This document shows positions 1-64,000 of a stretch of DNA of 64,000 nt, in pieces. The position numbers and the translations under genes are program-made. Position 1 is the first letter of the stretch. Every line of letters starts with the position of its first letter. The notes under the pieces are model-generated. The model was not told where the DNA came from, did not search any database, and was given only the letters and a program-made list of their open reading frames with translations. Location: contig SVAZ01000001.1 of assembly GCA_015059145.1 (NCBI GenBank), forward strand, positions 124,001 to 188,000, in the 5' to 3' direction. The DNA comes from Erysipelotrichaceae bacterium. Lineage in GTDB: Bacteria; Bacillota_I; Bacilli_A; Acholeplasmatales; Anaeroplasmataceae.

Positions 1-736
1 TAATTCCGATTGCTGATAAATCAGCTGCCTCTAAATAAAAGATTATTCCTTCCTCATTGTGCTTTTTAATGTATTCCTTTGTATAATCAAATTTAGTTCC
101 ACAAAGAGTTGATAAGCAGTCTAAACATCCTCCTAGTAATCTTCCCTTAAAAGGATTTGTATAATTAAGAGGTGATATTATCTTGTCCATATCAAATTGA
201 TAGCTTGGGAATATATCCTTTGTTTCATTAAGCACCCATTTAGGATAACCCTTAAATACCTTTTCGCCCTTTAGCATTCTAATAGTATCTAAGGCATCAT
301 ATTCAAGTGGATAGCTATAAAAGCTTGATGCGTGAATACTATAAATAGTTTCTAAATTACAGATGGTTGTTAGTGTGTATGTTAGATTTGTGTTATCTGA
401 ATAACCTACAAACCATTTAGGTGGAAGTGACATTATTTTTTTAAAGTCAATGTGCTCAAGTATTTCAATCATAGTCTCTCCGCCACCAACAGATAGTATT
501 GCCTCAGCATCCGATTCATATGCCTCCATAAATTCCTTAGCTCTTAGCTTAGGAGTATTAGAGCCTGCAATACCTGCGGCTTTAAAGCAGTTATCACCCA
601 CAGTCACCCTAAAATTTAATTTATCAAAGGTTTTTAAGGATTCAGTTAGTCTTTCCTCATATGGAGATGTTGTACAACCAAATGATGGTGCAGTTAAATA
701 GATATGAGGCTGTTTGCTTAAATATTTAGGCTTCAT
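1..736 (-). CDS. LD-carboxypeptidase, peptidase family S66 (3' end beyond window)
   Basis: S66 serine peptidases (LdcA/MccF type) cleave the L-D bond of the peptidoglycan tetrapeptide or related amide substrates in the cytoplasm. The visible 245 codons start with MKPKYLSKQP and contain the family's N-terminal TAPS segment, a GGGETM turn and the nucleophile-elbow motif GYSDNT (the Ser is the expected nucleophile), then a GRLLGGCLD segment. The C-terminal Glu/His part of the triad lies outside the window. The start at 736 is preceded by GAAGGGAT and a TATAAT box on the minus strand. The 252-nt ORF on the opposite strand is a shadow. LdcA and MccF-like members cannot be separated from this fragment. 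Confidence 0.85.
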   Translation of the reverse strand, partial: MKPKYLSKQPHIYLTAPSFGCTTSPYEERLTESLKTFDKLNFRVTVGDNCFKAAGIAGSNTPKLRAKEFMEAYESDAEAILSVGGGETMIEILEHIDFKKIMSLPPKWFVGYSDNTNLTYTLTTICNLETIYSIHASSFYSYPLEYDALDTIRMLKGEKVFKGYPKWVLNETKDIFPSYQFDMDKIISPLNYTNPFKGRLLGGCLDCLSTLCGTKFDYTKEYIKKHNEEGIIFYLEAADLSAIGI

Positions 737-760
737 AATATCAATCCCTTCTTGTTTGTA

Positions 761-805
761 ATTATATCATAATTTCTTTATTTTTTTTTAAGTATTTGTT
801 ATAAT
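761..805. promoter_or_regulatory. Divergent promoter -10 boxes
   Basis: A minus-strand TATAAT (761-766) faces the S66 peptidase gene and a plus-strand TATAAT (800-805) faces the unknown gene at 845. No convincing -35 boxes are seen, so these are -10 calls only. Confidence 0.45.
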
Positions 806-844
806 TACTATGTGTGTGAATTTATTTAAAGGTGGAATATTTAT

Positions 845-1378
845 ATGTGGGAAAAAATTAAAAAGTTTATGGGTATAAAAAAGAAGGAGCCACAGGAGCC
901 TGGTGTAATCGGCTTTTATGATTCTAAGCCATTCCATAATTTTAAATATGCATTAATTTATGCAAACGAGACACTTATTTCTGAGTCTGATGATGAGAAG
1001 AAGGCAAGTGTAATGATATATACTAGAAATTATAAAAACACAACATTTATCAATGTATTAGTTTTTAAGGAAGAAGGATTTAATACTCTTGATTATGATT
1101 ATGAGAAGCTAAAGCCTTTATTAATTGAAAAGGGTTTAACACCTTGTGAAAGAAGCATCGTTATGATCTTGTTCCAGCATTATAATGAGAACACTATTGC
1201 TCTAGCAAAGAGCTTCTGTAAGTCTGATAAGAACCATTTCCAACAAGCATGCATATACAATGCTAAAAAGGTACAAATGGATTTCTATAAGCCAGTCCCA
1301 AAATTCTATAAGCTTTATGATATAATGTGTGAGGATCTATATTTTGATTTAGCATTTATAGATTCTACAAAGGATTAA
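845..1378 (+). CDS. Hypothetical protein, 177 aa
   Basis: I do not recognise this protein. It is soluble in appearance, starts with a basic segment (MWEKIKKFMGIKKKE) and continues as a mixed alpha/beta sequence rich in Lys, Tyr and Phe, with no signal peptide or membrane segment. AGGTGG at 830-835 supports the ATG at 845. It lies 4 bases upstream of the membrane protein gene at 1383, so the two are very likely co-transcribed and may act together. Base composition matches the neighbours. Confidence 0.7.
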   Translation: MWEKIKKFMGIKKKEPQEPGVIGFYDSKPFHNFKYALIYANETLISESDDEKKASVMIYTRNYKNTTFINVLVFKEEGFNTLDYDYEKLKPLLIEKGLTPCERSIVMILFQHYNENTIALAKSFCKSDKNHFQQACIYNAKKVQMDFYKPVPKFYKLYDIMCEDLYFDLAFIDSTKD

Positions 1379-1382
1379 TCTT

Positions 1383-2051
1383 ATGAAAAAATTAAGTAAA
1401 AAGGCTACATGGATTATTGTAGCAGCACTATTTGTTCTTGCAATATTATTAATTATTGCCTGTACGTTTGCACAAGGAAATTGGCCTAAGGTTTTAATGG
1501 TAATATTAGGTATTGATTTTATTGCCTTAACATTACTAATTCAACGTGCATCTATTTTAACATTTAGATATAAACCAAAGACTAACTATATAACAAAGGA
1601 TTATACTGGTGAATTTGACTCTATACCAGCAAGCTTAAAGAAGTGTGGCTTTACTGAAAGAAAGGAAGCCTATGGGAAAAGCTTTTTATGGATAGAGGGG
1701 ACTATTGCGTATAAATGTAATTTAGTATTGGATATAGAAAAATACTTTAATCAGCAGGTTGAAGAGGAGACTAATACAAAACCAAATAAAGCTTTAGAAA
1801 AATGTGATAGATTTATTGGCTTTGAAGTATTTAAGGAAATTGATGAAGATAATTTAGTTAAGCTTCCTGATTTCTCATTACAAGGAACTAATATTTATTA
1901 TACGGCTTTACTTTATCAAGAGGATAATTTATTTAAATGCTTAAATTATTTAGAGCCTGATGAAAAGTTTGTTGATGCGTTTAATAGACTATTAAGTTGT
2001 TTAAATTTAGAGGAAAAAAAGGATAGCATAATCACAGAGGATATAGCATAA
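1383..2051 (+). CDS. Hypothetical membrane protein, 222 aa
   Basis: Family not recognised. Two adjacent hydrophobic segments (about residues 10-28 and 34-54) form an N-terminal hairpin, followed by a soluble C-terminal domain of about 165 residues that should be cytoplasmic if both termini face inward. It starts 4 bases after the stop of the 177-aa gene, implying translational coupling, and is followed by a strong terminator. The pair therefore forms a two-gene unit of unknown function. Confidence 0.7.
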   Translation: MKKLSKKATWIIVAALFVLAILLIIACTFAQGNWPKVLMVILGIDFIALTLLIQRASILTFRYKPKTNYITKDYTGEFDSIPASLKKCGFTERKEAYGKSFLWIEGTIAYKCNLVLDIEKYFNQQVEEETNTKPNKALEKCDRFIGFEVFKEIDEDNLVKLPDFSLQGTNIYYTALLYQEDNLFKCLNYLEPDEKFVDAFNRLLSCLNLEEKKDSIITEDIA

Positions 2052-2104
2052 TTTATAATAAACAAGTTATAAAAATTTTATAATTTTAATCTATGTTTTG
2101 ACTT

Positions 2105-2128
2105 AAAAGGGAAGTAAAATTCCCTTTT
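2105..2128 (+). terminator. Rho-independent terminator
   Basis: Stem AAAAGGGAA / TTCCCTTTT with a 6-base loop, followed by a T-rich tail. It ends the two-gene unknown unit 845-2051. Confidence 0.85.
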
Positions 2129-2186
2129 CTTTTTTAATAATTTTTGAAATTATAATAATTTTATAAGCAAAAAAATATAAAAAATC

Positions 2187-2215
2187 TTGAATTTATTAAA
2201 TTATTATAATACAAT
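2187..2215 (+). promoter_or_regulatory. Promoter of ppdK
   Basis: TTGAAT (2187-2192), 17-base spacer, TACAAT (2210-2215). It lies about 40 bases before the ppdK start codon, which has AGGAG at 2240-2244. Confidence 0.6.
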
Positions 2216-2252
2216 TTATAATTGTCGTTGATATAAAAAAGGAGTCGATATA

Positions 2253-4874
2253 ATGAAAAAGTGGGTTTATCTTTTTGAAGAAGGAAACGCTAACATGAGA
2301 GAGCTATTAGGTGGCAAGGGAGCCAATCTTGCCGAGATGACTAATTTAGGTCTTCCTATTCCTCATGGATTTACAATTACAACAGAAGCTTGTATGGATT
2401 ATTTTATTAATAATGGTGTTATTAGAGATGATATATTAGACCAAGCAAATAAAGCATTAAAGCTATTAGAGGAAAAGCAAGGAAAAAAATTTGGAGATAT
2501 TGACAATCCATTATTAGTTTCAGTGCGTTCTGGTGCTCGTGCATCAATGCCAGGTATGATGGATACAATTTTAAACCTAGGCTTAAATGATCAATCTGTA
2601 AAGGGATTAGCTAGTAAAACTGGTAATCCTAGATTTGCGTATGACTCATACCGTAGATTTATTCAAATGTTTTCAGATGTAGTTATGGGCTTAGCTAAGA
2701 GTGAGTTTGAGCACGTATTAGCTAAGATTAAATCTGAAAAGGGCTACACATATGATTATGAGTTAACTAGTGAGGATTTAGTTGAGGTAGTTAATACATA
2801 TAAGGCATTCTATAAAGAAAACCTAAATGTAGAATTCCCACAGGATCCTAATGAGCAATTATCTTTAGCAATTGAGGCTGTATTTAAATCTTGGAATAAT
2901 GAAAGAGCTATTTATTATAGAAAGCTAAATGATATTCCATCTGATTGGGGTACTGCAGTTAATATTCAATCAATGGTATTTGGTAATATGGGTGATACAT
3001 CTGGTACAGGTGTAGCATTTACTAGAAATCCAGCTACTGGTGAAAAGAATATTTTTGGTGAATATTTAATTAATGCTCAGGGTGAGGATGTTGTTGCAGG
3101 TATTCGTACACCTTCACCAATTTCTAGATTAGAAATAGATATGCCTTTAGTTTATAAGGATTTTATTAGAATTGCAGATATATTAGAAAATCATTATCAT
3201 GATATGCAGGATATGGAATTTACTATTGAAAATGGTAAGCTATATTTCCTACAAACTAGAAATGGTAAAAGAACAGCACAGGCTGCATTAGAAATTGCAT
3301 GTCAAATGGTTGATGAGGGTATGATTACTAAGGAAGAGGCAATATTAAGAATTGAAGCTAAAACATTAGATCAACTATTACACTCTAAATTTGATGAAGA
3401 GGATATGAAGACTAAGGCTTGTATTGGTAAGGGTCTTCCTGCATCACCTGGTGCTGCAGCTGGTAGAGTATATTTCACAGCTATGGATGCGAAAGAGGCA
3501 GCTAAAAGTGGTCAAAGAGTTATATTAGTAAGATTAGAAACATCACCTGAGGATATTGAGGGTATGCATATAGCTCAAGGTACTTTAACATGTCATGGTG
3601 GTATGACTTCACATGCAGCGGTTGTTGCTCGTGGTATGGGTAAGGCTTGTGTATGTGGATGCAATAACTGTGATATCGATGAGGTAGGAAAAACTATGAC
3701 TTTAGGTGGAAAGCTTATTCGTCAAGGTGACTACATTTCATTTGATGGTTCAACTGGTTACATTTATTATGGTGACATTAAAACTAACCCTGCTCAAATT
3801 GATGGTAATCTAGAAAAGATTATGGCATGGGCAGATGAATATAGAACATTACAAATCAGAACAAATGCTGATACTGTAAAGGATGCAAAAAGAGCTAGAG
3901 AATTTGGTGCTGAGGGAATCGGCTTATGTCGTTCTGAGCATATGTTCTTTGGTTCAGAAAGAATTCCTGAGATTCGTAAGATGATTTTAGCTAGAAATAC
4001 TCGTCAAAGAGAGGAAGCATTAGTTAAGCTTGAGGAATTCCAATATGAGGATTATAAGGGATTATATGAGGTTATGGCTGGCTTACCAGTTACAATCCGT
4101 TTATTAGATCCACCTCTACATGAATTCCTACCTAAGGCTGATGACATTCGTGATTTAGCAGCTGAAATGGGTAGAGAAATAGAAGAGGTAGAGGCACATT
4201 GTACAGAGCTACATGAATTTAATCCTATGATGGGTCATAGAGGATGTCGTTTAGCAATTACTTATCCAGAAATTGCTCAAATGCAAGCAAGAGCTATTAT
4301 TCGTGCCGCAATTGATGCATCTAAGACGATAGGCCAAAATGTAAAGCCTGAAATTATGGTGCCACTAATTGGTGATGTTAAGGAATTACAAAATGTAAAG
4401 GCTACATTAGTAAATGAAATTGAAAATGTTATGGCACAAAAGGGTGTTAAGCTAGATTATTCAATTGGTACTATGATTGAAACACCACGTGCTGCATTAT
4501 TATCTGATGAAATAGCACAAGAGGCTGAATTCTTCTCATTTGGTACAAATGATTTAACTCAAATGACATTTGGTTTATCACGTGATGATGCTGGTAAATT
4601 CTTGAATGATTATTATCATAAGCATATTTATGAATCAGATCCATTTGCAAAGCTAGATCAAAATGGTGTTGGTAAATTAATACAATTAGCAGCAAGCCAA
4701 GGTAAAAAGGTTAGACCTGAATTACATTTAGGTATTTGTGGTGAGCATGGTGGAGAGCCATCAAGTATAGAATTTGTAAATCAAATTGGTTTAGATTATG
4801 TATCTTGTTCTCCATATAGAGTACCTATTGCTAGATTAGCAGCAGCTCAAGCATCTATAAAACTTAACAAATAA
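2253..4874 (+). CDS. ppdK: Pyruvate, phosphate dikinase
   Basis: Interconverts PEP, AMP and PPi with pyruvate, ATP and Pi in the cytosol; in anaerobic fermenters it often replaces or complements pyruvate kinase in PPi-dependent glycolysis. At 873 aa it has the usual PPDK length. Domain order is canonical: N-terminal nucleotide-binding domain (GGKGANLAEM near residue 22, VSVRSGA near 90), the phosphohistidine domain with GGMTSHAAV (catalytic His454), and a C-terminal PEP-binding TIM barrel ending in LGICGEHGG (catalytic Cys829). It is monocistronic: it has its own promoter and terminator, and no PpdK regulatory kinase gene is adjacent. Confidence 0.97.
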   Translation: MKKWVYLFEEGNANMRELLGGKGANLAEMTNLGLPIPHGFTITTEACMDYFINNGVIRDDILDQANKALKLLEEKQGKKFGDIDNPLLVSVRSGARASMPGMMDTILNLGLNDQSVKGLASKTGNPRFAYDSYRRFIQMFSDVVMGLAKSEFEHVLAKIKSEKGYTYDYELTSEDLVEVVNTYKAFYKENLNVEFPQDPNEQLSLAIEAVFKSWNNERAIYYRKLNDIPSDWGTAVNIQSMVFGNMGDTSGTGVAFTRNPATGEKNIFGEYLINAQGEDVVAGIRTPSPISRLEIDMPLVYKDFIRIADILENHYHDMQDMEFTIENGKLYFLQTRNGKRTAQAALEIACQMVDEGMITKEEAILRIEAKTLDQLLHSKFDEEDMKTKACIGKGLPASPGAAAGRVYFTAMDAKEAAKSGQRVILVRLETSPEDIEGMHIAQGTLTCHGGMTSHAAVVARGMGKACVCGCNNCDIDEVGKTMTLGGKLIRQGDYISFDGSTGYIYYGDIKTNPAQIDGNLEKIMAWADEYRTLQIRTNADTVKDAKRAREFGAEGIGLCRSEHMFFGSERIPEIRKMILARNTRQREEALVKLEEFQYEDYKGLYEVMAGLPVTIRLLDPPLHEFLPKADDIRDLAAEMGREIEEVEAHCTELHEFNPMMGHRGCRLAITYPEIAQMQARAIIRAAIDASKTIGQNVKPEIMVPLIGDVKELQNVKATLVNEIENVMAQKGVKLDYSIGTMIETPRAALLSDEIAQEAEFFSFGTNDLTQMTFGLSRDDAGKFLNDYYHKHIYESDPFAKLDQNGVGKLIQLAASQGKKVRPELHLGICGEHGGEPSSIEFVNQIGLDYVSCSPYRVPIARLAAAQASIKLNK

Positions 4875-4875
4875 C

Positions 4876-4907
4876 AAAAAAACACAATTCAAACGAATTG
4901 TGTTTTT
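4876..4907. terminator. Bidirectional terminator between ppdK and birA
   Basis: Perfect stem CACAATTC / GAATTGTG with an AAAC loop, A-run on the left and T-run on the right. It can end both converging units, ppdK (+) and the fatty-acid operon (-). Confidence 0.9.
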
Positions 4908-5562
4908 ATTTTACTATTGAGCTTTTTATATCTATTTCATTAGCTGATACTATTATAGTGTTATCAGCATTCTCTAATATTAGCTTAAGATCTTCTGTGA
5001 AATTTATTATTTGATAATCTATACCCTTATAATGAATTGTTAATCCTAGTACTGAGGAATATGAACGGTATAGATTTAGTAAAAATGAGTTACCAACTGG
5101 CAATAGCTTTTTATAGCATCTAATTATAGAGCTTAATAATGTAGATGAATCAACATTAACAAATGTAGCATTAAGCTCATTATTTTTTTTTGATGTGTTT
5201 ATTCCAATACCAACGATATCGCAGCTTTTCTTGCCTTGCTCATAAATACACTCAATTAATATTCCAGCAAGCTTTTTATCGTTTATATAAATATCATTAG
5301 GCCATTTGATTTGAGCCCTTATATTGTATGATAGTAATGCATAAACAATTGCTAGTGGAGCTATTAAATGGTGATTGGCATTTTGTTCCTTAAATAAAAT
5401 AGAGAATGTCAAATCATCATCTGAAAGCCATTGTCTATCGAACCTGCCTCGACCATTAGTTTGTTTTAAAGCTCTAATAACTGTATTAGTACTATAATTA
5501 TTATGGTTTTCCTTTAAATATGTATTTGTAGAGGGTAGCTCATTAAATTCAATAATTTTCAT
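4906..5562 (-). CDS. birA: Biotin--[acetyl-CoA carboxylase] ligase
   Basis: Activates biotin to biotinyl-AMP and transfers it to the lysine of AccB. The 218-aa protein has the biotin-binding GRGR motif (residues 37-40), KWPND (86-90) and KLAGILIE (97-104). It begins directly with the catalytic domain, so it lacks the N-terminal DNA-binding HTH of BirA-type repressors and cannot regulate biotin genes that way. It is the last gene of the fatty-acid operon and its ATG overlaps the fabZ stop by one base, putting the ligase in the same transcript as its substrate AccB. Confidence 0.95.
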   Translation of the reverse strand: MKIIEFNELPSTNTYLKENHNNYSTNTVIRALKQTNGRGRFDRQWLSDDDLTFSILFKEQNANHHLIAPLAIVYALLSYNIRAQIKWPNDIYINDKKLAGILIECIYEQGKKSCDIVGIGINTSKKNNELNATFVNVDSSTLLSSIIRCYKKLLPVGNSFLLNLYRSYSSVLGLTIHYKGIDYQIINFTEDLKLILENADNTIIVSANEIDIKSSIVK

Positions 5563-5996
5563 TATTTTATGGCAAATCCAATTTCAGCAGAGCAAGCTAA
5601 TTCGTCACCAACATATGCCTTAGCTTCACCAGAGCCCATACCATGACGTAATGCCTTTAATGAAACCTGAAGCTTTAATACATCACCAGGAGTTACCTGC
5701 TTGCGCCACTTAACATTATTAGCTCCTGTAAAGAATACAAGCTTACCCTTATATTCATCCATTGATAATACTGCAACAGCACCACATTGAGCAAGAGCCT
5801 CTAAAATAAGAACACCAGGCATTACCTGATATTGTGGGAAGTGACCTTGGAAGAATGGTTCGTTAGTAGTAACACACTTATAACCATAAATTGTTAGCTT
5901 ACCGTCAACCTCTTCAATTTTTTCAATTCTATCTACCAATAGAAACGGATATCTATGTGGTAATATTTTTTTGATGTCTTCATTATTGTAAAGCAT
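5562..5996 (-). CDS. fabZ: 3-hydroxyacyl-[ACP] dehydratase FabZ
   Basis: Dehydrates 3-hydroxyacyl-ACP to trans-2-enoyl-ACP in type II fatty-acid elongation. The 144-aa hot-dog protein has LPHRYPFLLVDRI (residues 12-24), catalytic His52 in GHFP and Glu66 in LEALAQ. No fabA, fabM or fabN is seen in the window, so nothing here shows how unsaturated fatty acids would be made. The gene sits 2 bases downstream of fabF and overlaps birA by one base. Confidence 0.97.
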   Translation of the reverse strand: MLYNNEDIKKILPHRYPFLLVDRIEKIEEVDGKLTIYGYKCVTTNEPFFQGHFPQYQVMPGVLILEALAQCGAVAVLSMDEYKGKLVFFTGANNVKWRKQVTPGDVLKLQVSLKALRHGMGSGEAKAYVGDELACSAEIGFAIK

Positions 5997-5998
5997 AA

Positions 5999-7234
5999 TT
6001 AGTCACTCCATTTCTTTAATATGATACAAGCATTATGGCCACCAAAGCCTAATGAGTTACTCATAACATAATTTAATTCTGACTTTCTAGGTATGTTTGC
6101 AACGATATCTAAATCACACTCTGGGTCTGGTGTTTGATAGTTAATTGTTGGTGGAACAATTCCTTCAACAATTGCCTTTGCAGAAATAATTGCCTCTACA
6201 GCACCAGCAGCACCTAGAAGGTGACCCGTGTTACCCTTAGTAGATGATACCATTATTTTATTTGCATGCTCCTTAAATGTCAACTTAATAGCGTTAGTTT
6301 CTGTTAAATCATTTAAATGAGTAGAAGTACCATGTGCATTTATATAATCAATTTGATCATAATTTATTTTAGCATCCTTAATAGCATTTACCATTGCTTT
6401 AGATGATATAGAGCCATCCATTAATGGAGCAGTAATATGATTAGCATCACAGCTTACACCATATCCTACAAGCTCTGCATAAATTTTTGCCTTACGCTTT
6501 AATGCATGCTCAAGCTCCTCAAGAATTAGGACACCTGCTCCCTCACCCATTACAAAGCCTTTTCTTTCTGCATCAAATGGGATACTAGCTCTATTAGGAT
6601 CTTCAGTTGTTGCTAAAGCCTTAATAGATTGGAAGCCAGCAATACCAATTTTACAAATAGATGATTCAGCACCACCTGTAATCATGATATCCTCATATCC
6701 ATATCTAATACGATTAAATGCATCACCAATCGCATTTGTACCAGCCGCACAAGCAGTAACTGCAGAAGATACATATCCATTACATTGGTAGTCAATTGCA
6801 AGTCCACCAGCAGCTAAATTTATTAGTGCTTTTGGAATGAAAAATGGAGAGGTTCTACCTGGTCCCTTTTCAACCATAACAATTGTATTATCTTGAATTG
6901 TTTCAAGTCCACCAATACCAGAAGCTAATAATACACCGAAGCGATCGTGGTCGATTTCATCAAGATTTAATCCAGAATCAGCCATTGCCTCCTTTGCAGC
7001 AATTTTAGCATATACTGCAAAATTATCATTATTCTTAACCTCTTTAAAATCTAAGTATTTTTCAGGCTCTAAATTTTTAACCTCTGCAGCAAGCTTTACC
7101 TTGAAATCAGAAGTGTCAAAATGAGTTATTGGAGCAATACCACATTTTGTATTTAGGATTCCATCCCACATTTCATTTACATTATTACCAATAGGAGTTA
7201 CAGCTCCTAAACCTGTTATTACAACTCTTCTCAT
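5999..7234 (-). CDS. fabF: 3-oxoacyl-[ACP] synthase II
   Basis: Condenses malonyl-ACP with acyl-ACP during chain elongation. The 411-aa thiolase-fold protein carries the KAS triad: Cys162 in VTACAAGTNA, a His in NAHGTST near residue 302 and a His in KGNTGHLLGAAG near 338. The start follows fabG by 9 bases with GGAGG spacing (TAGGAGGC). It is the only KAS I/II in the operon, so it probably carries all elongation condensations here. Confidence 0.97.
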   Translation of the reverse strand: MRRVVITGLGAVTPIGNNVNEMWDGILNTKCGIAPITHFDTSDFKVKLAAEVKNLEPEKYLDFKEVKNNDNFAVYAKIAAKEAMADSGLNLDEIDHDRFGVLLASGIGGLETIQDNTIVMVEKGPGRTSPFFIPKALINLAAGGLAIDYQCNGYVSSAVTACAAGTNAIGDAFNRIRYGYEDIMITGGAESSICKIGIAGFQSIKALATTEDPNRASIPFDAERKGFVMGEGAGVLILEELEHALKRKAKIYAELVGYGVSCDANHITAPLMDGSISSKAMVNAIKDAKINYDQIDYINAHGTSTHLNDLTETNAIKLTFKEHANKIMVSSTKGNTGHLLGAAGAVEAIISAKAIVEGIVPPTINYQTPDPECDLDIVANIPRKSELNYVMSNSLGFGGHNACIILKKWSD

Positions 7235-7243
7235 AATAGCCTC

Positions 7244-7972
7244 CTATATAACCATTCCACCGCAAACATTAATAACTTGTCCAGTAATATATGATGCTTT
7301 ATCAGATGCTAAGAAGCATACAGCATTGCTGATGTCCTTAGGTTCACCCAATCTTTTTAATGGAATTTGCTTAGCAATTTCAGCTTTAATTTCATCACTT
7401 AATACGTTTGTCATATCTGTTTGAATATAACCAGGTGCAATACAATTTACTGTGATTCCACGGCTTGCAAATTCTTTTGCAAATGATTTAGACATTGCAA
7501 TAACTCCACCCTTAGAAGCAGAGTAATTTGCTTGTCCTATATTACCAACTTCACCAATTACTGAAGCCATATTTATAATCTTACCTGATTTTTGCTTAAA
7601 CATGATTTTGCTTGCATATTTACACATATAGAAAGTTCCATTTAAATTTGTTTGAACAACCTTTTGAAAATCCTCCTCAGTCATTCTTAAAACTAAATTG
7701 TCTAATGTGATACCAGCATTATTTACCAATAAATTAATTCTACCGAATTTTTGCATTGCTGCATCAATTATAGCTTGGCATTCATTCGCTTCACTTACAT
7801 TACCCTTTACTATAATTGCTTCATTAAATTCATCACATAAAGCTTTAACCTCTAAAGCCTTAGCCTCATTACTATTATAATTAATAACTACGTTATAGCC
7901 CTCCTGAGCTAAATCGATAGCTATTTGTCTTCCGATACCTCTTGTAGCACCTGTGACTATTGCAACCTTCAT
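7244..7972 (-). CDS. fabG: 3-oxoacyl-[ACP] reductase FabG
   Basis: NADPH-dependent reduction of 3-oxoacyl-ACP. The 242-aa short-chain dehydrogenase has the dinucleotide motif TGATRGIG (residues 7-14), NNAG near 84-87 and the catalytic Ser137-Tyr150-Lys154 set (YSASK). Its ATG overlaps the fabD stop (ATGA), indicating translational coupling. Confidence 0.97.
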   Translation of the reverse strand: MKVAIVTGATRGIGRQIAIDLAQEGYNVVINYNSNEAKALEVKALCDEFNEAIIVKGNVSEANECQAIIDAAMQKFGRINLLVNNAGITLDNLVLRMTEEDFQKVVQTNLNGTFYMCKYASKIMFKQKSGKIINMASVIGEVGNIGQANYSASKGGVIAMSKSFAKEFASRGITVNCIAPGYIQTDMTNVLSDEIKAEIAKQIPLKRLGEPKDISNAVCFLASDKASYITGQVINVCGGMVI

Positions 7973-8871
7973 TTTAGTACCTCACAAATATTTAAGATAG
8001 ATTCTAATGTATCAGTATTATAAACCGCTACATCAGGGTTAGTCTTTTTAACGAATCCGCTTAATGCAGTTCCTGGACCGATTTCAATAAATGTATCAAC
8101 ACCATTTTGAATCATATATTCTAGAGATTGCTGGAATCTTACAGAGGATTTGATTTGCTTCTGTAAAATATCCTTAATATTGTCATCTGATTCAGTACCA
8201 TAAGTGTTATATACAACCTTATATTCAGGCTTATTTAAATTATACTTATCTAATTCGTTTCTAAGCTTGTTACTAGCATCCTCTAATAAAGATGAATGGA
8301 ATGCTCCACTAACATTTAGCTTAATAGCTCTACGAGCGCCCTTAGCCTTTAATAGCTCACATGCCTCATCAATAGCAGCATTTTCGCCAGTTATTACAAT
8401 TTGACCAGGGCAGTTATAGTTAGCAACCTCACATAATCCCGTTACATCCTTAATAGTATTCTTGATAGTGTTCTCATCAAGATTAATGATTGCAGCCATA
8501 GAAGTAGTACCAGCAGGTAAGGCATTTTGCATAATTTCACCACGCTTGGCAGTGATTTCAACAGCGTCGTTTAAATTAAAGCAATTTGAAAATGCTAATG
8601 CAGAATATTCACCTAGGCTTAAGCCAGCGACATATTCAGGATTTATCCCCTTATTCTTTAGAAACTGTGCAACAGCATAAGATTCTAATAGAATTGTGCT
8701 TTGAGTATTCCTAGTTTGATTTAGCTCCTCAGATGGACCATTGAAGCATAGATCACGATATTTTGGGTAGGTATCAAAAATTTTCTTTGTATTATCATCA
8801 TGCTGATAAAGCTCATAACCCATTCCTACCTTTTGAGCTCCTTGTCCAGCAAATATAAAAGCTATACTCAT
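7969..8871 (-). CDS. fabD: Malonyl-CoA:ACP transacylase
   Basis: Moves malonate from CoA to ACP. The 300-aa protein has GQGAQ (9-13), the nucleophile elbow GLSLG (Ser85) and His192 in GAFHSS. It ends with TGA inside the ATGA overlap with fabG; only one other gene in the window (vanZ) uses TGA as stop. It is 5 bases downstream of fabK. Confidence 0.97.
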   Translation of the reverse strand: MSIAFIFAGQGAQKVGMGYELYQHDDNTKKIFDTYPKYRDLCFNGPSEELNQTRNTQSTILLESYAVAQFLKNKGINPEYVAGLSLGEYSALAFSNCFNLNDAVEITAKRGEIMQNALPAGTTSMAAIINLDENTIKNTIKDVTGLCEVANYNCPGQIVITGENAAIDEACELLKAKGARRAIKLNVSGAFHSSLLEDASNKLRNELDKYNLNKPEYKVVYNTYGTESDDNIKDILQKQIKSSVRFQQSLEYMIQNGVDTFIEIGPGTALSGFVKKTNPDVAVYNTDTLESILNICEVLK

Positions 8872-8876
8872 AATTT

Positions 8877-9818
8877 TTATAATGAATTAATTTTGCTAAT
8901 TAATTCATCCTTCTCCTTTTTAGCATCATTAACTAGAGTTTCAAGAATTTCCTTAACACTTGCCTTTTTAGTTACTATACCAGCAACCTGACCCATCATA
9001 ACAGATCCATTATCAACATCACCATCAAAAACAGCACGTCTTAATGCACCTAATGTTAATTGTTCTAATTCATCTCTAGTAGCGTTTCTAGCCTCCATAG
9101 CTAGATATTCTTTAGTCATTTTGTTTTTATAAATTCTTACAGGAGCACCTAAGCTTCTACCTGTAACTACTGTATCACTGTCACGCGCCTTAATAACAGC
9201 ATCCTTATAATTCTCATGGATTGGACATTCATCTGAAACAAGTAGACAAGTTCCAACCTGAATTCCAATAGCGCCTAAGGCTAAAGCAGCGTTTAATTGC
9301 TTACCAGTAGCAATACCTCCAGCAGCAATTACTGGGACATTTACAGCTTCAATAACTTGAGGAACTAAAGCCATAGTTGTTGCTTCACCAACGTGTCCAC
9401 CTGATTCAGTTCCTTCAACAATAAATCCATCAACACCATAGCGTTCAAGTCTTTTTGCAAGTGCAACAGCAGCAACAACAGGGAATACCTTAATTCCAGC
9501 AGCCTTTAAGCCTTCTACATAGCTACCTGGATTACCGGCACCAGTAGTGACTACAGCAGGCTTTTGCTCGATGATAACATCTACAATGTTCTTTGCGTGT
9601 GGATTCATAAGCATGATATTAACACCAAAAGGCTTGTCAGTTAAGCTTTTGCATTTAATAATTTCACTTCTAGTTTTTTCAGCATCCCATGCACCAGTAG
9701 CGATAATTCCCAAGCCACCAGCGTTAGATACAGCAGCAGCAAATTCAGCAGTACCAATATTTGCCATTGCTCCACCAATAATTGGATATTTAATGTTTAA
9801 CATTTCATTTAATAGCAT
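8877..9818 (-). CDS. fabK: Enoyl-[ACP] reductase II (FMN-dependent)
   Basis: Last reductive step of the elongation cycle. The 313-aa nitronate-monooxygenase-like TIM-barrel flavoprotein begins with the FabK pattern YPIIGGAMANIG and contains VEGTESGGHVG and PVIAAGGIATG for FMN phosphate binding. It resembles FabK of streptococci and clostridia rather than the short-chain FabI. No fabI is seen in the window. Enzymes of this class are poorly inhibited by triclosan (family knowledge). Confidence 0.95.
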   Translation of the reverse strand: MLLNEMLNIKYPIIGGAMANIGTAEFAAAVSNAGGLGIIATGAWDAEKTRSEIIKCKSLTDKPFGVNIMLMNPHAKNIVDVIIEQKPAVVTTGAGNPGSYVEGLKAAGIKVFPVVAAVALAKRLERYGVDGFIVEGTESGGHVGEATTMALVPQVIEAVNVPVIAAGGIATGKQLNAALALGAIGIQVGTCLLVSDECPIHENYKDAVIKARDSDTVVTGRSLGAPVRIYKNKMTKEYLAMEARNATRDELEQLTLGALRRAVFDGDVDNGSVMMGQVAGIVTKKASVKEILETLVNDAKKEKDELISKINSL

Positions 9819-9820
9819 AA

Positions 9821-10783
9821 TTACATTTTAATGATTGCAGAAGCCCAGGTTAAGCCTGCCCCAAAGCCTGCTAGCAATACATTGTCTCCTTTTTTAATTT
9901 TATTTTCATTATAAGCCTCAGATAACAAAAGTGGAATACTTGCAGCAGAGGTATTTCCAAATTTATTTAGATTTGTTAGTACCTTTTCATATGGTATATT
10001 CATTTGCTTTGCTACCTGATCAATGATTCTTATATTTGCTTGATGTGGAACGATATAGTCAATATCTTCAATTGTCATTTGAGATTTATTTAAAATGCTT
10101 GTGATAGCATCATCAAGCGCATCAACTGCGAAGCGATATACCTCGCGTCCATTCATTTTTAAATAATAGTCCTCACAACATGAATTATTAAGTGGCTTAC
10201 TACCCTTTACTCCACTAGCGTATAATACGTCGTTTGTATCGCCCTTAGCCTTACAATAAAAATATGCATTATTCTCATCGGCTGATACAACACAAGCTCC
10301 AGCACCATCCCCAAACAGGATAGCAGTAGAACGATCGTTATAGTCTAAAAGCTTTGATAGCTTTTCAGCGCCAACTACTAATGCATATTTAAACCCATTA
10401 GCCTCAAGTAAGCTTGAAGCAACATTTAAGGCATATACGAATCCGCTACAAGCGGCGTTAATATCTAATGCCATAATTTTATCAGTTTTAAAATATTTTA
10501 ATAGCTTACATGCCACGCTTGGTGTAAAATCATCAGGCGTGATTGTAGCACATATAACCAAATCAATCTCTTCTATAGTTATATTAGCATCCTCAAGTGC
10601 TCTTTTTGCAGCTTCGAATGCTAATATAGAGGTATCATCATTAGAAGAGACATATCTTGTCTTTATTCCTGTTCTTTTTGTAATCCATTCATCTGAGGTA
10701 TCCATTATCCTAGATAGCTCATCATTTGAAATTAAGGTATCAGGAATATAATGACCAATACCTCTAATATTTAATTTACTCAT
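9821..10783 (-). CDS. fabH: 3-oxoacyl-[ACP] synthase III
   Basis: Initiates fatty-acid synthesis by condensing acyl-CoA with malonyl-ACP. From the ATG at 10783 it is 320 aa, with Cys112 (NAACSGF), VPHQAN (His) and NKFGNTSAAS (Asn) making the KAS III triad. An upstream in-frame TTG (10798) exists, but the ATG gives the expected MSKLNIRGIG start and an 8-base ATGAGTAA overlap with the accA stop, so it is preferred. Confidence 0.96.
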   Translation of the reverse strand: MSKLNIRGIGHYIPDTLISNDELSRIMDTSDEWITKRTGIKTRYVSSNDDTSILAFEAAKRALEDANITIEEIDLVICATITPDDFTPSVACKLLKYFKTDKIMALDINAACSGFVYALNVASSLLEANGFKYALVVGAEKLSKLLDYNDRSTAILFGDGAGACVVSADENNAYFYCKAKGDTNDVLYASGVKGSKPLNNSCCEDYYLKMNGREVYRFAVDALDDAITSILNKSQMTIEDIDYIVPHQANIRIIDQVAKQMNIPYEKVLTNLNKFGNTSAASIPLLLSEAYNENKIKKGDNVLLAGFGAGLTWASAIIKM

Positions 10784-11708
10784 TTTTAAAAGCCCCAATT
10801 TTTCTAAATTTATTGTAACGGTCGTTTACAATATATTTTTCATCCTTTTTTGAATAGAAAGCTAATTGCTTATCAATATATTTAGAAATCTCATTTATGA
10901 TATCCTTAAATCTTTCATGAATACCTAAAGGACCCTCAATAATAATTTCATCTACTATTTCCTTTTCCTTTAGGTCATAGCTTGTAAGCTTCATTTTATT
11001 TGCAGATTCAACTACTCTAGTTGCATCCTTAAATAAAATACTTGCAAAGCCTTCTGGTGATAAAATTGAATATACAGCATTTTCAAGCATTATGATTTTG
11101 TTTGCAACACTTAATGCTAATGCTCCACCAGAGCCACCCTCACCTATTACTATTGCGATAACAGGAACCTTAATATTTGAAAAGATCATTAGGCTTTCAG
11201 CGATAGCTCTAGATTGACCTCTCTCCTCAGCACCCTTACCAGGATAAGCACCTGATGTATCTACAATTGTAATTATTGGACGTTTAAACTTTTCTGCTTG
11301 TAGGGCTAATCTTTTAGCCTTTCTAAAGCCTTCAGGATTTGTTGCACCAAAGTTTCTCTTTAGATTCTCATCTAATGTTTTACCCTTTGCTTGTGCAATT
11401 ACAGTAACTGGAGTTTCATTAAAATAACCAATACCACCTACAATTGACTGATCATCACCGAAGTAGTAGTCTCCATGAAACTCAATAAAGTCTGTAAATA
11501 GTAATCTAATATAATCCATTGCCTTTGGTCTATCCATTTCTCTAGCAATTGAAACTCGATCCCATGGAGTTAATGATTCGTAGCATTTTTTTTGTAGCTC
11601 GGCAATTTCATTTTTTAGATTTTGAAATTCAATAAATTGATTTTCGTTTAGAGCATTAAGCTCGTTCTTTAATTCGATAATTTTATTTTTAGTTTCTAAA
11701 TAATTCAT
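10776..11708 (-). CDS. accA: Acetyl-CoA carboxylase carboxyltransferase subunit alpha
   Basis: Alpha subunit of the carboxyltransferase that transfers CO2 from carboxybiotin to acetyl-CoA. The 310-aa protein has a helical N-terminus typical of AccA, WDRVSIAREMDRP, and the crotonase-like core with GEGGSGGALAL lining the oxyanion region. It is 2 bases downstream of accD and overlaps fabH by 8 bases. Confidence 0.96.
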   Translation of the reverse strand: MNYLETKNKIIELKNELNALNENQFIEFQNLKNEIAELQKKCYESLTPWDRVSIAREMDRPKAMDYIRLLFTDFIEFHGDYYFGDDQSIVGGIGYFNETPVTVIAQAKGKTLDENLKRNFGATNPEGFRKAKRLALQAEKFKRPIITIVDTSGAYPGKGAEERGQSRAIAESLMIFSNIKVPVIAIVIGEGGSGGALALSVANKIIMLENAVYSILSPEGFASILFKDATRVVESANKMKLTSYDLKEKEIVDEIIIEGPLGIHERFKDIINEISKYIDKQLAFYSKKDEKYIVNDRYNKFRKIGAFKNE

Positions 11709-11710
11709 AA

Positions 11711-12583
11711 TTAATAGCGGTGAATCTTAAGAATCTTATATAAAGTATCCTTAAGCTCTTTCCTTTCTACAACCATATCTATAAAGCCCTTATCTAGTAG
11801 GAATTCAGATGTTTGGAATTCCTTAGGTAATTGCTCCTTGATTGTATTTTCTATTACACGTCTACCTGCAAATCCAATTAGAGCCTTTTGTTCAGCAATG
11901 CTAATATCAGCTAATGATGCAAAGCTAGCAGATACACCTCCAGTAGTTGGATTTGTAAATACACTTATATACAATAGGTTCTTTTCCTTATGTCTTGCGA
12001 TAGCGGCAGAGGTTTTAACCATTTGCATAAGAGAAACAATTCCCTCCTGCATACGCGCTCCACCTGATGCACAAAATAAAACAAGTGGTAGCTCCTTTTT
12101 AGTGGCCTCCTCAATAAATGAAGTAAGCTTGTCACCAACGACACTACCCATGCTTGCCATCATGAACGATGAATCCATAATGCCTAATGCTACATTGACA
12201 TCTTTAATTTTTGCAAAGTAGCAGCCTAAAGCATCCTTTAATCCAGTCTTTGCTTGATATGCCTTATATTTTTCTTCATATCCATCAAAATCGAATTCAG
12301 TTAATTCTAGACCAGGTAGGTATTCCTCATATTCATCAGCTATCATCTTAAGTCTAGATTTAATACCCAATGTATGTGGAAAGCCACAATTAGGGCATAC
12401 AAAATAATTTGCCTCTAATTCATCTGTTAAAATATTTGATTTACAGCTGTGACATACAAGTAATAAATCATCAGGTATTTCAACTGCTGTAAATGGATTT
12501 TTTTCTTTTATATATCTTAGCTCAACTAAGTCTTTTTTAAATGTTTTGAGCTTCGTCTTTTTTTCTTGAAATGCGTTTTTCAC
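11711..12583 (-). CDS. accD: Acetyl-CoA carboxylase carboxyltransferase subunit beta
   Basis: Beta subunit of the carboxyltransferase. The 290-aa protein has an N-terminal zinc ribbon (Cys44, Cys47, Cys63, Cys66) followed by the crotonase-fold domain with SGGARMQEG and TNPTTGGVSASF. The start is a GTG at 12583, 47 bases inside the accC 3' end. It is supported by an AAGGAAG ribosome binding site about 10 bases upstream and by the absence of any other usual start before the zinc ribbon. Confidence 0.95.
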   Translation of the reverse strand: MKNAFQEKKTKLKTFKKDLVELRYIKEKNPFTAVEIPDDLLLVCHSCKSNILTDELEANYFVCPNCGFPHTLGIKSRLKMIADEYEEYLPGLELTEFDFDGYEEKYKAYQAKTGLKDALGCYFAKIKDVNVALGIMDSSFMMASMGSVVGDKLTSFIEEATKKELPLVLFCASGGARMQEGIVSLMQMVKTSAAIARHKEKNLLYISVFTNPTTGGVSASFASLADISIAEQKALIGFAGRRVIENTIKEQLPKEFQTSEFLLDKGFIDMVVERKELKDTLYKILKIHRY

Positions 12584-13934
12584 TCTTAACTACTTCCTTT
12601 TGCAATTCTTCAATGAAACCAATATTGTAATTTCCTGAAATAAATAATGGTGAGTGTAAAATCATATATTGATACTCAATATTAGTTTTAACACCTTCGA
12701 TTATTAATTCCTCTAGTGCACCTCGCATTTTGCGAATACACTCTAATCTTGTTGGTGCAAATGTAATAAGCTTTAAAATCATAGAATCATAAAATGGTGG
12801 AATTTCATATCCAACATATGTTGAGGAATCAATTCTAACCCCCTTACCACCAGGTAGATTCATAAATGTTATCTTACCAGGAGAAGGAGCAAAGTCTCGA
12901 TCAATATCCTCAGCATTAATACGACATTCCATAGAATATCCTAAAAGCTTAATATCCTCTTGCTTTAATTGAAGCTCCAATCCAGAAGCTATTCTAATTT
13001 GATTTTTTATAATATCAACATTTGTTACCATTTCAGATACAGGGTGCTCTACTTGAATACGGGTATTCATTTCAATGAAATAGTAATCTTGGTTTTGATC
13101 AACTAAAAATTCAATAGTACCAACACTATCATATTTTACAGATTTACATGCTTTTATTGCATCCTGATACATATTTTCCTTAACATCATTATTCAAGAAG
13201 AAGCAAGGAGATTCCTCGATCATTTTTTGCTTTCTTCTTTGAACTGAGCAATCACGCTCAAATAAATGGATAACATTACCATGCTTATCAGCTAGAATTT
13301 GAACCTCTACATGCTTAGGGTTTAGTAAAAGCTTTTCGATATAAACATCATCATCACCGAAATTAGCCTTAGCTTCAGCCTTGGCAGTATAGAATGCATC
13401 CTCAAAATCATCCTCAGAGTAGCTAGTGCGCATACCCTTACCACCGCCACCATTAGAGGCTTTAATTAAAACAGGGAAGCCGATTTGTGCTGCGATCTTC
13501 ACACCCTCTGCAGCATTATGCACAACACCCTTACTTCCAGGTACTACAGGTACCTTAGCCTTTTGCATAATTTTTCTTGCTTCACTCTTATTTCCCATTT
13601 TATCTATAACATCAGGATTGGGACCGATAAATGTCATTTGACATCTTTCAACTAATCTAGCAAATTTAGAATTTTCTGATAAGAATCCAAACCCTGGATG
13701 GATTGCATCACATCCAGTTAAGCTTGCAGCACTAATAATATTAGCCATATTTAAATAGCTATCCTTTGCCTTTGGACCGCCAACACAAATTGCTTCATCA
13801 GCAAGCTGTACATGAAGCGCCTCCTTATCAGCAGTAGAATAGATGGCTACAGTTTTAATACCCATTTCCTTACATGCTCTTATGATTCTAACAGCAATTT
13901 CGCCACGATTAGCAATTAATATCTTCTTAATCAT
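12537..13934 (-). CDS. accC: Acetyl-CoA carboxylase biotin carboxylase subunit
   Basis: ATP-grasp enzyme that carboxylates biotin on AccB. The 465-aa protein has the N-terminal LIANRGEIAVRI, the glycine-rich ATP loop ASNGGGGKGMR, and the catalytic EMNTRIQVEHPV segment. The last 15 or so residues are basic (SEKRISRKKDEAQNI) and are encoded over the accD start, so this tail may exist partly because of the 47-base overlap. It is 4 bases after accB. Confidence 0.97.
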   Translation of the reverse strand: MIKKILIANRGEIAVRIIRACKEMGIKTVAIYSTADKEALHVQLADEAICVGGPKAKDSYLNMANIISAASLTGCDAIHPGFGFLSENSKFARLVERCQMTFIGPNPDVIDKMGNKSEARKIMQKAKVPVVPGSKGVVHNAAEGVKIAAQIGFPVLIKASNGGGGKGMRTSYSEDDFEDAFYTAKAEAKANFGDDDVYIEKLLLNPKHVEVQILADKHGNVIHLFERDCSVQRRKQKMIEESPCFFLNNDVKENMYQDAIKACKSVKYDSVGTIEFLVDQNQDYYFIEMNTRIQVEHPVSEMVTNVDIIKNQIRIASGLELQLKQEDIKLLGYSMECRINAEDIDRDFAPSPGKITFMNLPGGKGVRIDSSTYVGYEIPPFYDSMILKLITFAPTRLECIRKMRGALEELIIEGVKTNIEYQYMILHSPLFISGNYNIGFIEELQKEVVKSEKRISRKKDEAQNI

Positions 13935-13938
13935 GGCG

Positions 13939-14361
13939 TTATTCTCCTATTATAATTAAGTCCTGATCAAATTGAACTAAATCCTCATTATTAACAAGAA
14001 TATCAATAATAGTACCATCAACAGGACTTGTGATTTCATTCATTACCTTCATTGCTTCAATGATACATAATACATCACCCTTTTTTACCTTTTGTCCTTT
14101 AGTGATAAAAGGTGGATGCTTTTCAGCTCTTTGTTGATAGAATGTACCTACAACAGGTGATTTAACATGAGTATTATTATCAGCAGCGGAAGCCTTTACT
14201 TCAGTTTGGACTTGTTCTAAACCAGCTGATTCAACATATATTGGTTGAACAGGTTTATCATTTTTTTCAAGTTTAATCTTCATATCTCCAAGCTCTAAAT
14301 CAAGCTTTGCTATTTTAGAGTCCTCGAAGATTTTAATAATTTTTTCAATATTTTCAATCAT
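13939..14361 (-). CDS. accB: Biotin carboxyl carrier protein of acetyl-CoA carboxylase
   Basis: Carries biotin between AccC and AccA/AccD. The C-terminal lipoyl/biotinyl domain has the EAMKVMNEI motif with the biotinylated Lys105. The middle is a short, poorly conserved linker, as usual in BCCP. The ATG at 14361 (140 aa) is preferred over a GTG two codons upstream because GGGG lies 8 bases before it. BirA at the end of the same operon modifies it. Confidence 0.95.
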   Translation of the reverse strand: MIENIEKIIKIFEDSKIAKLDLELGDMKIKLEKNDKPVQPIYVESAGLEQVQTEVKASAADNNTHVKSPVVGTFYQQRAEKHPPFITKGQKVKKGDVLCIIEAMKVMNEITSPVDGTIIDILVNNEDLVQFDQDLIIIGE

Positions 14362-14383
14362 AATCACTACCCCTATATCTCAA

Positions 14384-14611
14384 TTATTTTAGCTTATTGT
14401 TTAATATATTAACAATGTCTCCAATAGTTTTTAATTCAGCTAATTCATCATCTGAAATTTTGACGTTAAATTGAGATTCAAGCTCTAGTATTATTTCTAC
14501 TGAATCTAATGAATCCACACCTAAGTCATCCTTAAGCGAAGCCTCCATTGTAACCTCGTTTGGATCAATGTTTGTAGTTTGCACTAAAACCTCTTTAACC
14601 TTCTCTAACAT
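14384..14611 (-). CDS. acpP: Acyl carrier protein
   Basis: Carries growing acyl chains on 4'-phosphopantetheine. From the ATG at 14611 it is 75 aa, acidic and four-helical, with the prosthetic-group Ser34 in GVDSLDSVE. A longer reading from TTG is possible, but the ATG follows GGAGG at correct spacing (GGAGGTTATAGGA). It is the first gene of the 12-gene fatty-acid operon, downstream of the promoter at 14.66-14.69 kb. Confidence 0.96.
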   Translation of the reverse strand: MLEKVKEVLVQTTNIDPNEVTMEASLKDDLGVDSLDSVEIILELESQFNVKISDDELAELKTIGDIVNILNNKLK

Positions 14612-14662
14612 TCCTATAACCTCCAAATTATGAATATAGAACCCTTGTAAAGTTCTTTTTAC

Positions 14663-14691
14663 ATTTTATATCATATGGTTTTATATGTCAA
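14663..14691 (-). promoter_or_regulatory. Promoter of the fatty-acid operon
   Basis: On the minus strand: TTGACA (14686-14691), 17-base spacer, TAAAAT (14663-14668), about 50 bases before acpP. I see no clear FapR or FabT operator and no regulator gene in the operon. Confidence 0.8.
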
Positions 14692-14823
14692 TAATTTTGT
14701 GTCGTATGATGATATAATTTTTGTAGATTAATTGTAGAGTGAGGAAAAATATTCTATTTTTAAATATTGTATTCCCTTTAAAAATAAACAAAATATTGTA
14801 TAATTAATCGTAGAGGTGATAGT

Positions 14824-15024
14824 GTGAATGTTTATAAATTAAAAAAATATATTCTTCCTATTATAGCTTTAGCTATGTTAGTTATATCATCTATTTTATA
14901 TTTGTGTATTCAAAATACTGCAATGTCTATTGTGTATATGTTTTTAATTTTAGTAGTTATTGCATTATTAACATATTATCTGTTTTTTAGTAAGGAGAAT
15001 GAAAATGAAAGAGATAAAGGATAA
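14824..15024 (+). CDS. Small membrane protein, 66 aa, unknown
   Basis: Family unknown. It starts at GTG 14824 after AGAGGTG, with a TATAAT at 14799-14804. Two hydrophobic segments (about residues 9-29 and 33-54) with a short turn make an integral membrane hairpin, followed by a charged tail (KENENERDKG). The 3' end overlaps the start region of the DUF3737 gene by 20 bases, suggesting coupled translation. Confidence 0.6.
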   Translation: MNVYKLKKYILPIIALAMLVISSILYLCIQNTAMSIVYMFLILVVIALLTYYLFFSKENENERDKG

Positions 15025-15865
15025 AAGCTTTCAAGAGGAAAGGGCTCTTTATAACAGTGCGAATTTAAAAATAATTAATTGTAGATTTGAAGGCGAAGAG
15101 GATGGAGAATCAGCATTAAAGGAATCGTGTGATATTACAATGGATAATTGCTATATGGATTTAAGATATCCATTATGGCATACTAATAACATCAATGTAA
15201 AGAACTCTGAGATGACTTCAAATTGTAGAGCTCCAATGTGGTATATGGATGATGCAACCATTGAGAATTGTAAACTTTTGGGAATAAAGGCAGTTAGAGA
15301 ATGTAGTGATGTTTTTATTAATGATTGTGTTATAGAATCACCTGAGTTTGGATGGAAGTCTTGTGGTCTAACAATAAAGAATACAAGTCTTAAGGGTGAA
15401 TATGTTTTTTTAGACAGTAAAGGATTAATGTTTAATAACTTCACATTAGATGGTAAATATTCTTTTCAATATGTTAACAATGTAAAAATTAGCAATAGTA
15501 ATTTAAGGACTAAGGATGCGTTTTGGCATGCTAAGGACGTAGAGGTATATGACACAATATTAGAAGGCGAGTATTTAGGATGGTATTCTGAAAATCTTAC
15601 TTTGGTTAGATGTCATATAAAAGGTACACAGCCATTATGCTATTGTAAGAATTTAAAAATGATCGATTGTGTTATGGAGGGTACTGATTTATCATTTGAA
15701 AATAGTTCATGTGATGTAACTGTTATTGGAAATGTTGAATCTATTAAAAATCCAAAGGATGGATTAATTGTTGTGGATTCTTATACTGATTTAATTTTAG
15801 ATTCACCTAATTTTAAAACTACTGCGGAGGTTAGAGTTAGAAGTAAAAAAGCTGTTAAAGCATAA
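15005..15865 (+). CDS. DUF3737 family protein (right-handed beta-helix)
   Basis: Matches my recollection of DUF3737: repeated short strands of the form 'xxIxNCxxxG' with recurring WHTNNI, MWYMDDATIENC, LWHT, FWHAKDVEV and WYSENLTLVRC rungs, as expected of a parallel beta-helix. No signal peptide is present, so it is probably cytoplasmic; biochemical function is unknown. The ATG at 15005 (286 aa) has AAGGAG 7 bases upstream; the ATG at 14999 is too close to it. Confidence 0.85.
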   Translation: MKEIKDKSFQEERALYNSANLKIINCRFEGEEDGESALKESCDITMDNCYMDLRYPLWHTNNINVKNSEMTSNCRAPMWYMDDATIENCKLLGIKAVRECSDVFINDCVIESPEFGWKSCGLTIKNTSLKGEYVFLDSKGLMFNNFTLDGKYSFQYVNNVKISNSNLRTKDAFWHAKDVEVYDTILEGEYLGWYSENLTLVRCHIKGTQPLCYCKNLKMIDCVMEGTDLSFENSSCDVTVIGNVESIKNPKDGLIVVDSYTDLILDSPNFKTTAEVRVRSKKAVKA

Positions 15866-15877
15866 TAGGCAGATTGT

Positions 15878-16093
15878 ATGAGTAGCTTTGGGTTAGAGTT
15901 TAATAATTTTTGATTTACATCGTCAATTGTTTTATTATCGTTTATTGCTATATCATTGTCTATTACATATAATATTAAAAAAATAGAATATAATATTACA
16001 TCCCAAAGAAAGCTAAATAATACTATAGAAGAAAATGGCATTATCGTATTAAAGGATGAGCAGGCCATAATAAATGTTGAGAAAGGTAATTAA
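15878..16093 (+). pseudogene. Small membrane-protein ORF interrupted by in-frame TGA
   Basis: Reading from ATG 15878 gives 11 codons, a TGA at 15911-15913, then an uninterrupted 59-codon frame ending TAA at 16091. The second part has a clear membrane segment (SIVLLSFIAISLSI) followed by a polar tail (NIKKIEYNITSQRKLNN...). No ATG, GTG or TTG lies between the TGA and the membrane segment. It stops 1 base before the cupin ATG, the spacing of a real operon member. It is either a gene with a nonsense mutation, a readthrough case, or chance; start signal is weak. Confidence 0.4.
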
Positions 16094-16094
16094 T

Positions 16095-16424
16095 ATGAAA
16101 ATAGATTTTAACAAATTAGATGCTCAAAAGCTAGAGAGTTTTCAAGGTGGATTAAAGCATTTTGATGCAAATATTTATAATGATGGTATCAATAAAATAA
16201 TAAGAGGTAAGCTTATACCAGGTGCCTCTATTGGGCTTCATACTCATGATTCATCATCAGAGATAATTTTTATTACTAAGGGGTGTGCAAAATTTGTTAC
16301 TGATGATGTGGTTGAATATGTTAATGAAGGGGAATGTCATTATTGTAAAAAGGGTAGTAGCCATACCCTTATTAATGAAACGAAAGAGGATATAGAATTT
16401 TTTGCTGTAGTTCCTCAGCAATAG
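16095..16424 (+). CDS. Cupin domain protein
   Basis: Small single-domain cupin of 109 aa. The two cupin motifs are visible: GASIGLHTHDSSSEIIFITKG (first, with H-x-H and Glu metal ligands) and EGECHYCKKGSSHTLIN (second, with His). Likely a metal-binding fold; substrate unknown. ATG 16095 has AAAGG about 9 bases upstream; a TTG further upstream is unlikely. It lies 10 bases before the ABC exporter. Confidence 0.8.
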   Translation: MKIDFNKLDAQKLESFQGGLKHFDANIYNDGINKIIRGKLIPGASIGLHTHDSSSEIIFITKGCAKFVTDDVVEYVNEGECHYCKKGSSHTLINETKEDIEFFAVVPQQ

Positions 16425-16434
16425 AGGTGGAAAA

Positions 16435-18165
16435 ATGTTAAAAAGATTTTTTAGCTACTATAAGCCGTATAAGGGAATGTTTATGCTAGATATGCTAGCA
16501 TCATTATTCATAGCACTAATAGGTATGTGTTATCCAGTGTTAACAAATACTATATTAGATGATATTGTCCCAAATGAGCTTATGCTAATAGATGAAAAGA
16601 TAAAGTTTATAATTATTTTTGGAGCGTGCTTATTAGCTTGTTATTTTATTAGAATGCTATTAAGATATTTTGTTCAATATTATGGACATGTTATTGGTGT
16701 TAAGATGCAGGCTGATATGAGAAGAGATATGTTTAATAAGCTTCAAAAGCTTCCATTTTCTTATTATGATGAGCATGAGACTGGTAAGATTATGTCTAGA
16801 ATGACTAATGATTTAATGGAGGTTTCAGAGCTTGCTCATCATGGTCCTGAAAATTTATTTATTTGTGGAATTTCTGTTATTTTATCAGTAACATATTTAT
16901 TCTTTATTAATTGGATTTTTACTTTAGTTATATTAGCGTGTGTTCCATTTTTAATTATTATTACTATTGGATTAAGAAAGAAAATGCGAAATGCTTTTGC
17001 TGAAACTAGAAAATCAGTGGCTGAAATTAATGCCTCTTTAGAGTCTTCAATTACTGGTATTAGGGTTACAAAGGCATTTACTAATTCAGAAAGAGAATTG
17101 GATAAGTTTGAAAAGGGCAATTCTAATTATGTTAAATTTAGAAGTGTAGCCTATAAAGCAATGGGTCAATTCCATTCATCTACTACATTTATTACAGATT
17201 TATTTAATGTGGCTATATTAATTGCAGGTGGAATATTAGTAGCACTTGGTGATATGACAGTTGGAAGCTATGTGACCTTTGTTGTGTCGATTAATTTATT
17301 TATTAATCCCTTAACTACTTTAATTAATTTTGTTGAGCAATATCAAAATGGTGTTACTGGATTTAAGAGATTTGTTGAAATAATGGATACGGATGAGGAG
17401 CTAGAGGATAAGGAAGCTATAAATGTAGATAAATTAGAGGGTAGAATAGAATTTAAGGATGTCTCATTTGATTATGATACAACTAAAGGAGTTTTATCTA
17501 ATGTCTCATTTGATGTTAAAAAGGGTAAGACGATTGCATTAGTTGGTCCATCTGGTGGTGGTAAAACAACAATTTGTCATTTGATACCTAATTTTTATAA
17601 GATCTCTAGTGGAAATATTTATATTGATGAGTATGATATTAATAAATTATCATTTAAATCATTAAGAGGAAATATAGGTATTGTTCAGCAGGATGTATTC
17701 CTATTTAATGGAACAATTAAGGAAAATATCTTATATGGTAGATTAGATGCTACTGATGAAGAGATTATTGATGCAGCTCGTAGAGCGAATATTCATGATT
17801 ATATCCTTACGCTTGAGGATGGATATGATACTCAGATTGGTGAGCGTGGAGTAAAGCTTTCAGGTGGACAAAAGCAAAGGCTGTCTATAGCCAGAGTATT
17901 TTTAAAGAATCCATCTATTTTAATTTTAGATGAAGCGACAAGTGCTTTAGATAACGCAACAGAAATTATGATTCAATCTGCATTAGATGAATTATGTAAG
18001 GGTAGAACTACAATAGTTGTTGCCCATAGATTATCAACTATTAAAAATGCTGATGAGATATTTGTAGTTCAAAATGGTAAAATTGTTGAGCATGGCTCTC
18101 ATTGTAAGCTTTTAGAATTTGATGGTGAATATAAAAAGCTTTATGATGCACAATTTAATAGATAA
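16435..18165 (+). CDS. ABC transporter, fused permease and ATPase (exporter type)
   Basis: Half-transporter of the MsbA/BmrA type, 576 aa. Residues 1-310 form the six-helix exporter domain (type I ABC fold); the nucleotide-binding domain has Walker A GPSGGGKTT (about 371-379), signature LSGGQKQR (about 475-482) and Walker B ILILDEATSALD. It probably works as a homodimer since no partner gene is adjacent. Substrate (lipid, drug or peptide) cannot be told from sequence. Confidence 0.95.
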   Translation: MLKRFFSYYKPYKGMFMLDMLASLFIALIGMCYPVLTNTILDDIVPNELMLIDEKIKFIIIFGACLLACYFIRMLLRYFVQYYGHVIGVKMQADMRRDMFNKLQKLPFSYYDEHETGKIMSRMTNDLMEVSELAHHGPENLFICGISVILSVTYLFFINWIFTLVILACVPFLIIITIGLRKKMRNAFAETRKSVAEINASLESSITGIRVTKAFTNSERELDKFEKGNSNYVKFRSVAYKAMGQFHSSTTFITDLFNVAILIAGGILVALGDMTVGSYVTFVVSINLFINPLTTLINFVEQYQNGVTGFKRFVEIMDTDEELEDKEAINVDKLEGRIEFKDVSFDYDTTKGVLSNVSFDVKKGKTIALVGPSGGGKTTICHLIPNFYKISSGNIYIDEYDINKLSFKSLRGNIGIVQQDVFLFNGTIKENILYGRLDATDEEIIDAARRANIHDYILTLEDGYDTQIGERGVKLSGGQKQRLSIARVFLKNPSILILDEATSALDNATEIMIQSALDELCKGRTTIVVAHRLSTIKNADEIFVVQNGKIVEHGSHCKLLEFDGEYKKLYDAQFNR

Positions 18166-18182
18166 GAGAAAGAGGTGCTTTT

Positions 18183-19406
18183 ATGGAATCAAAGATGTTC
18201 GAGCTTCATAGAAAAAATGTATTGAGCCAAATGGAGGATAACTCTGTAATGATTATTTTTTCTAGAGAGAAGGAAGAGGCTATTGTAAATCAAAAATATA
18301 ATGTGAATAGAAATTATTATTATATTTGTGGTGTGTTAGAATATGGAAATGTTGTTATACTTTCTAAAAATAATGGAGTAGAAGGCTCAACTATTTTTAT
18401 AAATCCTTATGATGAATTTAAAGCAAAGTGGGTTGGTGCTCCACTATCAAAGGAAGAGGTTAGTAATATTTCGGGAATTAAGGAGGTAAGATATTTAGAT
18501 TCTTTTGATCAATATCTTGGCTATGTATTAGAATCTACTAAGAATGTATATTTAGATATAGAACCTTCTGATTTAAAATCTCAGTTAACCTTGGATGAAG
18601 AGTTTGCAAAAAATATTAAGGAGAAAAAACCATGGTTGAATATTTTAAATGCGAGAGATTTATTTAGAAATGCAAGAACAGTTAAGGATGAGGATGAAAT
18701 ATCCTTAATGAAAAAGGCTATTTCTATTACTAACGAGGGTATTAAAAACATATTAAAAAATTTAAAGGAAAGCTATGAATACCAAATCGAATCTTATTTT
18801 GATCAGGCTATTAAATATTATGGATCAACAGGTTTTGCATTTCCTACTATAGCTGCAAGCGGAAAGAATGCCTGCTGCCTACATTATGGTGATAATAATT
18901 GTATTGCTAAGGATGGAGATTTAATTTTATTTGATTTAGGTGCATCTGTTAATATGTATTGTGCTGATATTTCTAGAACCTTCCCTGTTAGTGGAAAGTT
19001 TACTGAAAGACAAAAGCAAATTTATAATATTGTTTTAGCTGGCCAAGAGCTTGTATTTAAGCATGCAAGACCAGGCATTACTACTAGAGAACTTAATAAG
19101 GTTTTAGTGGATTTCTATGGTGAAGAATTAATGAAGATTGGATTAATTAATAATCCTAGTGAGGTATCTAAATATTATTATCATGGTGTATCTCATCATA
19201 TTGGCTTAGATTGCCATGATTTATGTGATTATGGTCCATTAAAGCCAGGCTGTGTTATTTCAAATGAGCCAGGCCTATATATAGCTGAAGAGGGTATAGG
19301 TATTCGTATTGAGGATGATGTTTTAATTACAGAAAATGGTGCTGAGTGGTTAAGCCCACAAATAATTAAGACAGTTGAAGAAATAGAAGAATTTATGAAA
19401 AATTAA
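18183..19406 (+). CDS. Xaa-Pro aminopeptidase, family M24
   Basis: Removes N-terminal residues preceding proline, using two metal ions. The 407-aa protein has the creatinase-like N-terminal domain and the pita-bread domain with all five metal ligands: Asp251 and Asp262, a His in SHHIG (338/339), Glu362 in NEPGLY and Glu377 in RIEDD. It is 17 bases downstream of the ABC exporter and followed by a second aminopeptidase, so this is a small peptide-processing group. Confidence 0.93.
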   Translation: MESKMFELHRKNVLSQMEDNSVMIIFSREKEEAIVNQKYNVNRNYYYICGVLEYGNVVILSKNNGVEGSTIFINPYDEFKAKWVGAPLSKEEVSNISGIKEVRYLDSFDQYLGYVLESTKNVYLDIEPSDLKSQLTLDEEFAKNIKEKKPWLNILNARDLFRNARTVKDEDEISLMKKAISITNEGIKNILKNLKESYEYQIESYFDQAIKYYGSTGFAFPTIAASGKNACCLHYGDNNCIAKDGDLILFDLGASVNMYCADISRTFPVSGKFTERQKQIYNIVLAGQELVFKHARPGITTRELNKVLVDFYGEELMKIGLINNPSEVSKYYYHGVSHHIGLDCHDLCDYGPLKPGCVISNEPGLYIAEEGIGIRIEDDVLITENGAEWLSPQIIKTVEEIEEFMKN

Positions 19407-19445
19407 AAAATGGGATAGTATTATTAGTGAAGGAAGGAAAAACAA

Positions 19446-20675
19446 ATGAAGAAAAGTGTATTGAAAAATTATGCTAAGCTTATAGTTAAGGTTGGCGCAA
19501 ATGTACAAAAGAATCAGGATGTGGTTATTCAAGCATCTGTTGATGATGCATATTTTGTCAAATATGTAGTTGAGGAGGCTTATAAGGCTAAGGCAAGATC
19601 AGTAAGAGTTGAATGGAGCTGTGATGAGGTTACTAAGCTGAATTATAAATATCAAACAGTTAAGACTTTGACAGATATTCCTAATTGGAGCTTAGAAAAA
19701 ATGCAGCATAGAGTAGACACTCTACCTGCGATGATTTATATTACATCAGAGGATCCTGATGCAATGAATGGTATTGACCAAGAAAAGATGACAGCGGTTA
19801 GAAGACATAATGGACCTATTATGATGAAATATCGTGAGCAAATGGATAATAAATATCAATGGACTATTGTTGGTATTCCTGGTGAAAAATGGGCTCAAAA
19901 GATATTCCCAAATGAATCAACTAAAAAGGCTATGGATTTATTATGGGATGCCATTTTACATGTAACTAGAGTAAATGGAGATGCTATTGATAATTGGAAT
20001 AAGCATAATGCTAACTTAGTAGATAAATATACAAAGCTTAATAATTTAGAAATTAAGACATTAAAATATAAATCTGCTAATGGTACAGATTTTACTGTAG
20101 GTCTTCATAAAAATTGTATTTTTGAAGCAGGTGCTGCAAAAACATTATCAGGTGTAGTTTATAATCCTAATATGCCAACTGAGGAGTGCTTTACATCACC
20201 AGATAGAACTACAGCAAATGGTATTGTATATTCTACAAAGCCTTTATCAGTTTCTGGTGTATTAGTTGATAATTTTGCATTTAAATTTGAAAATGGTAAG
20301 ATAGTTGAGGTTATTGCTCAAAATGAAGAGCATAAGAATGTGCTTGAGAAGCTTATTAGCTTAGATGAGGGCGCTAGACAATTAGGAGAGGTTGCCTTGG
20401 TTCCGTTTGATTCTCCAATTAATCAAACTGGATTATTATTCTATAATACTTTATATGATGAGAATGCTTGTTGTCATTTGGCTATTGGTAGAGCATTCAA
20501 CGAATGTATCAAGGATTATGACAAGCTATCAGAAGAAGAGATAAAGGCAGTGGACTTAAATGTTTCTATGATTCATGTAGATTTTATGATTGGATCAGAG
20601 GATTTATCTATTGTTGCTGAAACTTATGATGGTAAGACAGTTCAAATCTTTAAGGATGGTACTTGGGCTATATAA
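19446..20675 (+). CDS. Aminopeptidase, family M29 (AmpS/PepS/PepT type)
   Basis: Thermophilic-aminopeptidase family metallopeptidase of 409 aa with broad N-terminal specificity. Recognised from the N-terminal pattern (YAKLIVKVGANVQKNQDVVI), GVVYNPNMPTEECFTSPDR, LGEVALV near residue 315 and HLAIGRAF near 345, which supply family metal ligands. The start has AAGGAAAAAC upstream. It ends at a shared bidirectional terminator. Confidence 0.93.
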   Translation: MKKSVLKNYAKLIVKVGANVQKNQDVVIQASVDDAYFVKYVVEEAYKAKARSVRVEWSCDEVTKLNYKYQTVKTLTDIPNWSLEKMQHRVDTLPAMIYITSEDPDAMNGIDQEKMTAVRRHNGPIMMKYREQMDNKYQWTIVGIPGEKWAQKIFPNESTKKAMDLLWDAILHVTRVNGDAIDNWNKHNANLVDKYTKLNNLEIKTLKYKSANGTDFTVGLHKNCIFEAGAAKTLSGVVYNPNMPTEECFTSPDRTTANGIVYSTKPLSVSGVLVDNFAFKFENGKIVEVIAQNEEHKNVLEKLISLDEGARQLGEVALVPFDSPINQTGLLFYNTLYDENACCHLAIGRAFNECIKDYDKLSEEEIKAVDLNVSMIHVDFMIGSEDLSIVAETYDGKTVQIFKDGTWAI

Positions 20676-20680
20676 AAAAT

Positions 20681-20702
20681 GAGGCACGAATTTTCGTGCC
20701 TC
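20681..20702. terminator. Bidirectional terminator
   Basis: Stem GAGGCACGA / TCGTGCCTC with a 4-base loop, between the converging M29 aminopeptidase (+) and rubrerythrin (-) genes. Confidence 0.85.
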
Positions 20703-21236
20703 TTAATAATTTTCTGGATAAATTTGAAAATAGCTTTGAGTATGTGAGCATACAGGACACATTTTAGGTGCATCCTCATTTTCATAGATGTGACCACAAT
20801 TTCTACATTGCCATAAAACAGCGTCATCCTTTCTAAATACCTCATTGTTATTAATATTATCCCTTAATGCTTGGAATCTATCCTCATGATGCTTTTCTAT
20901 ATTTGCAACACCATCAAATAGATTTGCGATTTGAATAAAGCCCTCCTCCTTAGCTACCTCAGCAAATTCCTTATACATTTTACTCCACTCAAAGTTTTCG
21001 CCACTAATAGCATCCTCTAGATTTTGAGGTGTTTCTTTAAGATTACCTAAAGCCTTAAACCAAAGCTTTGCGTGCTCTAGCTCATTTAAAGCTGTATATT
21101 CAAATATTTCAGCTATTTGCTCATAGCCTTCATTTTTAGCTGCCTTTGAATAATAAAGATATTTAGCATGTGCTTGTGTTTCACCTGCAAATGCTGTATA
21201 TAAATTTTTTTCAGTTTTTGATCCTTTTAATTCCAT
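20703..21236 (-). CDS. Rubrerythrin
   Basis: Non-haem diiron peroxidase that removes hydrogen peroxide in anaerobes. The 177-aa protein has the ferritin-like four-helix domain with Glu/His ligands (GETQAHAKY; ALNELEHAKLW; IEKHHEDRF) and a C-terminal rubredoxin-type iron site (CRNCGH ... CPVC). Monocistronic, with AAGGAGA before the ATG. It indicates an anaerobic or microaerobic lifestyle. Confidence 0.96.
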   Translation of the reverse strand: MELKGSKTEKNLYTAFAGETQAHAKYLYYSKAAKNEGYEQIAEIFEYTALNELEHAKLWFKALGNLKETPQNLEDAISGENFEWSKMYKEFAEVAKEEGFIQIANLFDGVANIEKHHEDRFQALRDNINNNEVFRKDDAVLWQCRNCGHIYENEDAPKMCPVCSHTQSYFQIYPENY

Positions 21237-21306
21237 TTGTCTATCTCCTTTTCATTTGTTAATATTTACCTTAATAAAAAAAATATTCAAAAATAATAAA
21301 AAGTAG

Positions 21307-21334
21307 TTGAATTTATTTTTTTATTTGCTATAAT
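21307..21334 (+). promoter_or_regulatory. Promoter of tRNA-Gly
   Basis: TTGAAT (21307-21312), 16-base spacer, TATAAT (21329-21334), ending 20 bases before the tRNA 5' end. Confidence 0.75.
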
Positions 21335-21354
21335 AGTAGTGCACTAATTAAAAT

Positions 21355-21429
21355 GCCGCAGTAGTACAACGGTTAGTACATCTGATTGCCATTCAGATGA
21401 TGACGGTTCGATTCCGTTCTGTGGCTCCA
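21355..21429 (+). tRNA. tRNA-Gly (anticodon GCC)
   Basis: 75-nt cloverleaf with CCA encoded. Acceptor GCCGCAG pairs with CTGTGGC (one G-U). Anticodon stem TCTGA/TCAGA encloses loop TTGCCAT, giving anticodon GCC. The T arm has GGTTCGATTCC. It has its own promoter and terminator. Confidence 0.96.
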
Positions 21430-21440
21430 ATTAGATAATA

Positions 21441-21460
21441 AATCTCGTTAAAACGAGATT
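21441..21460 (+). terminator. Terminator of tRNA-Gly
   Basis: Stem AATCTCGTT / AACGAGATT with a 2-base apex (a shorter stem with a larger loop is more likely in vivo), followed by eight T. Confidence 0.85.
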
Positions 21461-21524
21461 TTTTTTTATTTTTTGATAATATTTGGTATAATATAAACAT
21501 AAGTATTATTTAGGGGATGAGACT

Positions 21525-22871
21525 ATGGATAAAATAAAGAAGCTTTCTCCAGTCAAAATTATATCATTAGGTTACTTAATAACCATTTTAGTTGGTACCC
21601 TTCTTTTGATGCTACCTATAGCCTCAAAGGATAGACAGGCTACTAGCTTTATTGATTCCTTTTTTGTTTCGACGTCAGCTACGTGTGTTACAGGTTTAAC
21701 ACCTTTTGATACATATACACATTGGTCTTTATTTGGACAAATTGTTATTTTGATATTGATTCAAATAGGTGGATTAGGCTTTATGACCATCATTACACTT
21801 GTGTTGATGATGTTGAAGAAGAACATAGGACTATATAATAGAACTATATTAATGCAATCTGCTGGTTCATATAATATTTCAGACATGGGACCATTTATAA
21901 AAAGAATAATTAAGGGAACGTTGCTTTTTGAAGGCTTAGGCACCATTATTCTAGCATTAGCCTTCTCAAAGGATATGAGCTTCGGCAAGGCCTTATATTA
22001 TGGTTTATTCCATTCAATATCGGCGTTTTGTAATGCTGGCTTTGATATTATGGGAAGCACCTCAGGATCATTAGTTGGATATTCTAACAACCCTATTGTA
22101 TTAATTACGATTATGTTCTTAATTGTCATAGGTGGTTTAGGATTTGTTGTATGGAGTGATATTTTAGACACTAAATTTAATTTTAAGAAGATGCAGCTGC
22201 ATACTAAAATTGTATTAGTATTTAGTGGTATAATAATTATAGTTCCAGCATTTTTGTTCTTTATATTAGAATTCACGGCCTTTGGTCAGGCTGGTGCATA
22301 TCAGGATTTATCATTTGGACAGAAGATTTTAAATTCCTTCTTCCTATCAATAAGCCCTAGAACAGCGGGCTTCTATTCTCTAGATTTAAATAATCTTACA
22401 AGCAGTGGTAAGCTATTAACAATGATATTAATGTTTATTGGTGGAAATTCTGGATCTACAGCTGGTGGTATTAAAATTACCACATTTATAGTTGTTCTTG
22501 CTAATATCATTTCCTCTGCTAGAGGTAAGGATAATGTGGTAATTTTTAAACGTAGAGTTTCAAATCAAATTATAAAGCAATCAAGCTCCTTGTTTGTTAC
22601 ATATTTGGTTTTAGTTTTAATAGGTGTTTTAGTTATAGCGGCTGTAGAGCCTTTTACACTAGAGCAGGTTTTGTTTGAGGTTATATCAGCATTAGGTACA
22701 GTTGGTTTATCCTTAGGTGTATCAGCTCAAGGTATGGTAGTAACTAAAATCGTATTAATTTTATTGATGTATGCCGGAAGGCTTGGAGCCGTAACTCTAT
22801 TAAGCTTCTTTGTTGAAAAAAGAGCAGACGATAATTTAATTGAACCGAAAGGAAAAATGTTGGTGGGTTAG
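21525..22871 (+). CDS. ktrB: Potassium uptake protein, TrkH/KtrB family
   Basis: Membrane subunit of a K+ uptake channel. The 448-aa protein has the four M1-P-M2 repeats of the family, with selectivity-filter loops such as TCVTGLTPF (about 52), HSISAFCNAGFD (about 166), SPRTAGFYS (about 277) and SALGTVGLSLG (about 390), each centred on the filter Gly. The next gene supplies the regulatory RCK subunit 1 base after this stop. Trk versus Ktr naming rests on size (KtrB is about this length); cofactor preference is not visible. Confidence 0.93.
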   Translation: MDKIKKLSPVKIISLGYLITILVGTLLLMLPIASKDRQATSFIDSFFVSTSATCVTGLTPFDTYTHWSLFGQIVILILIQIGGLGFMTIITLVLMMLKKNIGLYNRTILMQSAGSYNISDMGPFIKRIIKGTLLFEGLGTIILALAFSKDMSFGKALYYGLFHSISAFCNAGFDIMGSTSGSLVGYSNNPIVLITIMFLIVIGGLGFVVWSDILDTKFNFKKMQLHTKIVLVFSGIIIIVPAFLFFILEFTAFGQAGAYQDLSFGQKILNSFFLSISPRTAGFYSLDLNNLTSSGKLLTMILMFIGGNSGSTAGGIKITTFIVVLANIISSARGKDNVVIFKRRVSNQIIKQSSSLFVTYLVLVLIGVLVIAAVEPFTLEQVLFEVISALGTVGLSLGVSAQGMVVTKIVLILLMYAGRLGAVTLLSFFVEKRADDNLIEPKGKMLVG

Positions 22872-22872
22872 T

Positions 22873-23520
22873 ATGAAGACAGTTTTAATAATTGGTATGG
22901 GTGAGCTTGGTAAGCATTTAGCTTATAAGCTTCACGCATTAAAAAATGAGGTTTGTATTGTTGATGCAGATAAAAACATTATCGATACACTTCAAAAGGA
23001 TTTTGAAAATGCATATGTTGGTGATTGTATGCAAAGAAGTACTCTTGAGGAATTAGGTGTTAAGGATTTTGATATATGTGTTGTAGCCGTTGGTCAAAAC
23101 TTTCAAGCTTCATTAGAGATAACATCTCATTTAAAGGAATTAGGCGCTAAGCGTATAATTTCAAAGGCATCAAGTGATATTCAAGCTAAATTTTTACTTA
23201 TGGCTGGTGCTACAGAAACTGTTTATCCAGAAAAGGATATAGCAGATAAGCTTGCAGTTAAGTGTAGTGCTAATAATTTATTTGATTATTTTCAAATTTC
23301 TAATGAATATAGTATTATTGAAATGCTAGTTATCGATAAGTGGGTTGGTAAGTCTATAAAGGAGCTAGATATTAGAAACACTTATGATATTAATATCATT
23401 GCGATAAGAAGTGGTGATGAGGTTAATATACCTACCTCAGGATATACTTTTAATGCTGATGATCATATATTTGTTTTTGGCAATGAAAAGGTAATTAATA
23501 AGTTAAAGAAGAAAAAATAA
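22873..23520 (+). CDS. ktrA: Ktr/Trk potassium uptake regulatory subunit (RCK)
   Basis: Cytosolic ring-forming subunit that gates KtrB in response to nucleotides. From ATG 22873 it is 215 aa: an RCK_N Rossmann domain (IGMGELGKHLA, then VDADKNI at the end of beta 2) and an RCK_C (TrkA_C) domain from about residue 132. In several Bacillota KtrA the RCK_C domain binds c-di-AMP; that is family knowledge, and the c-di-AMP phosphodiesterase gdpP lies in the same window. An upstream TTG reading inside ktrB is rejected. Confidence 0.93.
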   Translation: MKTVLIIGMGELGKHLAYKLHALKNEVCIVDADKNIIDTLQKDFENAYVGDCMQRSTLEELGVKDFDICVVAVGQNFQASLEITSHLKELGAKRIISKASSDIQAKFLLMAGATETVYPEKDIADKLAVKCSANNLFDYFQISNEYSIIEMLVIDKWVGKSIKELDIRNTYDINIIAIRSGDEVNIPTSGYTFNADDHIFVFGNEKVINKLKKKK

Positions 23521-23522
23521 TG

Positions 23523-23544
23523 AAATCTCGAGCAATCGAGATTT
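23523..23544 (+). terminator. Terminator of ktrB-ktrA
   Basis: Stem AAATCTCG / CGAGATTT with a 6-base loop, followed by a T-rich tail. Confidence 0.85.
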
Positions 23545-23568
23545 TTTATTTTTTATTTAAAAAAGGTA

Positions 23569-23597
23569 TTGCATTATAGACAAACTTGACTTATAAT
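23569..23597 (+). promoter_or_regulatory. Promoter of rpoB-rpoC
   Basis: TTGCAT (23569-23574), 17-base spacer, TATAAT (23592-23597). It lies about 210 bases before the rpoB ATG, implying a long untranslated leader. Confidence 0.65.
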
Positions 23598-23805
23598 ATT
23601 AAAATGCATAAACTGGGAATTTTTCCATTTTTTGTGTTATTTGTTTTGTTTTCAACTACAATTTTAGTAGTTTTTCATATATCGTGGGTATCCAAAAGAA
23701 AGGTTTTAAACGCCCTTTTAACTTTTAGTTAAGAAATCGACAAGATGGTTTAAAAAATTTATAGGAAGGGATTGTATAGAAAAGCTATACAAACAAGGTG
23801 TCTTT
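23598..23805 (+). promoter_or_regulatory. Structured leader of rpoB
   Basis: No ORF. At least three hairpins can form: a GGGAA/TTCC hairpin followed by a T-run near 23617-23635; ACTAC/GTAGT followed by five T near 23656-23676; and an 8-bp hairpin TTGTATAG/CTATACAA (23772-23779 / 23785-23792) about 13 bases before the ATG. The first two resemble weak pause or attenuator hairpins; the last could control initiation. Function is inferred only. Confidence 0.4.
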
Positions 23806-26800
23806 ATGAATTACAAGAACGTTAATTATGGTAAGAAATCTGTTAGACGTAATTATTCTAAAATTCGTACTGAAATTGACTTACCAGGATTAATTGAAAT
23901 CCAGACTAAATCTTTTGATTTATTTGTGGAGCAAGGATTAAAGGAAGTTTTTGAGGATGCATCTCCTATTACATCTTTTAATCAAGACCTAAAGCTTTAT
24001 TTTGGTGATTATCACTTTGAAGATCCTAAGTTTAATATTGTAGAATCTAAGCTAAGAGATATCAACTACTCACGACCATTAAAGGTAAATGTAAGATTAG
24101 AAAATGCACAAACTGGTGAGGTTTTAGAGCAAGAATTATTTATGGGTGATATTCCTTACATGACTCCAGTTGGTACTTTTGTTATCAATGGTGCTGAGCG
24201 TGTAATTATCAGCCAAATTGTTCGTTCATCAGGTGTTTACTATGCAAAGGAAATTGACAAGAAGACTGGTGATTTAAAAATCAGCGGTACTGTTATTCCT
24301 ACACGTGGTGCTTGGATTGAATATGAAGCAGGCTCTAAGGATGTATGGTATGGTAAGCTAGATAGATCTAAGAAGATTCCATTAACTACAGTTTTAAGAG
24401 CTTATGGTTTATCTACTAATGAAAAGATTTTAGATTTATTCGGTGAAAATGATTATTTCAAGGCTACATTTGAGAAGGATCAAACTACTAATAGTGAGGA
24501 TGCTGCAGTAGAGGTTTACTCTAAGCTACGTCAAGGTGAAAAGGTTCCTGTAGAAGGAGCTAGGGCTTTAATCACTCAAAGATTATTTGATGATTCTAAA
24601 TATGACCTTCAAAAGGTTGGTCGTTATAAATACAATATGAAGCTAGACGTTCTACAACGCGCTAAAGGTCATTCATTAGCTAAGGATGTTGTAGCTACTG
24701 AGGATATTTTTGACGATGAAACTGGAGAGCTTTTATATTCAGCAGGTCAAAAGATTGCTGGTTATGGTGAGGTAATCGTTGACGAGGTTTATGATAAGCT
24801 TAATAAGGCACGTGCTGCATTCCGTCATAAGATTGATATGGAAGAGACTTTATGTGACGATCCTTATTGTGAAATTCTATACATTAATGTTGTTAAGGAA
24901 GATAAGACAGAAGAGGTTAAGGTTATTGGTAATGATCACCGTGAAACTGCATTACATATTACAATGTCTGACATTTTAGCTTCTGTAAGCTACTTCATTA
25001 ACTTATATTCAGGTGTTGGTAACTTTGATGATATTGACCACCTAGGTAATAGACGTTTACGTTTAATTGGTGAATTATTAAAGAACCAATTTAGAATTGG
25101 CTTTGCAAAGCTTAAGAAGAATATTGAGGATAGAATGTCTACTGTTGAAGTGGATAAGGCTACACCTCAAAATCTAATTAACATTAAGCCTTTAACATCT
25201 TCATTAAAGGAATTCTTTGGATCAAGCCAATTATCACAATTCATGGATCAAATTAACCCACTTGCTGAAATTACACAAAAGCGTCGTATTTCTGCGTTAG
25301 GTACTGGTGGTATCGCTCGTGATAGAGCTGGTGTAGAGGTTCGTGACGTTCACAATTCACACTATGGTAGAATGTGTCCTATCGAAACTCCAGAAGGTCC
25401 ATCAATCGGATTAATTACATCTTTAGCTACATATGCTAAGGTTAATGAATATGGATTTATTGAAACTCCTTATTTTGTTGTTAAGGAAGATGAAAAGGGA
25501 GTTAAGTATGTTTCTGATGAAATGATTTATTTACCTGCTGATAAGGAAGAGGGTAAGGTTATTGCTTCTGCTTCTACAAAGCTGGATGAAAATGGTCATA
25601 TTGTTGAGGAAAAGGTTATTGGTCGTCGTAACGGTGAAACTGAAATGGTTGAACCATCTGAGGTTGAATATATGGACGTTTCTCCAAAGCAAATCGTATC
25701 AGTAGCTGCTGCCTGCGTTCCATTCCTTGAGCACGATGATGCTACACGTGCGCTAATGGGTGCGAACATGCAACGTCAAGCAGTACCTATTATTAATCCA
25801 GAAAGCCCAATCGTTGGTACAGGTATGGAATATAGAGCTGCTAAGGATAGTGGTGCTTCATTAATTGCTAATATGGGTGGTATTGTTCAATACGTTGATG
25901 CTAAGAAGATCATTATCAAGGAAGATGGCGGAGATATTAGAAAGTATGATTTATATCAATTCCTACGTTCTAACTCTGCAACTGCAATTATGCAACGTCC
26001 TATTGTAGCTCCAGGTGAAAGAGTTGAGCGTGGTGATATTATCGCTGATGGTCAATCTATGAAAAATGGTGAGCTTGCGTTAGGTAGAAACGTACGTATT
26101 GCATTTATGACATGGGAAGGCTATAACTTCGAGGATGCCGTTATCATGTCTGAAAAGATGGTATATGATGATGTTTATACATCTTTACATATTGATGAAT
26201 TCGTTGTTGAATGTCGTGATACAAAGCTAGGACCTGAAGAGTTTACTTATGAAATTCCAAACGTTAAGGAAGAAAGTAAGAGACACTTAGATGCTAGAGG
26301 TATTATCATTCCAGGTAGCGAAGTAAAAGAAGGAGATATCTTAGTTGGTAAGACTACTCCTAAGGGACAAACAGATCCAACTCCAGAAGAAAAGCTATTA
26401 CTAGCTATCTTCGGTGAAAAGAGCCGTGATGTACGTGATACATCTTTACGTGTTCCACATGGTGGTGGAGGTGTTGTTCAATCAATTCAACATTTCTCTA
26501 AAGCTAAGGGTGATGATTTAGCTCCTGGTGTAAACGAGGTAGTTCGTATTTTCATCGTTCAAAAGCGTAAGATTCAGGTTGGAGATAAAATGGCTGGTCG
26601 TCATGGTAACAAGGGTGTTATTTCTAACATCTTACCACTTGAGGATATGCCATATACTGCAGATGGTCAACCAATTGACATCATGCTTAATCCTCAAGGT
26701 GTACCATCTCGTATGAACATCGGTCAGGTATTAGAGTTACACTTAGGTATTGCAGCTCAAAAGCTAGGTATTAAGGTTGCAACTCCAGTATTTGATGGTG

Positions 26801-27321
26801 CTACTATCGAAGATATTGAAGCTATTATGGCTGAGGCTGGAATGGCTCCAGATGGAAAAGAAGTATTATATGATGGTCGTACAGGTGAACCATTTGAAAA
26901 TAGAATCACAGTTGGTGTTATGTATTTCGTTAAGCTAAGCCACATGGTTGATGATAAGCTACATGCTCGTAACGTAGGTAAATATACTTTAGTTACTCAA
27001 CAACCAATGGGAGGTAAGGCACAAAATGGTGGTCAACGTTTCGGTGAAATGGAGGTATGGGCACTTCAAGCTTATGGTGCTGCACATACTTTACGAGAAA
27101 TGATGACTGTTAAGTCAGATGACTTAGTAGCTCGTGATCGTACATTTGATGCTATCGTTGATGGTAAGCTAATTCCTGAGTCTTCAATTCCTGAGTCATT
27201 CAGAGTATTAACTCGTGAATTACAATCATTAGGTATTCATGTTGAATTAATCAATGAAGATGGTGAAAATGAAGTAAACCGTTCTATTGTTGATTTCAAA
27301 ATTAGAGAGACAAAGCGTTAA
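23806..27321 (+). CDS. rpoB: DNA-directed RNA polymerase subunit beta
   Basis: Core polymerase subunit, 1171 aa, Firmicutes length. The rifampicin pocket is at about residues 472-500 (FFGSSQLSQFMDQINPLAE then ITQKRRISALGTGG): Asp481 (E. coli 516) and Ser496 (531) are kept, but the E. coli His526 position is Gln491 (codon CAA at 25276) and Asn518 is Ile483. Other core motifs (GDKMAGRHGNKGV, GQRFGEMEVWAL) are intact. It is not preceded by rplJ-rplL in this window; the upstream neighbour is the potassium uptake pair. Confidence 0.98.
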   Translation: MNYKNVNYGKKSVRRNYSKIRTEIDLPGLIEIQTKSFDLFVEQGLKEVFEDASPITSFNQDLKLYFGDYHFEDPKFNIVESKLRDINYSRPLKVNVRLENAQTGEVLEQELFMGDIPYMTPVGTFVINGAERVIISQIVRSSGVYYAKEIDKKTGDLKISGTVIPTRGAWIEYEAGSKDVWYGKLDRSKKIPLTTVLRAYGLSTNEKILDLFGENDYFKATFEKDQTTNSEDAAVEVYSKLRQGEKVPVEGARALITQRLFDDSKYDLQKVGRYKYNMKLDVLQRAKGHSLAKDVVATEDIFDDETGELLYSAGQKIAGYGEVIVDEVYDKLNKARAAFRHKIDMEETLCDDPYCEILYINVVKEDKTEEVKVIGNDHRETALHITMSDILASVSYFINLYSGVGNFDDIDHLGNRRLRLIGELLKNQFRIGFAKLKKNIEDRMSTVEVDKATPQNLINIKPLTSSLKEFFGSSQLSQFMDQINPLAEITQKRRISALGTGGIARDRAGVEVRDVHNSHYGRMCPIETPEGPSIGLITSLATYAKVNEYGFIETPYFVVKEDEKGVKYVSDEMIYLPADKEEGKVIASASTKLDENGHIVEEKVIGRRNGETEMVEPSEVEYMDVSPKQIVSVAAACVPFLEHDDATRALMGANMQRQAVPIINPESPIVGTGMEYRAAKDSGASLIANMGGIVQYVDAKKIIIKEDGGDIRKYDLYQFLRSNSATAIMQRPIVAPGERVERGDIIADGQSMKNGELALGRNVRIAFMTWEGYNFEDAVIMSEKMVYDDVYTSLHIDEFVVECRDTKLGPEEFTYEIPNVKEESKRHLDARGIIIPGSEVKEGDILVGKTTPKGQTDPTPEEKLLLAIFGEKSRDVRDTSLRVPHGGGGVVQSIQHFSKAKGDDLAPGVNEVVRIFIVQKRKIQVGDKMAGRHGNKGVISNILPLEDMPYTADGQPIDIMLNPQGVPSRMNIGQVLELHLGIAAQKLGIKVATPVFDGATIEDIEAIMAEAGMAPDGKEVLYDGRTGEPFENRITVGVMYFVKLSHMVDDKLHARNVGKYTLVTQQPMGGKAQNGGQRFGEMEVWALQAYGAAHTLREMMTVKSDDLVARDRTFDAIVDGKLIPESSIPESFRVLTRELQSLGIHVELINEDGENEVNRSIVDFKIRETKR

Positions 27322-27339
27322 TGGAGGGGCGAAAGAGAT

Positions 27340-30300
27340 ATGAGTAAGCAATACAAATATATTAAAATCGGTTTAGCATCTCCTGAAGAGATTTATTCAT
27401 GGTCACATGGTGAAGTATTAAAGCATGAAACAATTAACTATCGTACTTTAAAGCCAGAACCAGATGGATTATTCTGTGAAAAAATCTTCGGTCCTTCAAA
27501 GGACTATCAATGTGCTTGTGGTAAGTCTAAGCGTAATACTGATAAGGGTAAAATCTGCGACAAGTGTGGAGTAGAAATTACTGAAGCTAAGGTACGTCGT
27601 GAAAGACTTGGACATATTAAGCTTGCAAGCCCTGTAGTTCATACTTGGTTTTTAAGAAATAGTCCATCTCCACTAGCTACACTTTTAGACATTAAAACTA
27701 AAGATTTAGAGGAAATTGTATATTTAGCATCTTACATAGTTATTAGTGCTGATAAGAGCACAGGCTTAGTTAAGAAGCAAATTTTATCAGAATCAGAATA
27801 TTCAGTTAAGAGCGAAGAGTTCCCAGGACAATTCGTTGCTAAGACTGGTGCTGAGGCTGTTAAGATTTTATTAAAGGAAATTAATTTAGCTGAGGAAGAA
27901 AAGATTTTAAGAAGAAAGCTTAAGTCTTCTTCTAAGCAACGTCGTGATAGAGTAATTAAGAGACTTGAAATTGTTGAATCATTCCTAAAAAGTGACAACA
28001 AGCCTGAATGGATGATTTTAGAGGTATTACCTGTTATTCCACCAAGCTTACGTCCAATGGTTCAATTAGAGGGTGGTAGATTTGCGACTACTGACTTAAA
28101 TGACTTATATCGTCGTATTTTAAACCGTAATAACCGTTTAAAGAAGCAATATGAGCAAAATGCACCTCACTTAATTACAAAGAATGAAAAGAGAATGCTA
28201 CAAGAAGCAGTTGATGCTTTAATTGATAACTCTAAGCGTGGTAAGAAGGCTGCGGTTGATAGAAATCACTCATTAAAGAGCTTATCTGACATGCTACGTG
28301 GTAAGCAAGGACGCTTCCGTCAAAACCTACTTGGTAAGCGTGTTGACTATTCAGGACGTTCAGTTATCGTTGTAGGTCCACAATTAAGAATGTATCAATG
28401 TGGTATTCCAAAGGAAATGGCTTTAATTCTATTCAAGCCATTCGTATTAAGAGAATTAATGAAGGCTGGTAACAGCATCGCTGTTGCTAACAAGATTTGT
28501 GATAATCAAGAGGACAATGTTTGGGGTATTCTAGAAGAGGTTATTCGTGAGCATCCAGTATTATTAAACCGTGCTCCAACTCTTCACCGTTTAGGTATTC
28601 AAGCATTCGAGCCAGTATTAATTGAAGGTAAGGCTATTCGTCTTCACCCATTAGTATGTACACCATTTAATGCCGATTTCGATGGTGACCAAATGGCTGT
28701 CCATGTACCATTATCATTAGAAGCACAAGCAGAGGCTAGATTATTAATGTTAGCTTCTAACAACATCCTTAACCCTAAGGATGGTAAGCCAGTTGTTACT
28801 CCATCTCAGGATATGATCTTAGGTAACTACTACCTAACATTAGAGCGTGCAGGTGAAGCTAACGAAGGTCACTTCTATAAGGATTTCAATGAAGCTTATA
28901 TGGCATATAAGAATGGTGCGATTACATTACATACACGTATTTTTGTAGATATTTCTTATTTGCCAGAATCAAAATTTGCTAATGCAAATAACCCAAGTAA
29001 GTATTTATTTACTACTTTAGGTAAGATGATTTTTAATAACATCCTACCAGTAGAATTCCCATACTTAAATGAGCCTGAAGAGGCAAACCTTACTAATGCA
29101 ACTCCAGCTAAGTATTTCTTAGATATTAAGAATGGTAAGACTGTTGAGTCAATGCTTCAAAATAAAGAGGTTTCTCCATTTAAGAAGAAGTTTATCGCAA
29201 GAATCATTGCTGAGGTATTCAAGAGATTCCAAATCACTGAAACTTCAAAGATGCTTGATAGAATTAAGGATTTAGGCTTCCAATATTCAACTATCGCTGG
29301 TTTAACAATTTCTGCGGCAGACGTATTAGATTATAAGGGTAAGGCAGAGCGTATTGGTCAGGCTGAGGCTAAGATTGACCAAATTACAGAAATGTATGAG
29401 CTAGGTCTATTAACTAATAAGGAGCGTAAGAAATTAGTTGAAAAGGAATGGCAAGATGCACGTAACCAAATCCAAGAGGGTCTATGGAAGGAATTATCTC
29501 AACAAAAGGATAATCATATCTTCATGATGGCTGACTCAGGATCACGAGGTAACGCATCTAACTTTGCCCAATTAGCAGGTATGCGTGGATTGATGAGTAA
29601 TACTGCCGGTGAGACTATCGAGGTTCCAGTTAAGGCTAACTTCCGTGAAGGTCTATCAGTATCAGAATTCTTCATCTCTACACATGGTGCACGTAAGGGT
29701 TCTACAGATACAGCGTTAAAGACTGCTGAATCTGGTTATTTAACACGTCGTTTAGTTGACGTATCTCAAAATGTTGTAATTTCAACTGTTGATTGTAATA
29801 CAGAAAAGGGTATGTATGTTGAGGATATCATTGATGACTCTAACAAGGTTGTTGTACCAGTTCATGAGCGTTGTATTGGTCGTTTTGCGGCTAAGGACGT
29901 AATTAATGAAGCAACTGGTGAAGTAATTGTTAAGAGAAATGAAATGATTGATGAGGATATCGCTGCTCAAATTTTAGCGGCTGGTATTAAGAGAGTATGC
30001 TTACGTACTAACCTTACATGTAATGCTGCTACAGGTGTATGTATGTACTGTTACGGACGTAACCTTGCAACTAATATGGTTGTTGAGGTTGGTGAAGCTG
30101 TTGGTACAATCGCTGCTCAATCAATCGGTGAGCCAGGTACTCAGTTAACAATGCGTACTTTCCATACAGGTGGTGTTGCCTCTACAGCCGATATCACACA
30201 AGGTCTTCCTCGTGTTCAAGAATTATTCGAGGCTCGTAAGCCAAAGGGTAAGGCAACTATTTCTGAAATTGATGGTACAGTTAGATCAATCGAAAAGACA

Positions 30301-31089
30301 AAGGCTGGTTTAGCAGTTACTATTAAGAATGATGAAACTAATGAAGAAAAGATTTATTCTATAGATGCTACATCTGAATTATTGATTAAGACTAATTCAA
30401 AAATTAAACGTGGTGAAAAGCTTATGAAGGGTTCTATTGCACCTAAGGAGTTATTACGTATCCTAGATGCAGAGGCTGTTCAAAAGTACATTGTTGAAGA
30501 GGTTCAAAAGGTTTACCGTTCTCAATCAGTAGAAATTTCTGATAAGCATATTGAAATTATTGTACGCCAAATGATGAGAAAGGTTAACGTTGTTCAAGAA
30601 GGAGATACTGATCTATTACCAGGTCGCGAGGTATCTTTAGCAGATTTCAAGAATGCTTCTAAGAAGGCATTAGCTGAAGGTGGTAATTTACCTATTGGTA
30701 AACCATTATTATTGGGTATCACAAAGGCTGCCTTAGCTTCAGATTCATTCCTATCTGCTGCATCATTCCAAGAAACAACAAGAATCTTAACTTCTGCAGC
30801 TATTCAATCTAAGAGTGACTCATTAAGTGGTCTAAAGGAAAATGTAACAATCGGTGGATTAATCCCAGCTGGTACAGGTATATTAGTTGAAGATACATTC
30901 GAATGTGAGCATAGACCTGAGGATGAGGATGAGACTATTTATGAGAATGTAATGAATTCTTTGGAAAAGTTAGCTGAGGAAGATTCTTCAGAGGGTGAAG
31001 AAGATAATGAAAACTTCGACGAGGCTTTAGACGAATCATTTGATGAGGGTGCAGACTTCATTGATGAAACTGAATTACTTGAAGAATAA
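27340..31089 (+). CDS. rpoC: DNA-directed RNA polymerase subunit beta'
   Basis: Core polymerase subunit, 1249 aa. The N-terminal zinc site ([20 protein letters not shown]), the catalytic Mg loop [15 protein letters not shown], and the second zinc site (ERCIG ... [13 protein letters not shown]) are present. The last 60 residues (about 1190-1249) form a strongly acidic tail with 28 Asp/Glu and only two Arg/Lys, beyond the point where B. subtilis RpoC ends by my recollection. It is 18 bases after rpoB with GGAGGGG. Confidence 0.98.
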
Positions 31090-31100
31090 TTAACACAATA

Positions 31101-31125
31101 AAGGATGGTTTTAAATACCATCCTT
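31101..31125 (+). terminator. Terminator of rpoB-rpoC
   Basis: Stem AAGGATGGT / ACCATCCTT with a 7-base loop and a TTCTTG tail with further T-rich sequence. Confidence 0.85.
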
Positions 31126-31138
31126 TTCTTGTTTTTAT

Positions 31139-31168
31139 TTGCTAATTAAATTATAATAATGCTATAAT
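31139..31168 (+). promoter_or_regulatory. Promoter of the Sel1-repeat gene
   Basis: TTGCTA (31139-31144), 18-base spacer, TATAAT (31163-31168), 25 bases before the start codon. Confidence 0.6.
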
Positions 31169-31193
31169 ACCTATATACTAGGAGAGTGATAAT

Positions 31194-32369
31194 ATGGCTG
31201 AGTTTGTTGTAAATCAATATAAAGGTGTTTATAAAAGAGCAGAGGAGCTTTATGATGAGGGTAAGTATAAGGAAGCTGTTCAGCTTTTTAAAATGGTAGT
31301 AGAAAATGATCCGGAGAATTATGCGGCTGGTTACTATTTAGCAGACTGTCTTTATAATGGTAAGGGTGCTCCTAAGGATGTAAAAACCGCATTTCAGTTA
31401 TTTATGACTGCTGCAACTAATAAAGTTACAGAGGCATGTTATATGGTTGGTATGTGCTATTTATCTGGTACAGGGATTAATCAAGATTCTACACAGGCTG
31501 TTGCATGGTTCACTGAAGCAGCTAAATATGCCCATCCTTTAAGCCAATATTATTTAGGATTAGCTTATATGAATGGTGACGGTATTACTAAGGATATTCC
31601 AAGAGCGGCACAATGGTTAGTTCATGCAGCTAAGCAAGGAATTGTTGAAGCACAAAGAGATGCTGCTATTTGTTATGAGGCATTAGGAAAGTTCAAAGGA
31701 GCTGCAACATTATATTTGGCAAGCGCAGAGGCTGGAGATGCATATTCCCAGGAGCGTATTGCCGATTGTTATGCAGATGGTATTGGTACGCTTCAATGTA
31801 CTGAGCTTGCGGTACACTATTATGAGCTTGCCGCAGGACAAGGAAACGTTAAAGCACAGCTAAAAATAGGAAATCGTTATTCTACAGGTAATGGTGTTCC
31901 TCAATCTATGAAGAATGCAATTTATTGGTGGATGAAGGCTGCAAACGCAAATGATCCAGATGCACAAAATGCCCTAGCAGAATGTTATGCTGCTGGTAAT
32001 GGTGTATATAAAAATCATCAACAAGCAATTACTTGGTGGACAAAGGCAGCAGCCCAAGGTAATATTCAATCAATGGTTCATTTAGCTGAAACAAATGCAT
32101 TGCCACCACAGGATGAAGATATGACTCAGGATTTAGTAACTGCTAAATATTGGTGGACAAAGGCAGCAGAGGCAGGCGATCCATATGCTATGTGTCGTTT
32201 AGGTGAGTGTCTAGAAAAGGGTTATGGTATAGCTGCGCCTAATTATGAGGATGCATTTAAATGGTATAGGCTTGCAAGTCAAAATGGTAATGAAGAGGCT
32301 ACAGAAAACTGTAAGAGATTTACTAAAAAGGGTATGAAGGGTAGAGTAAAGGTTAAAAAAGCAAAATAA
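31194..32369 (+). CDS. TPR/Sel1-repeat protein
   Basis: 391-aa soluble alpha-solenoid. It begins with a TPR unit (AEELYDEGKYKEAVQLFKMV, about 16-35) and continues as a run of about eight Sel1-like repeats of the form 'A-x-x-x-L-G-x-x-Y-x-x-G-x-G-V-x-x-D', e.g. YLGLAYMNGDGITKD and ALAECYAAGNGVYKN. Such proteins are protein-protein scaffolds; no partner or enzymatic domain is visible and there is no signal peptide. Monocistronic with its own promoter and terminator. Confidence 0.93.
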   Translation: MAEFVVNQYKGVYKRAEELYDEGKYKEAVQLFKMVVENDPENYAAGYYLADCLYNGKGAPKDVKTAFQLFMTAATNKVTEACYMVGMCYLSGTGINQDSTQAVAWFTEAAKYAHPLSQYYLGLAYMNGDGITKDIPRAAQWLVHAAKQGIVEAQRDAAICYEALGKFKGAATLYLASAEAGDAYSQERIADCYADGIGTLQCTELAVHYYELAAGQGNVKAQLKIGNRYSTGNGVPQSMKNAIYWWMKAANANDPDAQNALAECYAAGNGVYKNHQQAITWWTKAAAQGNIQSMVHLAETNALPPQDEDMTQDLVTAKYWWTKAAEAGDPYAMCRLGECLEKGYGIAAPNYEDAFKWYRLASQNGNEEATENCKRFTKKGMKGRVKVKKAK

Positions 32370-32373
32370 AAAT

Positions 32374-32398
32374 GGGAAGCAAATTATTTTTGCTTCCC
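32374..32398. terminator. Bidirectional terminator
   Basis: Stem GGGAAGCAAA / TTTGCTTCCC with a 5-base loop, between the converging Sel1 (+) and kinase (-) genes. It overlaps the 3' end of the kinase gene. Confidence 0.8.
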
Positions 32399-33214
32399 TT
32401 TATTCATTCTATCATTCAACACTTCCTCAAATTTAACCCCATATGTATGATTTATATCATTATCAGTTGCTTTAATTGATTTTATAACAAAGTCACTAGC
32501 ATCCTTTATTGCATCTGATAGTGATTGGTTATTTAAAATATTTCCTACTATTACACTTGAGAAAATATCTCCAGTCCCATGGTAGGATTTATTTTGTTTT
32601 TCAGCAAGGATCTTTTCTACTTTTTTGCCATCGTATATAGCGGCACCAATACTAGCTTTGTTTTTAATTCCCGATATAATTATTTTTTTTGCCCCAAGAT
32701 TATATAAGTCATTTAAAAGCTTATCAATATACTTATCATCATATTCTTCCCTATATTCATTATTTGTTAACAACGCTGCCTCCGTAATATTCGGAATAAT
32801 ATAGTCAGCCACTGATACAATTCTTTTCATACCATCTATGATAGATTCATCTAGTGCACTATACAGCTTGCCATGATCTGCCATTGCCGGATCTACAATC
32901 AATAACCCATTAGGCTTTAAAAGCTTTTCCTTGCATTTTAAAATATAATCAAATTGTCTATTATCACCAACATATCCTGTATATATTGCATCGAAGCTAA
33001 TACCTTCACTTATCCAATGGTCTATTATTTTAGGCATTTCATTTGTTAAATCATGAATCACAACATTATGAAATCCACCTGTATGAGTAGATAATATAGA
33101 AGATGGAAGAATTACTGTTTCAATGCCATAAATAGATAATATTGGAAGTGCAACTGTTATTGAGCATGATCCATAGCATGATATATCTTGAATTGTTAGT
33201 ACTTTTTTACTCAT
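32384..33214 (-). CDS. Pyridoxal/pyridoxamine kinase-like protein (PfkB superfamily)
   Basis: Phosphorylates a B6 vitamer (PdxY/PdxK type). From ATG 33214 it is 276 aa. Visible family features: TIQDISCYGSCSITVALPIL at the N-terminus, STHTGGF, GYVGD, DPAMADHGKLY and the anion-hole motif GTGDIFSSV near the C-terminus. GGTGAT 5-8 bases before the ATG favours this start over the upstream ATGs. It could supply PLP to enzymes such as the aminotransferase at 35.3-36.5 kb; HMP-kinase activity is an alternative. Confidence 0.85.
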   Translation of the reverse strand: MSKKVLTIQDISCYGSCSITVALPILSIYGIETVILPSSILSTHTGGFHNVVIHDLTNEMPKIIDHWISEGISFDAIYTGYVGDNRQFDYILKCKEKLLKPNGLLIVDPAMADHGKLYSALDESIIDGMKRIVSVADYIIPNITEAALLTNNEYREEYDDKYIDKLLNDLYNLGAKKIIISGIKNKASIGAAIYDGKKVEKILAEKQNKSYHGTGDIFSSVIVGNILNNQSLSDAIKDASDFVIKSIKATDNDINHTYGVKFEEVLNDRMNKGKQK

Positions 33215-33314
33215 ATTTATCACCATAAACATTTTAATTTAAATTATAAAAAAAATAAACAAATTTGTGAAAATATGTTAAAATATAATTGTAAGAAACG
33301 ATGAGGTGGTCTAT

Positions 33315-33611
33315 ATGGCACGTAAGAATCCATATGAAATGCTGCTAGATGAAAATAATAATGATAATGTAGTATTTCACGATGCTGATGGAAATCCCAT
33401 GGAGTTTGAGCAAATAGCGCTTATTCCTTTAGATGACGAAAAATATGTAATTTTACATCCGCTAGATATGGGATATGGAGATGATGAGGTTGTAGCTTAT
33501 CATATTTCTTCTGATGAGAATAGCTATGAATTGCTAGCTATTGATGATGAGGATTTGCTTGAACAATTGCATGAGGAGTACCTAAGGCTTTATAAAAAAT
33601 CAAAGAAGTAG
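33315..33611 (+). CDS. DUF1292 family protein
   Basis: Small acidic protein, 98 aa, of the YrzB/DUF1292 type: NVVFHDADGNPMEFEQIALIPL followed by DDEKYVILHPL and a C-terminal DDEDLLEQLHEEYLRL helix. Family function is unknown. ATG 33315 follows GAGGTGG. It starts a four-gene plus-strand cluster ending at 35107. Confidence 0.85.
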   Translation: MARKNPYEMLLDENNNDNVVFHDADGNPMEFEQIALIPLDDEKYVILHPLDMGYGDDEVVAYHISSDENSYELLAIDDEDLLEQLHEEYLRLYKKSKK

Positions 33612-33620
33612 GTGATAAGC

Positions 33621-34106
33621 ATGAGGGAAAATTATCTAAGATCCTACAGGCTTTCAAGGCTTGGAATATTACTTTCAAGGCTTTCTATGGTATTAATTAC
33701 AATTATGCTAGTAGTTTTATCTGCTAGAATAATCTCGGCTTTATTTATGCTTGTTGCTATTTTGGCATCATTACTTATACTCCTAGTATGGGGAGCAGGT
33801 ATAATAATGTTAGTTGGAATTCCTTTATTAATACCTGAGTATAGAGAATTCCCAGCTACAATGTTTGAATTTATTTCGACTGATTACTTAGGTCCGTTTT
33901 TTGACAAGTTTTGGCCTGCTGTTCCAGCATTAGTAGTTACATCATATGTATCGGCTCTATTGGCAATTATTCCTTTAGCTCTTTCTAGAAAGCTTCCAAA
34001 ATCTAAATTATGGTTAACCTATATTATTTGCTTTTTAGGTGGTACTATATTAATACTAGTATTTGTAATTATAATGATAGGGGTGTTGGCACATGTCAAT
34101 TCTTAA
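33621..34106 (+). CDS. Hypothetical membrane protein, 161 aa
   Basis: Not recognised. Four likely membrane segments (about residues 14-34, 37-60, 95-120, 130-158) with short connecting loops; a YREFPATMFEFISTDYLGPFFDKFWPAVPA stretch between segments 2 and 3 is probably exposed. AGGTGAT lies 6 bases before ATG 33621. It overlaps the next gene by 14 bases, so the products are probably made in fixed ratio. Confidence 0.65.
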   Translation: MRENYLRSYRLSRLGILLSRLSMVLITIMLVVLSARIISALFMLVAILASLLILLVWGAGIIMLVGIPLLIPEYREFPATMFEFISTDYLGPFFDKFWPAVPALVVTSYVSALLAIIPLALSRKLPKSKLWLTYIICFLGGTILILVFVIIMIGVLAHVNS

Positions 34107-34620
34107 TGTAAAGGTAGTTAGAAATTCATCATTAAATCCTGTTGTTATAATTGATGGAAAAGAGATAATCTCTAAAAAGAATAAATATGGTAACTATGAA
34201 ACGATTATAGAAACAGACAAGGAAGAACTAGATATAGAGATTTTTAATATTCATGAGCTTGAAGGAAGATTTTGGTTTTTATGGGCCATATTATTCTTCA
34301 TAATAAGCTTTTTCGGAATATTAGGATGTAGATATGATAAGGAATGTAAAAAAATTGAGTTTAAAGGGCGAATAAAGCTTAATCAAGAAAATAATTTGAA
34401 AATTTCCTTCAATGTATTTAAGCTTGGAGAAAAAGCAATATCATTTGAAGGAGATTGTGATGTAGAGGATAATGATTCTAATTGTTACTATGTAGATGAC
34501 GTATTAAAAAATAGAATAAAGCTTTATAGGATAATTAAAATTTTCATGTGGATTTTACTTTTAGTTTCTATCGTTTTAATTATAACAAATGGAGGGGAAA
34601 ACAATGAAGTTAGTAATTAA
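34093..34620 (+). CDS. Hypothetical protein with two membrane segments, 175 aa
   Basis: Not recognised. A beta-rich N-terminal region (about 1-55), a membrane segment with FWFLWAILFFIISFFGILGC (about 57-76), a second soluble stretch, and a C-terminal membrane segment (about 149-168). The layout suggests a membrane-anchored beta-domain. It overlaps both neighbours (14 and 17 bases), which places it firmly in the cluster with DUF1292 and the LURP-one-like gene. Confidence 0.6.
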   Translation: MSILNVKVVRNSSLNPVVIIDGKEIISKKNKYGNYETIIETDKEELDIEIFNIHELEGRFWFLWAILFFIISFFGILGCRYDKECKKIEFKGRIKLNQENNLKISFNVFKLGEKAISFEGDCDVEDNDSNCYYVDDVLKNRIKLYRIIKIFMWILLLVSIVLIITNGGENNEVSN

Positions 34621-35107
34621 AAACAAATTTTTATCATTACGTGGTGGTTCAAAGGTTTTAGATGAAGCAGGAAATGAGGCATTTTTAGTAAGAGGAAAAC
34701 TATTTTCTGTAACGAAAAAGAAATATGTTTGTGATCTTCAAGCACATAATCTATATATGGTGCGTAATAAATATTGGCATTTTTTAACTAAAAAAGCCTT
34801 TATTTATAACAATAATAATGAAAAGGTTGCATTCGTTAAATCAAGATTTTTCCAATGGGGAAAGAATAAGTATATAGTTGAAGGCTATAAAGATGAATTA
34901 AGAATTGATGGTGATTTATTTAGCTTTAATTATCAAATAATTAGAAATGATGAAGTGATAGGCACAATTAAAAGAAGATTTGAAATCGTACCATTACCAG
35001 ATCAATTCACTTTAGATATTAAATATGATGAGGATGCTCCATTCTTAGTAGCTCTTGTTATCGCAATTGACAACATTATTGATAACAGAAATGGACAATC
35101 TAGATAA
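34604..35107 (+). CDS. LURP-one-related (Tubby-like) protein
   Basis: From ATG 34604 (GGAGGGG 6 bases upstream) it is 167 aa. Alternating beta strands with the LOR/Tubby-like pattern are visible: YMVRNKYWHFLTKKAFIYNNN, VAFVKSRFFQWGKNKYIVEG and a C-terminal hydrophobic helix (FLVALVIAIDNIID) that would fill the barrel. Family members bind membrane lipids or act as scaffolds; function here is unknown. It is the last gene of the cluster. Confidence 0.7.
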   Translation: MKLVIKNKFLSLRGGSKVLDEAGNEAFLVRGKLFSVTKKKYVCDLQAHNLYMVRNKYWHFLTKKAFIYNNNNEKVAFVKSRFFQWGKNKYIVEGYKDELRIDGDLFSFNYQIIRNDEVIGTIKRRFEIVPLPDQFTLDIKYDEDAPFLVALVIAIDNIIDNRNGQSR

Positions 35108-35139
35108 TATTGACTTTTAAAAATTAAATATAATAAAAT

Positions 35140-35161
35140 AGCCACTCGTAAATGAGTGGCT
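35140..35161 (+). terminator. Terminator of the DUF1292-LOR cluster
   Basis: Stem AGCCACTC / GAGTGGCT with a 6-base loop, preceded by A-rich and followed by T-rich sequence. Confidence 0.8.
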
Positions 35162-35173
35162 TAATTTTATATA

Positions 35174-35250
35174 TGGCGTCCACGAGAGGATTCGAACCTC
35201 CGACCCCTTCCTTAGGAGGGAAGTGCTCTATCCAGCTGAGCTACGCAGAC
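35174..35250 (-). tRNA. tRNA-Arg (anticodon CCT)
   Basis: 77-nt cloverleaf on the minus strand with CCA encoded. Acceptor GTCTGCG pairs with CGTGGAC (two G-U pairs). Anticodon stem CTTCC/GGAAG encloses loop CTCCTAA, giving anticodon CCT for AGG codons. The T arm has GGTTCGAATCC. Confidence 0.95.
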
Positions 35251-35254
35251 ATTT

Positions 35255-35274
35255 AAAGAGGCTTGTGCCTCTTT
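35255..35274. terminator. Hairpin between aminotransferase and tRNA-Arg
   Basis: Stem AAAGAGGC / GCCTCTTT with a TTGT loop. The T-run is strongest on the plus strand; on the minus strand only three T follow, so it may be a weak terminator after the aminotransferase or a processing site that still lets transcription reach the tRNA. Confidence 0.55.
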
Positions 35275-35275
35275 T

Positions 35276-36460
35276 TTATTTATATTCCTTCATTAATTCA
35301 GCAAATGCTGGTAAAGAATTAACGATAGTGTCCTTAGATACACAGTAAGATAATCTTACATATCCATCTACACCAAATGAATTTGATGGAACAATAATTA
35401 AATTATATTTTTTAGCTTTTTCCATAAAGCTCATTGAATCCTTTTCAGGGGATTTAACAAATAGGTAGAATGCTCCTTGAGGATATACACATTCAAATCC
35501 GATTTTAGTTAATCCATTATATAATATGTCTCTATTTTCAGCATATGCAGACATATTTGAAGTTTGATTAGCACATTTAGCAATTAGCTTTTGGAAAATA
35601 GAAGGAGCACATACGTATCCGTATGCTCTACCTGCACCTAAGCATGCAGCATAAATATTTTTATAATCATCTAATGTATTTGGTGTAAGAATGTATCCGA
35701 TTCTTTCGCCAGGTAGCGATAAGCTCTTAGAATAAGAATAACAAATAATAGTGTTATTATATAGTGATGGAATATGAGGGACCTCTATGTTGTCATATGC
35801 GATTTCTCTATATGGCTCATCGCATATGATATATATAGGATGATTATATTCCTTTTGTTTTTCAGATAATAATTCAGCAAGCTTCATTAAGCTGTTCTTG
35901 CTGTAAACAACACCTGACGGGTTGTTTGGTGAATTAATAATAATACCTTTTGTATTTGGATTAATAATCTTAACTAATTCATCGAAATTGATTTCAAATG
36001 ATTTTAAATCAGCAGGTACTACCTTAAATGTAGCTCCAGCTGCTTCAGCAAATACTCTATATTCTGGGAAGAATGGAGCTACTGCTAGTATTTCATCAGT
36101 TGAATTTTCAATAAGCGCTCTAATTGTAATACATAATGATGCTGCAGCACCACATGTCATATAAATCATAGAAGCATCGTATGAAGTTCCATATCTAGAA
36201 TTTAAGTCATTTGCGATGGCATTTCTAACCTCAACATCACCAGGGGCTGATGTGTATCCATGGACATAGCATGGGTCCTCATTCTTTAATAGGTCTATTA
36301 ACGTTTCATTTACACAGTCAGCTGGTGGTACTGAAGGATTGCCTAAAGAGAAATCAAATACCTTGTCATCTCCTAATTCAGCCTTTTTTTGCTTAGAGAA
36401 TTCAAATAATTCTCTAATTATTGATCTATTGTTACCTAATTTAAGCATCTTTTCATTCAT
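35276..36460 (-). CDS. PLP-dependent aminotransferase, class I/II
   Basis: Fold-type I aminotransferase of the aspartate aminotransferase superfamily, 394 aa from ATG 36460 (AAGGAG 7 bases upstream; the longer reading has no ribosome binding site). Visible motifs: FSLGNPSVPPA, YVHGYTSAPG, NSPNNPSGVVY, CDEPYREI, and the Schiff-base Lys245 in SYSKSLSLPGERIGY. The C-terminal Arg is in YVRLSYC. Substrate cannot be fixed from sequence; related clostridial enzymes are annotated as aspartate or aromatic aminotransferases. Confidence 0.9.
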   Translation of the reverse strand: MNEKMLKLGNNRSIIRELFEFSKQKKAELGDDKVFDFSLGNPSVPPADCVNETLIDLLKNEDPCYVHGYTSAPGDVEVRNAIANDLNSRYGTSYDASMIYMTCGAAASLCITIRALIENSTDEILAVAPFFPEYRVFAEAAGATFKVVPADLKSFEINFDELVKIINPNTKGIIINSPNNPSGVVYSKNSLMKLAELLSEKQKEYNHPIYIICDEPYREIAYDNIEVPHIPSLYNNTIICYSYSKSLSLPGERIGYILTPNTLDDYKNIYAACLGAGRAYGYVCAPSIFQKLIAKCANQTSNMSAYAENRDILYNGLTKIGFECVYPQGAFYLFVKSPEKDSMSFMEKAKKYNLIIVPSNSFGVDGYVRLSYCVSKDTIVNSLPAFAELMKEYK

Positions 36461-36705
36461 AATAACTCTCCTTAAAACTCGTATATTTAGTATTTTAAGC
36501 CAAAAAAGGCTAGAAATCAAACAGTTATTTATCTATTTAGACCTAAAATAAGTACACTTATTTCGGTGTTTCTTTGATATAAATAATGTATTTTTAAAAA
36601 CTAATTTTTTGAATAAAAATGCTTTAATTAAGCCATTTTTTCGGCACACACACTTCTGTGTTTCATAAATCGAGAAAAAAAGTGTAAAAAAAGTTATTTT
36701 TTGTG
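36461..36705. other. Intergenic region between aminotransferase and str operon
   Basis: No ORF of substance. It is AT-rich and contains a small ACACA/TGTGT hairpin (36648-36661). I saw no riboswitch or T-box pattern on either strand. It should hold the minus-strand promoter of the aminotransferase, but no clear -35/-10 pair was identified. Confidence 0.4.
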
Positions 36706-36733
36706 TTGACTTTAGATTTCAATTTGATATAAT
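36706..36733 (+). promoter_or_regulatory. Promoter of the str operon
   Basis: TTGACT (36706-36711), 16-base spacer, TATAAT (36728-36733), preceded by A/T tracts that resemble an UP element. Confidence 0.8.
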
Positions 36734-36828
36734 AAAATCGCTGTTGTAAAACAGCTGTTAATTTTTTGAAATTTACAAATTATTGAAATAGCAGGTTATC
36801 ACTAAGTGATAGAAAGGAGAAATCATTT
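36734..36828 (+). promoter_or_regulatory. Structured leader of rpsL
   Basis: A 6-bp hairpin GCTGTT/AACAGC (36740-36755) is followed by TGTTAATTTTTTG and looks like a weak attenuator. A second hairpin TATCAC/GTGATA (36797-36811) ends just before the AAGGAGA ribosome binding site. These could serve ribosomal-protein feedback; that is inference. Confidence 0.4.
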
Positions 36829-37248
36829 ATGCCAACTATTGAACAATTAGTACGTAATGGAAGAAAAGATAAGGTTTCAAAATCAAAATCTCCAAGTTTA
36901 GGAATTGGTTTTAACAGCCTTGAAAAGAAGTATACTAAGCTTCCTTCACCTCAAAAGCGTGGTGTATGTACACGTGTTACTACAATGACTCCAAAGAAGC
37001 CAAACTCAGCTTTACGTAAGTATGCCAGAGTTCGTTTAACAAATGGTATTGAAGTAACAGCTTACATCCCAGGTGTAGGTCACAGCTTACAAGAGCACAG
37101 TACAGTACTTATCCGTGGTGGACGTGTTAAGGATTTACCAGGTGTTCGTTACCATATCATCCGTGGTACATTAGATACTACAGGTGTTGCTAACAGAATG
37201 CAAAGTCGTTCTAAATACGGTGCTAAGAGAGCAAAAGCAAAGAAGTAA
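36829..37248 (+). CDS. rpsL: 30S ribosomal protein S12
   Basis: Decoding-site ribosomal protein, 139 aa, starting [11 protein letters not shown]. The streptomycin-relevant loops are wild-type in form: [15 protein letters not shown] and [13 protein letters not shown]. First gene of the str operon; GAAAGGAG precedes the ATG. Confidence 0.98.
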
Positions 37249-37295
37249 GAATTATAATTTAGAAAATATTTTAAAACAAAAAGGAGGAATCACTC

Positions 37296-37766
37296 ATGCC
37301 TCGTAAGGGACATATCGCAAAAAGAGACGTGCTTCCAGATCCAATATATAATTCAAAAGTAGTTACTAGAACTATTAATGCAATTATGTTAGATGGTAAG
37401 AAGGGAACTGCACAAACAATTTTATATACTGCATTTGATCGTATCAAAGAGGTAACTGGTCAAGATGCAATTGAAGTATTTAACAAAGCATTAGAAAACA
37501 TTAGTCCAATCTTAGAAGTAAAGAGCCGTCGTATTGGTGGTCAAAATTATCAAGTACCAGTAGAGGTTAGACCTGAAAGAAAGCAAACATTAGCTTTAAG
37601 ATGGTTAGTTAAGTACGCTCGTTTACGTAACGATAAGACTATGGATGAAAAATTAGCAAAAGAAATTATGGATGCTGCTAATGGCCTAGGTGGCGCATGC
37701 AAGAAGCGTGAAGAAGTACATAAAATGGCTGAAGCTAATAAGGCATTCGCACATTACCGTTGGTAA
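37296..37766 (+). CDS. rpsG: 30S ribosomal protein S7
   Basis: Primary 16S 3'-domain binder, 156 aa, starting [15 protein letters not shown]. Conserved [14 protein letters not shown] and a C-terminal [20 protein letters not shown] are present. AAGGAGG lies before the ATG. In many bacteria S7 or S12 feedback-regulates this operon. Confidence 0.98.
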
Positions 37767-37781
37767 TAGGAGAAAAGTATT

Positions 37782-39848
37782 ATGCCAAGAGAGTACACAT
37801 TAGAAAAAACTAGAAATATCGGTATCATGGCTCACATCGATGCTGGTAAGACAACAACTACAGAGCGTATCTTATACCATACAGGTAAGATCCATAAGAT
37901 TGGTGAAACACATGATGGTGCTTCAACAATGGACTGGATGGCTCAAGAGCAAGAAAGAGGTATTACAATCACTTCTGCTGCAACTACTGCAGTATGGAAT
38001 GGTCATCGTGTAAACATCATCGATACTCCAGGACACGTAGACTTCACTGTTGAAGTTTCTCGTTCTTTACGTGTATTAGATGGTGCTGTTACAGTATTAG
38101 ATGGTCAAGCAGGTGTTGAGCCTCAAACTGAAACAGTATGGCGTCAAGCTACTGATTATTCAGTTCCTCGTATCGTATTCGTTAATAAGATGGATAAGAT
38201 TGGTGCTGATTTTGAATATTCAGTAGGTACAATTCACGATCGTTTAGGTGCAGTTGCTGCTGCAGTTCAATGGCCAATCGGAGCTGAAGATCAATTCAAG
38301 GGCTCTGTTGACTTAATTGAAATGAAGGCATATGTATACGATGGTGGTAAAGATGAAAACTATACAGTTACAGATATTCCAGCTGATTTAGTTGATATTT
38401 GTACTGAAAAGAGAGAGTTATTAATTGATACTATCTCTCAATTTGATGATGAATTAGCTATGTTATATCTAGAGGGTGAAGAAATCCCTGTAGATTTAAT
38501 TAAGAAGGTAATTCGTAAGGCTGTATTAGATGTAGAATTCTTCCCTGTTCTTTGTGGTTCTGCATTCAAGAACATGGGTGTTAAGAGAGTATTAGACTAC
38601 GTAATCGACTTCTTACCAGCTCCAACTGATATCGCAGCTACTAAGGCTGAAGATGAGGATGGTAACGAAATCGAGGTTCATGCAACTGATGATGGCGAAT
38701 TTGCTGCATTAGCATTCAAGGTTATGACTGACCCATTCGTAGGTAAGTTAACATTCTTCCGTGTTTACCAAGGTACTGCAACTTCTGGTTCATACGTTAA
38801 GAATACAACTAAGGGTGTTAAGGAGCGTTTAGGACGTATCATGCAAATGCATGCTAACAACCGTACAGAAATTAAGGAAGTTTATGCAGGAGATATCGCT
38901 GCTGCAATCGGATTTAAGAATACAACTACAGGTGATACATTAACTTCTGAAAAGGGTTCATTAATCCTTGAAAAGATGGTATTCCCTGAGCCAGTTATTT
39001 CAGTAGCTGTTGAACCTAAGACAAAGGCAGACCAAGAAAAGATGAGCGCTGCTTTAGTTAAGTTAGCAGAAGAAGATCCAACTTTCCGTACTTATACAGA
39101 TGTTGAAACTGGTGAAACTATCATCTCTGGTATGGGTGAGTTACACTTAGATATCATCGTTGACCGTATGAAGAGAGAATTCAACGTTGTTGCAAACGTT
39201 GGTGCTCCACAAGTTTCTTACCGTGAAACTATCACTCAAATGGGTGAATGTGAAGGTAAGTTCGTACGTCAATCAGGTGGTCGTGGTCAATATGGTCACG
39301 TTTGGGTACGCTTCGAACCAAATCCTGAAAAGGGTTATGAATTCGTTGACGCTGTAGTAGGTGGTACAGTACCTAGAGAATATATTCCAGTTGTTGACAA
39401 GGGATTACAAGAAGCATTACCAAATGGTGTATTAGCTGGTTATCCTTTAATTGATGTTAAGGCTACATTATTCGATGGTTCATACCATGAAGTAGACTCA
39501 TCAGAAATGGCTTTCAAGGTTGCTGCTTCTTTAGCTGTTAAGGCTATGAAGGACAAGTGTAAGCCTGCATTATTAGAACCAATCATGGAAGTTGATGTTA
39601 CAGTTCCAGAAGAATATATGGGTAACGTTATTGGTGACTTAACAAGCCGTCGTGGCCGTTTAGAGAGCCAAGAAAAGCGTGGTAATGGTATGAAGATTCG
39701 TGCTTATGTACCACTTTCTGAAATGTTTGGTTATGCAACTGCTCTTCGTTCAAACTCTCAAGGACGTGGAAACTTCGTAATGCAAATGCATCATTATGAG
39801 GCTTGTCCAAGAAACATTCAAGAAGAGATTTGCAAAAAGAGAGCTTAA
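37782..39848 (+). CDS. fusA: Elongation factor G
   Basis: Translocation GTPase, 688 aa. The G1 loop [15 protein letters not shown], switch I RGITI, G3 DTPGHVDF and G4 NKMD are intact, followed by domains II-V ([31 protein letters not shown]). One copy in the window, 15 bases after rpsG. Confidence 0.98.
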
Positions 39849-39876
39849 TTAATTTATATAAATTAAGTTTATTTAC

Positions 39877-39905
39877 TTGAAAACTCTTGCCAATTAGAGT
39901 ACAAT
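39877..39905 (+). promoter_or_regulatory. Internal promoter of tuf
   Basis: TTGAAA (39877-39882), 17-base spacer, TACAAT (39900-39905), in the 115-base fusA-tuf gap. It would allow EF-Tu to be made in excess over the rest of the operon. Confidence 0.6.
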
Positions 39906-39963
39906 ATGAATTGGTAAAAAAAGAAATAAAATAAAAATTATAAAATTAGGAGGACCATTTAAA

Positions 39964-41148
39964 ATGGCAAAGGAAAAATTTGTACGTACTAAACCACATG
40001 TTAATATTGGTACAATCGGACACGTTGACCATGGTAAGACTACTTTAACTGCTGCTATCACTAATACTCTTGCTAAGCAAGGATTAGCACAAGCTAAAGA
40101 CTATGCTTCAATCGACGCTGCTCCAGAAGAAAGAGAACGTGGTATTACAATCAATACTGCACACGTTGAATATGAAACAGTAAACCGTCACTATGCACAC
40201 GTTGACTGTCCAGGACATGCTGACTATGTTAAGAACATGATCACTGGTGCTGCTCAAATGGATGGTGGTATCTTAGTTATCGCTGCTACAGACGGACCTA
40301 TGGCTCAAACTCGTGAGCACATCTTACTTGCTCGTCAAGTTGGTGTACCTCGTTTAGTAGTTTTCTTAAACAAGTGTGATATGGTTGATGATGAAGAATT
40401 AATCGACTTAGTTGAAATGGAAACTCGTGAATTATTAAGCGAGTATGAATTCCCTGGAGATGACATTCCATTTGTACGTGGTTCAGCTTTAAAGGCTTTA
40501 GAGGGCGATGCTCAATGGGTTGCTAAGGTTGAAGAATTAATGGCTAATGTTGATGAATACATCCCAACTCCTGAAAGAGATACAGATAAGCCATTCTTAA
40601 TGCCAATCGAAGACGTATTCACAATCACAGGTCGTGGTACAGTTGTTACTGGACGTGTTGAACGTGGTCAAGTTAGAGTTGGTGACAATGTTGAAATCAT
40701 CGGTATTAAGGAAACTCAAACTTCAGTTGTTACTGGTGTTGAAATGTTCCGTAAGTTATTAGACTATGCTGAAGCTGGTGATAACGTAGGTATCTTATTA
40801 CGTGGTATTTCTCGTGATCAAGTACAACGTGGTCAAGTATTAGCTAAGCCAAAGTCAGTAACTCCACATACAAAGTTTACTGCTCAAGTATACGTATTAT
40901 CAAAGGACGAAGGTGGACGTCATACTCCATTCTTCACTAACTATCGTCCTCAATTCTATTTCCGTACTACAGACGTTACAGGTATCATTACTTTAGCAGC
41001 TGGTACTGAAATGGTTATGCCTGGTGATAACACAACTATGACAGTTGAGTTAATTCACCCAATCGCTATGGAAAAGGGTACTAAGTTCTCTATCCGTGAG
41101 GGTGGTAGAACAGTTGGTGCTGGTTCTGTAGTTGAAATCATTGAGTAA
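39964..41148 (+). CDS. tuf: Elongation factor Tu
   Basis: Delivers aminoacyl-tRNA to the ribosome; 394 aa. [23 protein letters not shown] and NKCDMVDD are the GTPase motifs; domains II and III are complete to the C-terminal GSVVEIIE. Its own promoter, AGGAGG ribosome binding site and a strong terminator follow the usual pattern. Confidence 0.98.
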
Positions 41149-41167
41149 TCAATAGTTGATACATATT

Positions 41168-41190
41168 AAAGTCATGCTCAGCATGACTTT
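41168..41190 (+). terminator. Terminator of tuf
   Basis: Perfect 10-bp stem AAAGTCATGC / GCATGACTTT with a TCA loop and a T-run. Confidence 0.92.
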
Positions 41191-41262
41191 TTTATTTTTT
41201 ATTTTTAAAAAATGATATAAATAATGACTAGTTATGATATAATATAATTTGAGGGATTAGTG

Positions 41263-41751
41263 ATGAAAAAAATTATTCCAATTATTGGTGTAGTACTTGT
41301 ATTATTATGGATGATATTGATATTTATCTTTTCTTCTAAATCCGGAGATGATGTAGGTGGTATTACTAGTTCAATAGCAAATAATTTAATAAACGTATTT
41401 GCCCATGATAAATTTGCAAGCTTAGATTTAAATAAACAAAAGGAAATAATTACAAATTTAAAAATATTCATTGCTAAGTCGGCACATTTTTGTGAATATG
41501 CGATATTATGTTTGTTTTGCTTTATAATGCTAATCCGATTAACAAAATATAATTTACGTTACATAATTAGCTTGCTGATTTGTACAGCTTATGCTATATC
41601 AGACGAATGTCATCAAATGATTTCTATTGGAAGAACACCTAAGGTTTTAGATGTATTTATTGATATTTCAGGAGCTTTAATTATGCTACTAACTATTAAA
41701 TTAATTTTAATTATATATAACAATATAAGGATAGGTAAACCAAATGATTGA
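41263..41751 (+). CDS. VanZ-like membrane protein
   Basis: Four-helix membrane protein of 162 aa. Family pattern is clear: LLWMILIFIFSSKSGDD at helix 1, AHFCEYAIL, CTAYAISDECHQMISIGRTPKVLDVFIDISGA. VanZ relatives are linked to low-level teicoplanin resistance or cell-envelope functions, but most have no known role. It ends with TGA, overlapping the tatD start by 8 bases. GAGGGATT lies before the ATG; -10 boxes at 41238-41248. Confidence 0.88.
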   Translation: MKKIIPIIGVVLVLLWMILIFIFSSKSGDDVGGITSSIANNLINVFAHDKFASLDLNKQKEIITNLKIFIAKSAHFCEYAILCLFCFIMLIRLTKYNLRYIISLLICTAYAISDECHQMISIGRTPKVLDVFIDISGALIMLLTIKLILIIYNNIRIGKPND

Positions 41752-42499
41752 TACTCATTCTCATTTGTTCAATAGTCAATTTAATGATATTGAGGAATGC
41801 ATTGCTAGATGCAAGGATAATAATATAAATAAAATAGTATTAGTTGGGTTCGATAATGAGACTAATAAGCTTGCACAGGAGTATAGTAAAAAATATTCTA
41901 TATTTTACCCTACAGCTGGAATTCATCCATCTGAGGCAAATGAGAATTATGAGAAGGATCTAAATGATTTATATTCATTTGTTAAAGAAAATAAAATATA
42001 CGCTATTGGAGAATGTGGACTTGATTATCATTATGGTAAGGATAATATAGAATATCAAAAGCTATTATTTAAGGCTCAAATTGAGCTAGCGATAAAAATG
42101 GACTTGCCAGTAATTATTCATATGAGGGATGCCACTCTTGACACTTATAATATTCTTAAAGAGTATAGCGGTAAGCTAAGAGGCGTTATGCATTGCTATA
42201 GTGGTTCATATGAAATGGCAATGGAGTTTATAAAGCTTGGTCTTTATATTTCTCTTGGTGGACCTGTTACATTTAAGAATTCAAAGGATAGTAAAATTGT
42301 TGCAAAGCAAATTCCAATTGATAAGTTATTAATTGAAACAGATTGTCCTTATTTAGCTCCAACACCATATAGAGGTAGTAGAAATGAATCTAGCTATGTT
42401 AAATATGTAGCTTCAGAAATTGCTTTATTAAGAGAAATGACTCTTGATGAAATAGATGAAATAACAACTAGAAATAGTGAAAAATTATTTAGAATTTAG
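41744..42499 (+). CDS. TatD family metal-dependent hydrolase (nuclease)
   Basis: TIM-barrel hydrolase, 251 aa, usually a 3'-5' exonuclease or D-aminoacyl-tRNA-related hydrolase. Metal ligands: His5 and His7 in IDTHSHLF, Glu in GECGLDYH, His in HMRDA and HCYSG, Asp in ETDCPYLAPTP. Overlaps vanZ and is 8 bases before htrA. Confidence 0.94.
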   Translation: MIDTHSHLFNSQFNDIEECIARCKDNNINKIVLVGFDNETNKLAQEYSKKYSIFYPTAGIHPSEANENYEKDLNDLYSFVKENKIYAIGECGLDYHYGKDNIEYQKLLFKAQIELAIKMDLPVIIHMRDATLDTYNILKEYSGKLRGVMHCYSGSYEMAMEFIKLGLYISLGGPVTFKNSKDSKIVAKQIPIDKLLIETDCPYLAPTPYRGSRNESSYVKYVASEIALLREMTLDEIDEITTRNSEKLFRI

Positions 42500-42507
42500 G
42501 TGATTAT

Positions 42508-43638
42508 ATGAAAAAAAGACTATTTTTAATTTTAGGAATTTTTATAGGAGTAATATCATTATGCTCATGTTCTTTCTTTGGAGATCAAAGTACTAATAAT
42601 GGTGTAATTACTAATATAAGTGAAGAGGTAGAATACACTAAGGTTGAAAATGATATAGTAAAGGTGTATGAAAAGGTATCTAAGGGATGTGTTGGCTTAG
42701 CGGTTTCTAACAAGTCAACTGCAGCTTCGGGTTCTGGCGTTATCTATAAATTTGATGAAGCAACTCAGACATATTATGTTGTTACAAACGCACATGTTAT
42801 TGAGGATATGACATCTGTTACTATTTGTATTGATGGTAATACTTATAATACAGCAACTATTGTTGGCTATGATTCAAAAAACGATATTGGTGTTGTTACA
42901 TTTACTCTAGATATTTTTAATAAGGCCTTAAAGGATTATATTTATGTTAATGATATTTTCAACTATGAAGAGAATGATGCATTGGCTGTGGGTCAAACAG
43001 TATTAACTATAGGATGTCCTTTAGGAGTTGAAAACTTTAATGTTTTATCTACAGGTGTTATTTCTCAAGTTACAAAGAGTCAAATTGCAACCGATGCAGC
43101 AATTAATCCAGGTAATTCTGGTGGTGGCTTATTTAATCTTGCTGGTAGATTAATTGGCATTAACACTGAAAAGGAAGTATGGACTACATCTACTAATGAT
43201 TATGGTCAAGAGGAAAATATTCCTGTTGAGGGTAGAGGATATGCAATGTCTATAGCTGTTGTTAAGCAGTGTATTAATGATATTGTTGAGACAAATGGTG
43301 TTGTTGAAAGACCTTTATTAGGTATAACTGTTGCCACAGTCAATAAGGTTGTTAATTCCGCATCAGAATATATTAAGTACCTTCCAGAAACTGAGGATTA
43401 TGTATATTTCCTTGTTACCGGCTTTAATGAGGAAATTGGTAATCCATCTGCTGGAAAAACTTGTGGAATCGAATTATATGATTGTATTGTAAAGGTAAAT
43501 GATATTAAGGTTACTAAAGCTACAGATATTACATATGAGCTTAATATGATTACTAAAAAGGATTCAATTAAGCTTACTGTTTATAGAACTGTAGCTGGAA
43601 ATCCTAAGCTTGTTGATATTACTGTCACATTTGAATAA
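42508..43638 (+). CDS. HtrA/DegP-like serine protease, probable lipoprotein
   Basis: Envelope quality-control protease, 376 aa. N-terminal signal ends in a Cys-containing box (LCSC, Cys21 the likely lipidated residue). The trypsin-like domain has the triad His96 (NAHVIE), Asp126 (SKNDIGVV) and Ser204 (NPGNSGGG). A single PDZ domain follows from about residue 265. Lipid anchoring instead of the usual transmembrane anchor is a prediction. AGGTGATT precedes the ATG. Confidence 0.9.
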   Translation: MKKRLFLILGIFIGVISLCSCSFFGDQSTNNGVITNISEEVEYTKVENDIVKVYEKVSKGCVGLAVSNKSTAASGSGVIYKFDEATQTYYVVTNAHVIEDMTSVTICIDGNTYNTATIVGYDSKNDIGVVTFTLDIFNKALKDYIYVNDIFNYEENDALAVGQTVLTIGCPLGVENFNVLSTGVISQVTKSQIATDAAINPGNSGGGLFNLAGRLIGINTEKEVWTTSTNDYGQEENIPVEGRGYAMSIAVVKQCINDIVETNGVVERPLLGITVATVNKVVNSASEYIKYLPETEDYVYFLVTGFNEEIGNPSAGKTCGIELYDCIVKVNDIKVTKATDITYELNMITKKDSIKLTVYRTVAGNPKLVDITVTFE

Positions 43639-43643
43639 TAAAT

Positions 43644-43679
43644 AATCTCTAGGCTTTTATTAGTTATAGCCTAGAGATT
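43644..43679 (+). terminator. Terminator of vanZ-tatD-htrA
   Basis: 11-bp stem AATCTCTAGGC / GCCTAGAGATT with a 14-base loop and a T-run. Confidence 0.9.
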
Positions 43680-43717
43680 TTTTGTTTTATTTCATATTTT
43701 ATATTAGGGGTGATAAT

Positions 43718-43870
43718 ATGGCAAATAATTGTGGATGCAATAATACAGCGGCTACAAATAATTGTTGTAACAATAACAACAATAATAATAGAACATGTGG
43801 CGGAAGATTTGCGTTTATTTTAGTCCTATTCATTTTAATTATTCTTGTTGGTGCTGCTTGGGTTAATTAA
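43718..43870 (+). CDS. YjcZ-like small Cys/Asn-rich membrane protein
   Basis: 50-aa protein from ATG 43718 (GGGGTGAT upstream). The N-terminal half is Asn/Cys rich (six Cys, a run of seven Asn); the C-terminal half RFAFILVLFILIILVGAAWVN is a single membrane helix matching the YjcZ family helix. In Bacillus such proteins appear in spores or mother cells; their function is unknown. The last 8 bases overlap the convergent PBP gene. Confidence 0.75.
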   Translation: MANNCGCNNTAATNNCCNNNNNNNRTCGGRFAFILVLFILIILVGAAWVN

Positions 43871-45515
43871 TATTCATAGCTTCTATAAATAATTCCTTAG
43901 GTAATGCTTTATAGGTTGAATTTGTAAGCTTGTTATTATTAATATTTCCGCACCATACTGCATATAGATTATTTTCATTAAATCCGATAAGATAAGAATC
44001 ATAATCTGTTAGTCCACTTTTACCATAGCATTTATCCTTTAATCTATAGGATAAATATCCACATGTGGAATGTGGTATAGTAGAATCGAATGGAGCTTCT
44101 AGTAGAAGCTTTATTTTATTTATTATTGAAATATCATTTATTATTTCCTTAGATACTACAGTCTTTAATCCATTTATAGAGCTTATGAATCTTGGCTTGA
44201 TATAATATCCCTCACTAAAAAATTGAAAGTATATTCTAGCTAAATGATTTAAAGACATTCCCACGCTTCCTAATGCTAGTGATGGATATGGGCTTGAGGT
44301 TATATTATATTTTTTTAGGTGATTAACTAATGTATACATTCCTAAATTTAGATGAATTTTTATTGCATAAATATTATCTGAAACAGCTAAAGCCGTACGC
44401 ATATTTATTTTATTAAAGTAGTTGCTATTTGAATTGGTAATTGTTGTAAGCTTATTCTTATAGGTAAATGAGTATGGGCTACTTATATATGTAGTGTTTT
44501 CAAACCCACATTTTATTGCCTCATAATATAGTATTGGTTTTATGGTAGAACCAATATCTCTAATACCATTCATCGCAATATTGAAGCTTGATTTATAATA
44601 GTTCTGATCGCCAATACAACAGGTATAATAGCCGGTTTTATCAAGACCTATAATGCTATAGCTTATATCAAGCTCTTTAGATATAACTTCAGTTTTAGGA
44701 TTATATTTTGTATTTATCGTAATTAATTCATTAAACTTTCCACAATAGCTTAAGGAATTAAATTCATTAATTACTTGGTCTATATAAAACATTCGATTTG
44801 AATTTATATAGCTAGTATTAATATTTAATTCAATAGGGGTAATTATTTCATCATAGCTTGATTGAATTAATCTTTTATCTAATAATATTTTGGCAATTTG
44901 ATTTTTCTTTTTATTCCATTTTTCTAAATTGTTAGAATAAATAGTAGGAGCGTTCCATAATGCTATAAATGATATCATTTCCTTTTTGGATAAATCTTTA
45001 ATCTCTTTATTATAATAATATCTCGCAGCATTTTTAAGTCCATATATAGAATGACCAAAATATATAGAAGCTAAATATTCATTAAGTATTTCATTCTTCT
45101 CCATTTTGTTTTCTAGCTTAATGGCTAAATATATTTCAACAAGCTTTCTACTTATTTTTTTCTCATTACTTAAATAGGTGTTTTTAATATATTGCTGAGT
45201 GATTGTAGATGCACCTTCAGCATTATTAGAGGTTATATTTGAAAAGAAGGATTTTATAATTCTTTTAATTGAAAAGCCATTATGGCTATAGAAATCTTTA
45301 TCCTCTATAGCTAATATATATGAGAGATATTCTTCATTAATCTCATTAGGATTTATCAGATTTGATTTATTGGCATTAATCAAATATGCAATTTCATTGT
45401 TATCTTTATCCTTAATAAGTATTCTAGCGTTTGTATTAATCGGAACAGATAATAGAATAATAAGTAATAGAAGTACCATTGATATTATAGATATAATAAA
45501 AGCTTTTCTTTTCAT
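43863..45515 (-). CDS. Class A penicillin-binding protein (transglycosylase/transpeptidase)
   Basis: Bifunctional peptidoglycan synthase, 550 aa from ATG 45515. Membrane anchor at about 5-27. GT51 domain: catalytic Glu71 in EDKDFYSHNG, GASTITQQ (101-108) and the ILNEYLASIYFGHSIYG motif. Transpeptidase domain: Ser323-xx-Lys (STIK), SDN and KSG. It lacks the large C-terminal extensions of PBP1, making it compact. It shows that this organism makes a peptidoglycan wall, unlike true Mollicutes. Confidence 0.93.
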   Translation of the reverse strand: MKRKAFIISIISMVLLLLIILLSVPINTNARILIKDKDNNEIAYLINANKSNLINPNEINEEYLSYILAIEDKDFYSHNGFSIKRIIKSFFSNITSNNAEGASTITQQYIKNTYLSNEKKISRKLVEIYLAIKLENKMEKNEILNEYLASIYFGHSIYGLKNAARYYYNKEIKDLSKKEMISFIALWNAPTIYSNNLEKWNKKKNQIAKILLDKRLIQSSYDEIITPIELNINTSYINSNRMFYIDQVINEFNSLSYCGKFNELITINTKYNPKTEVISKELDISYSIIGLDKTGYYTCCIGDQNYYKSSFNIAMNGIRDIGSTIKPILYYEAIKCGFENTTYISSPYSFTYKNKLTTITNSNSNYFNKINMRTALAVSDNIYAIKIHLNLGMYTLVNHLKKYNITSSPYPSLALGSVGMSLNHLARIYFQFFSEGYYIKPRFISSINGLKTVVSKEIINDISIINKIKLLLEAPFDSTIPHSTCGYLSYRLKDKCYGKSGLTDYDSYLIGFNENNLYAVWCGNINNNKLTNSTYKALPKELFIEAMNIN

Positions 45516-45603
45516 ATAAAACACCATTAATATTATTTGCATTAAATTTTATTTTATAGAATTATGTACCATTTTATGGTAAAATTAATTTGTGGTGATT
45601 TCG

Positions 45604-46800
45604 ATGGTTAACTTTTTAAGAAGATTATTTATAAATGATTATCAAAATATTAAAAATCAAAAGGTAAGAGAAGCACATGGTAAGCTTGCCTCTATAGTTG
45701 GGGTTATTTCAAATTTATTTTTATTTGGTATTAAGCTTGTTGCAGGCTTGTTGTCAAAAAGCGTAGCCATTATAGCAGATAGTATTAATAATCTATCTGA
45801 TATGGGGTCATCTATTGTTACTTTAATTGGATTTAAGCTAGCTAATACACCTGCGGATGAGGATCACCCATATGGTCATGAAAGAATAGAATATGTTGCA
45901 GGCTTAATAGTAGCAATAATTATCATGTTCGTTGGTGGTAGCTTATTATTTTCTTCAATCGATAAAATTATTAATTATGAATATAATCCGATTTTAGATT
46001 ATATAGCATATATCTCATTAGGTATTTTAGCATTATCTATTTTAACTAAATTATGGCAATCATTGTTTAATAGAAAAATAGGAAAGCTAATAGATTCTGT
46101 AGCCTTAAAGGCTGCAGCCTCTGATTCTAGAAATGATGTAATATCAACTTTTGTTATCTTAATTGGTAATCTAGTGATTTTATTTACTGGTGATATTGGC
46201 TTTTCAATTGATGGTATACTTGGTATATTAGTTTCTATCTTTATAATTATTTCTGGAATTAAGATTATAAAGGAAACTGCAAATCCATTAATTGGTAGCT
46301 CTGTTTCTAAAGAATACGTTGATGAGCTAGTTGAATTTGTTAAGAATAATAAATTTGTATTAGGTGTTCATGATATAATATGTCATATGTATGGTCCAAC
46401 TAAATGCTTTATGACGCTTCATGCAGAAGTTGATTCAAAAGAAAACATTATAGAGGTTCATGATGCAATTGATGAGGTGGAAATGCTCGTTAGACAAGAA
46501 TATGGCGTTGAGCTTACAATACATATGGATCCTATTGTTAATGACGATGAAACTAATGCTTTAAAGGCTAAGGTTGGCAAGATTATTGAAGGCTTAGATA
46601 AGCATTTATCTTTTCATGATTTTAGAATCGTTAGAAAGCAATCACGTAGTACCTTATTATTTGATGTTGTTATTCCTTATAAATATAAAATGACAAAGGA
46701 AGAAATTTATAGCTATTTAACTACGGAAGTAAATAGAGATGACGATCAATATAATCTATTAATTAATTTTGATTATCAATATATTAAATGCGAGGAATAG
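45604..46800 (+). CDS. Cation diffusion facilitator family transporter
   Basis: Zn/Mn/Fe-type exporter, 398 aa. Six membrane helices: metal-site motifs SVAIIADSINNLSD (helix 2) and ALKAAASDSRNDVIS (helix 5) carry the Asp residues; DEDHPYGHERIEYVAG is the loop signature. A ZT-dimer domain follows, plus an extra C-terminal region of about 100 residues. GGTGATT precedes ATG 45604. Metal preference is unclear. Confidence 0.93.
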   Translation: MVNFLRRLFINDYQNIKNQKVREAHGKLASIVGVISNLFLFGIKLVAGLLSKSVAIIADSINNLSDMGSSIVTLIGFKLANTPADEDHPYGHERIEYVAGLIVAIIIMFVGGSLLFSSIDKIINYEYNPILDYIAYISLGILALSILTKLWQSLFNRKIGKLIDSVALKAAASDSRNDVISTFVILIGNLVILFTGDIGFSIDGILGILVSIFIIISGIKIIKETANPLIGSSVSKEYVDELVEFVKNNKFVLGVHDIICHMYGPTKCFMTLHAEVDSKENIIEVHDAIDEVEMLVRQEYGVELTIHMDPIVNDDETNALKAKVGKIIEGLDKHLSFHDFRIVRKQSRSTLLFDVVIPYKYKMTKEEIYSYLTTEVNRDDDQYNLLINFDYQYIKCEE

Positions 46801-46803
46801 GAT

Positions 46804-47262
46804 ATGAATTTAATTGAACTATTAAAAAGTAAAAATTTATATTTAGCAACTGCTGAATCTTTAACAGGAGGATTAGTTGCTGCTGGGATATGCAATATTA
46901 CAGGAGCATCACAAGCTTTTAAGGGTGGTATAATTACTTACACTAAAAAGGCTAAATGCGAGCTACTTGGATTAAATCAAAATGATATAGACACATATGG
47001 AGTTTATAGTGAGGAAACGGCTATTGCCATGGCAAAGGGAGTTAAGGCTGAGCTTGGCGTTGATGCTGCTATAGCTACTACAGGTGTAGCTGGACCTAAT
47101 TGTGATGAATCCGTAGATCCAGGAACTGTGTATTTCAGCTTCATTATAGGTGATAAGGTGTTTTCTGAATGTAAGTTCTTTTCTGGTGATAGAAATTCTA
47201 TTAGAGCTCTAGCTGCTAGCTATGCTATAGATAAAATGACTGAGATATTATCCGAAATGTAA
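46804..47262 (+). CDS. Nicotinamide-nucleotide amidase (CinA C-terminal domain)
   Basis: PncC-type deamidase, 152 aa, acting in NMN recycling. TAESLTGGLVAAGICNITGAS holds the nucleophile Ser-Gly region; GGIITYTKKAK and TTGVAGPN are further signatures. The N-terminal MoCF domain of full CinA is absent. It is 3 bases after the CDF gene. Confidence 0.93.
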   Translation: MNLIELLKSKNLYLATAESLTGGLVAAGICNITGASQAFKGGIITYTKKAKCELLGLNQNDIDTYGVYSEETAIAMAKGVKAELGVDAAIATTGVAGPNCDESVDPGTVYFSFIIGDKVFSECKFFSGDRNSIRALAASYAIDKMTEILSEM

Positions 47263-47272
47263 TATTTAATAT

Positions 47273-47289
47273 AGAGGGGTATTCCCTCT
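47273..47289 (+). terminator. Terminator of CDF-cinA
   Basis: Stem AGAGGG / CCCTCT with a 5-base loop and a T-rich tail. Confidence 0.8.
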
Positions 47290-47308
47290 TTTTTCTTTTT
47301 AAAAAAAC

Positions 47309-47337
47309 TTGTATTCTTATACGGGTTATGTTATAAT
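47309..47337 (+). promoter_or_regulatory. Promoter of rpsF-ssb-rpsR
   Basis: TTGTAT (47309-47314), 17-base spacer, TATAAT (47332-47337). Confidence 0.75.
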
Positions 47338-47413
47338 AACAAAGCATTTGAAAAAAATGCCCTTGCCTAGAATGACTATGCTAGGCCAAAAGTCCAAAAG
47401 GAGGTTAACTGAA
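47338..47413 (+). promoter_or_regulatory. Leader of rpsF with two hairpins
   Basis: GCATTT/AATGC and GCCTAG/CTAGGC (47365-47370 / 47381-47386, loop AATGACTATG) precede the AAGGAGGT ribosome binding site. This is where an S6:S18 autoregulatory RNA is expected in many bacteria, but I do not see its conserved CCG bulge, so only the location supports that role. Confidence 0.35.
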
Positions 47414-47701
47414 ATGAAAAAATATGAAGTAATGTACATTCTACGTTCAAATTTAGATCAAGACGCTATTAAGGCTGAAGTTGCTGCTGTTAATAACATC
47501 TTCACATCTAATGGTTCTAATGTATTAGAATGTAAGGAATGGGGTTTAAGAGAGTTAGCTTACGAAATCGAGCATAATAAGAAGGGTTATTATGTATGGA
47601 TGTTAGTAGAGGCTAATAACGAATCTATTTCTGAATTCAATCGTATCGCTGGTTATAGCGAGAAGATTATCCGTCATATCGTTGTTGTTGATGGCGAATA
47701 A
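47414..47701 (+). CDS. rpsF: 30S ribosomal protein S6
   Basis: 96 aa from ATG 47414 (MKKYEVMYILRSNLD); AAGGAGGT 8-9 bases upstream. Upstream in-frame Met is rejected because it lies in the leader hairpins. Heads the conserved rpsF-ssb-rpsR unit. Confidence 0.97.
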   Translation: MKKYEVMYILRSNLDQDAIKAEVAAVNNIFTSNGSNVLECKEWGLRELAYEIEHNKKGYYVWMLVEANNESISEFNRIAGYSEKIIRHIVVVDGE

Positions 47702-47716
47702 TTGTGAGGTGATTCT

Positions 47717-48211
47717 ATGAATAAGGTTATATTAACAGGAAGAATCACAAAGGACCCTGAGGTCCGCTATACAACTCAAGGCATACCAAGTGTTAGTTTC
47801 ACTATAGCGGTTGATCGTGGTATGCGCGATGCTAACGGAAATAGACAAGCTGATTTTATCAGCTGCGTTGCTTGGCGTGGACAAGCTGACTTTATTTCTC
47901 GTTATATTAAAAAGGGCTATATGCTTGCTGTTGATGGAAGAATTCAAACTCGTCAATATCAAGGTCAAGATGGCCAAATGAGATATGTTACTGAGGTGGT
48001 TGTCGAGAATGTTGAGAATATGCAGCCTAGAGATCCTAATGCTGCTCCACAGGGATATCAGCAACCAGTTCAAAATAATTATCAGCAAAATACGTATCAA
48101 GGATATAATAATCCAACATATGGAGCTCCAGCACAAGGCTATCAGCCTGCTGAAGCTGAAATGCCACAATCTTTTAATGTGGATGTAGCTGATGATGATT
48201 TACCATTCTAA
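47717..48211 (+). CDS. ssb: Single-stranded DNA-binding protein
   Basis: 164 aa: N-terminal OB fold ([34 protein letters not shown]) of about 105 residues, a Gln/Asn/Tyr-rich flexible linker, and the conserved acidic C-terminal tip DDDLPF that recruits replication and repair proteins. Located between the S6 and S18 genes as in most Bacillota. Confidence 0.98.
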
Positions 48212-48230
48212 ATTTAAGGAGGAACTTTTA

Positions 48231-48479
48231 ATGCAACAAAATCGTAGAAACGATCGCGATGGTCAACGTCGTGGACGTAAAAAAGTTTGTTACTTTACTC
48301 AAAATAAGATTGAGCATATTGACTTTAAGGATGTAGATTTATTAAGAAAGTTCGTTACTGATAGAGGTAAAATCTTACCTCGTCGTGCAACTGGTACATC
48401 TGCTAAGTATCAAAGAAAGCTAGCAGTAGCTATTAAGCGTGCTCGTCATATGGCATTATTACCATTCGTAAAGGAATAA
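48231..48479 (+). CDS. rpsR: 30S ribosomal protein S18
   Basis: 82 aa from ATG 48231 (AAGGAGG upstream). [19 protein letters not shown] and [32 protein letters not shown] are diagnostic. A Cys is kept at one position of the zinc-type N-terminus only. Confidence 0.97.
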
Positions 48480-48485
48480 TATAGT

Positions 48486-48505
48486 AGGTGCAGAATTCTG
48501 CACCT
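48486..48505 (+). terminator. Terminator of rpsF-ssb-rpsR
   Basis: Stem AGGTGCAG / CTGCACCT with an AATT loop and a TTTTG-T-rich tail. Confidence 0.88.
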
Positions 48506-48521
48506 TTTGTTTTTCTAAGAT

Positions 48522-48550
48522 TTGATATTTATTGGTCTATTTGTTATAAT
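48522..48550 (+). promoter_or_regulatory. Promoter of gdpP-rplI
   Basis: TTGATA (48522-48527), 17-base spacer, TATAAT (48545-48550), 21 bases before the start codon at 48572. Confidence 0.75.
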
Positions 48551-48571
48551 AATATAGATGAGGTGATAATC

Positions 48572-51013
48572 ATGAAAAAGATTATTTTTGCTGTATCTTC
48601 TTTTATAGCAACAGTTATTTTCTCATATTTAACATACTACTTTATTTATGAAGGTAATTATGGAGTTTCCTACCTTACAGTAGCATTGACACTTTCGTCA
48701 ATTGTTTTAGGTATGATTTTTGTATTTATTTATTTTAACACTAATAATAGAGAAAAGATGGAGGCTTTAAATACTAGATTAAAGCTTTGGACTAATATAT
48801 CATATCATGTTACTCAAGCTGGAGATGAGGTTTTTAATAACCTTCCAATTGGAGTTATTATTTATGATGATTCCTATGAAATTAAGTGGGCTAATGATTA
48901 CGCTAAGAAAATTTTCGATAACACTTTAATTGATGAGTCCTTAGGTACAGTTTCAAAGGAGCTTGTTAATGATATTATCATGAATAAGGATGACATTATT
49001 TTATCATTTAATGACTATTCATATGACGTGATTCATAATGCGCAAAACAATATCTTGTATTTCTTTGATGTTACTAAGCGCGAGGAAACTATTAAGAAAT
49101 ATAACTCTAGAGTTGCGGCTATTGGTATTATAGGTCTTGATAATTTAGAGGAATCGTTAAAGAGATTTGATATGCAGGAGAAAACTAACTTTAGAGGTCA
49201 ATTATTAGGTGAAATCTCAGACTGGATTGAAACTTATGGCTGTTATTTACAATCATTATCTAACGATAGAATGCTTGTAGTTATGGATAGAGAATCACTT
49301 GATAAAATGATTGATGACAAATTTTCAGTATTATCAAAGGTACGCGAAATATCAAATAAAAATCGTTTAAAAGCAACAATTTCTATGGGAATTGCTAGCT
49401 ACGATGTAGATGCTGATGAGTTAGGCTCTTTAGCACAAAATGCCATTGAATTAGCTGAAAAGCGTGGTGGTGACCAGGTTGTCGTTAATATTCAAGGACA
49501 AAAGATTCAGTACTTTGGAGGTAATACTAATACATTAGAGAAGAACACATTAGTAGAAGCTCGTATGCAAACGATGGCTTTAAAGGATGCTGTTGAGACA
49601 AGTAGTAACGTACTTATCATGTGTCATAATTTAGCAGACTGTGATGCGTTTGGTTCTATGCTAGGTGTCTTACATTTAGCTTTAAGCTCTAATGCAGATG
49701 TTAAGATGGTATTTGATCCGCAATACGCTGATATTACTGTTAAAAAGATTTTTGCTGAGATTGAAACTATTCCATCAATGAGAAGTTTATTTATTAATCT
49801 AAATGAGGCTTTAGAAAAAATTAAGCCTACAACTTTATTGATTGTTACAGACACACAATCACCAAAGCTAGCGATGTTCCCTGAGCTTTTAACTAAGGCT
49901 AAAAAGGTTTCAGTAATTGATCATCATAGAGCAGGTGATGAGGAATATAAGAATTTATTAAGCTATTATGTAGAATCATCAGCTTCCTCAACTGTTGAAT
50001 TAGTTAGTGAGATGTTTATGTTCTATACTGATAATATTGAGCTTACATCATTAGAGGCTTCTATTATGCTGGCTGGTATTATTGTTGACACAAACAATTT
50101 TACATTCCGTTCAGGAACTAGAACATTTGAAGCTGCATCAACCTTAAAGTCAATGGGTGCAGATATGGTATATGTTAGAAAGCTGTTAAGAGAGCCTATG
50201 AGCGTTGAGCAAACAATTGCACAGGCATTAATGCGTGCTGAGATTGTTGCTAAAAGATTTGCTGTTGTATCCTTAGACAATAAGGTTATTGTAGAGGATA
50301 GAACAACACTAGCTAAAATAAGTGATAAGCTATTGGGAATTGATGGTGTTGATACATCATTTACTATTGGTTATGTCGGCGAAGAGATTGTTGGTATTTC
50401 TGCTCGAAGCCTAGATAATATAAATGTTCAAATTATTATGGAGGAGCTTGGTGGTGGTGGTCACTTTAATAGTGCTGCTACTCAGGTTTCGAATACTACA
50501 ATTGATGCAATGAAGCATAAGTTGATGGATATCATTAAGAGAGATTATATGGATGATGGAGATGAGAAAATGAAGGTTATTTTATTATCTGATGTAAAGG
50601 GTAAGGGCCTTAAGGATGAAATAATAGATGTTGCAAATGGATATGGTAATTATTTATTAACTAATAAATTAGCTGTTGTTGCGTCTGAAGAAAACCTACA
50701 GGTTCTTGCTGCTCAAAAGGAGCAAGAAAAAATTAATGCACAAAATAGAAGAAATGTATTATTAAAGCTTAAGGATGAAATTCAAGGTAAGTTTATTTCA
50801 ATTTATATTAAGGTTGGAGCAGATGGAAAGAATTTCGGTCATATTACTACAAAGCTTATTTGTGATGAATTTGAGGCACAAACTGGTATTCATTTAGATA
50901 AGCGTAAGGTTGAATTACCATCTGAAATAAATTCAGTAGGTATTTTTACTGCGAGCGTAAAGCTTGAAAAGGATATTATTGCTACATTTGAAATTAACGT
51001 AATTGAAAAATAA
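48572..51013 (+). CDS. GdpP (c-di-AMP phosphodiesterase) fused to ribosomal protein L9
   Basis: 813 aa. Residues 1-666 are GdpP: two N-terminal membrane helices, a degenerate PAS region, a degenerate GGDEF domain (about 205-325), then the DHH domain (HNLADCDAFG; VIDHHRA) and DHHA1 domain (GGGGHFNSAATQ) that hydrolyse c-di-AMP to pApA. Residues 667-813 are a complete L9: MKVILLSDVKGKGLKDEI at the start, the long linking helix, and DKRKVELP near the end. The reading frame is continuous with no stop between them. gdpP, rplI and dnaB are adjacent separate genes in most Bacillota, so this is a fusion of neighbours. AGGTGATAATC precedes ATG 48572. Confidence 0.95.
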   Translation: MKKIIFAVSSFIATVIFSYLTYYFIYEGNYGVSYLTVALTLSSIVLGMIFVFIYFNTNNREKMEALNTRLKLWTNISYHVTQAGDEVFNNLPIGVIIYDDSYEIKWANDYAKKIFDNTLIDESLGTVSKELVNDIIMNKDDIILSFNDYSYDVIHNAQNNILYFFDVTKREETIKKYNSRVAAIGIIGLDNLEESLKRFDMQEKTNFRGQLLGEISDWIETYGCYLQSLSNDRMLVVMDRESLDKMIDDKFSVLSKVREISNKNRLKATISMGIASYDVDADELGSLAQNAIELAEKRGGDQVVVNIQGQKIQYFGGNTNTLEKNTLVEARMQTMALKDAVETSSNVLIMCHNLADCDAFGSMLGVLHLALSSNADVKMVFDPQYADITVKKIFAEIETIPSMRSLFINLNEALEKIKPTTLLIVTDTQSPKLAMFPELLTKAKKVSVIDHHRAGDEEYKNLLSYYVESSASSTVELVSEMFMFYTDNIELTSLEASIMLAGIIVDTNNFTFRSGTRTFEAASTLKSMGADMVYVRKLLREPMSVEQTIAQALMRAEIVAKRFAVVSLDNKVIVEDRTTLAKISDKLLGIDGVDTSFTIGYVGEEIVGISARSLDNINVQIIMEELGGGGHFNSAATQVSNTTIDAMKHKLMDIIKRDYMDDGDEKMKVILLSDVKGKGLKDEIIDVANGYGNYLLTNKLAVVASEENLQVLAAQKEQEKINAQNRRNVLLKLKDEIQGKFISIYIKVGADGKNFGHITTKLICDEFEAQTGIHLDKRKVELPSEINSVGIFTASVKLEKDIIATFEINVIEK
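50558..50572 (+). promoter_or_regulatory. Possible internal ribosome binding site and start for free L9
   Basis: GGAG (50558-50561) lies 8 bases before the in-frame ATG (50570-50572) that is exactly the expected first Met of L9. This could yield a separate 147-aa L9 in addition to the fusion. The AGATGAGAAA spacer is purine-rich as in neighbouring starts. Confidence 0.5.
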
Positions 51014-51026
51014 TGGAGGGGTTTAT

Positions 51027-52370
51027 ATGGTTAATCCAATTATTCCATTTGAAAGTGAAGCTGAGATTGCTATTATAGGCTGTATATTCATGGATGGTAA
51101 TGTAATTATTCAGGTACAGGATATATTAACACCTGATGATTTTTATGATTCAAAGAATAGACTGATTTATAGAACAATGCTTCAGTTATCAAAGACTGGA
51201 AAAAGCATAGATCCTGCCACAGTGCTTTCAACATTATCGTCTAATAATTTGTTAGAACAATGTGGTGGATTAGATTATATAAATAGAATTGCAGACTATA
51301 GCTATTCTACAGCAAATGTAGATTCTTATGTTGAGCTAATAGAAAATGCAGCTCTTAAGAGAAATACAATTAATGCATTAAATAAGCTAGCTCAGGATGG
51401 ATATGATAGTAAGCTTCAAGCATTTGACTATATTGAAAGTGTAGAAAGATCTGTTTTTGAGCTTTCTAAAAGAAGAAGAGTAGATGCATTTAAAACAAGT
51501 GCTGCAGTTGCAAATAGTGTTTTTGAAATGACTGGGTATAATGCAAACAGAAATGAAGATGTTATTGGTTTAGATACTGGTTTTTCAAAGCTTAATTATT
51601 ATACACAGGGCTTTCAGCCAGGACAGCTTATTATATTAGCTGCTCGTCCTGCAATGGGTAAATCTGCTATGGCAATGAATTTGGCTGTTAACATTGCAAC
51701 TAAAAATAAAAATAATAATGGTACTGTTGCAGTCTTTTCTTTAGAAATGTCTGCTGAGCAATTAATGGAAAGAATGATTGCATCAGAGAGCTCTATTAGA
51801 TTAAATCAAATAAAGAGTGGTAGAATTGCTAAAAATGACTGGGCAAGATTCCAAACTGCATGCTCAAGGCTTGGAGGGTTGAATTTATATTTTGATGATT
51901 CATCAGATTCAAGTATTTCATCAATTAGAGCTAAATGTCGTAAGCTAAAGGCAGAGAGTGATTTAGATTTTGTAGTTATTGATTACCTTCAGCTTATTGC
52001 ATCAGATAATGAATCTTCAAGAGTTTCTCAGCAGGAAAGAATTTCAAAAATATCTAGAGGCTTAAAGCTTATGGCTAGAGAACTAGAGGTTCCTGTATTG
52101 GCTTTATCACAGCTATCTCGTGCTGTTGAGCAAAGAGATGAGAAAAAGCCTATTATGGCCGATTTACGTGATTCAGGTTCTATTGAGCAGGATGCGGATA
52201 TTGTTATGTTTTTATATCGTGATGATTACTATAATAAGGCATCAGAACGTAAGGGTGAGGCTGACCTTATTATTTCAAAGAACCGTTCGGGTTCTGTAAA
52301 TAATGATGGCTTACCATTTATATTTACAGGTGAATTCCAAAGATTTAGAGAGAAAAAGGAAGAGAAATAA
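51027..52370 (+). CDS. dnaB: Replicative DNA helicase
   Basis: Hexameric 5'-3' helicase of the replication fork (called DnaC in Bacillus), 447 aa. N-terminal DnaG-interacting domain (about 1-100), linker, then RecA-like domain with Walker A ARPAMGKSA (about 206-214), FSLEMSAEQLMERM and VIDYLQLI. GGAGGGG before ATG 51027; the gene starts 13 bases after the GdpP-L9 stop. Confidence 0.97.
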   Translation: MVNPIIPFESEAEIAIIGCIFMDGNVIIQVQDILTPDDFYDSKNRLIYRTMLQLSKTGKSIDPATVLSTLSSNNLLEQCGGLDYINRIADYSYSTANVDSYVELIENAALKRNTINALNKLAQDGYDSKLQAFDYIESVERSVFELSKRRRVDAFKTSAAVANSVFEMTGYNANRNEDVIGLDTGFSKLNYYTQGFQPGQLIILAARPAMGKSAMAMNLAVNIATKNKNNNGTVAVFSLEMSAEQLMERMIASESSIRLNQIKSGRIAKNDWARFQTACSRLGGLNLYFDDSSDSSISSIRAKCRKLKAESDLDFVVIDYLQLIASDNESSRVSQQERISKISRGLKLMARELEVPVLALSQLSRAVEQRDEKKPIMADLRDSGSIEQDADIVMFLYRDDYYNKASERKGEADLIISKNRSGSVNNDGLPFIFTGEFQRFREKKEEK

Positions 52371-53443
52371 TGAATGATCGTTTAAAGATTATGGAAGAAA
52401 GATATGAGGAAATTAATTCCTTATTAATTCAACCAGAGATTGTATGTGATATTAAAAAGCTAACAGAGCTATCTAAGGAGCAACGCTCTTTAGAAAAGGT
52501 TGTTATGCTATATAGAGAGCAAAAGAAACTTTTAGAGGCTATTCCTGATTTAAAGGAAATGAAAAAATCAGGAGATCCTGAGCTTATGGAAATGGCTGAA
52601 ATGGAATTGGCCGAAGGAGAGGAAAGATTAGCCGCTATAGCTGAGGAAATTAAGGTTTTATTATTACCTAAGGATCCAAACGATGATAAGAACGTTATTG
52701 TTGAAATCAGAGGAGCAGCAGGTGGTGATGAAGCTAATATCTTTGCTGGTGATTTATATAGAATGTATACTAGATATTCAGAAGCAAAGGGTTGGAAAAT
52801 TGAACTTATTGATGCTATGCCATCAGAGGCAGGAGGCTATTCTCAAATTCAATTTAAGATTACAGGTGATGCAATTTATTCTTATATGAAATATGAGAGT
52901 GGTGCTCATCGTGTACAAAGAGTTCCAGCTACAGAGTCTATGGGGCGTATTCATACATCAACATCAACTGTTCTTGTTATGCCAGAAGCATCAGAAATTG
53001 ATTTTAAGCTTGATCCAAATGATTTAAAGATTGATACATTTTGTTCTTCAGGACCTGGTGGTCAATCTGTAAATACTACTAAATCAGCTGTTCGTGTTAC
53101 TCATATTCCAACTGGTGTTGCGGTTGCTTCGCAGGTTCACAAATCTCAGCATGAAAATAAAGCTGCAGCTATGCAATTATTACAAGCTAGATTATATGAT
53201 ATGCTTTTACAGGAGCAAGAAAGCAAGACTGGAGCTGAAAGGAAAGCTTTAATTGGTAGAGGTGATAGAAGTGAGAAGATTAGAACTTACAACTATCCAC
53301 AAAATAGAGTAACTGATCATAGAATTGGTTTTACTATTAATAGATTAGATGCTGTTATTGATGGTAAGCTAGATTTAGTTGTTCAGGAATTAATTAATGA
53401 AGATCAAAAGAGAAAATTATCTGAAGAGGGCGGAAAAATTTAA
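52370..53443 (+). CDS. prfA: Peptide chain release factor 1
   Basis: Terminates translation at UAA and UAG. The 357-aa protein has the codon-reading PAT motif in RVPATESMGR and the peptidyl-hydrolysis GGQ (about residues 230-232 in SGPGGQSVNTT). It overlaps the dnaB stop by one base. The matching UGA factor RF2 is not in the window; UAA/UAG dominate stop usage here. Confidence 0.97.
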   Translation: MNDRLKIMEERYEEINSLLIQPEIVCDIKKLTELSKEQRSLEKVVMLYREQKKLLEAIPDLKEMKKSGDPELMEMAEMELAEGEERLAAIAEEIKVLLLPKDPNDDKNVIVEIRGAAGGDEANIFAGDLYRMYTRYSEAKGWKIELIDAMPSEAGGYSQIQFKITGDAIYSYMKYESGAHRVQRVPATESMGRIHTSTSTVLVMPEASEIDFKLDPNDLKIDTFCSSGPGGQSVNTTKSAVRVTHIPTGVAVASQVHKSQHENKAAAMQLLQARLYDMLLQEQESKTGAERKALIGRGDRSEKIRTYNYPQNRVTDHRIGFTINRLDAVIDGKLDLVVQELINEDQKRKLSEEGGKI

Positions 53444-53452
53444 TGATAAAAG

Positions 53453-53471
53453 GGATAAACGTAGTTTATCC
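53453..53471 (+). terminator. Terminator of gdpP-rplI-dnaB-prfA
   Basis: Stem GGATAAAC / GTTTATCC with a GTA loop and seven T. Confidence 0.88.
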
Positions 53472-53493
53472 TTTTTTTGTTTTATTTTTACTG

Positions 53494-54033
53494 TTATTTT
53501 GGGGTCGTTATTTTTAAGAATCCATATGTGTTAACTAATACGATAAAAAAGATGCTTTGAGTTATTGATCTATCCATTCTCTGATGGATAGGTTCAATTA
53601 GATGTCTTTTCTCTTGGTATCGTAAATATTGGTTGTGAGCAACAGGATCAAATGCATAAATAAGAGCTAGTGATACTCCTGCGTCAAAAACTATTTCTCT
53701 TGGTCTTAATGTAAATTCAGTTTGATTTGTTTGGCTAGCTACAAGGTTGAACACAAAAGCGTAGGCTACAGTTGAAAATAATACAACCGCAAATGGATCC
53801 ATGTAGATTGACAAAAATGCTACAAGTGCTCCACTGGCTACTGCTGCATAATATGAGGCGATGCTGCTTATTTGGATGTCTTTTATTACTATTGCCTCGT
53901 TATATAGTAGGGTGGATAATACGATGTCAGCTATAAATTGTGAAAGCACGCCAGTTTTAGCACCATTAAGTAGATTTGGAAGTATATGGCTTCTATTTAA
54001 TGCTTTATGATATTCCATGTTATAGCCTGTCAT
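53494..54033 (-). CDS. Hypothetical membrane protein, 179 aa
   Basis: Not recognised. About four hydrophobic segments (near 33-50, 60-80, 82-103, 155-172) with a basic loop (RYQEKRHLIEPIHQRMDR) before the last. AAAGGGTG lies before ATG 54033. It is divergent from the c-di-GMP riboswitch operon and separated from prfA by a terminator, so it is probably monocistronic; a link to the surface operon is possible but unproven. Confidence 0.6.
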   Translation of the reverse strand: MTGYNMEYHKALNRSHILPNLLNGAKTGVLSQFIADIVLSTLLYNEAIVIKDIQISSIASYYAAVASGALVAFLSIYMDPFAVVLFSTVAYAFVFNLVASQTNQTEFTLRPREIVFDAGVSLALIYAFDPVAHNQYLRYQEKRHLIEPIHQRMDRSITQSIFFIVLVNTYGFLKITTPK

Positions 54034-54132
54034 AATTACACCCTTTCACTCTATTTTATGAACAAAATAGAAGCTTTGATGGGCGTTCCTCAAAATTTTT
54101 AGTAATATTATATAATAAATATAATATTTTAT

Positions 54133-54161
54133 TTGCATTTGTTAGAAAAAAAATGTATAAT
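54133..54161 (+). promoter_or_regulatory. Promoter of the riboswitch-controlled surface operon
   Basis: TTGCAT (54133-54138), 17-base spacer, TATAAT (54156-54161), about 20 bases before the aptamer. The rest of 54034-54132 shows no other feature. Confidence 0.75.
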
Positions 54162-54183
54162 CTTATTACAATGATATAAATAA

Positions 54184-54258
54184 ATGATATCAGGGGCAAA
54201 ACTAAAGGAATTTAGTGACGCAAAACTATAGGGTCCGCATATAGGATAGCCAGCTGCA
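54184..54258 (+). ncRNA. Cyclic di-GMP-I riboswitch aptamer (GEMM-I)
   Basis: The GEMM-I core is readable: AGGGGCAAA, a P2 hairpin ACTAAA-GGAA-TTTAGT capped by a GNRA tetraloop, GACGCAAA, then a P3 hairpin with CTAT/ATAG ends containing a GGTCC stretch that should form the tetraloop receptor, closing with ATAGCCAG. The P1 pairing is weak by eye. The ligand c-di-GMP typically controls motility, biofilm and surface genes, which fits the downstream operon. Confidence 0.85.
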
Positions 54259-54287
54259 GAATTTAATTTTGCACTTGGCTATTTTTT
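54246..54287 (+). terminator. Expression-platform terminator of the c-di-GMP riboswitch
   Basis: Stem ATAGCCA (54246-54252) / TGGCTAT (54276-54282) extended by TGCA/TGCA (54255-54258 / 54270-54273), then a T-run. Its 5' arm is part of the aptamer (end of P3 and the GCC closing segment), so ligand binding should block the terminator and turn the operon on. A competing long pairing GCAGAAT (54255 region) with ATTCTGC (54301 region) is also possible. Confidence 0.75.
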
Positions 54288-54339
54288 GTTTTATGGGCCG
54301 ATTCTGCAATTTTATTAATATTTTTAGGAGGGGATGTTT

Positions 54340-55446
54340 ATGAAAAAAAGTAGCTTAATTTCATCAATAGTTTCATTATGTATGACATCCCTTTTGTTAA
54401 TTTCCTGTGTTGTTGCCTGGTATTGTGTAAATATAACATCAAATGTATCAGGTGTGGTTGGATCCTCAAAGGAGGATAAGAACTTTGATTATGAATTATA
54501 TTATTACGATGGTGATTCTTGGGAGCTAATTGATGAAAAGCTTAGCTCGTTTATTCCATTAAAGCCAGGTGAGAAGGTTTATTTTAAGCTTATGATAGAT
54601 TCAAAATCAAATGAGGGCTCAACTTTAAAATGTAAATTTGAAAATATTAATACTACAGTAGCAAGTGATATTCTTTATAGCGAGTATACACAGGTTACTA
54701 GCAGTAATTATAATAAATTTGATTCTGACTTAGAGTATTATACGTTAAATAATGATGTATACACATTAAGCTATGTTGCACCATTTACAACAGATGGGCT
54801 TTTATCAACAAAAAGTGGAAACGTTTATACACCAGTAACATCTGGAGAATATAATTCAAATATTGATTATTATTTTACTGATGATACATATGGTTTAGGG
54901 TATACAAATAATGTGGCTAATATTTTTACAACAAATGGTAGCATCTATGTAAAAAGTGAATCTTTCTTTTACGAACAAGATGGGCAGATATATCATTTAT
55001 TTGATAGCGATGCAGCTGATTGTCCTTGGGTATATAATTCAGGAACTGGGGCAATTGTTGCTAGTGAAAGCATAAGCGATGTGATAATGTATTCAAATGT
55101 TGCATACGGAACTACTGAATATGAATATGCTCAAATTGTTAATTCACATATGGAGTATAGTGCTACATCGATAACACAAGAGGATTTTACAACAAACGGA
55201 AGCTTATATACATATACTGATGGAAATTATTCACCTGTAACATCAGGTAGCTTTGATGGTGATACAACGTATTATACAGTTGTATCTAGAGCGATTAATT
55301 CCTTAGATTTATTTAATAATCAGGTTGTTACTAATGGTAAGGAAACATATTACTTATTCTTTACATTAGAATATTTGGATTTAGCTGATAATAATCCATA
55401 TATTTTTCAAAATTTAAGTGTTACAAGATTAGCTATTGAGCACTAA
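54340..55446 (+). CDS. Exported TasA/camelysin-like protein with internal repeats, 368 aa
   Basis: First gene behind the riboswitch. N-terminal signal-anchor (about 5-28) runs into AWYCVN, resembling SipW-type signal peptides. The body is Tyr, Ser and Thr rich. Three internal repeats begin FTT[DN]G and continue as a Y-x-PVTSG-x-(5)-YY pattern (54784-54873, a divergent one near 54926, 55185-55276). I infer an extracellular structural or adhesive role. ATG 54340 has AGGAGGGG 6 bases upstream; the ATG at 54334 is too close. Confidence 0.75.
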   Translation: MKKSSLISSIVSLCMTSLLLISCVVAWYCVNITSNVSGVVGSSKEDKNFDYELYYYDGDSWELIDEKLSSFIPLKPGEKVYFKLMIDSKSNEGSTLKCKFENINTTVASDILYSEYTQVTSSNYNKFDSDLEYYTLNNDVYTLSYVAPFTTDGLLSTKSGNVYTPVTSGEYNSNIDYYFTDDTYGLGYTNNVANIFTTNGSIYVKSESFFYEQDGQIYHLFDSDAADCPWVYNSGTGAIVASESISDVIMYSNVAYGTTEYEYAQIVNSHMEYSATSITQEDFTTNGSLYTYTDGNYSPVTSGSFDGDTTYYTVVSRAINSLDLFNNQVVTNGKETYYLFFTLEYLDLADNNPYIFQNLSVTRLAIEH

Positions 55447-55471
55447 TTATTAGAAATGGAGGTCTTATATT

Positions 55472-56077
55472 ATGAAGAAAAATTCAATAGCCATTATTAT
55501 AGGAGCTCTATCTTTAGTGATTGTTGTAGCATCTGTGATAATTTATGCATGGTATGTAAATGTTAATAAGGTTGGGCATATTGATGCTCAAACTGATGGT
55601 ATTGTATTGACGTATAAAATTGATGATGAGTATAATTCGTCAAACAAATATAATATTGATAATTTAGCATTCTTTGATATAGATAACGCTAGTGAGACTA
55701 AATATTTCAAGGAGATGGCTACTAAAATTAAAATAAATTTAGAAAATAAGGGCAATGATTCAGTAACTGCTTCGATAGCATCAAGTAATACACCGATTAA
55801 GGTTTACGCACTTGATGGTATCACTGAAGAGTCGGTAGCTTATGCTAAGGTTATTTTTAGCACAAGCTCAGAATTGACGTATTCTGAAAATGAAAGTAAT
55901 ACAGTTTTAAGTGAGTATATTACTGGAAATGAAAGTATAAGTAATATTGAAATTGCACCTAAAGGTGAAGCTACTATTTATGCATATGTCTTTGGTGTTC
56001 AAGAGATAGATAGTGCTTCAAATGAGCAGTTTTTAAATTCTGAATATTCATTTGATATTCTTATTTCAGCTAATTAG
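55472..56077 (+). CDS. Exported TasA/camelysin-like small protein, 201 aa
   Basis: N-terminal hydrophobic segment (about 6-27) ends in IIYAWYVNVNKVGHIDAQTDGI, the same 'AWYVN' context as the gene before it and similar to TasA/CalY proteins after SipW cleavage. The remainder is beta-rich with many Ser, Asn and Glu (acidic, soluble), as expected of a donor-strand or fibre subunit. GGAGG lies before the ATG. Membership of the family is inferred from pattern, not homology search. Confidence 0.7.
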   Translation: MKKNSIAIIIGALSLVIVVASVIIYAWYVNVNKVGHIDAQTDGIVLTYKIDDEYNSSNKYNIDNLAFFDIDNASETKYFKEMATKIKINLENKGNDSVTASIASSNTPIKVYALDGITEESVAYAKVIFSTSSELTYSENESNTVLSEYITGNESISNIEIAPKGEATIYAYVFGVQEIDSASNEQFLNSEYSFDILISAN

Positions 56078-56097
56078 ATGAAGGGAGAAGAACAGCT

Positions 56098-56805
56098 ATG
56101 AAAAAGAAAATTTTAATAATATGTTCTATAGTAGTAGCTGTTCTATCTATTGTTTCGGTATATGCAGCTTATAGCTATAGTAAATCAATAGATGGCGATG
56201 CCACTACGGGTGAAGTAGAGGTTATATCAAAGCATTTTTTATTTTACGATATAGTTAATGATGTTAGATCTAACACTCCTATGGAATTTGATGTTAATCA
56301 AAATGTTATAGATGAAGAAAATGGTATTAATATTTCACAAGGTAAAATTACTAGCTATGCTTCTAAAAAGCTAGGATATTCTGATGATTTACCATATACT
56401 CACCTAAATCAATTAGGAATTAAGGCAGTATTTAAAGCTGAGGTTGACGTATATGTTAGATTACGTGTTCAGGATGCATGGAAGTCTAGAAAGATTTATA
56501 AGAATGGTAATATAAGCACTAATTCAATTGTTAAGGGTAATGCGATTTCTACAGCATTATCAAGTGATGAAAATTGGAAGTATGATGCGATTACTGGTTA
56601 CATATATTACAAAACTATGGTTGAGTCATCTAGTGATGAAATAACTATTGAATTTGATTTTCCAAGTGATTACTATTATCCTGTAGGTACTGCAAGCTAC
56701 CGTGAATCAGTAATAGTAGATTTATCTTTTAAGGTAGATATTGTTCAAGCAAATAGAGCATCTAGTAAGTGGGGATTTGATGTTGAAGATTATCTGGCAA
56801 ACTAA
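56098..56805 (+). CDS. Exported TasA/camelysin-like protein, 235 aa
   Basis: N-terminal signal (about 4-24) followed by AAYSYSKSIDGDATTGEVEV, which closely follows the TasA pattern (aromatic-Ser, then Ala-Thr and a Gly-x-hydrophobic strand). Contains VYVRLRVQDAW, FPSDYYYPVG and a C-terminal VDLSFKVDIVQ strand typical of TasA-like jelly rolls. AGGGAG precedes the ATG. Third of three related subunits, before the giant protein gene. Confidence 0.7.
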   Translation: MKKKILIICSIVVAVLSIVSVYAAYSYSKSIDGDATTGEVEVISKHFLFYDIVNDVRSNTPMEFDVNQNVIDEENGINISQGKITSYASKKLGYSDDLPYTHLNQLGIKAVFKAEVDVYVRLRVQDAWKSRKIYKNGNISTNSIVKGNAISTALSSDENWKYDAITGYIYYKTMVESSSDEITIEFDFPSDYYYPVGTASYRESVIVDLSFKVDIVQANRASSKWGFDVEDYLAN

Positions 56806-56825
56806 AAAGAAAGGAGCTTTTTGAT

Positions 56826-59800
56826 ATGAAAAGTTTATTTAAAAACAAAAAATTTTATATTGCATTAGTATCAATGCTCCTAATTTTTAGTATTGTTACA
56901 CTTGTCTTCGTTGTAAATAAAAACGAGGAATCTCAATTTGAAGCATATACTGATGGATATGTACCGCTTCAAAATGAGATTGGTGATATTGAGTATTCAC
57001 CTAGTGATAGATATGTAAACTTTGCAGATGTTTATAGTAGAAGTGGTGATACTGTTTCAAAGGTTGGATCTGAAAACTATACTAACAAAGTTTTAATGCT
57101 TTATACAGCAGCCGATTTATATGCATTTTCTTATCTTTGTAATTTAGCTGCTACAGCAGAAGAATTTTTAGCTTATGATTATGAGCTTTATTCAAATATT
57201 GATTATTCAAGTGAAACACCATTTATTCCAGTAGGCTGGGATGGAAGAAGCTTTAGCGGTAGCTTTAATGGTAATGGATTTGAAATATCTAATTTAAAGC
57301 TAGTTGAAATTGGTCAAACTAATGAAAATATTTATGAGAATATGGAGTATTATTCAATGTTCTGTGTAAATACAGGTACTATCACTAAATTAGGGTTAAT
57401 TAATACTTCAATGATTACTAATGGTAGTGTTTTTGAGCTTACTGGTGTTGCACCACTTGTTGGTTTAAATGAAAGCACTGGTGTTGTAAGCTATTGCTAT
57501 GTTAAGGATTTACGTGATGCGGAAACTGATGATGACGCAGGTATTATTACATCAGGTGGATATCAGATTTCAGGTTTAATGTTTGAGAATAAGGGTAAAT
57601 TTAATAATTCTTATGTTGCATATGGAATTGTGTGTAACTATTCAATTACTGATTATTTAGACTTTTCAGAAATCTTAAACGTTAATTCAGGTGAAACACA
57701 AAATTTATATTTTTATAATTCAACTATTAATTCTTATTCAAAAGAAAATGGTGTAGAAACTGTTGAATATGATCAATCTTTAGTAGGTAAAACTTTATCT
57801 AGAAATAGTTATGCTGAATATTGTGAGGACATTGCTTTAATTAATACATCAATGGCTTCTGATTCAACATGGTATACATCTTCATATTATGCTTCTACAA
57901 CAAATAGAATTAAATCGGCATTTAAAATTGAAACTCCAATTTTAAGAGGTTTAGTGTATAGTGTTATAGATGATGCTACTCAATTTGTAATTAATGATTT
58001 ATTTGATTTCTTATATATATTTGAGCTTATGAATAATAACTCAATTTTTGCTTCTAATGGTTGTAGATATTTATTAAATTCAGACATTGATTTATCTTAT
58101 GTTCCAGAAAGCTATTATGCATATGATTCAAGCTTTGCGGCAACATTTACTGGTGCTTTAAAGGATGATTCTGAAATAACTGTTAAGGATGTATTGGGAA
58201 ACGAAAGTAATTATTATACTATTTATAATGCTAAGATTACTAACTCTGTTATAAACGAGGGTATTGAATGCTTTGGTTTATTCCCTTGGTTAACAGGAAA
58301 AATTGAGAAGGTTAATTTCTATTATAGTGATTCAATTACAGGAATTACTTATTCAGATACTGCAGTAACACGATTAGCAATTGGTTTAGTATCAGGATTT
58401 GTTGATGGTGGTACAATTGAAAATGTTAATGTTTATGGAAACTGTACGCTTGCCACTAATAAGCAATATTTTGTTGGTGGTGTTGCAGGTGTTCTTACTA
58501 GTAAGGGTAATGTACTTAACTGTACAACAGCTGGTTCTTTAAATGGTGGATCAGGCTTATCAAGCTATAGTATTACTGAGGAATCTGGATATATTTCTGG
58601 TAATGCAATGGGTGGTGTTGTAGGATTTGCTACAAGCAGTACAGGTAATATTAATACATGCTTAGGTGCTATGACCTTAACTTCATCTACATATTCAACT
58701 GATATTTCATATGCTCAAAATATTGGTGGTGTATTAGGTGTTGGATATACTCAAAATTCTTTAAACCTAGATACTAAGAATATCAATCTATCTAATAAGG
58801 GAAGTATTACAATCGGTAGTGTATCATCAGCAAATTATGGTTATATTTATGCTGCTGGTGTAATTGGTAGATTATTAGGTATAAGTGAGCAAATCAATGC
58901 ATTATATAATCAAGGTGATATTATCGTTTATGGTAACTCACCAAAGAATGATCATTTCGTTTCTGGTGTAATGAATGCTGAATTACTATCTACATCAACT
59001 TCATATTTAAATTCATCACCATTAAGAAATAATAAGGGTAAGACTATTCTTTTAGCAGGTGGTTTATCTAATGCTGGTACATTTACTTTAAATAACACTA
59101 ACGGAAAGATTAATTTAGCAGGTGTCATTTATTTAAATTCTAACAGCACTGGAAATAGATTTATATCAGAGCTATCTGGTGTTTATAATTTAGAGTATAA
59201 ATATACAGTTAGCAATTCTACTAATGTTAAGACTAAGACATCTACTCAAGCATTTAGCATGAATCAAATCTACACTTATGCTGCATGCTTAGCTACAAGT
59301 GGTGTTTGTGATGATAATGTTGTTAATGTTGAGACAATTTATAATTTAAGAGATTATGAATATATTACTACAGCAAATTTAACATCTAATATTAAATATT
59401 CTGGATGTATTTTAGGTAAATACATTAACATCACAGATGCTAGAAATGAAGGAGATATTACATATACAATATCTAATTCAATTACTAATAGTTCATTTGT
59501 TACTGTAGGTGTTTTTGAAGAGGTAACAAGTGGATATATGGTAACTGATGTTTATAATTCAGGAAACATTCATTTAGATACTGCTAATACTATTACTTCA
59601 AATTTATATTTTAATGGTATTTGTTATGCTAACTACAATGGCTTTAGCTCAAGTGAGCATAGTAAGTTTAATCCTTTATCAAATAATTATGATAATGCTA
59701 AGGAAGGCTCATTAAATAATGCTATTAATAATGGCGATATTACTGTTACAAATAGTACTCAGTATACAAATCTTACTTATAATGATGAAAGTATGATCTC

Positions 59801-62800
59801 AAGTAATGGTGGTCAAACTATCGGTACAATTTATCCAAGTGTTAACAATGCACCTTCAAATTATATAGTTGGTAATATCAATATAAGTGGTATTACATAT
59901 TTGAATTATTCAGTTATTACAAATACATTTAATCTAGGTGATATGTTTGGTGCTAACTATATAACATCAACATCTACAACATATGAGGTTAATTCAGCTG
60001 GTATAAGTATTTTAAATATATCTGAGTATTCTTACATTTTAAATAGTGCAAATAATGGTACAATTTTAGCATGTAATTTATCAGGTGTTTATGATGGTGC
60101 AACGCAATCAAATGTTTCAGCTGCAGGTATTTCAATTAGAAATAATAGAACTGAGGCAAATGGTGATTATAACTCAAATAATAATCATTCTAAGCAGTTG
60201 ATATCATATACTATTAATTATGGTACAGTTATTGCTTATGATAATAGAGAAAATATTACATCATCTAATATGGCACCAAATAGTAGTGCTGCTGGTATCC
60301 TATCTATGGGTGTTTGTAATATTTTAAATACAGTTAACTACGGTAACATTTATGGTAATGAGACATCAAGTGGTATTTTCGGTGTAGTTTATTTTGAGGA
60401 CTTCCAAAGTGAGGTTACATCAACTAATACTGTATCACTTGCAAACTCAATTAATTACGGTAATGTTAAGCTAATTGAAAAGGGTGCTAACAAATTCAAG
60501 GATATTACATCAATCAGACCAGTTTATAGTGATATTTTAAATTTCTTTGATGATGACTTTGGAGATTTTGCAAAGAATTCAATTCCGCTAGAATATGCAA
60601 ATACAACCTTCTCTGGCTCTATTTTTGCGTTACTAAACTTTAATGGTAGTGCAAATGCTAACTACGTTACAATTAGATATTTAATTAACTTCTTAGATTA
60701 TGTACCATTCGTTGGTGCAGAGGCTCAAACACCTGATACAGTAACAGTAGACGTTACTAATATGTATTCAGCGTATAAAACTTATGAGGCCGGTGTATAT
60801 TTATCAGATACTTACTTAAATGAGTCTATGACATATTCACCACTTACTACAGGTAGCGAAACTATAAGCACTGGTACATATTATGGTGTATTTAATGAGA
60901 ACTTTGAATTTAGAAAAGCAATTGAGGGTAATTTAAATCTAAATACTAATGATTATCCAACAGATCAATTCTTAACTGACTATTTTCAATTCGTTGGTTA
61001 TACTAAGATTAATGGAACATTGCTAGATAAGATTGGCTGGAGAAATATTGCTTATTCTACAGCTGCTAACGACTTTGCAAGAAGCCTAGATGGTGTTGCG
61101 TTATTCCTAGACAAATATCAAACAGTAAACGGAAACACATATTCTAATGATATTGATACTGCGTTAAATGCAGGTACATGGATTAATTATTGCTCAGATG
61201 AAATTGTGGATGAATTAATTTCTAAATTGTTTACTGAGGATTTAACTTTATCTGATTTTGAAAATATTATTAATTATGTATTCTCTTCAAGCTGTGAGGA
61301 ATCAGTATATATAACACAAGAGCTTCGTCAAAGCATAATTGAATATTTAGTTAATAATAATCCTGATGCGATATTATCTTCAAATTTATTAACATTTGAT
61401 AATGTAAATAGCTATTCATCAGTTTTAGCAGAAGTATTGTCTACAAATAGCGATAATGAGGTTAAGAACCAAATTAAGCTTGCATTAGATACTTATATTA
61501 GTAATGTCGATGATGCATCTCGCAAAGATTTATTAGTAGACTATTTGAATTATTTAGGTACAAATGGTTCTACATTCTTTAGTAATAATTCAGAACAAGC
61601 GCGTTATGATTTAGCGGTTTCGTTCTTTGAAAATATTGATGATTCAGCTTTCTATTCAGCTTTATATTATTCATTAAGTGATTCATCAAGAGCTATTATT
61701 GATAATATAGAATCTGCAAATTTAAAATTGTATAGTTCTTATAATTCATTTACTGCTCAAGAAAAGCTAGATTTTTATTTAAATATTTTATCTGACAATA
61801 CTAATAATATGTCAACATATTTAGATACAATGTCAGATGATATAAATTTATATACAGAGCTTAATCAAAAGGGCTATGCAATTAGTAATTTTGATAGCTA
61901 TTTAGATTCAGCTTCAATCACTTCATCAGCAAGTGATATTAGTACAATTACAGAAAGAGTAAATTTATATAATCAAATTAGAACTACTGAAACATTTAAA
62001 AATTATATGAATTCTAAGAATATTTCTACAATTGGCTCTGATAATACATATAGCTATGTCGCAAAGGCTACAGAGCTTAGAAATACTTTTAGATCAGATT
62101 ATGCACCAATTTCTGACTCTAATGATGAAAGTAAGCCAGGATGGTCTGGTGATTTAGCATATACATATGCTACTAATGTTACTCCACAAACATATTTTTA
62201 TGGTCCATATATGAATAAAAGTAAGGATACCGTATTTAGTACTCAAATGCCAACTGCTGCTCCAACCACAGATGGTACAAGTGGTACTACTAATAATAAA
62301 TATTCTGTATTTGTATCTGATGATCAAGATTTTATGGATAGACAGGTACAGGAAGGTAATATTTATGATTATACAGCATATTATTATGAGTATGGTTCAG
62401 GTGCTTCAAATAATCAATTTACATCTAGATTAATTTTAGGTCCATATAATAATAACCAACCATACTTTAGAGGCGATTCAACTGATACGAATAAGGGTGT
62501 TGGTAAAAGGTATGATTATTACATGACCGACTTTACTGGTGTACAGGTTACAAGCTTAGAGGATGTATGGGTAACTGATGATGATGGTGTTGAATTTAAT
62601 GCTAGAGGCGGAGTTATTTCCCCATATTTCCGTCAAGCTAATACAGATATTTCTGGATACGACATTAATACTAGCACATATTCAACATATAACTATTATG
62701 GATATTTCTATATAACAGATGCGAATGGAGTAGTGCATTATTTCTCTTTAATCACAGAATCAGGTCGTGCTCACTCAAGTAACCATGGTAATCTTTTCAC

Positions 62801-64000
62801 TAATAATGGTACAAACTGTACTTACCACGGTTGGGCTGATTTTATTTGGAACTATGGTAAGACAGTATATCATGCTTATGCAACAGAAAAGCTACATCCA
62901 ACTAGAATTACTGGCTTCTGGAGACATAAGGATGGTAATTGGTGGTGGACAAATAAGGTAGCTGACAATCGAGCTCGTACATCATCTTATATTGATTATT
63001 CAATAGATGACTTACTTGCTTTAGATGGAGTTTTATCGTTGTATGATGGTGTTACGCAATCATCAGACGAAAGAGAAATTATCAATAATTTATTTAATAC
63101 TTATTTTATAGGTGATAATAATTTTGAAAGTGTTGTCAAGGCTTGCTTCCTAGAAAAGCTTGCATATACAATGGAAGAGAACATAGATATCGATTATATT
63201 AATAGCTTTGTTTCAGCTAATATTAATACTAGCAAAACTATTAATAGTAGTGCACCATTAAGCTATTTAGCTTACGATGGAACTACCGTTTACAACTACT
63301 TATTATCTATGTATAGTGGTGATTCAAAGTCTAAGCTATTACAAGCATTCTCAAGTAATACAGCTGTATTTAAGGAAATTGTTGAGATTATATTGAATGC
63401 TAAAAATAGCACTATGACAGATGCTGAAAGAGAGGAATATTTATCCTATGCATTGACTATAGAGGATATAATGAATGGAACAATCACATTAGATTCTTCT
63501 GGTAGAATCGTAGTTGATAATTTAGTTGATGAAACTGCACAAAGCATTTTTGATTCAACTATTTCTTCATCAAGCAATATGGAATTAAATTACTATGATT
63601 CATTGGGACAATATGGAATTACATTTGATAGCATTACGTTTGATACTAATGTAAATGCCACATCAGATGTCTTAAAGCTTGTTTATAATGCTAGTGGTGC
63701 TACAAATACAGAACTAATTATTAAGGATGATAATGGTGATGTTATTCAAACTCAGGCGATTACTACATCACCTGTTGAATATGAGTTAGATCTTACAACC
63801 TTATTACCATCCTCAATCACATTAGAAAGTAACCAAAATGTTATTTTATACTCTGTTGATTTAGTAACTACGGGAGTGTCCTCAGAAACAAATACTGTTT
63901 CTCTTGATACACAAACTGTTAATTCATCAAGTGTAGCATTAAGGAGCGTTGACACTTTAACTGCATCAGTTGAGGCTTTAGGATATAGCAATGTCGAAAT
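56826..64000 (+). CDS. Giant exported GLUG-like surface protein (3' end beyond window)
   Basis: Open frame of 2,391 codons with no stop to the window end; AAGGAG precedes the ATG. Signal-anchor at about 8-30. Residues about 130-1000 contain GLUG-like adhesin units (GWDGRSFSGSFNGNGFEISN near 136; GFVDGGTIENVNVYG near 524; repeated N-GDI/GNI and V-GGVxGV). About 1459-1759 is a helical, Asn/Ser/Asp-rich region without GLUG units. About 1979-2055 is rich in His and Trp (HSSNHGN; YHGWADFIWNYG; FWRHKDGNWWW). After that come further helical and then beta-rich segments. Probable adhesin or matrix protein; anchor or sorting motif not yet reached. Confidence 0.85.
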   Translation, partial: MKSLFKNKKFYIALVSMLLIFSIVTLVFVVNKNEESQFEAYTDGYVPLQNEIGDIEYSPSDRYVNFADVYSRSGDTVSKVGSENYTNKVLMLYTAADLYAFSYLCNLAATAEEFLAYDYELYSNIDYSSETPFIPVGWDGRSFSGSFNGNGFEISNLKLVEIGQTNENIYENMEYYSMFCVNTGTITKLGLINTSMITNGSVFELTGVAPLVGLNESTGVVSYCYVKDLRDAETDDDAGIITSGGYQISGLMFENKGKFNNSYVAYGIVCNYSITDYLDFSEILNVNSGETQNLYFYNSTINSYSKENGVETVEYDQSLVGKTLSRNSYAEYCEDIALINTSMASDSTWYTSSYYASTTNRIKSAFKIETPILRGLVYSVIDDATQFVINDLFDFLYIFELMNNNSIFASNGCRYLLNSDIDLSYVPESYYAYDSSFAATFTGALKDDSEITVKDVLGNESNYYTIYNAKITNSVINEGIECFGLFPWLTGKIEKVNFYYSDSITGITYSDTAVTRLAIGLVSGFVDGGTIENVNVYGNCTLATNKQYFVGGVAGVLTSKGNVLNCTTAGSLNGGSGLSSYSITEESGYISGNAMGGVVGFATSSTGNINTCLGAMTLTSSTYSTDISYAQNIGGVLGVGYTQNSLNLDTKNINLSNKGSITIGSVSSANYGYIYAAGVIGRLLGISEQINALYNQGDIIVYGNSPKNDHFVSGVMNAELLSTSTSYLNSSPLRNNKGKTILLAGGLSNAGTFTLNNTNGKINLAGVIYLNSNSTGNRFISELSGVYNLEYKYTVSNSTNVKTKTSTQAFSMNQIYTYAACLATSGVCDDNVVNVETIYNLRDYEYITTANLTSNIKYSGCILGKYINITDARNEGDITYTISNSITNSSFVTVGVFEEVTSGYMVTDVYNSGNIHLDTANTITSNLYFNGICYANYNGFSSSEHSKFNPLSNNYDNAKEGSLNNAINNGDITVTNSTQYTNLTYNDESMISSNGGQTIGTIYPSVNNAPSNYIVGNINISGITYLNYSVITNTFNLGDMFGANYITSTSTTYEVNSAGISILNISEYSYILNSANNGTILACNLSGVYDGATQSNVSAAGISIRNNRTEANGDYNSNNNHSKQLISYTINYGTVIAYDNRENITSSNMAPNSSAAGILSMGVCNILNTVNYGNIYGNETSSGIFGVVYFEDFQSEVTSTNTVSLANSINYGNVKLIEKGANKFKDITSIRPVYSDILNFFDDDFGDFAKNSIPLEYANTTFSGSIFALLNFNGSANANYVTIRYLINFLDYVPFVGAEAQTPDTVTVDVTNMYSAYKTYEAGVYLSDTYLNESMTYSPLTTGSETISTGTYYGVFNENFEFRKAIEGNLNLNTNDYPTDQFLTDYFQFVGYTKINGTLLDKIGWRNIAYSTAANDFARSLDGVALFLDKYQTVNGNTYSNDIDTALNAGTWINYCSDEIVDELISKLFTEDLTLSDFENIINYVFSSSCEESVYITQELRQSIIEYLVNNNPDAILSSNLLTFDNVNSYSSVLAEVLSTNSDNEVKNQIKLALDTYISNVDDASRKDLLVDYLNYLGTNGSTFFSNNSEQARYDLAVSFFENIDDSAFYSALYYSLSDSSRAIIDNIESANLKLYSSYNSFTAQEKLDFYLNILSDNTNNMSTYLDTMSDDINLYTELNQKGYAISNFDSYLDSASITSSASDISTITERVNLYNQIRTTETFKNYMNSKNISTIGSDNTYSYVAKATELRNTFRSDYAPISDSNDESKPGWSGDLAYTYATNVTPQTYFYGPYMNKSKDTVFSTQMPTAAPTTDGTSGTTNNKYSVFVSDDQDFMDRQVQEGNIYDYTAYYYEYGSGASNNQFTSRLILGPYNNNQPYFRGDSTDTNKGVGKRYDYYMTDFTGVQVTSLEDVWVTDDDGVEFNARGGVISPYFRQANTDISGYDINTSTYSTYNYYGYFYITDANGVVHYFSLITESGRAHSSNHGNLFTNNGTNCTYHGWADFIWNYGKTVYHAYATEKLHPTRITGFWRHKDGNWWWTNKVADNRARTSSYIDYSIDDLLALDGVLSLYDGVTQSSDEREIINNLFNTYFIGDNNFESVVKACFLEKLAYTMEENIDIDYINSFVSANINTSKTINSSAPLSYLAYDGTTVYNYLLSMYSGDSKSKLLQAFSSNTAVFKEIVEIILNAKNSTMTDAEREEYLSYALTIEDIMNGTITLDSSGRIVVDNLVDETAQSIFDSTISSSSNMELNYYDSLGQYGITFDSITFDTNVNATSDVLKLVYNASGATNTELIIKDDNGDVIQTQAITTSPVEYELDLTTLLPSSITLESNQNVILYSVDLVTTGVSSETNTVSLDTQTVNSSSVALRSVDTLTASVEALGYSNVE

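Follow-up and report, generated by a model that had tools for sequence, protein, structure and literature searches.

Several described systems resemble parts of the locus reported here. In the TasA/SipW system of Bacillus subtilis (PMC9674648, PMC10269814) and the BsaA/SipW system of Clostridium perfringens (PMC7395162), as set out in the excerpts of those papers used here, the exported subunits are small, bear SipW-type signal ends and are served by a dedicated SipW-type peptidase. In Bacillus thuringiensis, a c-di-GMP riboswitch lies 5' of the gene for the surface collagen adhesin Cap (PMC4933901, excerpt). CoCoPALM clusters (Bell et al. 2024, PMC11090510) combine an McrB-like AAA+ protein, bearing an NxD motif and an N-terminal membrane stretch, with a DUF2357 partner and signal peptidase genes; the text available from that paper defers CoCoPALMs to a later one. 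Among the papers listed in our literature search on CoCoPALM, the eLife paper and its preprint are the sole two whose titles bear on the subject, and no tested function was found. As for c-di-GMP, a 2008 survey noted that Acholeplasma laidlawii, which is wall-less, has 14 GGDEF/EAL proteins, whereas the mycoplasma genomes then sequenced had none (PMC2408644, excerpt). A. laidlawii also has riboswitches (PMC5289693, excerpt), and among the matches listed in our search nothing concerned what c-di-GMP controls in this species.

Here we describe an operon at the end of the window, the 64,000-nucleotide stretch of DNA that we analysed. We propose, with a probability of roughly two in three, that it belongs to a c-di-GMP-commanded surface fibre or giant-adhesin system whose subunits are processed by SipW-type peptidases and which is partnered with a CoCoPALM encoded elsewhere in the genome. 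On this view the operon would be the half that faces the surface, in a little-studied machine that many related bacteria have.

The operon leader contains a c-di-GMP-I (GEMM-I) riboswitch aptamer at 54185..54261 on the + strand. The Infernal search suggested by the first-pass annotation, which had recognised the aptamer by eye, placed it well above threshold (Rfam RF01051, 52.0 bits, E 2.8e-7, gathering 35); only two further Rfam matches within the 64 kb exceed gathering, both of them tRNAs. A terminator hairpin (54245..54283, +; RNAfold -18.4 kcal/mol) overlaps the aptamer 3' end with its 5' arm and runs into a T-rich tail, making the two folds mutually exclusive. The leader has a folding z-score of -2.70, and the minimum-energy fold of the aptamer alone, ligand-free, differs from the Rfam fold. 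Of the promoter and terminator originally read here, the hairpin with its T-rich tail held up, but a simple terminator scan gave 0 sites at this leader, and the promoter-like site TTTGCA-18-TATAAT (54132..54161, +; 10/12 matches in a consensus scan) is of a kind no commoner in the region than chance predicts (4 vs 2.9 expected).

The same overlapping design recurs in relatives. Terminator and aptamer overlap at 8 of 10 SP1 aptamers (SP1 being the first gene of the operon) and at all 10 T1 sites tested (T1 being an exported protein of a second locus described below), vs 0 of 3 GGDEF-only sites. The riboswitch is kept at 9 of the 13 testable SP1 loci, and in 8 of those 9 the terminator claims the aptamer 3' end; in locus L037 the aptamer is present and no clear terminator was found. 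From the other four SP1 operons the riboswitch is absent, even at E<=1. Terminator pairs show compensated variation among related leaders, one pair being C-G 13 times, T-A four times and T-G once. At the three GGDEF-only sites, 10–11 nt of the aptamer core can instead pair with the terminator arm, pairings equalled by 3, 9 and 1 of 500 shuffles. Because the terminator takes the aptamer 3' end in eight of nine riboswitch loci, c-di-GMP should switch these genes ON, and control of the window operon by such a design is supported as a prediction from RNA sequence. Free of c-di-GMP, the leader would form the terminator and capture the aptamer 3' end; with c-di-GMP bound, that end would be held and transcription would go on.

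Downstream of the leader, all on the + strand, lie three small exported proteins and a giant. SP1 (54334..55446) has the SipW-type signal end VVAWYCVN and BLAST relatives in 13 other loci; its likelier start is the ATG at 54340, which is better spaced from AGGAGGGG. SP2 (55472..56077; signal end IYAWYVN) has BLAST relatives in 14 other loci. SP3 (56098..56805; signal end VYAAYSYS) ends in a VQANR...W motif whose Q, A, N, R and W are invariant in 15 of 15 aligned sequences. The giant exported protein (56826..64000) runs 3.7 kb beyond the window to L005:13710 and totals 3627 aa, extending the more than 2,390 codons first noted; BLAST found relatives of it in 13 other loci, several of them truncated at contig ends. 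Another 14 loci from the GTDB family of the source genome, two of them truncated in this way, have the order SP1-SP2-SP3-giant, and this recurrence makes the operon more than a chance arrangement. L128 likewise carries SP3 and a giant.

SP1–SP3 bear SipW-type signal ends. We applied a strict test, a small residue at P1 and an aromatic at P2' after a hydrophobic stretch; an aromatic P2' has been linked to SipW (PMC10269814, excerpt). Among members with a hydrophobic N-terminus, the motif occurs in 13/13 SP1, 15/15 SP2 and 13/15 SP3 proteins, or 41/43 overall, vs 8/56 control ORFs and 1/13 giants. All eight controls with the motif have AWF or SWF ends, and seven are traceable to CoCoPALM clusters. 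A looser motif does not discriminate, being present in 10/13 giants and 29/56 controls. Cleavage at the strict motif is predicted. The N-termini also appear related to each other, as had been proposed: SP2 and SP3 profiles align with probability 95 (E 5e-8), and against the T family of the second locus SP1, SP2 and SP3 score 95, 91 and 80, all these alignments being limited to about the first 50 residues and their scores not set against unrelated signal sequences.

The first-pass annotation had called these proteins TasA-like and SipW-processed. The SipW-type signal ends stand, but TasA/CalY membership does not: SP1–SP3 have no TasA/CalY match over cut-off in Pfam or NCBIfam, and profile searches of the PDB found no sequence relative. 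The recommended SipW-signal model, TIGR04088 (NCBIfam), came up empty on the three window proteins; elsewhere it reaches E 0.088 for a single SP1 protein out of 14 and 13.5 bits (cut-off 19) for one outgroup T protein. That annotation had also said that its reading would fall if the aptamer were missing, or if the signals were of the ordinary SPase I kind and no TasA fold was predicted; the aptamer is present and the signals are SipW-type, so the reading survives.

The giant has an N-terminal hydrophobic stretch, probably an ordinary signal or anchor, and past residue 60 no strongly hydrophobic 19-residue stretch. It contains no recognised adhesion domain. Its description as GLUG-like was not borne out: Pfam searches found no GLUG in residues 1–2391 at E<=1 or in the remainder at E<=0.01, which rules out a GLUG repeat identity, and a single relative matches PF07581 below cut-off (17.5 vs 20.5 bits). 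Sortase anchoring is likewise rejected, since none of 14 giants (8 full length) has an LPxTG motif and the source genome has no sortase match. Of the SipW-type peptidase and the sortase that the first-pass annotation had suggested looking for, the genome has the former, at another locus.

That locus, on contig C30, is a second predicted c-di-GMP-ON gene set, on a different contig of the source genome from the window operon. It encodes the exported proteins T1–T6, which are FAWF-type subunits, along with two peptidases, an McrB-like AAA+ protein with a membrane anchor, and a DUF2357 protein. One peptidase exceeds the TIGR02228 cut-off (79.3 vs 51.85 bits), and both match the SipW model below cut-off; 17 of 23 T proteins carry the strict SipW-type motif. 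The DUF2357 protein is an McrC homologue (PF09823, 41.1 bits, cut-off 23.3) and matches no nuclease family at E<=0.1. In the AAA+ protein the NxD motif reads GTANKDDS. Across 24 aligned AAA+ rows, which count one contig twice (L088, L117), Walker A is present in all and the NxD pattern in 22, both misses belonging to family f14. In CoCoPALMs an FtsB-like membrane and coiled-coil region is fused to McrB; a hydrophobic stretch and a heptad-like segment are visible by eye in P0005. On this gene content, the C30 locus is a CoCoPALM.

The two gene sets are linked in the genomes of relatives. Among 20 loci of relatives fetched for the AAA+ protein, 8 have a giant 3' of the CoCoPALM genes, and in Anaeroplasma bactoclasticum the SP/giant set and a CoCoPALM share one contig, 5.3 kb apart. 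Among 31 good family genomes, 17 have both riboswitch and CoCoPALM AAA+ protein, 14 have neither and none is discordant (raw counts, kinship ignored); G019, which alone in the family has the AAA+ protein but lacks the riboswitch, was left out of these 31 because of contamination. Family orthologues (27/55) were full-length at >=63% identity or split pieces at >=59%. At class level, where the AAA+, riboswitch and SP3 searches of 296 genomes each were treated as one sample, the riboswitch is missing from 16 of 72 AAA+ genomes, and 39 genomes have the riboswitch but not the AAA+ protein (kinship ignored). These counts use a best-score cut-off of about 390 bits or more, chosen after seeing the score gap, under which 33 of 105 genomes with an AAA+ match were counted as lacking it. 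SP3 occurs in 15 of the 296, a search that missed one SP3 (G069) found by BLAST in L111. The AAA+ protein is present in 14 of these 15, the 15th locus beginning inside DUF2357 at a contig end, vs 58 of 281 genomes without SP3.

The host lineage is narrower than the low-GC Bacillota first suggested, for the source genome belongs to the GTDB genus of A. bactoclasticum, which NCBI places under Mollicutes. Anaeroplasma is a rumen bacterium. Of 13 SP3 genomes (G053 left out; several genomes incomplete), 3, the source genome included, have PF00905 transpeptidase matches and the other 10 have none; we therefore reject the idea that the system exists solely because its host is wall-less. A phage or plasmid origin is also rejected, as SP3 has no match in phages and the AAA+ protein matches 13 plasmid records, in each case with under 80% of it covered and under 60% identity.

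How might these parts work together? The SipW-type peptidases of the C30 locus would probably act in trans on SP1–SP3, and the subunits and CoCoPALM would most likely form a surface fibre or tether on which the giant is displayed for attachment. Two EAL proteins adjoin the second locus and a GGDEF gene carries a predicted OFF-type riboswitch; together they would keep the response self-limiting.

Other readings assign the same genes different roles. One takes the giant and its partners to bind a polymer (bacterial walls, chitin or plant fibre) and aid in its digestion rather than to serve attachment as such. A. bactoclasticum is bacteriolytic, and in one relative genome a 210-aa gene lies behind a riboswitch together with a 745-aa protein that has a CBM5/12 module (31.2 bits, cut-off 26.2); the window giant, however, has no catalytic Pfam domain (residues 1–2391 at E<=1, remainder at E<=0.01), and we think this reading unlikely. 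We give slightly poorer odds to a biofilm fibre operon of the ordinary SipW/TasA type, with a large adhesin, to which the AAA+/DUF2357 pair contributes nothing and beside which it just happens to lie in some relatives. The signal ends and peptidases would suit it, as would the 12 of 20 AAA+-fetched loci that show no giant, some of them cut by contig ends. Against it stand the concentration of the AAA+ protein in SP3 genomes, the overlapping riboswitch design common to both gene sets and the lack of a TasA model match.

McrBC relatives are immune devices, which invites a further reading: the McrB-like/DUF2357 pair as a membrane-bound immune or surveillance device, and the exported proteins as a co-switched, phage-masking coat. 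The NxD-bearing AAA+ protein and DUF2357 fit this, and restriction by RNA targeting is predicted for the related CoCoNuTs (PMC11090510, excerpt). Yet the DUF2357 protein matches no nuclease family at E<=0.1, and tabulated CoCoPALM clusters include signal peptidases and exported proteins, leaving this reading very improbable.

The preferred reading, a c-di-GMP-commanded surface system partnered with CoCoPALM, identifies the riboswitch clusters as a candidate c-di-GMP output in a culturable species and offers CoCoPALMs probable substrates and a signal, which opens both the c-di-GMP output and the CoCoPALM function to testing. A bolder version, which we advance tentatively and judge rather doubtful, is that an McrBC-derived AAA+ pair has turned from restriction to membrane motor, with c-di-GMP ON riboswitches commanding export or assembly of a SipW-processed fibre with a giant adhesin in hosts many of which are seemingly wall-less. 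If this were true, wall-less Mollicutes would have an output for c-di-GMP, and a function would be assigned to CoCoPALMs.

The comparison with known systems places the locus between them. The C30 cluster and its counterparts in relatives share the CoCoPALM gene content, whereas the window operon contains no McrB or DUF2357 gene; the available text of PMC11090510 has 0 matches each for TasA and SipW. Like Cap, the operon places a c-di-GMP riboswitch 5' of a putative surface adhesion gene, but in this operon the giant, which lacks LPxTG, comes after three SipW-type subunits. In the TasA/SipW and BsaA/SipW excerpts fibres are demonstrated, whereas ours are proposed. Unlike those systems, the mature domains here have no detectable homology, the peptidase lies outside the operon, a c-di-GMP riboswitch is the predicted control, a giant is the last gene, and an AAA+/DUF2357 pair is encoded elsewhere in the genome.

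The window operon opens with a riboswitch. Bases 54185–54261 hold the sole c-di-GMP-I aptamer within the window (+; Rfam, 52.0 bits against a gathering threshold of 35), bearing out the first-pass annotation, which had placed a c-di-GMP aptamer in the operon leader. On the same strand follow ORFs for three small exported proteins, SP1 (54334–55446), SP2 (55472–56077) and SP3 (56098–56805), and for a large exported protein, the giant, whose 3627-codon gene starts at 56826 and continues beyond the window end. The host genome comprises 1.43 Mb in 34 contigs, with the window at bases 124001–188000 of contig C22. A 179-aa membrane-type gene (53494–54033, −) adjoins the operon; relatives of it at 52–62% identity flank riboswitch loci in G013, G049 and G050.

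The operon is conserved among relatives. SP3 is present in 14 of 55 family genomes, our own counted, and BLAST finds the SP1–SP2–SP3–giant order repeated in 14 fetched loci of 13 other genomes; contig ends cut away SP1 in L039 and the giant in L044. The eight full-length giants span 3627 to 4336 residues and align with one another over long stretches; the N-terminal hydrophobic stretch of the L036 giant is weak, and LPxTG is absent from all 14 giants, whether whole or truncated. Insert counts suggest that TYY-rich inserts account partly for length variation of SP1, SP2, SP3 and the giants. Positions 272–314 of our SP1 resemble 3480–3522 of the A. bactoclasticum giant (48.8% match, E 4.6e-6).

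The small proteins carry distinctive signal ends. Ordinary signal peptidase I is hindered by aromatic P2' residues, and TasA, with Phe at P2', is cleaved by SipW, according to PMC10269814. A strict motif, defined as a small residue with an aromatic two positions on, after a hydrophobic stretch, occurs in 41 of the 43 SP1–SP3 proteins with a hydrophobic N-terminus. The giants show it in 1 of 13 cases, the control ORFs in 8 of 56. All eight positive controls have AWF/SWF ends, and seven are traceable to CoCoPALM clusters, which combine McrB-like AAA+, DUF2357 and signal peptidase genes. A looser motif did not discriminate (10/13 giants, 29/56 controls). Taken with the reported role of aromatic P2' residues, the strict-motif distribution suggests that SP1–SP3 are likely SipW substrates and that the giant is probably not one. 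The first-pass annotation had suggested looking past 64 kb for a SipW-type peptidase and a sortase. No ORF in the operon and following 6 kb (L005) matches the SipW-type proteins of the genome (BLAST, E≤1e-3), and no sortase was matched genome-wide, but SipW-type peptidases are encoded on another contig, C30.

This second locus holds two riboswitches, two GGDEF-EAL genes, six genes for exported FAWF-type proteins (T1–T6), a SipW-type peptidase, an AAA+ protein, DUF2357 and a second SipW-type peptidase. Both peptidases match the SipW model under its cut-off, and one exceeds that of TIGR02228 (79.3 vs 51.85 bits); the DUF2357 protein is also over cut-off (41.1 vs 23.3 bits), and the AAA+ protein combines Walker A and NxD motifs with a hydrophobic segment close to the N-terminus. 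These features fit the CoCoPALM description in PMC11090510. The T proteins carry the strict motif in 17 of 23 cases, and 24 aligned members share a TTxFAWF-like start and a near-C-terminal WxEGWD motif whose W, E, G and D are invariant. No Pfam or NCBIfam model matches our T proteins over cut-off, and no PDB sequence matches the family at E≤5. The DUF2357 gene (L009:5519–6120) contains 72-bp and 162-bp tandem repeats encoding repeated QAEDDEFLAALDAIPEA-like units, and in G052 two ORFs, one transposase-like by look, separate the T genes from the SipW-type gene (L124:13265–14577).

Riboswitches recur at both kinds of locus. The 55 family genomes yield 108 matches, spread over 36 of them. We surveyed the next gene for 33 of the matches (four of our own and 29 returned as loci): T1 follows in 14, SP1 in five and an SP1-like gene in one, a GGDEF/EAL gene in seven, a SipW-type peptidase and another FAWF-type protein in one each, something else in three and nothing within reach in one. 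Where the region upstream of SP1 is available, a riboswitch precedes it in 9 of 13 loci (window, L035, L036, L037, L041, L042, L043, L045, L047); L034, L038, L040 and L046 have none even at E≤1, and L039 and L044, with contig ends too near SP1, fall outside this count. Tandem c-di-GMP-I aptamers occur at L045:9904–10066 and at some sites in G065, G227, G168, G310 and G175.

Leader folding points to opposite signs of control. The window terminator hairpin (54245–54283) begins within the aptamer, so the ligand-bound aptamer would exclude it. Such overlap is found for 8 of 10 SP1 aptamers, the exceptions being L037 and the first of the L045 pair, and at all 10 T1 sites analysed, where the terminator sequesters just the foot of the final aptamer helix together with the nucleotides that follow. 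The terminator helix shows compensated variation: one pair is C–G in 13 leaders, T–A in four and T–G in one (22 leaders compared, three without a hairpin and one, L065, with a hairpin that looks wrong). Our aptamer alone has a minimum-energy fold different from the Rfam fold, as may be expected absent ligand. At three GGDEF-only genes (our C10, L064, L070) the terminator does not overlap the aptamer, whose core can pair with the terminator 5' arm at −14.6, −16.5 and −17.2 kcal/mol, respectively, strengths equalled in 3, 9 and 1 of 500 shuffles; by predicted pairing, this is an OFF-switch design. EAL-type genes are mixed: our site lacks a terminator, L056 and L061 have weak overlapping hairpins, and L062 has a strong one. 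The GGDEF protein retains an intact GGDEF motif; the two EAL proteins of our genome have intact EAL and degenerate GGDEF motifs. From the overlapping terminators at surface genes and the OFF design at GGDEF genes, we predict that high c-di-GMP should raise surface-gene expression and lower the cell's own c-di-GMP synthesis.

The operon and CoCoPALM are also linked across genomes. The A. bactoclasticum row reads SipW-type, AAA+ (split over two reading frames, L141:12429–13959), DUF2357, second SipW-type, three additional longer ORFs, riboswitch, SP1, SP2, SP3 and giant, with 5.3 kb from the second SipW-type gene to SP1; in the stretch separating the two gene sets, L141:6212–6313 gives a borderline group-II-intron match (32.2 bits against a cut-off of 32). 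Among 20 loci picked for the AAA+ protein from searches of family and class genomes, eight (L111, L113, L115, L116, L117, L119, L121, L128) have a giant-type ORF downstream, and some giant-less ones end at contig ends. A wider table, with six loci chosen for SP3 (L088, L089, L090, L141, L143, L144), gives 13 of 25, 11 of these with BLAST-recognizable SP3. The genes flanking the window operon, N179, HTH66 and N153, form a group in G050 next to the T1 gene and riboswitch of the CoCoPALM locus, and likewise in G049. Outside the family, 34 of 49 genomes with the AAA+ protein have a riboswitch. Distances tabulated for 38 of the 49 (the other 11, ten from family f14, have no riboswitch) place a same-strand riboswitch upstream of the AAA+ gene, at most 8 kb away, in 26, mostly at ~3.6 kb, and a further one 3.8–5.2 kb past the AAA+ gene start in 14. 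By coordinates, the second riboswitch directly precedes a subunit–giant module in L113, L115, L116 and L117, and a different exported pair in L112. The L112 locus (G073:C1:1022000–1041999; genome 1,496,992 bases) gathers GGDEF-EAL, T, SipW-type, AAA+ and DUF2357 genes and three riboswitches in one cluster; the protein encoded at its end, 745 aa long, bears a CBM5/12 module.

Co-occurrence follows the same pattern. In the 31 good family genomes, AAA+ orthologue and riboswitch occur together in 17, are both missing in 14 and never occur singly (Fisher 3.8e-9, an overstated significance because shared ancestry is ignored). All 55 family genomes give 26 with both, one AAA+ only, 18 with neither and 10 riboswitch only, the last 64–84% complete. 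For 296 class genomes the counts are 56 both, 16 AAA+ only (11 from f14), 39 riboswitch only and 185 neither. SP3 occurs in 15 of the 296, and 14 of these have the AAA+ protein; the fifteenth locus is truncated, its contig beginning partway through DUF2357. In genus g5, riboswitch and close AAA+ orthologue are found together in G049 and G050, and both are absent from the remaining nine genomes.

Anaeroplasma lacks a cell wall. A. bactoclasticum, filed under Mollicutes by NCBI, is represented by the ATCC 27112 genome (G001), a congener of the window genome. Three PF00905 transpeptidase matches in the window genome, the weakest at window 44130–44612 (−; 48.5 bits), suggest that this host may be walled. 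PF00905 matches occur in 3 of 13 SP3 genomes searched and in 6 of 27 genomes of the A. bactoclasticum GTDB genus, several of them incomplete; walled and wall-less lineages may coexist there.

Together, the sequence facts of operon, leader and loci are solid. Control by c-di-GMP in the ON sense and SipW processing are both well-supported predictions, partnership of operon and CoCoPALM is strongly supported by linkage, and putative fibre formation and adhesion are plausible. We found no description of the whole gene set with c-di-GMP control in the literature searched. The proposal of a TasA-like fibre system holds in part: membership of the small proteins in the TasA family is not established, but the operon appears to work like a SipW/TasA-type surface system.
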